Source: Candidatus Planktophila sp. | GTDB lineage: Bacteria; Actinomycetota; Actinomycetes; Nanopelagicales; Nanopelagicaceae | Reading direction: 5' to 3' | Length of the DNA: 33,277 bases | Assembly (NCBI GenBank): GCA_009691135.1 | Contig: SHVF01000009.1 | Location: 1 to 33,277, forward strand | Notes under the pieces: generated by a model | Databases searched by the model: none | What the model was told of the DNA's origin: nothing | The model's input: the letters and a program-made list of their open reading frames with translations, nothing else | Shown: positions 1 to 33,277 of the stretch, one piece after another | How positions within the stretch are numbered: position 1 is the stretch's first letter | How the letters are laid out: every line of letters starts with the position of its first letter | Position numbers and translations under genes: made by a program

Positions 1-1
1 T

Positions 2-709
2 AAATCAAAGCGTTTATGGGCACACCTTTGGGTTGTCTCGATGTTACTTAACGTTGTGCCTGGCGTGTTATTCGCTCTTGCCCAAACCGAAGTCACTTCA
101 ATTCTGGCGGGAATCATTAATGCAGTAACACCGCTCATGACTCTTCTTGCAATCATGGTTGTAACTCGCGAAGAAAAGCCTAAGTTTTATCAAGTGCTCG
201 GGATTGCTATTGGTTTTGTCGGAGTCTTAACTGTTTTGGGTGCCTGGAAAGGCCTTGGTGAGAATCCGCTATGGGCAATTTTAGTTTTACTGTTTGCCGT
301 TACTTGTTATGGATTTTCATTCCCGTACTCTCGCCGATTCATAATTCCTCACAAATTGCCACCTGAGTCAATCGCTGCGGCGCAAGTAACAACAGGAGCG
401 CTAACACTCTTGCCGTTCTATCTGTTTGATGGAATAACTGAAGATAATTATCGACCTGGACCGGTATTGGCAATGCTGGCACTAGGAATATTTGGTAGTG
501 GATTTGCATATATTTGGAATTTTAGAATCATGGAGCTCGCAGGAAGTGCGATCGCAAGCAGCGTTACCTATTTAACCCCAGTAGTTGCTGTAATAGTCGG
601 AATAATATTTTTGAAAGAGGATTTAATTTGGTATGAACCTGTCGGTGCGTTAATTGTTTTACTTGGGGCAGCGACAGGTCAAAATCGCATTAAATTCTCA
701 GAAAAGTAA
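2..709 (+). CDS. EamA/DMT-family transporter, 5'-truncated by window edge
   Basis: This is an inner-membrane carrier of the drug/metabolite transporter (EamA) superfamily; the substrate cannot be told from sequence. The reading frame is open to the first bases of the window, ahead of the first Met at 41, and those residues already read like a transmembrane segment, so the true start lies outside. What remains covers the end of the first EamA half (ALAQTEVTSILAGIINAVTPL, where the next helix packs) and a complete second half with about five hydrophobic helices, ending at TAA 707-709. The family is usually about 290-310 residues, so roughly a quarter is missing. The next gene follows after a 48-base gap. 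The family call is secure; the exported compound is unknown. Confidence 0.85.
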   Translation, partial: KSKRLWAHLWVVSMLLNVVPGVLFALAQTEVTSILAGIINAVTPLMTLLAIMVVTREEKPKFYQVLGIAIGFVGVLTVLGAWKGLGENPLWAILVLLFAVTCYGFSFPYSRRFIIPHKLPPESIAAAQVTTGALTLLPFYLFDGITEDNYRPGPVLAMLALGIFGSGFAYIWNFRIMELAGSAIASSVTYLTPVVAVIVGIIFLKEDLIWYEPVGALIVLLGAATGQNRIKFSEK

Positions 710-745
710 AAGGTGTCGCACCGCAGCAATAGGTTGAGACATCTG

Positions 746-751
746 GATAAT
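746..751 (+). promoter_or_regulatory. Candidate -10 box (GATAAT) for a leaderless transcript
   Basis: GATAAT differs from TATAAT at one base and ends exactly six bases before the ATG at 758. Transcription would therefore begin at or next to the A of the start codon. There is no Shine-Dalgarno sequence before this ATG. The spacing matches that seen before six other genes in this window. No conserved -35 element is visible. Confidence 0.5.
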
Positions 752-757
752 GTATAT

Positions 758-2605
758 ATGACCAAGAGAATTATTACCGTGGCAATTACGTCGATCGCAC
801 TCCTAGTCCCAGTTTCAGCACAGGGGGCGGTAACACTAATTGCAGCGCCAACCGCAACGACCGTAACTCTTACTCAAAAGACGATTACCTTGGTTCCACC
901 GGCCTCAAATTCTCCTGGCGCTTGGTCAATTGAATTTGATAATCCAAAAATTGCAACTGCTAATGGCTTAACGCTCACCTTACTTTCTGCAGGTACCTCA
1001 ATTATTAGATATGCCCAAGCCGCCTCTGGCGCTTACAACGCGGCTTCACGTTCCTCTCGTCTAACTGTCACACCTGGCATACCAACACTTGGTGAGTTTA
1101 AAGATCAAACAGTGGTTCTTTCAGCTGGTTCATTTAATCTCATCGCACCAACTAGCACATCTGATGGCGCTTGGAGTTTCCAATCACTTGATCAGAGCAT
1201 CGCAACTATCTCAGGGAATAAAGTTACGTTGCTCGATGGTGGCGAAGTGTCAATCAGGGCAACTCAGTCGCCAACTCTCAACTGGTTAACAACAAATGCA
1301 ACTATGAAGCTAACGGTAACTGCGCCGAGCCCAACAGTTGGAACATTTAGCGATATAACACTTTCCATTGATAGCGTTTCAAAAGTTGAGTTAATTCTGC
1401 CGGTATCTAACTCAAAAGGTTCTTGGACTTTAACCAGCGCAGATCCTTCTGTGGCATCAATTAATGGATTAACTGTCACGGCGCTTAAATCAGGTACAAC
1501 AAAGATCTCTGCCAAGCAGGCCCCATCTGGAGGTTATCGTTCAATTATTGTCACACTCAACGTCACAATTTTGGCAGTCGACCCAGTTGTAACTGCATCT
1601 GGTTTTCTTGATCGCACCGTAGAGATAATTCTTGGAACACCACAGCAGATCTCGCTACCAGCACCGGTATCAAACTCACCAGGTGTTTGGACATTTACAT
1701 CCTCCGATGCCGCGATTGCAACTATTAACGGCAACTCCTTAACCGCGCTAAAGCCAGGCAAAGTAACGGTGACTGCAGTGCAGGGCCCGGCGCTAAAATT
1801 TGGCGCGTCAAGGCCATTTACCATCTCAGTCTTTGTGAAGGGACGTCAGAGCCTGACCGCTCCTGCCAACGTTGAAAAGTTAGCAGGCGACCCAGATGTG
1901 GCGATCGCGTATCCAACTTCGCAATCAACTGGAAAGTGGAGCGCAACTTCGAGCGACCCAACGATTGCTGCGATAAATGGCAACGCAATCAAGTTAGGAA
2001 ATGCCGGCACCGCAACTATTATTTTGACGCAAGAAGCAACCGATAGCTGGATTGCAAGTTCTACAACCTACTCAGTCCGCGTAATTGGTGTTACGCCCAC
2101 CTTGGGCGCCTTTGCGCCATTCGAGATTTCAGTAGGCGAAAAATTAGCGACTGGTAAATCGCCGCTCTCTAACTCTGCTGGTAAATGGATTTACTCATCA
2201 TCTGATCCAAAAGTTGTGGCAGTGATCGATAATGTAATTACTGGAGTCGCAATTGGAAGCGCAACAATTTCTGCATATCAAGAGCCAGCTGGAAAATACG
2301 GTCAATCAAATACTTTACAGACAACAGTGACCGTAAAAGCCGCCTCTGTCGTAACTCCCACTCCGACACCATCACCAAGTGCATCTGCCAACCCAATAGC
2401 AGCGATAGCCCCAAAGGCGAGCGCATCTTTATCTAAGCGAATTATTTCAATCTACGCAGTTAATACGGGCAGCGCTTCAGTAATTGCAATGATCGATGCC
2501 AAGATTGTGAAAATCGGCAAGAACACTGTTACCCCAGGAAGTCGCAAAGTAAGCATATTTGTTGGTGGCCGACTAATTTATTCTCGAACTTTTACCGTTA
2601 AATAA
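758..2605 (+). CDS. Secreted protein with six bacterial Ig-like (BIG2-type) repeats
   Basis: The product is a 615-residue exported protein. An N-terminal signal peptide (MTKRIITVAITSIALLVPVS, cleavage near AQGA) is followed by six repeats of about 80-85 residues, at roughly 25-106, 107-187, 191-271, 275-358, 361-442 and 446-527. Each carries a version of P-x-SNSxGxW..SSDPxIAxINGN....LxxGxxxIxAxQ, the pattern of BIG2-type Ig-like domains. A Pro/Thr/Ser linker (533-545) leads to a C-terminal domain of about 60 residues without a recognised motif. No LPXTG anchor is visible. A role in adhesion or as a surface scaffold is usual for such proteins but is only inferred here. The frame is open back to a GTG at 713, but that would place 15 non-signal residues ahead of the signal peptide, so ATG 758 was chosen. 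Confidence 0.75.
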   Translation: MTKRIITVAITSIALLVPVSAQGAVTLIAAPTATTVTLTQKTITLVPPASNSPGAWSIEFDNPKIATANGLTLTLLSAGTSIIRYAQAASGAYNAASRSSRLTVTPGIPTLGEFKDQTVVLSAGSFNLIAPTSTSDGAWSFQSLDQSIATISGNKVTLLDGGEVSIRATQSPTLNWLTTNATMKLTVTAPSPTVGTFSDITLSIDSVSKVELILPVSNSKGSWTLTSADPSVASINGLTVTALKSGTTKISAKQAPSGGYRSIIVTLNVTILAVDPVVTASGFLDRTVEIILGTPQQISLPAPVSNSPGVWTFTSSDAAIATINGNSLTALKPGKVTVTAVQGPALKFGASRPFTISVFVKGRQSLTAPANVEKLAGDPDVAIAYPTSQSTGKWSATSSDPTIAAINGNAIKLGNAGTATIILTQEATDSWIASSTTYSVRVIGVTPTLGAFAPFEISVGEKLATGKSPLSNSAGKWIYSSSDPKVVAVIDNVITGVAIGSATISAYQEPAGKYGQSNTLQTTVTVKAASVVTPTPTPSPSASANPIAAIAPKASASLSKRIISIYAVNTGSASVIAMIDAKIVKIGKNTVTPGSRKVSIFVGGRLIYSRTFTVK

Positions 2606-2612
2606 CTTTAAT

Positions 2613-3800
2613 TTAGTCGATCTTCCAGCCAGCCTTAATTGGTCCAAGATCAACACCAGCCGCGGCGTGATTGCTTTCTTCACCTCGTGCCATCTGTGCG
2701 GCGTGAGCGCTGTTGTGCCAGCGCTCCTCGACTTTGCCGTATTTCCAGAGAAGTAAGGCGATACCCCATACAACAGCAAATGCTCCAACAATGAAATACC
2801 CCGCACTGTTCAAGTTAAATTCCAACGCGTAATCCCAGAAACCACCTGTTAAATTCAATTGTTGGGCAATGACCTGGCAAATCTCGAGGCCGCCAATAAA
2901 TAGCGCAACCGCAACAGAAAGACCAGTGATGATGATGTTGTAATAAACCTTGCGAACCGGTTTTGAAAACGCCCAACCATAGGCAAAGTTCATAAATGAA
3001 CCGTCAATTGTGTCAAGCAAGCTCATGCCGGCGGCGAAGAAAAATGGCAATGACAGAACCGCCCACCATGGGAGTCCAGCAATAACTGATGAACCAGCTA
3101 GTACGAGCAATCCAATTTCGGTTGCTGTATCGAAACCTAACCCAAAGAGAATACCAAGTGGATACATCTTCCAGCTCTTATCGATACGTCGTGCAATAGG
3201 ACCAAAGAAACGCATCAACAATCCGCGCGAATTAAGGTGCTTTTCAAGCTCTTCTTCGTTATATAAACCTTTGCGCATCTGTAAGAAGACGCCAACTATT
3301 GATACCAAAATAATTAGGTTTAAGATTGCAATTAACATCAAGAAAGTTCCTGAAACTGTTAGACCAATCAAACTGGTGTAATGATGCAGAGTTGAATCTT
3401 CATCTTTAAGTTGTGAACCAAGTGCCTTAATTCCGAAATTGAGAAGAATGGTGAGCGCTGCAACGACAGATGAATGTCCTAAAGAAAAAAAGAAACCAAC
3501 TGCTAATGGGCGTTGTCCTTCAGACATCAATTTACGCGTTGTGTTATCGATTGCGCTGATGTGATCGGCATCGAAGGCATGGCGCATACCTAAGGTGTAT
3601 GCCAGAACTGCTGTACCCCAACCAAAGAGTGTGCCGTCAGATAATTCGTAATTGCCACTGGTTGCTTGCCACATTAAAAACACTCCGGCAACGTGCAGGA
3701 AAAGGATGAAGCCAAACATCGCAGCCATACGCCGCCACTCATCGCGAGTTAGGCGATCGCGCAGGGGAATGCGCGCAGTTTCGGTAACAATCTTGTTCAT
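2613..3800 (-). CDS. nicT: Nickel/cobalt transporter, NiCoT (HoxN/NixA/NicT) family
   Basis: This is a secondary permease taking up Ni2+ or Co2+ across the cytoplasmic membrane. The NiCoT signature RHAFDADHI is present in the second hydrophobic segment, followed by LGFDTATEI and GMSLLDTIDGSFMNFAYGW, all diagnostic for the family. The protein is 395 residues with about eight hydrophobic helices and a charged loop in the middle (EEELEKHLNSRG). ATG 3800 is preferred because GGGAG (3805-3809) sits four bases upstream. The frame extends to 3851, but that extension (MPSCKSFASRNHPAG) runs through the inverted repeat at 3827-3843. The repeat fits a nickel-regulator box, which favours nickel as substrate. 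The 3' end lies 7 bp from the convergent Ig-repeat gene. Family certain, metal inferred. Confidence 0.9.
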   Translation of the reverse strand: MNKIVTETARIPLRDRLTRDEWRRMAAMFGFILFLHVAGVFLMWQATSGNYELSDGTLFGWGTAVLAYTLGMRHAFDADHISAIDNTTRKLMSEGQRPLAVGFFFSLGHSSVVAALTILLNFGIKALGSQLKDEDSTLHHYTSLIGLTVSGTFLMLIAILNLIILVSIVGVFLQMRKGLYNEEELEKHLNSRGLLMRFFGPIARRIDKSWKMYPLGILFGLGFDTATEIGLLVLAGSSVIAGLPWWAVLSLPFFFAAGMSLLDTIDGSFMNFAYGWAFSKPVRKVYYNIIITGLSVAVALFIGGLEICQVIAQQLNLTGGFWDYALEFNLNSAGYFIVGAFAVVWGIALLLWKYGKVEERWHNSAHAAQMARGEESNHAAAGVDLGPIKAGWKID

Positions 3801-3826
3801 GACACTCCCAGCGGGGTGATTCCTAG

Positions 3827-3843
3827 ATGCAAATGATTTGCAA
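3827..3843 (-). promoter_or_regulatory. Candidate Nur (nickel-responsive Fur-family) operator
   Basis: The plus strand reads ATGCAA-ATGAT-TTGCAA. It contains the perfect 7-1-7 palindrome TGCAAAT-G-ATTTGCA (3828-3842). The published Nur box of Streptomyces is tTGCaa-N5-ttGCAA, as recalled from the literature, and this site matches it at 11 of 12 defined positions. It lies 26-42 bases upstream of the nickel/cobalt permease start. A TANNNT hexamer for the same strand (TACCCT, complement at 3851-3856) would start transcription at the operator edge, where a bound repressor would block RNA polymerase. The palindrome is seen directly; the regulator is inferred. Confidence 0.6.
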
Positions 3844-4009
3844 GAGGGCAAGGGTAACCGAGGTCAGTTGAGCCTGTCCACGCGAAATTAGCCCCAGGCG
3901 TTTACTTTAAATTACGCACCTTCTCAAATCTTTGGGAGTAGTGTCTCGATCATTCCCCGAAGGCAATCGCAATATCAATAGTTGAACTACCCTGTCAGCG
4001 GAGGTATCA

Positions 4010-4963
4010 ATGAGCGAAGATGATGGCCAAGACGATCTCGTAACGGAGGAAATGCTCTGGGATCGAATTCCTGAAGTGTATGGCGCCGATCGCGCAAATA
4101 CTTATTACGAACTCTCTGCCCGGATCTTTGCTCGCGGTCAATATGATGAGGCGCTTGCGCTCGCCGAGACTGCACGAGATATTTTTTCAGAACTTGGTCA
4201 CACAGATTCCAGTGAAGGTTTAGCGCAGGCTTACTCTGCAATTGGCTACAACTTAAACCAGCTAAAGCGCATGGATGAAGCTGCTACAGCAATGAGCAAG
4301 GCAGTTGAAATTTTGCGTGAGAATAAATCACCACTGTCATTAGAGCTTGCCTGCACACTTGGCGAATGGTGGTATGCATCAAAGAATTTTGAAAAAGTTG
4401 TTGAGATTATGCACGAGTGTGCACAAGAACATTTAGTTGATGGCAATCAAATCGGTGCAGCTAATGATCTTCACCTACTTGGATGTGCTTATCGCGAGTT
4501 AAAACAGTTTGAATTAGCGATAACAACATTCAAAGAAGCGCGGCTAATTTTCAAGTCCGAAAAAGAAGTTATTCACGTAGCCCGTTGCGATCAGAAGATT
4601 GCATCTTGCTATGTTGAGCTTGGAGATGGTGAAAAAGCCATGGAAGCGGCGCGCAAAGCGATCGATGTCTTTGAGACCGGGCACGATCATCGCCGTGAAA
4701 CTTTTGCACTATTCGAATATGGCAAAGCAGAAGTTCTGGTTGGAAAATTAGAAGATGGTTTGCTGACCCTTGATGGAGTCCTTCAAATCATCTCTGAAGA
4801 TGAACCAAAGGACTTTGAACTCATAATTGATATCGAAACTCGAATGTCAACCATCCTTCGCGGCTTAGGTCGCATGGATGAGGCAAACGAGATTGACCGT
4901 CGGCTCATCGCGGTGCGTGAAGCGATGGAAAATGTGCCAGTCTCAGAAGATTTAGGCGACTAA
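4010..4963 (+). CDS. TPR-repeat protein of unknown partner
   Basis: The product is a 317-residue soluble protein without signal peptide or membrane segment. After an acidic N-terminus it is built of paired helices of the tetratricopeptide type; units such as ANTYYELSARIFARGQYDEALALAETARDIF, here quoted only in part (YYELSARIFARGQYDEALAL), recur at about 40-residue spacing to near residue 300. TPR arrays bind other proteins, so it is probably an adaptor; no catalytic motif is seen. ATG 4010 has a good Shine-Dalgarno, GGAGG at 4000-4004. The gene is transcribed alone, divergent from the nickel permease (209 bp between starts) and convergent with the RNA methyltransferase 10 bp downstream. The fold is confident; the function is not known. 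Confidence 0.75.
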   Translation: MSEDDGQDDLVTEEMLWDRIPEVYGADRANTYYELSARIFARGQYDEALALAETARDIFSELGHTDSSEGLAQAYSAIGYNLNQLKRMDEAATAMSKAVEILRENKSPLSLELACTLGEWWYASKNFEKVVEIMHECAQEHLVDGNQIGAANDLHLLGCAYRELKQFELAITTFKEARLIFKSEKEVIHVARCDQKIASCYVELGDGEKAMEAARKAIDVFETGHDHRRETFALFEYGKAEVLVGKLEDGLLTLDGVLQIISEDEPKDFELIIDIETRMSTILRGLGRMDEANEIDRRLIAVREAMENVPVSEDLGD

Positions 4964-4973
4964 ACCGCCGTTT

Positions 4974-5618
4974 TTATCTGGGTAGATGCTGCAAAGCCCA
5001 GTGGTACATCGCGATTGCGCCCGCCGCTGATGCGTTCATAGAACGCGTTGATCCGTATTGGTTTATTTCATATAAAACTTCACAGACCGCAATTCCTTCA
5101 TCAGACATACCTGCGCCCTCCTGGCCAAAGAGCAGAACGCAAGATTCGGGAAGCGCAGCACTTTCGATTTGCTTAGAAGATGGCACATTATCAATTCCAA
5201 TAATTGGCAAATTATTTGCTTTACACCAAATTGCAAAATCAGCGATTGTGGGGTGGTGCATTACCGTTAGATATCGATCAGTAACCATCGCACCGCGTTT
5301 GTTCCAATCGCGCTTTCCGACGATATGTACCGCGGAAACATTAAACGCATTAGCGGTTCTTACAACAGAACCAATATTTAAATCATGTTGCCAATTCTCA
5401 ATGGCTATCTGCAATTTATGTCGCTTGGTATTTAAGTCTGCAACAATTGCTTCGACTAACCAATATCTGTAATGATCTAAAACATTTCGGCGATCGCCAT
5501 TTTTAAGTAATTCAGGATCATATTGCGCACCGGTTGGCCATGGTTTTTCATGAGGCCCAACACCAACAACTGGAAAGAATTCTCCTGGTCCGATCGTGGC
5601 AGGTGTATTTATTTCCAT
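4974..5618 (-). CDS. SpoU/TrmH-family 2'-O-ribose RNA methyltransferase
   Basis: This 214-residue enzyme is predicted to use S-adenosylmethionine to methylate the 2'-hydroxyl of a ribose in tRNA or rRNA. All three SPOUT motifs are present in order: NIGSVVRTANAF (motif 1, catalytic Arg), LFGQEGAGMS (motif 2) and GSTRSMNASAAGAIAMYHW (motif 3, with the conserved NAS). Such knotted proteins act as dimers. The N-terminal ~65 residues (VVGVGPHEKPWPTGAQYDPE and following) are an extension seen in actinobacterial members as far as I recall. The target nucleotide cannot be read from the sequence, so no specific gene name is given. TAGAGT lies six bases before the ATG, which supports this start and a leaderless mRNA. 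Confidence 0.88.
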   Translation of the reverse strand: MEINTPATIGPGEFFPVVGVGPHEKPWPTGAQYDPELLKNGDRRNVLDHYRYWLVEAIVADLNTKRHKLQIAIENWQHDLNIGSVVRTANAFNVSAVHIVGKRDWNKRGAMVTDRYLTVMHHPTIADFAIWCKANNLPIIGIDNVPSSKQIESAALPESCVLLFGQEGAGMSDEGIAVCEVLYEINQYGSTRSMNASAAGAIAMYHWALQHLPR

Positions 5619-5624
5619 GTGCGC

Positions 5625-5630
5625 ACTCTA
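5625..5630 (-). promoter_or_regulatory. -10 box TAGAGT of the leaderless RNA-methyltransferase gene
   Basis: On the minus strand TAGAGT is followed by exactly six bases (GCGCAC) and then the ATG at 5618. The same hexamer at the same spacing precedes tilS and radA, so it is a recurring element rather than chance. Confidence 0.65.
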
Positions 5631-5674
5631 AACTTAAGATCACATAAACGCTAGAAAGGCTGAAATCTAAGGAT

Positions 5675-6865
5675 ATGAATAAGTTATTGGGGTTTAGTGC
5701 CATCTTGCTTTCGGCAAGTTTATTGGCGACCCCAAGTGCTACCGCCTCCGGTCCCGTTTCAGCCGCCAATGTATTCGGCCGTCTAGTAGCTGAGCCCGAG
5801 ATGGGAAACCCGTCAGTCTCGCTACTTGACCTAAGCACTGGAGAAATAGTTTTTGAGTCAAATGCCTACTCACAACGCAAACCAGCATCAACTATGAAAC
5901 TTTTATCTGCAGTGGCGATTCTGAAATATCTAGAGCCAGACAAATCATTTGTAACTACAGTCTCACTCGGAACGATGCCAGATTCTCTGGTAATAAATGG
6001 ATCCTATGATCCTTGGATTTCCATGGATCACAGGACTGCAACCAAGATGAATCGCACATCTTTCCCCAGGTTGGCATTCAATGGCCTTACTGCAGCTAAG
6101 AAAAATTCGGGTGGATCGGTTAAGAAATTAAAGGTTTACTACAACGAACTTTATTCCAATGAAGTTGCCACCTTTAAGGCGTTCTTTAAAAAACGTGGGG
6201 TCGCTGCCTCATTTATAAAAGTAACTGAGGAAAAGGCGATGAGCCTTTCTAGCGAACAAGTTGTTTATTCAACATCTCCAACTGTTAGAGAGATCATGAA
6301 TTGGTTTCTTCTCTGGAGTGATAACGCACTTTCTGAACGAATGGCTCGTCTAGCCGCAAAGGCATCTGGCAACGAGTTTAATGATAAAGGCGTCGCGATC
6401 ACATTTGCTACCTTGTTAAACGAAATGGGTATCGATCCATCAAAAATAATTGTTAAAGATGCGAGTGGTCTTTCACGAGAAAATAAAGTGACAGCAAATG
6501 TTTTGGTTCAGTTACTCTATAAAGTGCGATTAGATCCGTTACTATCGACTTTGATTGATGGGCTACCCGTAAGCGGTGAAACCGGCACATTGCAACGTCG
6601 GTATATCGAGACTGCCCCAGAAGCAGTTGGATTAGTTAAAGCAAAGACCGGAACACTAATCGGAACAGTTAGTTTGGCTGGTTATGTTCAATCGGGTGAA
6701 CGAGAGTATGCCTTTGCTGTTATTGCGGACAAAATCAAACGCACTAACGCAGCTAGCGATAAAGCACGCAAAACATTAGACCGTTATTTGGCAAAAATTG
6801 CCGCACCCTTATTAGCCCCGGCTGTTGATACAGCAACGGTTATTACTGATTTGCAAACACCTTAA
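5675..6865 (+). CDS. dacB: D-alanyl-D-alanine carboxypeptidase/endopeptidase, PBP4 (S13) family
   Basis: This penicillin-binding protein trims or cleaves peptidoglycan stem peptides outside the membrane. A signal peptide (MNKLLGFSAILLSASLLATP) precedes the mature domain. The three active-site motifs are clear: S72-T-M-K75 with the nucleophilic serine, S215-D-N217, and K324-T-G326. At 396 residues it is slightly shorter than many S13 enzymes, but no motif is missing. In mycobacteria a dacB gene sits close upstream of tilS; here several genes separate them. The start ATG 5675 has AAGGAT directly adjacent, too close for a normal Shine-Dalgarno; a weak -10 (AAATCT, 5663-5668) six bases upstream could make it leaderless. 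The last 23 bases overlap the convergent beta-propeller gene. Confidence 0.9.
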   Translation: MNKLLGFSAILLSASLLATPSATASGPVSAANVFGRLVAEPEMGNPSVSLLDLSTGEIVFESNAYSQRKPASTMKLLSAVAILKYLEPDKSFVTTVSLGTMPDSLVINGSYDPWISMDHRTATKMNRTSFPRLAFNGLTAAKKNSGGSVKKLKVYYNELYSNEVATFKAFFKKRGVAASFIKVTEEKAMSLSSEQVVYSTSPTVREIMNWFLLWSDNALSERMARLAAKASGNEFNDKGVAITFATLLNEMGIDPSKIIVKDASGLSRENKVTANVLVQLLYKVRLDPLLSTLIDGLPVSGETGTLQRRYIETAPEAVGLVKAKTGTLIGTVSLAGYVQSGEREYAFAVIADKIKRTNAASDKARKTLDRYLAKIAAPLLAPAVDTATVITDLQTP

Positions 6866-7922
6866 TTGATCCGCCATAACACGCCACCCAAGTTCTAGAT
6901 GTCTCCGAGTCATAAGTAACTCCAATCGGCTCGGTACAAACTTTAATATTTTGAATTACTTTCATATCTGAAGTTCTAACTTTAGACAGAGTCCCACTAC
7001 GAAAGTTCACGACGAATAGCGATGATCCATCAGATGAAATTGCCAGACTACGCGCAGATTTCCCTGTTGCCACTGTCTTAATTGCCTTATTGGCTTCTAA
7101 ATCCCAAGCGATTACTTTGCCTGAAATATTTAGAGTTACATAAAGTTTTGAATTATCGGGGGAAAGTTCAATCGCGCGCGGATTTGATCCAATTGGAATG
7201 TATGAAACTGAAAAATCTTCTAAAGCAATTCGATGAATACGGCTTCCACCCATTTCGGCAACGTAAGCAAATTTACTATCAGCCGAGACTGAGATACCTC
7301 GCGGATAGCGGCCGATCTTTATGGATTTAACAGTCTTTTGCGTTTCTACTGAAATTATTGTGACGGTATAGGAACACCAATTTGATACCAAAATGTATTT
7401 ATTATCTGGCGTAACCTTCACAACTTTTGGAACTGATCCAACTGGATAGACCGCATCAATTTTGTTGTTCTCTAAGTTTATCCGTGAAAGAAAGCTAGTG
7501 TCATAACCGGATGCTGGCGAGCAAGTATCGTGGCCTTCCTTGGTAAATCCCTTGCCATACATCGCATAATTAGTGAAGTAAAGGTATTTCCCATCCGGAG
7601 AAAATGCTCCCTCAACAGGTGCGCCTTTGTAGTTACCTGAGTATTTGGAATACCCAAACTTGGATAGTTCTACTGAATCTGGAACAGTTGACTTGAGTTC
7701 TAGAGAATTAGCATCGTAGATTGTGACGCTATGGTGATACATCATGTTGTGAGCACTGACTAAGCCGTTATTAGACGCTGAAACAGATTTTGGACTAATT
7801 ACACCGTTTATTGTGTCTAGAAAAACCATCTTGGTTTGATCGGTGCTGGCACTTACAGGAGAAGAAAGAGTTGCCAGAATTAAAACCACCGAAAACAGCA
7901 AACTCACTCTCTGGAACTTCAT
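6843..7922 (-). CDS. Secreted YVTN-type beta-propeller repeat protein
   Basis: This 359-residue exported protein has a signal peptide (MKFQRVSLLFSVVLILATLS, cleavage near VSA). The rest is a row of about 40-residue propeller blades with the YVTN/NHL pattern, for example VGSVPKVVKVTPDNKYILVS, IGRYPRGISVSADSKFAYVA, IGSNPRAIELSPDNSKLYVT and TGKSARSLAISSDGSSLFVV. Seven blades would close a ring. A few cysteines (CSPASG, NWCSYT, KVCTEP, VACYGG) could form disulfides. Such propellers bind proteins or ligands at the cell surface; no enzyme motif is seen and the role is unknown. The start codon lies in the loop of a 13-bp inverted repeat with no Shine-Dalgarno. The gene follows the small broken gene by 24 bp on the same strand and ends in a 23-bp overlap with dacB. 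Confidence 0.8.
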   Translation of the reverse strand: MKFQRVSLLFSVVLILATLSSPVSASTDQTKMVFLDTINGVISPKSVSASNNGLVSAHNMMYHHSVTIYDANSLELKSTVPDSVELSKFGYSKYSGNYKGAPVEGAFSPDGKYLYFTNYAMYGKGFTKEGHDTCSPASGYDTSFLSRINLENNKIDAVYPVGSVPKVVKVTPDNKYILVSNWCSYTVTIISVETQKTVKSIKIGRYPRGISVSADSKFAYVAEMGGSRIHRIALEDFSVSYIPIGSNPRAIELSPDNSKLYVTLNISGKVIAWDLEANKAIKTVATGKSARSLAISSDGSSLFVVNFRSGTLSKVRTSDMKVIQNIKVCTEPIGVTYDSETSRTWVACYGGSIKVFANQ

Positions 7923-7935
7923 AGAGAGTGAGTTT
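7900..7935 (-). repeat. 13-bp perfect inverted repeat around a start codon
   Basis: AAACTCACTCTCT (7900-7912) and its exact reverse complement AGAGAGTGAGTTT (7923-7935) flank a 10-base loop (7913-7922) that contains the ATG of the beta-propeller gene. In an mRNA arriving from the upstream small gene this would form a 13-bp hairpin with the start codon in its loop and the ribosome-landing region in its stem. A possible -10 (TAAACT, complement at 7931-7936) overlaps the outer arm. If that promoter is used, the 5' arm is not transcribed and the repeat could instead be an operator. Confidence 0.85.
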
Positions 7936-7946
7936 ACAGTTGAAAT

Positions 7947-8284
7947 TTAGTCGTCGTCGCCTTCATCGTCATCATCGTCTCCACCACCAGTGGGCATCGA
8001 TGCGATTCTCGGTTGCTTGGGAGCACTTGGATTGGAAGCGGCACTTGGTTTGGATGTAGTTTTTGCGAACTTGGAGATATCACGCAGGCTCAGGCGCTCA
8101 CTACGGGTTCGTTTGCAGTGGCGGGGGTTTCTGCACCACTTTGTGCAACAAGTGCATCGACACCAACAATTAATTGCGCCATAGCGAGTAATAAAGTGGG
8201 TAGTGCACTAGTTGATTTTTTAACTTGTGGCGCACCATCTGCGTAAGCAAGTTCCATCCATTCAGGCTTATTTGGAGGTGTCAT
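7947..8284 (-). pseudogene. Small single-pass membrane protein gene broken by a -1 frameshift
   Basis: From ATG 8284, with a Shine-Dalgarno (AGGAA near 8293-8297), the frame encodes MTPPNKPEWMELAYADGAPQ, then a hydrophobic stretch (ALPTLLLAMAQLIVGVDALV) and a Pro/Ala/Thr-rich tail, and stops at TGA 8090-8092. Continuing in the -1 frame gives SLRDISKFAKTTSKPSAASN, then IASMPTGGG and an acidic tail (DDDDDEGDDD) ending at TAA 7947. That second frame has no usable start codon nearby and its composition looks like a normal membrane-protein tail. One lost base near 8075-8095 would join the two into a protein of about 113 residues. The product is of unknown function. It probably shared an mRNA with the beta-propeller gene 24 bp downstream. 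A sequencing error is possible. Nothing is seen in 8285-8376 beyond promoter-like sequence. Confidence 0.55.
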
Positions 8285-8364
8285 TTGTCATATTCCTTTC
8301 TTCATTACGCACGATAGAAGGCCACCCTTAGAAGACCATGAGAACACAGCTCATTAATGCTGAG

Positions 8365-8370
8365 TAATCT
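8365..8370 (+). promoter_or_regulatory. -10 box TAATCT of the leaderless ctaB gene
   Basis: TAATCT is followed by six bases (TGCCCT) and a GTG codon at 8377. The spacing supports GTG 8377 as both start codon and transcription start; there is no Shine-Dalgarno. Confidence 0.6.
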
Positions 8371-8376
8371 TGCCCT

Positions 8377-9273
8377 GTGCCCGTCAATTCACGTGTAAAT
8401 ATCTCTTTAAAAGTCCGCGGTTTCCTAGACCTAATGAAATTGCGTGTTGTCGAGCTCTTGTTAGTTTCAACTCTGCCGGCGATGGTTTTAGCCGAAGGTG
8501 GAATACCTTCACTTTCGTTAACGCTTGCAACTTTAATTGGTGGAACCTTGGCTGCCGGCAGTGCCAATGCATTTAACATGGTGATCGAAACCGAATCAGA
8601 TAAATTGATGAAGCGAACCGCAAAGCGGCCGCTTGCAACTGGTGTCTTGAGAAAAAGTGAAGCGCTAATTTTTGCAACGGCCATCGGTGTCGTGTCGCTA
8701 ATTATTTTTCAGATCTTTACAACTTCGTTAGCAACGCTACTTACTGCGATAGCAATAGTTTTCTATGTTTGGGTTTACACAATTTTACTTAAGAAGCGCA
8801 CTCCACAAAATATTGTTTGGGGTGGCGCTGCTGGATGTATGCCAGCTTTAATTGGTTGGGCAGTGGTTACAAATTCACTTTCTGTTACTGCTTGGTCGTT
8901 CTTCCTAGTTATTTACTTCTGGACACCGCCGCACTTTTGGGCGCTGGCAATTAAATACAAAGATGATTATGCCGCCGCACATATTCCCATGTTGCCCGTT
9001 GTCGCAAGTAAGACACATCTACTGCGTCAGATGTGGATATATACAGTTGCAATGATTGCATCTTCTATTGCACTAATTGTTAATGCGAGATTGCAGAATT
9101 GGGCCATGGCTTTTGTAGTTGCATTAGGTTTGGTCTTTGCAGCGCAACTTCGTGGGCTAGATGAAAAATCTGAAAACTATGAAAAGACTGCCGGAAAAAT
9201 ATTCCAATGGTCGATAACTTATTTGAGTTTGCTTTCCGTCTTGCTGGTTGTGGCTCAGCTATTAAAGGCTTGA
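8377..9273 (+). CDS. ctaB: Protoheme IX farnesyltransferase (heme O synthase)
   Basis: This integral membrane prenyltransferase of the UbiA superfamily adds farnesyl to heme b to make heme O, the precursor of heme A for cytochrome oxidase. The 298-residue protein has about nine hydrophobic segments. The first polar signature NAFNMVIETESDKLMKRTAKRPL (only its key part: N66, E71, D74 and the KRTAKRPL run) binds the allylic diphosphate through Mg2+. YTILLKKRTPQNIVWGGAAG and FWTPPHFWALAI are further hallmarks of CyoE/CtaB. The family usually has N-x3-D-x3-D here, with Glu in place of the first Asp in some members. The start is GTG, supported by TAATCT six bases upstream. The 3' end overlaps the sulfhydrylase remnant by 19 bp. 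No oxidase gene is in the window. Confidence 0.93.
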   Translation: MPVNSRVNISLKVRGFLDLMKLRVVELLLVSTLPAMVLAEGGIPSLSLTLATLIGGTLAAGSANAFNMVIETESDKLMKRTAKRPLATGVLRKSEALIFATAIGVVSLIIFQIFTTSLATLLTAIAIVFYVWVYTILLKKRTPQNIVWGGAAGCMPALIGWAVVTNSLSVTAWSFFLVIYFWTPPHFWALAIKYKDDYAAAHIPMLPVVASKTHLLRQMWIYTVAMIASSIALIVNARLQNWAMAFVVALGLVFAAQLRGLDEKSENYEKTAGKIFQWSITYLSLLSVLLVVAQLLKA

Positions 9274-9611
9274 GTTAAATCTTTAATTAAGTCATCCGCG
9301 TGCTCTAAGCCCACAGATAGACGCAGTACCGAAGGTGTAATTCCCATCTCTGCCTGAGCTTCAGGGGATAAGCGGCGATGGGTAGTCGATGATGGATGAG
9401 TAATAAGTGATTTGCTATCGCCTAAGTTATTGGAGATATCAATGATTCGTAAGGCATCCATAAAGGCGAATGCATTCTTTTGGGAGCCAGCAAACTCAAT
9501 GCCAATAGTGCTGCAGCCGCCGGCGCGAACTGCATCAGTCTGTGGGTTTAGATCCCAATCAGGTGCAGGGCGATTGTTGCGTGGTTGATAACCCCAGGTC
9601 TCTTTGCTCAC
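9255..9611 (-). pseudogene. Internally deleted O-succinyl/O-acetylhomoserine sulfhydrylase (MetZ/MetY-type)
   Basis: The full-length enzyme is a PLP-dependent protein of about 400 residues that makes homocysteine from an activated homoserine and sulfide. Here only about 118 codons remain, in one open frame. The last ~85 residues match the family C-terminus closely: ALRIIDISNNLGDSKSLITH, then the TTHRRLSPEAQAEMGI region and LRLSVGLEHADDLIKDL. The first ~30 (SKETWGYQPRNNRPAPDWDL, NPQTDAVRAGG) resemble the family N-terminus. The whole PLP-binding core, including the catalytic lysine, is missing. The join falls at an AGG tripeptide, which occurs near both ends of full-length family members, so recombination between short repeats is likely. 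GTG 9611 with TAGAAT (complement 9619-9624) seven bases upstream may still drive expression. It cannot be catalytic. An assembly collapse is the alternative. Confidence 0.75.
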
Positions 9612-9636
9612 ACAGATAATTCTAAGGTGCAATTGC

Positions 9637-9642
9637 TATATT
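9637..9642 (+). promoter_or_regulatory. -10 box TATATT of the leaderless ABC-exporter operon
   Basis: TATATT ends six bases before ATG 9649. It lies only 12 bp from the opposing TAGAAT (9619-9624) of the sulfhydrylase remnant, so two divergent promoters share one short spacer. It decides the start: the upstream in-frame TTG at 9604 would lie before this promoter. Confidence 0.65.
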
Positions 9643-9648
9643 CAATAC

Positions 9649-10557
9649 ATGTCTAATCTGGCTATCTCAGTAACTGATCTGAGCAAGAAATACGGTGCGG
9701 CCCTTGCCGTCTCACATACAAATTTCCAGGTTCCGCTCGGGACTATTTGCGGATTCGTTGGTCCAAACGGCGCGGGAAAGACGACAACTATTCGTATGTT
9801 ACTCGGCCTTATAACTCCAACCGGGGGCACTGGTCAGATATTGGGAGAACCAATTACATCTCCAGAAAATTACTTGCCACAAGTTGGCGCGATGATTGAA
9901 GGCCCAGCTTTTTATCCGGCGCTATCAGGTGCTGAAAATTTGCGTGTGCTTGCAACCTTGGGTGGTTTCCCACAAGAACGAGTTGATCAACTACTGAAAC
10001 AAGTTGGATTAGCCGATCGCGGCAATTCTAAATACAAAACTTATTCACTTGGCATGAAGCAACGTTTAGGTATAGCTGCAGCGCTACTTCCAGATCCAAA
10101 GATATTAATTCTTGATGAACCTACCAACGGACTTGATCCAGAAGGTATTCAAGAGATTCGGCAATTGCTTCGTTCGCTTGCAGATAAAGGCACAACTGTA
10201 TTTGTCTCATCACACTTACTATCTGAGCTCGAAATAATTAGCGAGTACATAGTTATGTTGCGTAAAGGTGAAGTTGTATTTGCAGGACCAATTCAAGAAT
10301 TATTCGATCAACAACAGCCTTATATGATTGTGAAAACTGAAAATATTGGCGACCTAGAGAAAATCATCGCGATTGCACAAAGCGCAGGTCATCACTCACA
10401 TATTCGAGATGGTGCAGCACATATTGAAGGTCCTGCTGATTGGGCTGGCACCTTAAATAAATTGGCATTCGAAGCCGGAATTCTCTTGACTCAACTTTCG
10501 CCACAATTACCAAACCTCGAAGAGACATTCTTTGAAATGACAGGGGAACAGAAATGA
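9649..10557 (+). CDS. ABC-2 type exporter, ATP-binding subunit
   Basis: This 302-residue ATPase powers the permease encoded next. It has a complete nucleotide-binding domain: Walker A GPNGAGKT (38-45), the Q-loop region (VGAMIEGPAFYPALSGAENL), the signature YSLGMKQRLG, Walker B ILILDEPTNGLDP and the H-loop (VSSHLLSEL). The C-terminal ~90 residues are an accessory domain typical of DrrA/CcmA-like exporter ATPases. Substrates for this class include lipids, antibiotics and bacteriocins; none can be assigned here. The last four bases overlap the permease start (ATGA), so translation is coupled. ATG 9649 was chosen because TATATT is six bases upstream and MSNLAISVTDLSKKYG is a normal family N-terminus. 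Confidence 0.9.
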   Translation: MSNLAISVTDLSKKYGAALAVSHTNFQVPLGTICGFVGPNGAGKTTTIRMLLGLITPTGGTGQILGEPITSPENYLPQVGAMIEGPAFYPALSGAENLRVLATLGGFPQERVDQLLKQVGLADRGNSKYKTYSLGMKQRLGIAAALLPDPKILILDEPTNGLDPEGIQEIRQLLRSLADKGTTVFVSSHLLSELEIISEYIVMLRKGEVVFAGPIQELFDQQQPYMIVKTENIGDLEKIIAIAQSAGHHSHIRDGAAHIEGPADWAGTLNKLAFEAGILLTQLSPQLPNLEETFFEMTGEQK

Positions 10558-11357
10558 TTCGCAGCATTGCACGAATCTTCTTTGCAGAATGGCGAAAATT
10601 GCGCAGACCAACGCTGCTGCTCGGAACCCTTGGCGCAGTAGCCTTTTTTAGCATTCTAGTTTCGTCACTACTTTTCCTAATGATTGATTCACCAAACGGC
10701 AACGGTGATCGCGGAATTCGCATAACTAGAGAAATGCTTTCTTTACCAAGTGGAGCAACTCAAGCTTTTTCAAGTATTGGTAATTTACTTGGCATAATTG
10801 CGCTCTGTGTTTTTGCAGCCCAGACTGCTCAAGAGTATTCACTTGGCACGCTACGCAATTTATTAGTTCGCCAACCAGGTCGGATTCGCTTGTTAGTTGG
10901 TAAATTGGCCTCAATGAAGGTATTTGCAGTGATTATGACTCTGGTCAGCGCTGTGATCTCAATCGGTGTTTCGTACGCGCTAGCCGGTGGGAAAGATGTA
11001 AACACCACGCTCTGGTTTAACTCTGATGGCCGCCTAGAAATTGCCAAGACCTTACTTAATGTCTTTATTTCAATTCTTGGGTTTGGAATCATTGGCATGG
11101 TGCTCGGAATTCTCTTGCGTTCGCCAATTAGCTCAATTTCTTTGGGAGTTCTCTGGCTGCTAATCGTAGAGAATATTGTTGGAGCGGTTAAATCCAGCAC
11201 CCTCCAATGGCTACCCGGAAATCAGTTGGGAACGATTGCAGTAGGTGGAACTGAAGACATCAGTTACACACATGCACTTTCTCTTTCAGGACTATACGTT
11301 GGCATCGCCTTGGTAATTGCAACGGTCCTATTTACAAGACGAGATGTAGCCGACTAG
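10554..11357 (+). CDS. ABC-2 type exporter, membrane permease subunit
   Basis: This 267-residue integral membrane protein is the partner of the preceding ATPase. After a short basic N-terminus (RSIARIFFAEWRKLRR) there are about six hydrophobic helices: one near 20-45, a cluster around 75-95 (GNLLGIIALCVFAAQTAQEY), two near 120-155, two near 165-205 and one at the C-terminus (GLYVGIALVIATVLF). The segment TAQEYSLGTLRNLLVRQPGR, joining helix 2 to the cytoplasm, is the characteristic ABC-2 coupling motif. The start overlaps the ATPase stop by four bases. Together they form a two-gene exporter, presumably as a 2+2 complex in the cytoplasmic membrane. The cargo is unknown. Confidence 0.85.
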   Translation: MIRSIARIFFAEWRKLRRPTLLLGTLGAVAFFSILVSSLLFLMIDSPNGNGDRGIRITREMLSLPSGATQAFSSIGNLLGIIALCVFAAQTAQEYSLGTLRNLLVRQPGRIRLLVGKLASMKVFAVIMTLVSAVISIGVSYALAGGKDVNTTLWFNSDGRLEIAKTLLNVFISILGFGIIGMVLGILLRSPISSISLGVLWLLIVENIVGAVKSSTLQWLPGNQLGTIAVGGTEDISYTHALSLSGLYVGIALVIATVLFTRRDVAD

Positions 11358-11377
11358 CGACACTTACCGCAATCTCC

Positions 11378-11418
11378 GAAGTTACACGGTCTACTCATTT
11401 ATTCTGAGGGCTAACTTC
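11378..11418 (+). repeat. 7-bp inverted repeat ahead of the NlpC/P60 gene
   Basis: GAAGTTA (11378-11384) and TAACTTC (11412-11418) are exact complements with 27 bases between them. A TANNNT hexamer (TATTCT, 11400-11405) lies in the loop and the Shine-Dalgarno (GGAGG) follows at once. With transcription starting near 11412 the repeat would be a DNA site rather than an RNA hairpin. It is short and could be chance. Confidence 0.3.
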
Positions 11419-11429
11419 TTGGAGGTCTT

Positions 11430-12635
11430 GTGTCGCATCGCAGCAAAGCGCTGGCTTTAGCCGTTATTTTTGGGTTAACGCTTACGAATACACCTGCCAT
11501 GGCGGCAACGCCCAAACCGACTTTGGCACAAATTGAAGCTGCTAAGAAAGCGGAGGCAGCAAAGAAAAAAATTGCAGATGATGCGGCTAAGAAATTAGCG
11601 GCAGCTAATCAGACGCTACGCACTTTGACAGTAAAGGCTAATGCCGCACAAGCGCTGTACACCAAAGCCAAACAAGAACTCGCTATCGCAACTTCTGCCG
11701 CAAACGCTGCTGCCGAATATGCGCGACAAACCCAATTAGCCGTAGCTGAAGCACACCGTGTAATTGGCAAACTCGCTGCCAATGCTTACATTATGGGCGG
11801 ATCTTTAACAGATATAGAACCTTTACTAAGCGCCAACGGACCACAAGATTTAATTGATCAAATCTCAACTTTAGATAAATTAGGAATGCAAAATACCGTG
11901 GCGCTAGAACGTTATCGGGCAGCCGAAGTAATTGCGCGCGCTGCAAAAGTTAAAGCGGATGAAGCAAAAATTGTGCAAGAGACTGCAACTGCAAAAGTTG
12001 CGGGCGCCAAGAAAGTTGCTGATGATGCGCGTACCCTGCAACAAAAAGAAGTAAACAAGTTACAAGCCATCCAAGATAAGTTAGCGCGCGAATTAGCGAG
12101 TGCCAAAAAGGTACGAATCACTCTTGAACAACAACGGGCTTTGGCTTTGCTCGAAGAGAGCTTGGCAAATACTGCGGCAAATACTGGTGGCCAAAAGAAA
12201 ATTTGGCCAGACATTGGCTTTAAAGGTCGCTCCACAGTTCGAACTACCGAAGCACAGCGTGCTGTCGCTGTTGCATTTGCCAAGAAACAAGTGTTGGCGC
12301 GCAAACCATATATTTGGGGGTCAGAAGGTCCAAACTCATTTGATTGCTCAGGACTTGTGTATTCAGCATTTAAATCCGCTGGCTTAGGCTGGCCAAATTG
12401 GGATCGCCTTAACTCGGCGCTATACGCTGGTTATACAAAGCATGTCTCCTTAAATGAACTTGTCCCAGGTGATCTCTTGTTCTATTCATACAAGGGAACT
12501 ATTTCTTCTATCCACCACATCTCAATTTATGCTGGAAACGGCATGATGTGGGAAGCAAATTCCAAAGATAAAGGTCTGCTCTATTCAAGTATTTATAGCG
12601 TTAAAGGGCTTATGCCATTTGGTGGTCGGGTCTAG
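11430..12635 (+). CDS. Secreted NlpC/P60 peptidoglycan hydrolase with coiled-coil (RipA-like)
   Basis: This 401-residue endopeptidase is predicted to cut peptidoglycan stem peptides during cell separation. A signal peptide (SKALALAVIFGLTLTNTPAM) is followed by a long Ala/Lys-rich coiled coil at about 35-235 (repeated AAKKAEAAKKKIADDAAKKL patterns) and a C-terminal NlpC/P60 domain from about 275. The catalytic Cys306 lies in NSFDCSGLVYSAF and the His363 in HHISIYAG; LVPGDLLFY is the usual strand between them. The coiled-coil plus NlpC/P60 layout matches actinobacterial RipA/CwlO-type hydrolases, which are often held inactive by the coiled coil. The start is GTG 11430 with a strong GGAGG 6 bases upstream. 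tilS follows 9 bases after the stop but has its own promoter. Confidence 0.9.
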   Translation: MSHRSKALALAVIFGLTLTNTPAMAATPKPTLAQIEAAKKAEAAKKKIADDAAKKLAAANQTLRTLTVKANAAQALYTKAKQELAIATSAANAAAEYARQTQLAVAEAHRVIGKLAANAYIMGGSLTDIEPLLSANGPQDLIDQISTLDKLGMQNTVALERYRAAEVIARAAKVKADEAKIVQETATAKVAGAKKVADDARTLQQKEVNKLQAIQDKLARELASAKKVRITLEQQRALALLEESLANTAANTGGQKKIWPDIGFKGRSTVRTTEAQRAVAVAFAKKQVLARKPYIWGSEGPNSFDCSGLVYSAFKSAGLGWPNWDRLNSALYAGYTKHVSLNELVPGDLLFYSYKGTISSIHHISIYAGNGMMWEANSKDKGLLYSSIYSVKGLMPFGGRV

Positions 12636-12638
12636 AGT
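12633..12638 (+). promoter_or_regulatory. -10 box TAGAGT of the leaderless tilS gene
   Basis: TAGAGT is followed by six bases (TAGCGC) and ATG 12645. The hexamer uses the TAG stop codon of the NlpC/P60 gene (12633-12635) as its first half, so the promoter is fused to the end of the gene before it. Confidence 0.65.
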
Positions 12639-12644
12639 TAGCGC

Positions 12645-13607
12645 ATGTCCACCGCTCTGCTTGAACTTCGCAATGCAGTGCGCCCTTTTCTAGAGAATTT
12701 AACCGCCGGAGATTGCGCATTAGTTGCAGTCTCAGGTGGGGCTGATTCATTAGCGCTGGCTTATGCGTTAATTAAAGAAGCACCTGATTTAGCAATTAAC
12801 TTAATTGCCATAACCGTTGATCATCAATTACAAAGTAGCTCGGCAGATCAAGCAGCAAGAGTTCAAGTCGAATTAAAGGCGATGGGCTATCAAGAAGTTA
12901 TAATCGAGAAAGTCACTGTTGCAGAAAAATCTGGGCTAGAAGCAGATGCGCGCGCTGCAAGGTATGCCGCACTCGATGCAATTGCACATGCATATGGTGC
13001 GACTCAAATTTTTTTAGGACACACACGAGATGATCAAGCAGAGACAGTTTTGTTAGGACTTGCTCGCGGTTCCGGAACTCGATCACTTTCAGGAATGGCG
13101 GTGATCAACGGAAGATACGCACGACCATTTTTGCAATTGACTCGTGAGCAAATCGTTCAAGCATGCCAAGAAGCAAAGTTAAATCCTTGGAATGATCCTC
13201 ATAATGAAAATGCAAAATTTTCACGTGTGCGTGTAAGAAACTCTGTGTTGCCAGTTATGGAATCCGAAATCGGTCCAGGTATCGCAGCAGCACTTGCGAG
13301 AAGTGCTGTGATCTTGCGCGATGATGCCGACGCCCTTGATGAGATGGCAAAAGCTGTTATTTCACGTGTTGACCTAAAAGACCTTGATTGCGCAGCGCTG
13401 ACCGAACTGCCGCGAGCAATCAGATCTCGTGTCTTGCGGGCTGCGATCTATGCCGCAGGCGCCCCCAACGGCTCACTGAGCGCAGATCACCTGTTGGCCG
13501 TTGAGTCTATGGTCACTTCTTGGCACGGCCAAGGTGAGGCGAGCCTGCCGGGTGGTGTGAAGGTAGCCCGAATTTCGGGCAGACTTTCGCTCTTAGCCCG
13601 TCCCTAA
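12645..13607 (+). CDS. tilS: tRNA(Ile)-lysidine synthase
   Basis: This enzyme changes the wobble cytidine of the CAU-anticodon tRNA-Ile to lysidine, using lysine and ATP, so that AUA codons are read as isoleucine; it is essential in bacteria. The PP-loop motif SGGADS is at residues 30-35, followed by the family motifs ITVDHQLQSSSADQA, FLGHTRDDQAETVLLGLARG and ARPFLQLTREQI. At 320 residues it has the short actinobacterial form, with a reduced C-terminal domain. The tilS-hpt-ftsH order is conserved in Actinobacteria and beyond. TAGAGT six bases upstream supports this start. Two short hairpin-forming repeats lie at and just after its 3' end. Confidence 0.94.
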   Translation: MSTALLELRNAVRPFLENLTAGDCALVAVSGGADSLALAYALIKEAPDLAINLIAITVDHQLQSSSADQAARVQVELKAMGYQEVIIEKVTVAEKSGLEADARAARYAALDAIAHAYGATQIFLGHTRDDQAETVLLGLARGSGTRSLSGMAVINGRYARPFLQLTREQIVQACQEAKLNPWNDPHNENAKFSRVRVRNSVLPVMESEIGPGIAAALARSAVILRDDADALDEMAKAVISRVDLKDLDCAALTELPRAIRSRVLRAAIYAAGAPNGSLSADHLLAVESMVTSWHGQGEASLPGGVKVARISGRLSLLARP

Positions 13608-13623
13608 ATCTCCCTCGAGATTT
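13606..13623 (+). repeat. 7-bp stem, 4-base loop hairpin between tilS and hpt
   Basis: AAATCTC (13606-13612) and GAGATTT (13617-13623) enclose the loop CCTC. The hairpin starts inside the tilS stop codon and lies 21 bases before the hpt start. A second one, GCCCG-AATTT-CGGGC (13566-13580), lies in the tilS 3' end. Neither is followed by a run of T, so neither is a standard terminator; they may shape mRNA decay or weakly attenuate. Confidence 0.4.
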
Positions 13624-13644
13624 GAACTTAAAAGGAGTCCCTAA

Positions 13645-14196
13645 GTGGATCTAGCTGCTGTCGGCACAGAAGTAGAACGCGTGATTGTTACTGAAGAGCA
13701 ATTGCGATCAAAGGTTGCAGAACTAGCAGCGCGCATTGATGCTGATTACAAAGATCGTGATCTGCTTTTAGTCGGAGTTCTTAAAGGTGCGATCATGGCC
13801 ATGGCTGATTTAACGCGCGCCATGCAACGTCATATTGATATGGATTGGATGGCGGTTTCATCTTACGGTTCCGGAACAAAATCTAGCGGAGTTGTTCGTA
13901 TCCTTAAAGATCTAGATCACGATATAACTGGGCGCAATATTTTGATCATCGAAGATATCGTTGACTCAGGTTTAACACTTTCATGGCTTCGTACAAATTT
14001 AATGTCACGCGGTGCCGAATCTGTTGAGATTTTGGCAATTCTTCGCAAGCCGGAAGCAGCCAAAGTAGAAGTTGAATGCAAATATGTTGGATTTGATATC
14101 CCAACCGATTTCGTAGTCGGTTATGGTCTTGATTTCAATGAAAAGTACCGCAACCTTACCTTCGTCGGCGTGCTGGCTAAGCACATGTATTCATAA
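13645..14196 (+). CDS. hpt: Hypoxanthine-guanine phosphoribosyltransferase
   Basis: This cytoplasmic enzyme joins hypoxanthine or guanine to PRPP to make IMP or GMP in purine salvage. The 183-residue length is normal for the family. The PRPP-binding loop is ILIIEDIVDSGLTL with E103-D104 and D108-S-G; the flexible-loop SSYGSGTKSSG (72-82) and the base-binding KYVGFDIPTDFVVGYGLD are also present. The start is GTG 13645 with AAAGGAG a few bases upstream. The stop codon shares one base with the ftsH ATG, as is common for this pair. Confidence 0.95.
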   Translation: MDLAAVGTEVERVIVTEEQLRSKVAELAARIDADYKDRDLLLVGVLKGAIMAMADLTRAMQRHIDMDWMAVSSYGSGTKSSGVVRILKDLDHDITGRNILIIEDIVDSGLTLSWLRTNLMSRGAESVEILAILRKPEAAKVEVECKYVGFDIPTDFVVGYGLDFNEKYRNLTFVGVLAKHMYS

Positions 14197-16277
14197 TGGG
14201 TAGAGCGAATAAAATGGATAAGAAGAACTTTTTTAAGAAAAAGCCAGCGGTAAAAAATTCTGGTGTAAAGAAACCTGCCAAGAAAGCGCCGACAACTCGT
14301 GCCGGACGCATTATGCGCGGACCACTTCTCTGGATTATTATCGCAATCCTCGGCGTAAGCATCTTTGGGCAAATTACAAGTGCTGGAAATCGCTACACCG
14401 AAATCGGCACGTCTCAGGCTCTCGATGCAATTGCACAATCAAAAGTGGAATCAGCGTTGCTAATTGATAAATCTCAAAAATTACAGTTAATTCTTAAGCC
14501 AGGCAGCCTGATCAACGGCTCTAGCAAAGTGGAAGCATCTTATGTAATTCGCCAAGAGCCAACAATCGTTGACGCACTCACTGGCAATCCACCTGTAAAG
14601 GGCTGGAATGTCGATGTTCCGAGGCAATCGCTTTTCGTATCTTTCTTATTCTCAATCGCGCCAATTCTGTTAATCGGATTCTTATTCTTCTTCCTTATGA
14701 GCAATGCGCAAGGTGGAAATAAAGTCTTCTCCTTTGGAAAATCACGTGCCAAATTGCAAGATAACGATGTTCCGCAAAATACTTTTGCAGATGTCGCAGG
14801 TGCTGATGAAGCGATCGCCGAACTTGAAGAGATCAAAGATTTCTTGGCTAATCCACCTAAGTACGCACTTCTAGGTGCCAAAATTCCAAAGGGTGTTTTG
14901 CTTTATGGCCCTCCCGGAACCGGTAAGACTTTATTAGCGCGCGCCGTTGCCGGTGAAGCGCAAGTACCTTTCTATTCAATCTCTGGTTCTGACTTTGTAG
15001 AAATGTTTGTTGGCGTTGGTGCGGCCCGCGTACGCGATCTCTTTGCGCAAGCAAAAGCCAATGCTCCAGCAATCGTTTTCGTAGATGAGATTGATGCAGT
15101 AGGTCGCCAACGCGGTGCAGGCATGGGTGGAGGACACGACGAACGCGAACAAACTCTTAACCAATTACTTGTTGAGATGGATGGTTTTGAATCAGGTGGA
15201 CAAGTTATTTTGATCGCCGCAACCAACCGACCAGATGTCCTAGATCCTGCGTTATTGCGCCCGGGCCGTTTTGATCGCCAGATCGCAGTAGATCGCCCCG
15301 ATCTAAAGGGCCGTGAAGAGATTCTTAAAGTTCATGCTAAGACAAAGCCGCTTTCAGATGAAGTTGAACTTCTTACATATGCGCGTCGCACACCTGGATT
15401 TACAGGTGCTGATCTAGCAAATGTTTTAAATGAAGCAGCCCTTCTTGCGGCCCGGGAAGGTAAAAAAGTTATTTCTAATCTGCAAATTGATGAAGCTATT
15501 GATCGTGTAATGGCTGGGCCACAACGCAAATCTCGGATAATGTCCGATGATGAACGTCGCGTCACTGCCTATCATGAGGCCGGACATGCTCTCGTTGCGC
15601 ATGCACTTCCGCACACAGATCCAGTTCACAAAATTACGATTATGCCGCGCGGTCGCGCACTTGGTTACACAATGGTTCTGCCTGATGATGACAAGTATTC
15701 GACAACTCGCAATCAATTACTTGATCAGCTGGCATATTCACTCGGTGGTCGCGCTGCAGAAGAGTTAATTTTCCATGATCCATCAACTGGTGCATCAAAT
15801 GATATTGAAAAGGCCACTACGCTGGCTCGAGCAATGGTCACGCAATATGGAATGACTGAAGCAATTGGTGCGATCAAGTTGGGTACGGATGCTTCAGAAC
15901 CATTTATGGGGCGCGATTACGGACATCAACGCGATTATTCTGAAAGTGTTGCCGCCAAAGTTGATGCTGAAATCCGTAATTTAATTGAGAATGCACATCA
16001 AGAGGCTTTCGATATTTTGGTTGATAACCGTGCGACGCTTGATGCAATGGTTCTGCAATTACTTGAGAGAGAAACCCTAAATAAAGAGGAAATTTCAGCA
16101 ATCTTTACCAAGGTAAATTCTTGGCCAAGGCGTCCGGCTTGGACTGGTTCGGTAACTCGCATCCCATCGCAGCAACCACCAGTTGCTGTTCCGGAAAGAA
16201 TTGTCGTTGAACCAGCAATTGCAAAGAAGCCATCGCGCGTTAAGAAAAGTGCAAAGAAAGATGGCTCTGACGAGTGA
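14196..16277 (+). CDS. ftsH: ATP-dependent zinc metalloprotease FtsH
   Basis: This membrane-anchored AAA+ protease degrades misfolded membrane proteins and some regulators. The 693-residue protein has a basic N-terminal tail, helix 1 (about 42-60), an external domain, helix 2 (about 145-168), then the AAA domain with Walker A GPPGTGKT (238-245), Walker B VFVDEID (294-300), the SRH arginines in [11 protein letters not shown], and the zinc motif H460-E-A-G-H464 with the later Asp in [12 protein letters not shown]. The C-terminus has a Pro/Lys-rich extension ending [20 protein letters not shown] 14196 overlaps the hpt stop by one base; an in-frame ATG at 14214 (MDKKNFF) is an alternative start without a better ribosome site. 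folE overlaps the end by four bases. Confidence 0.95.
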
Positions 16278-16885
16278 ATGAAGTAACGCCAGTATCAATG
16301 GGGCCAGAAGATGGCCGAGCATTGCATCCGTACGATGAAGCGCGCGCAACTGCTGCGGTGCGCGAATTGTTATTGGCGTTAGGTGAAGATCCGGATCGTG
16401 ATGGGCTAAAAGAGACGCCGGCACGCGTGGCACGAGCCTTCAAAGAGAATTTTGAAGGACTATGGAAATCACCTGAAGATGTTCTGACAACAACATTTGA
16501 TATCGGACATCAAGAGCTAGTCATCATTCGCGATATCGAAGTTTTTTCACATTGCGAACATCACTTAACTCCTTTTCATGGAGTTGCTCACGTTGGATAT
16601 ATTCCAAGTGGAAAAATAACTGGACTCTCTAAAGTTGCTCGTTTAGTAGATTTATTCGCACGACGCCCACAAGTACAAGAACGCCTGACCACGCAAATTG
16701 CAGATGCAATGGTGCAAATACTTAATCCAATGGGTGTAATCGTAATTATTGATTGTGAACACCTTTGTATGTCAATGCGCGGAGTTCGAAAATCGCATGC
16801 CAGAACTACTACAAGTGCGGTGCGTGGTGCATTGAGAGATCCTGCAACTCGCGCCGAAGCAATTAGCCTCATTACAAAGGGCTAG
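16274..16885 (+). CDS. folE: GTP cyclohydrolase I
   Basis: This decameric zinc enzyme opens GTP to 7,8-dihydroneopterin triphosphate, the first step of folate synthesis. The 203-residue protein has the zinc ligands C94 and H97 in [11 protein letters not shown] and C165 in [11 protein letters not shown], plus the signature [20 protein letters not shown]. The start is GTG 16274, overlapping the ftsH TGA by four bases (GTGA), so translation is coupled to the protease. It is the first of four consecutive folate genes. Confidence 0.95.
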
Positions 16886-16906
16886 TTAAGTGTCTCTGGT
16901 TCTGCT

Positions 16907-17668
16907 ATGAAAATTATGGGCATTTTAAATGTCACACCAGATTCATTTGCAGATGGTGGGCGACACGATACCTATGAAAAAGCGGTCGCTCGCGGCTTAG
17001 AAATGATTTCCGAAGGTGTAGACATAATCGATATTGGTGGCGAATCTACGCGTCCTGGTGCCGAGCGAGTAACTGCCCAGGAAGAACAGTCGCGCGTTAT
17101 CCCAGTCATTGAAAAGTTGTCACAAACAGGAATTCCAATCAGCATAGACACGATGCGTGCAGAGACAGCAGATAAGGCGGTCGCGGCAGGAGCTAGCATC
17201 GTTAACGACGTCAGCGGCGGATTAGCAGATGACGGGATGCATGAAAGAGTTGCCGAACTTGGCTGCCCTTATATCTTGATGCACTGGCGTGGCCACTCAA
17301 TTGAAATGAATTCACGCGCTGTATACAAAGATGTGGTGCAAGAAGTAATTGCAGAAATTGGAATTCAAATTGATAAAGCTCTACGCAGCGGAATTGCTCG
17401 AAATAATTTGATAATTGATCCCGGTTTAGGCTTTGCAAAAGAAACTGAACATAATTGGGAGTTATTGCGCCGTATCGAAGAGATCACCGATTTGGGCTAT
17501 CCAGTATTAATTGGAGGCTCGCGTAAACGTTTTCTGGGTGGTCAAAGCCCTGACGAACGCGAAGCTGCAACAATAGATTTGACTAGTTCACTCCTTGCTA
17601 AAAAGATTTGGGCAGTTAGAGTTCATAGCGTGGCTCCACATAAGAAATTGGTGATTGCTAATGGCTGA
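16907..17668 (+). CDS. folP: Dihydropteroate synthase
   Basis: This enzyme condenses 6-hydroxymethyl-dihydropterin pyrophosphate with p-aminobenzoate and is the target of sulfonamides. The 253-residue TIM barrel carries the family motifs in order: MGILNVTPDSFADGGRH (diphosphate loop 1), DIIDIGGESTRPGA (loop 2), ISIDTMRAE, IVNDVSGG, YILMHWRG, IIDPGLGFAKETEHN, PVLIGGSRKRFLG and the C-terminal VRVHSVAPHK. The start ATG 16907 lies 21 bases after folE and has no clear Shine-Dalgarno. folB begins inside its last eight bases. Confidence 0.94.
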   Translation: MKIMGILNVTPDSFADGGRHDTYEKAVARGLEMISEGVDIIDIGGESTRPGAERVTAQEEQSRVIPVIEKLSQTGIPISIDTMRAETADKAVAAGASIVNDVSGGLADDGMHERVAELGCPYILMHWRGHSIEMNSRAVYKDVVQEVIAEIGIQIDKALRSGIARNNLIIDPGLGFAKETEHNWELLRRIEEITDLGYPVLIGGSRKRFLGGQSPDEREAATIDLTSSLLAKKIWAVRVHSVAPHKKLVIANG

Positions 17669-18017
17669 TTTAATTGAAATTAAAGGGATTAAGTCATTTG
17701 GATACCATGGTGTCTTAGAAAGCGAAAAGGTCACTGGCCAAGATTTCTATGTAGATGTTACCCTGGAAGTCGATCTAACTCGTGCCAGTGTCTCAGATAA
17801 TGTTTCTGACACAATTAATTATGCAGAAGTTACAGATTTGGTTGTTAAAGAGATAACTGGAGATCGCCTTTCTTTAATCGAGAAACTTGCTGGAAATATT
17901 GCAGATCGAATCAAGGCTACTTATCCGCAAGCTGCCACCGTTTCTGTGACAGTTCACAAACCACAAGCGCCAGTCAACGCGCAAGTCAAAGATATATCGG
18001 TGACTATAAATCGATGA
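17661..18017 (+). CDS. folB: Dihydroneopterin aldolase
   Basis: This enzyme splits 7,8-dihydroneopterin into 6-hydroxymethyl-dihydropterin and glycolaldehyde. The 118-residue length is normal. Family motifs are IEIKGIKSFGYHGVLESEKV (with the G-Y/H-G-V substrate loop), QDFYVDVTLEVD, INYAEVTDLV and SLIEKLAGNIAD (the conserved Glu and Lys region). ATG 17661 was chosen over an in-frame TTG six bases upstream because ADLIEIKG is the normal N-terminus. It overlaps folP by eight bases and folK by four. Confidence 0.93.
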   Translation: MADLIEIKGIKSFGYHGVLESEKVTGQDFYVDVTLEVDLTRASVSDNVSDTINYAEVTDLVVKEITGDRLSLIEKLAGNIADRIKATYPQAATVSVTVHKPQAPVNAQVKDISVTINR

Positions 18018-18460
18018 GAGCGATAATCGCACTCGGTGCCAATATGGGTAACCCTGAAGAGCAGATGGATTTAGCGGTGGCAATGCTGCGCGAAGCCACT
18101 GATTTCAAGGCAGTTTCAAATTACTTTTCCACAAAGCCCGTGAGTGATATCCCACAGCCAGATTACTTAAATGCGGTCTGTATCGTGGAAAGTGATCTGC
18201 CCGCACTTAATCTACTTGCGCTTTTGCAAGGAATTGAAAAAACTTTGGGAAGAGAGCGCAAAGAAAAATGGGGCCCGCGCACAATTGATTTAGATTTGAT
18301 TCAATATGGAACACTCTTAAGCTCAGTAGATGAATTAACACTGCCTCATCCACGAGCACATGAGCGCCGTTTTGTCATAGAACCATGGCATTCCATAGAT
18401 CCTGATGCAATTTTGCTTACTCATGGCAAGATATCGGAGCTTTTGGAGCAAATGCTTTAA
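18014..18460 (+). CDS. folK: 6-hydroxymethyl-7,8-dihydropterin pyrophosphokinase
   Basis: HPPK transfers pyrophosphate from ATP to 6-hydroxymethyl-dihydropterin, making the substrate for folP. The 148-residue protein shows ALGANMGNPEEQMDLA at the start, the catalytic block KEKWGPRTIDLDLIQYG (Mg2+-binding D-x-D) and LPHPRAHERRFVIEPW. Its ATG overlaps the folB stop (ATGA). With folE, folP and folB it completes the pterin branch up to dihydropteroate, except for the dephosphorylation of dihydroneopterin triphosphate, which is not encoded here. Confidence 0.94.
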   Translation: MRAIIALGANMGNPEEQMDLAVAMLREATDFKAVSNYFSTKPVSDIPQPDYLNAVCIVESDLPALNLLALLQGIEKTLGRERKEKWGPRTIDLDLIQYGTLLSSVDELTLPHPRAHERRFVIEPWHSIDPDAILLTHGKISELLEQML

Positions 18461-18514
18461 GGCTCTAAACTTAGAACTATCACCGCCCGGTACCTGAAAG
18501 GACTGGAGCCAGAT

Positions 18515-19312
18515 ATGAAGATTGTTGCCAACTCGTCAGAAATCGATGGCGGCTGCACTTTTGTACCAACGATGGGCGCACTTCACGCTGGACATGTATC
18601 ACTATTCAAATTAGCGAAAGCCAAGAGTGACTTTGTAGTTGCGAGCATCTTTATAAATCCTCTGCAATTTGATGATGCGCAGGATCTTGCAAACTATCCG
18701 CGCACACCGGATCTCGATATTGAAATCGCTGCAGATTCTGGAGTCACACACTTATGGCTGCCTCAACAAGGAGAAATTTATCCTTCGGTATTTAAAAAAT
18801 TTAGCGCTGGTGAATTAGGGAATATTTATGAAGGCGCAAACCGATCTGGTCATTTTGATGGCGTTGTTACTGTCGTTTCCCGATTATTCGAATTATTGAA
18901 ACCAGAGACTGCAATTTTTGGTGAGAAAGATTTTCAGCAGCTAACTTTGATTAGAGCAATTGCAAAGGGCGTCAAAATAATCGCAGCCCCAACTGTGCGT
19001 GAAGCAGATGGCCTTGCCGTGTCATCGCGCAATGTTCGACTAGATGAAGACAGCCGCGCCGCCGCTTCAGTTATTTATAAAGCGCTAATCGCTGCAGAGA
19101 TTTCGCTCAATGCGCAAGAAGCGCGTAGTCAGATGCGCAAAGCCTGTGCCACGCAACCGCTTTTTAATTTAGATTATGCAGAAGTAATTGACGAAGATGA
19201 CTTCTCGATCGCTACAGATTCCACGCTCAATTCGCGCGCGATTATCGCTGGTTGGCTTAATGGGGTGCGTTTGATCGACAATATGCAGATGAAGACAGGT
19301 GGCTTGCGATGA
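18515..19312 (+). CDS. panC: Pantothenate synthetase
   Basis: This enzyme joins pantoate and beta-alanine through a pantoyl-adenylate to make vitamin B5. The 265-residue protein contains the HIGH-type nucleotide motif PTMGALHAGHVSLF, FINPLQFD, GEKDFQQLTLIR and the KMSKS-like VSSRNVRLDEDSR. GGAG about nine bases upstream serves ATG 18515. panB and panD, which supply its substrates, are not in the window. It overlaps nadB by four bases, so the vitamin and NAD genes are translated together. Confidence 0.94.
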   Translation: MKIVANSSEIDGGCTFVPTMGALHAGHVSLFKLAKAKSDFVVASIFINPLQFDDAQDLANYPRTPDLDIEIAADSGVTHLWLPQQGEIYPSVFKKFSAGELGNIYEGANRSGHFDGVVTVVSRLFELLKPETAIFGEKDFQQLTLIRAIAKGVKIIAAPTVREADGLAVSSRNVRLDEDSRAAASVIYKALIAAEISLNAQEARSQMRKACATQPLFNLDYAEVIDEDDFSIATDSTLNSRAIIAGWLNGVRLIDNMQMKTGGLR

Positions 19313-20922
19313 AGCTACTTGCGCCTGCCCCGGGATGGACTGCAACTGCCGATGTAATTGTGGTTGGCTCCGGAATTGCTGGTTTAACAACTGCCTTACA
19401 AGCGCGCACTTATGGCTTATCGGTCTTAATAGTTACCAAATCTAAGGTCGATGAAGGTTCTACTAAATGGGCACAGGGCGGCATCGCTGCCGCACTTGGT
19501 CCGGGCGATACACCGGATCAGCATTTAAAAGACACCTTGGTTGCTGGCGCTGATTTATGTGATGCTGAAGCAGTTCGTGTTCTTGTAACTGAAGGACCGG
19601 CTGCAGTTCGTAAATTAATCGAACGTGGTGCAATTTTTGATACAGAAGAGACTGGTGAAATTTCACTAACACGTGAAGGTGGGCATTTACGCAACAGAAT
19701 TTTGCACGCAGGTGGAGATGCAACTGGCGCTGAAGTCTCGCGTGCACTTTTAGCTGCAGTACATGATGACCCCGAAATCGAAGTAGTTGAAGATGCTCTC
19801 GTCTTAGATGCGATTAAAGATATAAATGGTGCAGTGTGCGGAGTTACCTTGCATGTAATTGGTGCTGGTAGTCGCGATGGGGTAGGTCGCGCTTTAGGCA
19901 AGGCAGTTGTTTTAGCAACTGGTGGCTTAGGTCAAGTATTTGCACAAACTACAAATCCTTCCGTTTCTACTGGTGATGGCGTTGCACTTGCATTGCGCGC
20001 TGGTGCAAAAGTGGCAGATGTTGAATTCATTCAATTCCATCCAACAGTTTTATGGTTAGGTGATAACACGCAAGGTCAGCAACCTTTAATCAGCGAGGCG
20101 GTACGCGGTGAAGGTGCATTTTTAGTTGACGATGAAGGTATACGTTTTATGGTCTCTAAACATCAATTGGCAGAGCTTGCACCACGTGACATTGTTGCAA
20201 TCGCTTCGATGCGACAGATGAATAAATCTGGAGCGCATCATGTTTGGCTAGATGTTCGCCACCTTTCGGGATTTGAAAATCGTTTTCCAACAATTTATTC
20301 ATCTTGTATTGCATATGGGATTAACCCCGAAAAGGATCTGATTCCGGTCGCGCCAGCATCTCATTACGCATCCGGTGGCGTCCGTGTTGATTTAAATGGC
20401 CGCACAAGTGTTACTGGACTTTATGCGTGTGGCGAAACTGCATGTTCTGGCGTACACGGGGCAAATCGTCTGGCTTCGAATTCGCTTTTAGAAGGTCTGG
20501 TATTTAGCGCCAGAATTGCCGCAGATATCGCTGCAAATTTACCGAAACAGTCAGAACCGGTTGCAGATGATTCACGCTCTGTTTTATTGGACCCACTTAC
20601 TCGCCGCGAACTGCAGCTAAGCATGAGTCGTGGTGCAGGTGTATTGCGTTCTTCTGATTCACTTCTGCAGACCAGTGCTGACTTAACGCGTATTCAAGAT
20701 CGAACCAGCACAAATCCATGCGTCGAAGCATGGGAGACAACAAATCTTTTCCAATTGGCGCAAGCGATCTTAAAAGCGGCATTAATTCGTCAGGAGACAC
20801 GTGGTTCACATTGGCGTGAAGATTTCCCTGATACTGAAAGTAATTGGCGCAAACGAATTGTGCAGCAATTAGATAATAAAGGTAACTGGATTACTTCCTA
20901 CCAAGAGGTTGGTACGCCATGA
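19309..20922 (+). CDS. nadB: L-aspartate oxidase
   Basis: This flavoenzyme oxidises L-aspartate to iminoaspartate for quinolinate synthesis, passing electrons to oxygen or fumarate. The 537-residue protein has the FAD Rossmann motif VVGSGIAGLTTALQA, the KWAQGGIAAALGPGD segment, the active-site region REGGHLRNRILHAGGDATGAEV (quoted as REGGH and HAGGDATG), EFIQFHPTV, SEAVRGEGAFLVD and the C-terminal C-G-E-T-A-C-S-G-V-H-G-A-N-R-L-A-S-N-S run typical of NadB and fumarate reductase flavoproteins. It overlaps panC and nadC by four bases each. nadA, which normally condenses its product with DHAP, is not next to it. Confidence 0.94.
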   Translation: MKLLAPAPGWTATADVIVVGSGIAGLTTALQARTYGLSVLIVTKSKVDEGSTKWAQGGIAAALGPGDTPDQHLKDTLVAGADLCDAEAVRVLVTEGPAAVRKLIERGAIFDTEETGEISLTREGGHLRNRILHAGGDATGAEVSRALLAAVHDDPEIEVVEDALVLDAIKDINGAVCGVTLHVIGAGSRDGVGRALGKAVVLATGGLGQVFAQTTNPSVSTGDGVALALRAGAKVADVEFIQFHPTVLWLGDNTQGQQPLISEAVRGEGAFLVDDEGIRFMVSKHQLAELAPRDIVAIASMRQMNKSGAHHVWLDVRHLSGFENRFPTIYSSCIAYGINPEKDLIPVAPASHYASGGVRVDLNGRTSVTGLYACGETACSGVHGANRLASNSLLEGLVFSARIAADIAANLPKQSEPVADDSRSVLLDPLTRRELQLSMSRGAGVLRSSDSLLQTSADLTRIQDRTSTNPCVEAWETTNLFQLAQAILKAALIRQETRGSHWREDFPDTESNWRKRIVQQLDNKGNWITSYQEVGTP

Positions 20923-21743
20923 CTGAAAATGAGTTAATTAAAGCAGCGCTAGCCGAAGATCTAGCAGGGGGCGCCGATATAACTTCTGAGGCAACTATTT
21001 CTGCTGATACAAATTCTTCGGCAGATTTTGTAGCACGCATGAATGGAGTAATCGCTGGTTCAAACATTGTTCATGCCGTCTTGGCAGAAGTTGGTATTAC
21101 AGATGTGAGGCAACTAAAGAAAGATGGGGAATCTGTAAAAGCTGGAGATATATTAATTACCTTGCACGGAAATACTCGAGCAATATTATTAGCCGAACGC
21201 ACCGCACTTAACTTTTTTGGTCATCTAAGTGGAATTGCAACGCTAACCAATAAGTGGGTAAAAGAAGTATCAGGAAGTAAATGCCAGGTACGCGATACCC
21301 GAAAGACAACACCTGGAATGCGCGTTATTGAGAAATATGCGGTGCGCATGGGCGGGGGAGTAAACCACCGCATGAGTTTGAGCGATGCTGCTTTAATTAA
21401 AGATAATCACATCGCCGCTGCAGGTGGAGTAGTTGCCGCCTTTGCAAAAGTTAGAAGCACTTATCCCGAAGCTGAAATCGAGATAGAAGTAGATACTTTG
21501 GAGCAACTTAAAGAAGTCTTACCTCTGAACCCAGATTTAATTTTGCTCGACAATATGAGCCCAGAGATGTGCGCACAAGCGGTTGCACTAGTAAATGGCA
21601 TGTGCAAACTTGAAGCTTCGGGAGGAATTTCAATTGCCAATGCTCGCGCCTATTCACAATCAGGGGTTGATTACATCGCAATCGGAGCGCTGACACATTC
21701 GGCTCCAGTTTTTGATATCGGCCTAGATCTGCGAACGGAGTAA
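20919..21743 (+). CDS. nadC: Nicotinate-nucleotide pyrophosphorylase (carboxylating)
   Basis: Quinolinate phosphoribosyltransferase makes nicotinate mononucleotide from quinolinate and PRPP, releasing CO2. The 274-residue protein has AERTALNFFGHLSGIATLT, VRDTRKTTPGMRVIEKYAVR, GGGVNHRMSLSDAALIKDNH, IEIEVDTLEQ and LLDNMSPE, all substrate-binding hallmarks of the family. ATG 20919 overlaps the nadB stop (ATGA). coaX begins two bases after its stop. Confidence 0.95.
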   Translation: MTENELIKAALAEDLAGGADITSEATISADTNSSADFVARMNGVIAGSNIVHAVLAEVGITDVRQLKKDGESVKAGDILITLHGNTRAILLAERTALNFFGHLSGIATLTNKWVKEVSGSKCQVRDTRKTTPGMRVIEKYAVRMGGGVNHRMSLSDAALIKDNHIAAAGGVVAAFAKVRSTYPEAEIEIEVDTLEQLKEVLPLNPDLILLDNMSPEMCAQAVALVNGMCKLEASGGISIANARAYSQSGVDYIAIGALTHSAPVFDIGLDLRTE

Positions 21744-21745
21744 TT

Positions 21746-22510
21746 ATGTTGCTAACAATTGATGTGGGAAATACCAACACGGTATTAGGAATTTTCGAGG
21801 GTGATGAATTAATTCGCTCTTGGCGAGTCAAGACGGATCCCCGCACGACTGCCGATGAGCTATGGCTGCAATATCACGCACTTGTTATCGGATATGAAGT
21901 TACTGGACTTTCAATCTGTTCCACAGTTCCAGCAACGTTGCGTGAATTGCGAACTATGATTGCAACTTATTTTTCTAATATTCCAACAACTATTGTTGAA
22001 CCCGGCACAAAAACAGGAGTTCCACTATTAGTTGATAACCCAAAAGAAATTGGCGCAGATCGAATAGTCAATACGTTGGCTGCTCACACTTTATATGGTG
22101 GCCCAGTAATCGTTGTTGATTTCGGAACATCGACAAATCTTGATGTTGTCTCACCTAAAGGTGAATTCTTAGGTGGCGCTCTTGCGCCAGGAATTGAAAT
22201 CTCAGTTGACGCTTTGGCATCACGCGCTGCGCAACTTCGCAAAGTTGAATTAATTCGCCCCAAAAATGTGATCGGCAAGAACACTGTTGAAGCGCTGCAA
22301 TCTGGCACAATCTTTGGTTTTGCTGGACAAGTAGATGGCTTGGTTGATCGCATCGTGGCCGAATTAGCGCAAAGTTATGAAGGCACGCCAACAGTCATTG
22401 CCACCGGTGGACTTGCACCACTAATCATTGGCGTTGCTGAAACTATTGATGAGCATGAGCCTGATCTCACGCTGATTGGACTGCGCCTTATCCACGAGCG
22501 AAATATCTAA
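21746..22510 (+). CDS. coaX: Type III pantothenate kinase
   Basis: This enzyme phosphorylates pantothenate, the first committed step to coenzyme A, and acts directly after panC in the pathway. The 254-residue protein belongs to the ASKHA fold: phosphate-1 motif DVGNTNTVLGIF, IGADRIVNTLAAH, the adenosine/phosphate-2 motif VVDFGTSTNLDVV, LGGALAPGIEIS and VIATGGLAPLI. Type III kinases need a monovalent cation and are not inhibited by CoA. ATG 21746 has CGGAG five bases upstream, inside the nadC end. It is the last gene of the long operon. Confidence 0.94.
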   Translation: MLLTIDVGNTNTVLGIFEGDELIRSWRVKTDPRTTADELWLQYHALVIGYEVTGLSICSTVPATLRELRTMIATYFSNIPTTIVEPGTKTGVPLLVDNPKEIGADRIVNTLAAHTLYGGPVIVVDFGTSTNLDVVSPKGEFLGGALAPGIEISVDALASRAAQLRKVELIRPKNVIGKNTVEALQSGTIFGFAGQVDGLVDRIVAELAQSYEGTPTVIATGGLAPLIIGVAETIDEHEPDLTLIGLRLIHERNI

Positions 22511-22514
22511 TAGG

Positions 22515-22520
22515 TAGACT
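22515..22520 (+). promoter_or_regulatory. Candidate -10 box TAGACT of lysS
   Basis: TAGACT lies nine bases before ATG 22530, so the mRNA would have a leader of only a few bases. There is no Shine-Dalgarno, and this separates lysS from the coaX operon despite the 19-bp gap. Confidence 0.5.
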
Positions 22521-22529
22521 TTCGCCATC

Positions 22530-24044
22530 ATGAGTAACGAAAAAGAGCCCGCAGCGCCGGTCGAAGACGATCTGCCAGAGCAATTACGTATCCGCCGCGA
22601 AAAGCGTGCTGGTCTAATTGAGCGCGGAATTGAGCCTTATCCAGTTGCAGTTGCACGCACTGCAACCCTTTTAGAAATTCGCACTAAATACGCTGCACTT
22701 GAAACCGATACTGCAACTGGTGATATCCAAAGCCTTACCGGTCGCGTTATCTTTAAACGCGATACCGGCAAACTCTGTTTTGCAACGCTACGTGAAGGCG
22801 ATGGCACCGAACTGCAAGCCATGCTATCTCTCGACAAAGTCGGAGAAGAAGTTCTTAATTCATGGAAAAGTGATATCGATCTAGGAGACATTGTTAGCGT
22901 CACTGGCGAAATCATTACATCTAAGCGCGGTGAACTATCAATCTTGGCAAATAGTTATGCGATGGCTGCAAAGTCACTTCGCCCACTGCCAAATGATCAT
23001 AAACCAATGTCTGAGGAAACCCGCGTTCGTATGCGTTATGTGGATCTAATCGTCCGAGATGAGGCGCGCTCTAATGCACGATTACGCCCTGCAGTAATGA
23101 AATCTCTGCGGGAGACATTTAGCGCCGAAAACTTTATTGAAGTTGAAACTCCAATGCTGCAAGTGATGCATGGTGGCGCAGCAGCGCGTCCCTTTAAATC
23201 ATTTAGCAATGCCTACGATATGGATCTTTATCTGCGCATCGCACCAGAACTATTTTTAAAGCGTTGCGTTGTTGGAGGCATTGAACGAGTATTTGAAATC
23301 AACCGAAACTTCCGCAACGAAGGCGCCGATTCTTCACACTCACCTGAGTTTGCGATGATCGAGAGTTATCAGGCCTATGGTGATTGGCGTTCAATCGCAG
23401 ATTTAACTCGCTCACTTGTGCAGAACGCAGCGATGGCAATTGCTGGCTCGCACGTTGTTACTCATCACGATGGTCGCCAAGCCAATTTGGGCGGCTCATG
23501 GAAAGAGATTTCACTTTACGAAGCTATTTCACAAGGTGTGGGCGAGACCGTAACCGCTCTTACTTCGATCGAAGATCTGAAGAAAATTGCCACAAAGTTA
23601 GGCATAAAGATTGATCCAAAGTGGATCACAGGCAAACTCGCTGAAGAAATATTTGAGCATGTCGCTAAAGATCAATTGATTGACCCTACATTTGTGATGG
23701 GCTTCCCAGTCGATACTTCACCATTGGTGCGTGCCCACCGCGAACTACCTGGCGTTGCCGAAAAATGGGATCTCTATGTTGATGGATTTGAACTTGCAAC
23801 CGGATACTCTGAATTAATTGATCCAGTCGTTCAGCGTGAACGTCTAATTGAACAAGCGACTTTCGGTGCGAAAGGCGATCTTGAAGCAATGCAAGTAGAT
23901 GAAGATTTCTTGCGCGCAATGGAATTTGCAATGCCACCGACAGGTGGAATGGGAATGGGTGTTGATCGCTTACTCATGGCACTTACCGGTTTAGGTATCC
24001 GCGAAACAATTTTATTTCCGTTGGTAAAACCTGAAATCGAATAA
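22530..24044 (+). CDS. lysS: Lysyl-tRNA synthetase, class II
   Basis: This enzyme charges tRNA-Lys. The 504-residue protein has an OB-fold anticodon-binding domain in the first ~170 residues (GRVIFKRDTGKLCFATLREG) and a class II catalytic domain: motif 1 around FIEVETPMLQVMHGGAAARP, motif 2 FEINRNFRNEGADSSHSPEF and motif 3 GGMGMGVDRLLMALTG. The downstream stop is followed after two bases by the GNAT gene. Confidence 0.96.
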   Translation: MSNEKEPAAPVEDDLPEQLRIRREKRAGLIERGIEPYPVAVARTATLLEIRTKYAALETDTATGDIQSLTGRVIFKRDTGKLCFATLREGDGTELQAMLSLDKVGEEVLNSWKSDIDLGDIVSVTGEIITSKRGELSILANSYAMAAKSLRPLPNDHKPMSEETRVRMRYVDLIVRDEARSNARLRPAVMKSLRETFSAENFIEVETPMLQVMHGGAAARPFKSFSNAYDMDLYLRIAPELFLKRCVVGGIERVFEINRNFRNEGADSSHSPEFAMIESYQAYGDWRSIADLTRSLVQNAAMAIAGSHVVTHHDGRQANLGGSWKEISLYEAISQGVGETVTALTSIEDLKKIATKLGIKIDPKWITGKLAEEIFEHVAKDQLIDPTFVMGFPVDTSPLVRAHRELPGVAEKWDLYVDGFELATGYSELIDPVVQRERLIEQATFGAKGDLEAMQVDEDFLRAMEFAMPPTGGMGMGVDRLLMALTGLGIRETILFPLVKPEIE

Positions 24045-24046
24045 CT

Positions 24047-24541
24047 ATGACTATAATTCGTTCCGCAAGAACTAGCGATATAAAGTCAATCCGCCAATTA
24101 GTGGATTCTTATGCCGCACCTGGACAGATGCTCAGCAAAGAGACTGTAACTTTGTACGAAAGCGTTCAAGAATTTACAGTCGCAGAAGTTGATGGAAAGG
24201 TTGTTGGATGTGGTGGGCTACACGTTCTTTGGGAAGACTTAGCAGAAGTTCGTACAGTTGCGGTTAAAAAAAATTTGCACAATATAGGTATTGGACATTT
24301 AATCTTGGAAAGAATTATCGAGCGGGCTCGCGAAGTTGGCGTAGAACGTATTTTTTGCTTAACCTTTCGAACAGATTTTTTTTCAAGCCATGGTTTTGTC
24401 GAAATCGAAGGCACCCCTGTCTCACCTGATGTTTATCAACAGCTATTGCGTTCATACGATGCCGGTGTCGCCGAGTTCTTGGATCTAGAAGCGGCCAAGC
24501 CCAATATCCTCGGCAACACGCGGATGCTCCTTACCCTTTAA
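24047..24541 (+). CDS. argA: Amino-acid N-acetyltransferase (probable N-acetylglutamate synthase, ArgA/Rv2747-like GNAT)
   Basis: This single-domain GNAT enzyme probably acetylates glutamate with acetyl-CoA, the first step of arginine synthesis. The 164-residue protein closely follows the mycobacterial Rv2747 type as I recall it: VGCGGLHVLWEDLAEVRTVAV, the acetyl-CoA loop HNIGIGHLI (Q/R-x-x-G-x-G/A variant), CLTFRTDFFSSHGFVEIEGT and the distinctive SYDAGVAEFLDLEAAKPNIL ending. No amino-acid kinase domain is present, unlike classical ArgA. It starts two bases after lysS and is presumably on the same mRNA. In other Actinobacteria lsr2 sits here. Family sure, substrate inferred from that resemblance. 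Confidence 0.8.
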   Translation: MTIIRSARTSDIKSIRQLVDSYAAPGQMLSKETVTLYESVQEFTVAEVDGKVVGCGGLHVLWEDLAEVRTVAVKKNLHNIGIGHLILERIIERAREVGVERIFCLTFRTDFFSSHGFVEIEGTPVSPDVYQQLLRSYDAGVAEFLDLEAAKPNILGNTRMLLTL

Positions 24542-24553
24542 GGCCCTACCGCT

Positions 24554-24584
24554 AGATTTTCTGGGGAATATTGCCCCTAAATCT
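24554..24584 (+). repeat. Imperfect inverted repeat downstream of argA
   Basis: AGATTT (24554-24559) pairs with AAATCT (24579-24584), and inside it GGGG (24563-24566) pairs with CCCC (24574-24577) around a loop AATATTG. The stem is 10 bp with a small asymmetric interior loop (three bases against one) and no T-run after it. It could be a terminator-like 3' end for lysS-argA, or an operator, as it covers the -35 element of the clpC stress promoter. Confidence 0.5.
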
Positions 24585-24590
24585 GGGGTT
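24565..24590 (+). promoter_or_regulatory. Candidate SigR/SigH-type stress promoter of clpC
   Basis: GGAAT (24565-24569) and GTT (24588-24590) are separated by exactly 18 bases, the GGAAT-N18-GTT consensus of thiol-oxidative-stress sigma factors SigR (Streptomyces) and SigH (mycobacteria, corynebacteria). Transcription would start near 24597, leaving a leader of about 85 bases to ATG 24681, with AGGAGA (near 24669-24674) as ribosome site. clpC genes in those genera are members of these regulons. A TANNNT (TAGGCT, 24637-24642) could be a second, housekeeping promoter. Confidence 0.5.
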
Positions 24591-24680
24591 CTACTGACAG
24601 TTGCCAATCACCTCGCGCCTTCTAGGCCTTCGGTTATAGGCTTAGCGCAAGCAAGAGATGAAATTAAGAGGAGATAGCCG

Positions 24681-27179
24681 ATGTTTGAGCGCTTTACCGA
24701 TCGAGCCCGACGAGTAGTTGTCTTGGCTCAAGAAGAAGCACGCATGCTCAATCACAATTACATCGGAACTGAACACATTCTGCTTGGACTCATCCACGAA
24801 GGTGAAGGCGTCGCTGCTAAGGGCTTGGAAGCGCTCGGCATTTCCCTGGAAGGTGTTCGCGCCCAAGTTGAAGAAATAATTGGCCAAGGACAACAAGCTC
24901 CTAGCGGCCATATTCCATTTACTCCGCGCGCTAAGAAAGTCCTAGAACTTTCACTTCGCGAAGCGTTGCAACTTGGCCACAACTACATTGGCACAGAACA
25001 TATTTTGCTCGGACTTATCCGTGAAGGCGAAGGCGTTGCCGCACAAGTACTTGTAAAACTTGGCGCAGATTTAAATCGCGTTCGTCAACAAGTTATTCAA
25101 CTTCTCTCTGGCTACCAAGGAAAAGAAGCTGCCACATCGAGCGGTCCGGCAGAAGGCACTCCATCTACTTCTTTAGTACTTGATCAATTTGGCCGTAACC
25201 TGACACAGGCTGCGCGCGAAGGAAAACTTGATCCAGTAATCGGACGCGAAACTGAAATTGAACGTGTCATGCAAGTTCTTTCACGTCGTACAAAAAATAA
25301 CCCAGTTCTAATTGGTGAACCAGGTGTAGGAAAGACTGCAGTTGTAGAAGGTTTGGCACAAGCAATTTACAAAAATGATGTCCCTGAAACTCTTAAAGAT
25401 AAGCAGGTTTACTCACTCGATCTCGGTGCACTCGTTGCCGGTAGCCGCTACCGTGGTGATTTTGAAGAACGCCTAAAGAAAGTTTTGAAAGAGATCAAAA
25501 CTCGTGGTGATATTATTTTGTTCATCGATGAAATCCACACACTTGTTGGTGCTGGCGCTGCAGAAGGTGCGATAGATGCGGCAAGCATTCTTAAGCCAAT
25601 GTTGGCTCGTGGCGAATTACAGACAATCGGTGCTACAACACTTGATGAATATCGCAAGCATGTTGAAAAAGATGCCGCACTTGAACGTCGCTTCCAACCT
25701 ATTCAGGTGAAAGAGCCATCTGTGGCTCACACCATTGAAATCCTTAAAGGTCTTCGAGATCGCTACGAAACGCATCACCGCGTCTCGATTACAGATGGCG
25801 CACTTGCTGCTGCTGCAAATATGGCCGATCGCTACATTTCAGATCGATTCTTGCCAGATAAAGCGATCGATCTAATCGATGAGGCTGGCTCACGTCTGCG
25901 CATTAAGCGCATGACCGCACCTGCTGAACTTCGTGAATTCGATGACAAAATTGCCGAAGCACGCAAGGCAAAAGAGTCAGCAATTGATGGCCAAGATTTT
26001 GATGGCGCCGCCTCACTTCGCGATAAGGAAAAGACTTTAATCGCCGAGAAACTGGAGGCTGAAAAGAATTGGAAAGCCACTGATCTAGATAAGGTCACAG
26101 AAGTTGATGAAGAACTTATTGCACAAGTGCTTTCGGCATCAACCGGTATCCCAGTCTTTAAGTTAACCGAAGAAGAAACTGCACGTTTGCTTCGCATGGA
26201 AGATGAACTTCATCGCCGTGTTATCGGTCAAGATCAAGCGATCAAGGCGCTTTCCCAAGCAATTCGTCGTACACGTGCGGGTTTGAAAGATCCAAAGCGT
26301 CCTGGAGGTTCATTTATCTTCGCAGGCCCATCCGGTGTTGGTAAGACAGAACTTTCTCGCACCCTTGCTGCATTCTTATTCGGTGATGAGGCTGCTCTAA
26401 TTCAGTTGGATATGTCTGAATACTCAGAACGTCATACCGCCTCACGTTTATTCGGTGCACCTCCAGGCTACGTCGGTTATGACGAAGGCGGACAGCTAAC
26501 TGAAAAGGTTCGACGTCGTCCATTCTCAGTTGTACTATTTGATGAGATCGAAAAAGCTCACCCAGATATCTTTAACTCACTTCTACAAGTTCTAGAAGAT
26601 GGTCGCCTGACAGATGCACAGGGGCGCACCGTTGACTTCAAGAACACTGTAATCATCATGACTACCAACCTTGGCACGCGTGATATTTCAAAGAGCCTGG
26701 GGCTTGGTTTTGCCAATATTGATGATGATCTAACTAATTACGATCGCATGAAGGGCAAAGTCCAAGATGAACTTAAGAACCACTTCCGCCCAGAATTTCT
26801 TAACCGTATCGATGATGTAATCATCTTCCACCAGTTAACTAGAGATCAGATTATTCAGATCGTTGATCTAATGATCGCAAACCTTGATGAGCGCTTAAAG
26901 GCGAAAGATATGGGTATCGAACTAACTCAAGCAGCGAAAGATCTCCTTGCTGCGCGCGGTTACGATCCACTTCTTGGCGCGCGCCCACTTCGTCGCGTAA
27001 TTCAACGTGAAATCGAAGATTCACTCTCAGAGCGAATTCTTTTCGGTGAGATAAAGGCTGGCGAAATCATTGTCGTAGACGTTGAAGGCGAAGCAGCGGA
27101 GGCGAAGTTCACTTTCTCTGGCGCAGCTAAGGTGATCATGCCTGACTCACCAGAAGATCTAGCCGAAGCAGCGAATTAA
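24681..27179 (+). CDS. clpC: ATP-dependent Clp protease ATPase subunit ClpC
   Basis: This HSP100 unfoldase feeds substrates to the ClpP protease. The 832-residue protein has two N-terminal Clp_N repeats (about 1-70 and 80-145, each with [13 protein letters not shown]), AAA-1 with Walker A GEPGVGKT (212-219), a UVR/middle domain (about 415-455, [20 protein letters not shown]), AAA-2 with GPSGVGKT and the C-terminal D2 region [20 protein letters not shown]. The middle domain is the ClpC type, not ClpA or ClpB. The protein matches the essential ClpC1 of mycobacteria in layout. A Shine-Dalgarno AGGAGA precedes ATG 24681. Its TAA overlaps the TAA of the convergent oxidase gene by 4 bp. Confidence 0.96.
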
Positions 27180-28528
27180 GGAATTTTCTTTCCTGGATTC
27201 AGTATTGAATTTGGGTCGAATACCTTTTTAACTGCCCGCTGTAATTCGATTACGGTCTTTGAAATCTCGTTGGTTACAAAAGCTGACTTAATTGAACCGA
27301 TTCCGTGTTCACCACTTGCACTGCCACCAAGTGATTGTGCAATTTCCACAATCTGAGTAAATGCTTGCTGCGCCCTTTCGGCTGCTGCTAGATCACCATG
27401 GTCGTGAACAATTGTTGGGTGCATATTTCCATCACCGGCATGGCCGAAAATTCCGATAGTTAGATTTAATTCCTTGCTCAACTTCTCAACCCGTTCTACA
27501 AACTCAGCAATTTTAGTAATTGGCAAGGCCACATCATCAAGCAGTGTTGCTCCCATACGTTCTAAAGCAGGATAAGCAAGTTTGCGAACCCGAATTAAAT
27601 CTGCGGCATCGGCTGGATCATCAGAGTAGACGCCATCGATTAAATCAAATTGCTTACAGGTATTTAGCGCTGCCTCACAAAGTAAATGGTTTTCATCTAA
27701 CTGCATTAAAAGCACTGAACCTGCGACTTCGAAACCAAGCGGATGCCACGCTTCCACCGCTTTTAGAGTCGTCTGGTCAACAATTTCTAACATAGACGGG
27801 CGATATTTAAGCAGCGCTACAGCGGCAGCGGCAGCCTTAGTAACACTTGGGAAAGTTGCAATAAGCGTTGAAGGGGGAGAAGGGCGAATTTCTAAGTTAA
27901 GCGTGAGTTCGGTAATGATGCCAAGAGTTCCTTCAGAACCAATAAATAAATGCAACAAGTCATAGGTAGTCACTGATTTCTTCGTGGCTTTTCCTAATTC
28001 GATAATTTCACCGCTTGCCAAGACAACTTGCATAGCACGTACATGTGCGCCAGTTACACCGTATTTAACGCAACACATGCCACCGGCATTTGTTGCAGCA
28101 TTGCCACCAAGAGATGACCAGTCACGGCTCGCTGGATCAGGCAAATAAGCTAGGCCAAATTCTTTTGCTGCGGTATCCAAGTCAAGATTAATTACTCCGG
28201 CTTGTACGCGCGCTATTTGGTTAGAGGTATCTATTTCGATTATCCGGTTCATTTTCTCAAGTGAGATAACCAAGCTTTGGGCATCAGAATTTGCTCCACC
28301 AGAGAGACCGCTACCTGTTCCGCGTGTAACCACTGGGATTCTATTTTCATTGGCATATTTCAGAGCAATTGAAATTTCGGTGGCGCTGCGAGCAAGCAAG
28401 ACCGCAAATGGTGCAGCGCTCTTAGCAAACGGTGCTTGATCGCGTGAATATGAAACGGTTATATCAGGATCAGATATAAATAAAGCATCTGATCCCAACA
28501 GTTTGGAAAGCGAAGCCAGATGGCTCAT
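27176..28528 (-). CDS. FAD-linked oxidase (GlcD / D-lactate dehydrogenase-like)
   Basis: This 450-residue flavoprotein belongs to the GlcD/DLD group, which oxidises 2-hydroxy acids such as glycolate or D-lactate. The N-terminal FAD_binding_4 domain (about 30-215) has [20 protein letters not shown] and [20 protein letters not shown]; the C-terminal FAD-oxidase_C domain has [20 protein letters not shown] and [14 protein letters not shown] with the metal- and substrate-binding His residues. No GlcE or GlcF partner gene is seen, which slightly favours a stand-alone lactate-type enzyme. ATG 28528 overlaps the radA stop (ATGA), so it is the second gene of a two-gene operon. Confidence 0.85.
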
Positions 28529-29898
28529 GAGTCTGCTCCACTAATTTTTACGCGTTGTAGCGCTTGATCAAGGCGCGATACTTCGAAAATCTCCATGCCA
28601 TCGATCTTGACGTCACTGCCAGTTGGAACAAGTGCGCGTTTAAAACCTAAACGATAAGCCTCAGCTAAGCGATGAGATACTCCACTTACTTTACGAATTT
28701 CACCTGCTAATCCAACTTCACCGATTGCAACTAAATCTGCAGGAAGTGCCAAAGATTTTGCAGCCGATGCTACGGCCAGAGCAAGTGCGAGATCGGCAGC
28801 AGGTTCAGACATCTTCATTCCGCCAACGGTTGCGGCATATACATCGCGACCGCCAACTCGAATATTGGCACGTAGTTCGAGAACTGCCAGAGTCATTGAT
28901 GTGCGGGCAGAATCAAGGCCACTTGTAACGCGACGTGCATTGCCAAAATCGTTTTCACGTCCTTGGCTAACAAGTGCTTGAATTTCAGCAAGCAGTGGAC
29001 GTCTACCTTCCAAAGTAACTGTCACGCAAGTTCCCGGAACAGGTTCGGCATGACGGGAAGTAAATAGTCCAGTTGGATCAAGAACGCTTTCAATTCCGGT
29101 ATCGCTTAAATCAAAGCAACCAACTTCATCGGATGCGCCAAAACGATTTTTGATCGCACGGATTAAGCGCAGTCGTGAATGGCGCTCGCCTTCAAATTGC
29201 AGAACGACATCGACAATATGTTCAAGCAAACGCGGGCCCGCAATAGATCCATCTTTGGTTACGTGTCCTACTAATAATAAAGTTATATCGCGATCTTTAC
29301 AGATTCGGATAAGTGCACTGGCAACTTCGCGAACTTGAGTTACGCCTCCAGGTGAACCATCTGCAGCAGATGAACCAATTGTTTGAACACTGTCGATAAT
29401 CACTAATTCAGGCTTAACAGAATCAATATGAGCAATGACCGCGCCCAGGTCTGTCTCTGATGCCAGGAATAATTGTGGATCAATTGCGTTAATTCTTTCA
29501 GCGCGCAGACGAACTTGTGATGCGGATTCTTCACCACTGATATACAGCGCAGGAATTCCTTTTGCGGCAGTTTGCGCGGCAACAGATAGAAGTAGCGTTG
29601 ATTTTCCAACACCAGGTTCGCCAGCGAGCAAGATTGCAGCGCCTGGAACAAGGCCGCCACCAAGCACGCGATCTAGTTCAGAGACACCTGTTGCACGAGC
29701 ACGCGCGGAAGAAAGATCTACATCGCCAATAGGTGTTGCAATATGTGTAACTTTTCCGGGAACTAAGGAGAGTTTCTTAGGTGCGGCGATTTCTTCAACA
29801 CTTCCCCAAGCCTGGCATTCACCGCAACGGCCCACCCATTTTTGGGATGTCCATCCGCATTCGGCGCAGCGAAATGGATCCTTCTCGACTTTAGCCAT
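28525..29898 (-). CDS. radA: DNA repair protein RadA/Sms
   Basis: RadA is a RecA-related helicase that drives branch migration during recombinational repair. The 457-residue protein has the N-terminal C4 zinc finger (C11, C14, C25, C28 in CAECGWTSQKWVGRCGEC), Walker A GEPGVGKST (93-101), the RadA-specific KNRFG motif in RAIKNRFGASDEVG, and a C-terminal Lon-protease-like domain without the protease pair. The ATG is preceded at six bases by TAGAGT on the same strand, so the mRNA is probably leaderless. In mycobacteria radA is near disA; no disA is seen here. Confidence 0.95.
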   Translation of the reverse strand: MAKVEKDPFRCAECGWTSQKWVGRCGECQAWGSVEEIAAPKKLSLVPGKVTHIATPIGDVDLSSARARATGVSELDRVLGGGLVPGAAILLAGEPGVGKSTLLLSVAAQTAAKGIPALYISGEESASQVRLRAERINAIDPQLFLASETDLGAVIAHIDSVKPELVIIDSVQTIGSSAADGSPGGVTQVREVASALIRICKDRDITLLLVGHVTKDGSIAGPRLLEHIVDVVLQFEGERHSRLRLIRAIKNRFGASDEVGCFDLSDTGIESVLDPTGLFTSRHAEPVPGTCVTVTLEGRRPLLAEIQALVSQGRENDFGNARRVTSGLDSARTSMTLAVLELRANIRVGGRDVYAATVGGMKMSEPAADLALALAVASAAKSLALPADLVAIGEVGLAGEIRKVSGVSHRLAEAYRLGFKRALVPTGSDVKIDGMEIFEVSRLDQALQRVKISGADS

Positions 29899-29904
29899 GG
29901 GCCA

Positions 29905-29910
29905 ACTCTA
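29905..29910 (-). promoter_or_regulatory. -10 box TAGAGT of the leaderless radA operon
   Basis: TAGAGT on the minus strand is followed by six bases (TGGCCC) and ATG 29898, with no Shine-Dalgarno. It lies only 15 bp beyond the stop of the upstream gene on the same strand. Confidence 0.65.
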
Positions 29911-29924
29911 GAGCGTAGGGGTGA

Positions 29925-30734
29925 CTACTTCCCAGCGGCAATCGTTGCTGGGTGTTGGATAACGAATAATGGCAGTGAGAGCGCCTTAGCATGGTTGATT
30001 CCCTTAACGCGCGTATCGCAGTGCTCGGCAAGAACTGCATAGGCAGCCTGACCCATCAGAGCTTGAAGTTCAGTGCGGTTAGAGATGTAAACAGGTTCAC
30101 TTCCGATGTGTGCATCGGTGTTACTGGTGCAGTACCAATCAAAATCATCTCCACCATCGCCCCATGCAAGGCGTTCGTACTCACCGATTACGGTAATTGA
30201 ATATTCGCGCTCGCCAACTTCGCGAGTTTCAAAACTACGGCGAAGTGGAAGTTGCCAACATACATCGGGCTTTGTATCTACAAAATGGCGGTTCTCTTTC
30301 TGCGCCAAGTGATGAAGTACGCAACCAAATGATCCCGTAAATCCTGGCGCTTCATAACCTTTACGGTTTAAGAAGATACATCCATCATCAATTGTGCGCG
30401 TCTTAGACTCTTTATCTTCATCAAGATCTGAAATTCTAAGTTGACCATTTTGCTTCTTTGGCTGCGCCTGTTCAAAGAATTGCCACATTTCCGGAGTTAA
30501 ATCTGCGGCTGCTTTACGTACGCGTTCTTCATCATCTTCATCGGAATACATCGCACCTTCGGTACAACATCCAGCGTTAGGGCGATTTTCAAAAACGCCT
30601 TTACAGCCATCGCCATAAATACAAGTCCAGTATGAGGTGAGCCAAGTTAGGTCACATTTGAAGATTTCTTCGGGATCGTTAGGGTCAGTAAATTCCACCC
30701 AATCGCGGGCAAAACCTGGCTTAACTTCGGACAT
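29925..30734 (-). CDS. Conserved actinobacterial cysteine-rich protein of unknown function
   Basis: This 269-residue soluble protein has no signal peptide or membrane segment. It carries many conserved-looking cysteines: C27, C38, C44 and the pair C56-C57 near the N-terminus (KCDLTWLTSYWTC, GDGCKG, NAGCCTEG), then DDGCIFLNR, GSFGCVLHHLA and KPDVCWQLPLRR in the middle and DWYCTSNTDAHIG later. The spacing suggests a metal or iron-sulfur site, reminiscent of YkgJ-type clusters. I recall similar proteins in Streptomyces with the same RDWVEF, GCC and KPDVCWQLP blocks, but no function. TAGGCT eight bases upstream suggests a near-leaderless mRNA. It is divergent from proC across 30 bp and precedes radA on the same strand. 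Confidence 0.7.
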   Translation of the reverse strand: MSEVKPGFARDWVEFTDPNDPEEIFKCDLTWLTSYWTCIYGDGCKGVFENRPNAGCCTEGAMYSDEDDEERVRKAAADLTPEMWQFFEQAQPKKQNGQLRISDLDEDKESKTRTIDDGCIFLNRKGYEAPGFTGSFGCVLHHLAQKENRHFVDTKPDVCWQLPLRRSFETREVGEREYSITVIGEYERLAWGDGGDDFDWYCTSNTDAHIGSEPVYISNRTELQALMGQAAYAVLAEHCDTRVKGINHAKALSLPLFVIQHPATIAAGK

Positions 30735-30742
30735 AGTCGCAG

Positions 30743-30758
30743 AGCCTACGCGTACTCT
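30743..30758. promoter_or_regulatory. Back-to-back -10 boxes of the divergent unknown gene and proC
   Basis: The minus-strand TAGGCT (complement at 30743-30748) lies eight bases from its ATG, and the plus-strand TACTCT (30753-30758) lies six bases from the proC ATG 30765. The whole spacer is 30 bp (30735-30764), so each promoter's upstream contacts lie within the other's transcript and both cannot be occupied at once. Confidence 0.6.
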
Positions 30759-30764
30759 TTCGCT

Positions 30765-31574
30765 ATGGCTAATTCAGAGAAACAGTTCGCAGTCATTGGT
30801 GCAGGTGTCATGGGCGAAGCCCTGATCTCTGCCCTAATAACTCATGGGATTTCCCCATCTGCAATCACTATCTCTGAAAAGCGTGCCGAAAGAGCTGCAG
30901 AATTAATTGCGCGATATAAAGTTTCTAATGCTGACTTAAAGGAAAATGTGGTAAAAAGCGATCTGATTCTCTTGGTTGTTAAGCCTCAAGATATGGCAGC
31001 GGTTTTAACCGAAATTAAAACTGCAATTCGCAAGGGCGTTTTGGTCATCTCATTTGTTGCAGGTAAACAGATCAGGGATATCGCTGATCAAATTGGAACT
31101 AGTGCTAACCCAATTATTCGGGTTATGCCAAATACCCCAGCACTAGTTGGAGCGGGCATGTCTGCGATCTCTTGCTGCGAGCTAGTCACCCCAGAGCAAC
31201 GTGAATTTACAGTTGGATTTCTTGGAGCGGTCGGTAAAGTAATTGAAGTAGATGAAGATTTGCAAGATGCAGTTACCGCCACCAGCGGATCAGGACCAGC
31301 ATATTTCTTCAGATTTGTGGAAGCGATGGTCGATGGCGCAGTTGCACTTGGGCTATCTCGCGCCGATGCAACTACGCTTACAATTCAAACTATGGTTGGA
31401 GCAGCGAAACTCCTTGATCAATCAGGAGACACCCCAACTACGTTGCGCGAAAAGGTAACCAGCCCTAATGGAACAACTTTTGCAGCACTAAATTCATTTA
31501 ACGATTCCGATATCTCTGCTGTTGTTGCAAAAGCGATGAAAGCCGCTCGTGATCGCTCGCAAGAACTTGCTTAA
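30765..31574 (+). CDS. proC: Pyrroline-5-carboxylate reductase
   Basis: This enzyme makes proline from pyrroline-5-carboxylate with NADPH. The 269-residue protein starts with the Rossmann motif FAVIGAGVMGEALISAL; VKPQDM, VIRVMPNTPALVGAGMSAIS and the family signature in SGSGPAYFFRFVEAMVDGAV are present, with the C-terminal TTLREKVTSPNGTTFAAL dimer region. TACTCT six bases upstream supports the ATG and a leaderless mRNA. The final 26 bases overlap the next gene. Confidence 0.95.
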   Translation: MANSEKQFAVIGAGVMGEALISALITHGISPSAITISEKRAERAAELIARYKVSNADLKENVVKSDLILLVVKPQDMAAVLTEIKTAIRKGVLVISFVAGKQIRDIADQIGTSANPIIRVMPNTPALVGAGMSAISCCELVTPEQREFTVGFLGAVGKVIEVDEDLQDAVTATSGSGPAYFFRFVEAMVDGAVALGLSRADATTLTIQTMVGAAKLLDQSGDTPTTLREKVTSPNGTTFAALNSFNDSDISAVVAKAMKAARDRSQELA

Positions 31575-32745
31575 CAAGTACCTGACATCTGCTGTCATCG
31601 CTTTAATTGCGATGACGCCCGTTGCCCAGGCTGCACCTAAAACAGTTTCTATAAAACCGCTTAAAGTATTTAGCCAAAGTTCTAGCGCTGAAGCCATTGT
31701 TGCAAACAGTAAGGCGATATATACCTACGAAAACATCATGGGGCTAAGCGCTGATATTAAGGTTCGCGCATTTGATTTCACCGGAACTGAAATCTGGTCA
31801 CAAACAGTCGATTCTGGCTTAGATGAGGTCGCAACCGCAATGGCTGTTGATTCACAGGGAACACTTTGGTTGGTAGGAAATAAGGCCATTGCACCGCAGT
31901 CCGAATCAGCAACCGCTGCAACAGGGGCGCTTAATCCCGATGGAATCGAAATTGAAGATATTCAAGAACTGCGTCCTGATATGAAAAACATTTCAGTTTG
32001 GCAGATTAGCGCAACTGGCGAAATTATTGGTCAGACTTCAATTGAAACGGTGGCTTTAATAGATGCTATTTCGGTTAGTTTATCTGGGCTTTCAATCCTG
32101 GCCTCTCGTGAGAGTGAACCTTTCTTAATAACGCTTTCACAAGGCAAGTTCTCGAAAGAGCTAAAGATTGGTACTGCCAAGACAAAATTAGGCGCCATAA
32201 CACGCAGCAACGATGGAACTACCTATTTATTTGGATCCAGCAGCGAAATACTCGGCGGTAAGAAGTTGGTTGGCAGAGTAGATGGAATCTTGATCAAGAT
32301 TGCTAAGACCGGATCCATCAGTAGTGTTGCTCGCAGTAGCGCACCCAAAGCAATACGTGACTGGCAGAGCACTACAAGTTCACTCTTCGTAACTGGCTCA
32401 GTAAAGAGTGGAACCACTGTTGAGAGCGCAATAACTAAATTTAACTCTTCATTCGTGCCTTCATGGACAACCCGGATTTCTTCAACTGGAAGAACTATGG
32501 CATCTAGCGGTGTGAGTGGTTCGTTCTATGCAATTCTCGAACCAACTTCTGCAATCAAGGGTGTGACTGGGTTTAAAGTGGTTAAAGGACAATCAGTTGT
32601 ATTGCAATTTGATAGCAAAGGATTATTAATATCTGCCTTTACTCCAGCAGAAATAACTTCGATTATCACATCCACGTATTCAAGTACAGCTGGTTTATTT
32701 CTGCTGACTACCGATGGAAAGATCTTGCAAATACCAAATACTTAA
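31549..32745 (+). CDS. Secreted protein of unknown function, propeller-like repeats
   Basis: This 398-residue protein has a signal peptide (IARKNLLNKYLTSAVIALIA, cleavage after VAQAA). The mature part is rich in beta-strand segments of the type VDSQGTLWLVGNKAI, TRSNDGTTYLFGSSSEI and STAGLFLLTTDGKILQIPNT, spaced like blades of a beta-propeller, but no specific family is recognised and no catalytic residues stand out. It has no cysteine and no membrane anchor besides the signal. GTG 31549 was chosen because it gives a complete signal peptide; TTG 31567 is an alternative. The start overlaps proC by 26 bp, so co-transcription is likely. It ends one base before the convergent gene that runs off the right edge. 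Confidence 0.6.
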   Translation: MIARKNLLNKYLTSAVIALIAMTPVAQAAPKTVSIKPLKVFSQSSSAEAIVANSKAIYTYENIMGLSADIKVRAFDFTGTEIWSQTVDSGLDEVATAMAVDSQGTLWLVGNKAIAPQSESATAATGALNPDGIEIEDIQELRPDMKNISVWQISATGEIIGQTSIETVALIDAISVSLSGLSILASRESEPFLITLSQGKFSKELKIGTAKTKLGAITRSNDGTTYLFGSSSEILGGKKLVGRVDGILIKIAKTGSISSVARSSAPKAIRDWQSTTSSLFVTGSVKSGTTVESAITKFNSSFVPSWTTRISSTGRTMASSGVSGSFYAILEPTSAIKGVTGFKVVKGQSVVLQFDSKGLLISAFTPAEITSIITSTYSSTAGLFLLTTDGKILQIPNT

Positions 32746-32746
32746 A

Positions 32747-33277
32747 TTAAAGGGGGCGTAGTGAAACCAATTGATTCTTAATCCCAGATATTAAATATCG
32801 CGTTTTATTCAGAACTATCCAGGCAGAATCAAAGCCATCAGCGTTCTGTTCTTTAGTAACCAAGGAGATCGTTGTCTTTGATACATCAACTGCGCAGAGG
32901 CGACTTTGGCAGTTAAATATGCTGGTAGCACCATCACTACTCAAGAACTTACTTGGTGCTCCGTAACCAGTTGTAGCCAAAGTTTTGAAATTAGTAGGAG
33001 TAGCTAGATAAGCCCACCTAATCTGATCTGCGTTAGGCAGGCTAAGAGTTGATGATGTAAGCCAAGTAGCAAGCACGCCGCGCGCACTTTTTTGCAGAGC
33101 AACGTCATAGCCCACCACGGCAATTGGCCCGCTGGATATATCAAGGGTTTGATATTTCCAAGCAGTTGCGCTCAAACCATTGCGCTTCGCAACGCGAATT
33201 GCACCGGAAGTAGCCTCTTTCCGTTGATTAATTGTTAATACTGAGTCATAAAGCAAAATTGTATCTTTGCCATCAAA
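32747..33277 (-). CDS. Protein of unknown function, N-terminus beyond the window
   Basis: The minus-strand frame is open from the right edge (first codons FDGKDTI) to TAA 32747-32749, giving 176 codons of a longer gene. The sequence (TLDISSGPIAVVGYDVALQK, RYLISGIKNQLVSLRPL) is rich in Ser, Thr and short beta-type segments, like the neighbouring exported proteins, and has a pair of cysteines (FNCQSRLCAVD) that could form a disulfide, which would suit export. No family is recognised. It is convergent with the gene before it, one base apart. Confidence 0.55.
   Translation of the reverse strand, partial: FDGKDTILLYDSVLTINQRKEATSGAIRVAKRNGLSATAWKYQTLDISSGPIAVVGYDVALQKSARGVLATWLTSSTLSLPNADQIRWAYLATPTNFKTLATTGYGAPSKFLSSDGATSIFNCQSRLCAVDVSKTTISLVTKEQNADGFDSAWIVLNKTRYLISGIKNQLVSLRPL

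Follow-up and report, generated by a model that had tools for sequence, protein, structure and literature searches.

Two described systems stand closest to the arrangement reported here. In T4 gene e (lysozyme), an inhibitory RNA structure has a late promoter within the DNA that specifies its 5' strand; read-through RNA forms a hairpin at the start site and the gene's own transcript cannot (PMC3014915). In sigG of B. subtilis, a long hairpin is confined to read-through transcripts of the upstream operon; the gene's own transcript does not form it (PMC5942855). The T4 structure hides a Shine-Dalgarno sequence and the late transcript is leadered (PMC3014915); sigG is linked to sporulation and carries both a leader and a ribosome-binding site (PMC5942855). 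The PvuII C/R genes provide a caution: the hairpins postulated there did not affect expression (PMC2997769). An exact-phrase search of the literature returned no published terminator that overlaps a downstream promoter.

We analyzed a stretch of 33,277 nt (contig SHVF01000009.1, called the window throughout) from an incomplete, 1.14-Mb draft genome of the Planktophila type, whose relatives with names are Candidatus Planktophila and other Nanopelagicaceae. In this window a secreted beta-propeller gene has its start codon enclosed by an inverted repeat. Like the T4 structure, the hairpin would form in read-through RNA and not in the gene's own transcript; like sigG, the gene is chromosomal. However, the propeller gene appears to be leaderless, its AUG is part of the loop and the hairpin is followed by a T-rich tail like that of a terminator, with no ribosome-binding site in the stem and with the putative -10 box in the 5' arm at a leaderless spacing, from which the start position is predicted. 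Neither a terminator-like tail nor an independent turnover of hairpins is described in the accessible portion of the sigG account (PMC5942855). By analogy, the propeller case can be viewed as a leaderless, terminator-like and repeatedly re-evolved variant of the logic of T4 gene e and sigG.

The inverted repeat and a probable leaderless start

The propeller gene (6843-7922, minus strand) encodes a YncE/lactonase-like protein of 359 aa with a signal peptide. Tail to tail, it shares 23 bp (window 6843-6865) with a convergent gene for a D-Ala-D-Ala carboxypeptidase (S13-like). Around the start codon the minus strand reads 5'-AACTG-TAAACTCACTCTCT-ATGAAGTTCC-AGAGAGTGAGTTTGCTGTT (arm, loop, arm). 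The 5' arm, AACTGTAAACTCACTCTCT (7923-7941, perfect core 7923-7935), is marked out by sequence, fold and covariation, and the 10-nt loop, ATGAAGTTCC (7913-7922), which holds the start codon and the expected transcription start, by sequence and fold. The 3' arm, AGAGAGTGAGTTTGCTGTT (7894-7912, perfect core 7900-7912), is supported by fold and codon choice and encodes the n-region of the signal peptide. The original prediction had described exactly this 13-bp perfect repeat, with the ATG in a 10-base loop. Six of the 13 core pairs are G-C. Over the whole length of the arms (7941-7923 and 7912-7894), 17 of 19 positions are complementary, and a G-U pair in RNA and a mismatch account for the remaining two. 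The predicted RNA fold reaches -23.4 kcal/mol, with z = -6.0 relative to dinucleotide-shuffled sequences, and the codons of the 3' arm are chosen in favor of pairing (p = 0.002, synonymous-codon null). The U-rich bases foreseen past the repeat are also there, as a T-rich tract, TTTGCTGTTTT (7892-7902, minus strand), which follows the G+C-containing stem and also encodes the hydrophobic core of the signal peptide. Neither the window nor four related loci gave an Rfam match.

The 13-bp repeat around the start codon is real and not a product of chance, as had been argued from its length. In 1.2 Mb of the complete genome of a close relative, G105 (IMCC26103; stretches L128-L187), which we used for genome-wide comparison, there are 19 perfect inverted repeats of at least 13 bp, against 0 in three Markov controls.

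A putative -10 box, TAAACT (7931-7936, minus strand), lies within the 5' arm and ends 8 bp before the ATG; it is supported by its spacing in orthologs. The suggestion that a TAAACT promoter overlaps the outer arm is strongly supported, since in 84 of 87 orthologs the distance from the end of TANNNT to the start is 6-8 bp, compared with about 6 expected from shuffled upstream bases (the 84 is somewhat inflated, because the -10 rule helped to choose the starts, but most loci have only 1-3 candidate starts). In G105, 14% of long ORFs carry TANNNT 6 bp before the start, versus about 1% at most other spacings. TANNNT promoters are the leaderless pattern of actinobacteria (PMC3898074), and the propeller gene resembles such genes in having this motif close ahead of its start codon and, in the window, no Shine-Dalgarno sequence upstream of the ATG; the latter also agrees with the earlier claim. 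It differs from them in that its promoter doubles as one arm of a hairpin. Because of the spacing of TANNNT across the orthologs, the gene is almost certainly leaderless. A limited search of the literature found no published Planktophila transcription start sites; the promoter spacing predicts a 5' end of the propeller mRNA at the loop ATG. The 5' arm would then be absent from the gene's own mRNA, which would be unable to form the hairpin.

This bears directly on the idea, part of the original prediction, that the hairpin works as an RNA thermometer, or as an attenuator, on the mRNA of the propeller gene itself. A strong hairpin at a start codon is what such a device would look like, but it would need transcription to start upstream of the 5' arm, whereas a conserved -10 box sits at leaderless spacing within the arm region and a transcript started at the ATG has no 5' arm. 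Thermometers of the ROSE and fourU types are known folds that pair the Shine-Dalgarno sequence, and the window has neither such a sequence nor an Rfam match; moreover, the hairpin is absent from most orthologs. The associated proposal of a ribosome-landing site locked in the stem is unlikely too, as there is no ribosome-binding site to lock. We therefore regard regulation of the gene's own mRNA in this manner as very improbable.

Compensatory change and recurrence

If the arms are kept for pairing, close relatives should show changes on both sides of the stem, a check that had been proposed with the repeat itself. Such changes were found. Across the ten members of the window clade (L001, L031, L032, L002, L003, L034, L004, L035, L005 and L033), 96.1% of the cells of the 13-bp stem are paired, compared with 36-53% or 24-50% when the partner is slid by 1-3 columns downstream or upstream, respectively. 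Three pairs are altered on both sides and still paired, and the covariation score was matched by 1 of 500 shuffles. A C-G pair is replaced by A-U in L002, and a U-A pair by A-U in L003 and L034, where the change turns an arginine of the signal peptide into tryptophan; the match between the arms is therefore not caused by conservation of the protein. L035, the ortholog from the cultured Planktophila IMCC26103, has the 13-bp stem of the window.

A repressor operator spanning the -10 box and the start was the other function that had been offered for the repeat. The site is symmetric and covers a promoter, and close relatives share the same TAAACTCACTCTCT half. However, a pattern search found a single site in its own genome at up to 3 mismatches, and G105 has no second site below 7 mismatches of 26. 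Changes tolerant of G-U fit pairing in RNA, and in other lineages the arms are unrelated in sequence and their self-complementarity is kept. With a dyad that occurs once per genome and turns over in this way, an operator is unsupported and in our estimation improbable; as a regulon site it was rejected on the pattern search and on the unrelated arms elsewhere.

We collected 127 loci, of which 87 distinct orthologs with readable starts remained after duplicates, partial and doubtful ones were dropped. Each was compared with two nulls, synonymous codons on the 3' side and a 5' side shuffled around an unchanged -10 box, at a cut-off of 0.05. Start-codon hairpins were significant against both in 19 of the 87 (rows that are phylogenetically dependent), and the window hairpin passed both at the floor of the test. 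The passing loci do not form one clade: on the protein tree, the strong-hairpin label requires about 10 gains or losses, at least seven of them forced by well-supported branches. The start-codon hairpin thus recurs elsewhere in the family with unrelated arm sequences, for example AGCCTAAGAGA/TCTCTTAGGCT in L006 and TGCCGGC/GCCGGCA in L019. Two others have the look of classical terminators that enclose a start codon, namely L094, with arms AAGTGGCGCAAT/ATTGCGCCACTT followed by TTCTTTT, and L104, with arms AGTGGCGCAG/CTGCGCCACT, a GTGGCGCA-type stem, followed by TTTTTATTT. Seven of the collected loci (L051, L053, L060, L061, L063, L074 and L099) are of the Planktophila type but come from metagenome assemblies that bear the name Bifidobacterium breve or Streptomyces griseus in their titles, and these titles look mislabelled.

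By comparison with the 19 of 87 orthologs, the same two nulls were passed by only 12 of 301 leaderless-candidate genes in G105. This background of about 4%, together with the lack of a hairpin in most orthologs, is what might favor a chance repeat without function; the compensatory pairs, the repeated occurrence and the absence of 13-bp perfect repeats from the Markov controls make that reading highly improbable.

Terminator-like features and RNA from upstream

Upstream of the propeller gene, on the same strand, is a gene for a small acidic protein with one transmembrane segment, MTPPNKPEWMEL...GGGDDDDDEGDDD* (7947-8284, stop codon 7949-7947), whose ends can also be given as MTPPNKPEW...DDDD* and which has no Pfam match. 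Its stop codon lies 24 nt before the propeller ATG, so that the spacing of the small gene noted earlier was right, but the frame is broken in the window copy by a frameshift that may be real or an assembly error. In close relatives the gene is intact (L002, L003, L034, L004 and L035), a remnant (L031, L033 and L005) or deleted (L032).

Several features resemble those of intrinsic terminators. The stable stem-loop (-23.4 kcal/mol) begins shortly past a stop codon, its perfect core 11 nt after that of the acidic gene, with an A tract before it and a T-rich tract directly after it (TTTGCTGTTTTC, 8 T in 12, interrupted). Among the loci inspected, the perfect stem starts 6-25 nt past the stop codon of the acidic gene, and all 16 strong-hairpin loci have 6-10 T in the 12 bases after the G+C-containing part of the stem. 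Codons 7-11 hold more T in hairpin-bearing than in hairpin-less orthologs (p = 0.006 after correction for amino acids). Unlike in intrinsic terminators, the 5' arm here contains the -10 box of the following gene, and the 3' arm and the T tract are part of that gene's coding sequence. A generic promoter and terminator scan did not list the hairpin; it covers loops of 3-8 nt, and the loop here has 10.

In G105, 29 of 60 repeats of at least 10 bp fall within 45 nt after a stop codon, called ORFs covering about 96% of the sequence. Because the repeats cluster in this way, strong hairpins of the genus appear often to be gene-end structures, many with A/T tracts, and those of G105 look like the usual terminators of a streamlined genome. 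Strong start-spanning hairpins (at or below -22 kcal/mol) at leaderless starts are also in excess in G105, with 11 against 3.4 expected. As this excess is small, about 2- to 3-fold and in the tail only, with no clear tie to co-directional neighbors, we do not claim generality from it.

The presence of the hairpin follows that of the upstream gene, in part. Of the 46 loci in which an acidic gene is detectable, 16 have a significant hairpin, against 3 of the 41 others (Fisher p = 0.002, uncorrected for relatedness), and all three of these exceptions belong to the window clade, in which the gene has become a remnant or been lost. Where the acidic gene has been deleted (L032), the hairpin has decayed, with one mismatch and a ruined outer arm; its sister L031 has a remnant of the gene and a perfect hairpin. 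Retention of the hairpin in L005 and L031 despite the upstream gene being a remnant counts against a terminator, as do the small share of G-C pairs in the window stem (only 6 of 13), its interrupted T tract and its absence from the terminator scan. Most orthologs with the acidic gene upstream (for example L009, L014, L030 and L096) have no significant hairpin, and the device must therefore be optional.

Based on this comparative analysis, we consider it probable that the hairpin is of the terminator type and ends or silences transcription coming from the upstream acidic gene, and that the propeller gene's own leaderless mRNA escapes it. The hairpin DNA would coincide base for base with the promoter of the leaderless propeller gene and with its first codons. 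RNA from upstream would carry both arms and fold right past the upstream stop codon, with the U-rich tract next, and the polymerase would be released at this folded read-through RNA; failing release, the propeller start region would be shut in the stem. From its own promoter, with the -10 box in the 5' arm, RNA would start at the loop ATG, contain no 5' arm and form no hairpin. In the predicted folds, coding nt 11-26 are 6% unpaired in read-through RNA compared with 25-45% in the gene's own RNA (L001, L035). RNA from upstream is a more likely target of the hairpin than the propeller mRNA itself. The benefit of such termination would presumably be insulation.

Those same folds, and the anatomy shared with T4 gene e (PMC3014915) and with sigG (PMC5942855), would also suit a translational lock that acts on read-through RNA without any termination and leaves the leaderless transcript free, as in T4 gene e. 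However, such a lock would have no Shine-Dalgarno sequence to hide, and the AUG lies in the loop rather than in the stem, while the T-rich tract and the distance from the upstream stop codon fit a terminator. A lock of this kind seems to us unlikely, if a serious contender.

A second case and wider significance

A similar arrangement occurs at an amino-acid ABC permease gene (G105 478420-479283; L188 to L217), where GGTAGTTTGGCGACC-ATG-...-TTGGTCGCCAAGCTC surrounds the start codon, 44 nt past an upstream frame ending ...VLKP*. The stem can also be written TTTGGCGACC-ATG...GGTCGCCAAG, with a nested AGAG/CTCT stem. Both stems are kept in 28 readable genomes of the genus Planktophila, and the intergenic sequence upstream diverges. 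From the sequences compared, the layout appears to be the same as that of the propeller gene, with a far more conserved stem. The permease stem is itself a candidate for a regulatory RNA. It has no Rfam match (L188), and no such case turned up in the window genome, which is incomplete.

More broadly, and only tentatively, self-bypassing terminators may be a recurrent device of streamlined freshwater actinobacteria, in which one piece of DNA serves as terminator, as -10 box and start point, and as first codons, with repeated turnover. If so, the propeller locus would illustrate how neighboring transcription units are kept apart in genomes that have hardly any intergenic space: a leaderless start would let one sequence be a terminator as well as a promoter and coding start without interfering with itself. 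Conserved codons in the first part of a gene may then reflect its neighbor's terminator rather than the protein that they encode.
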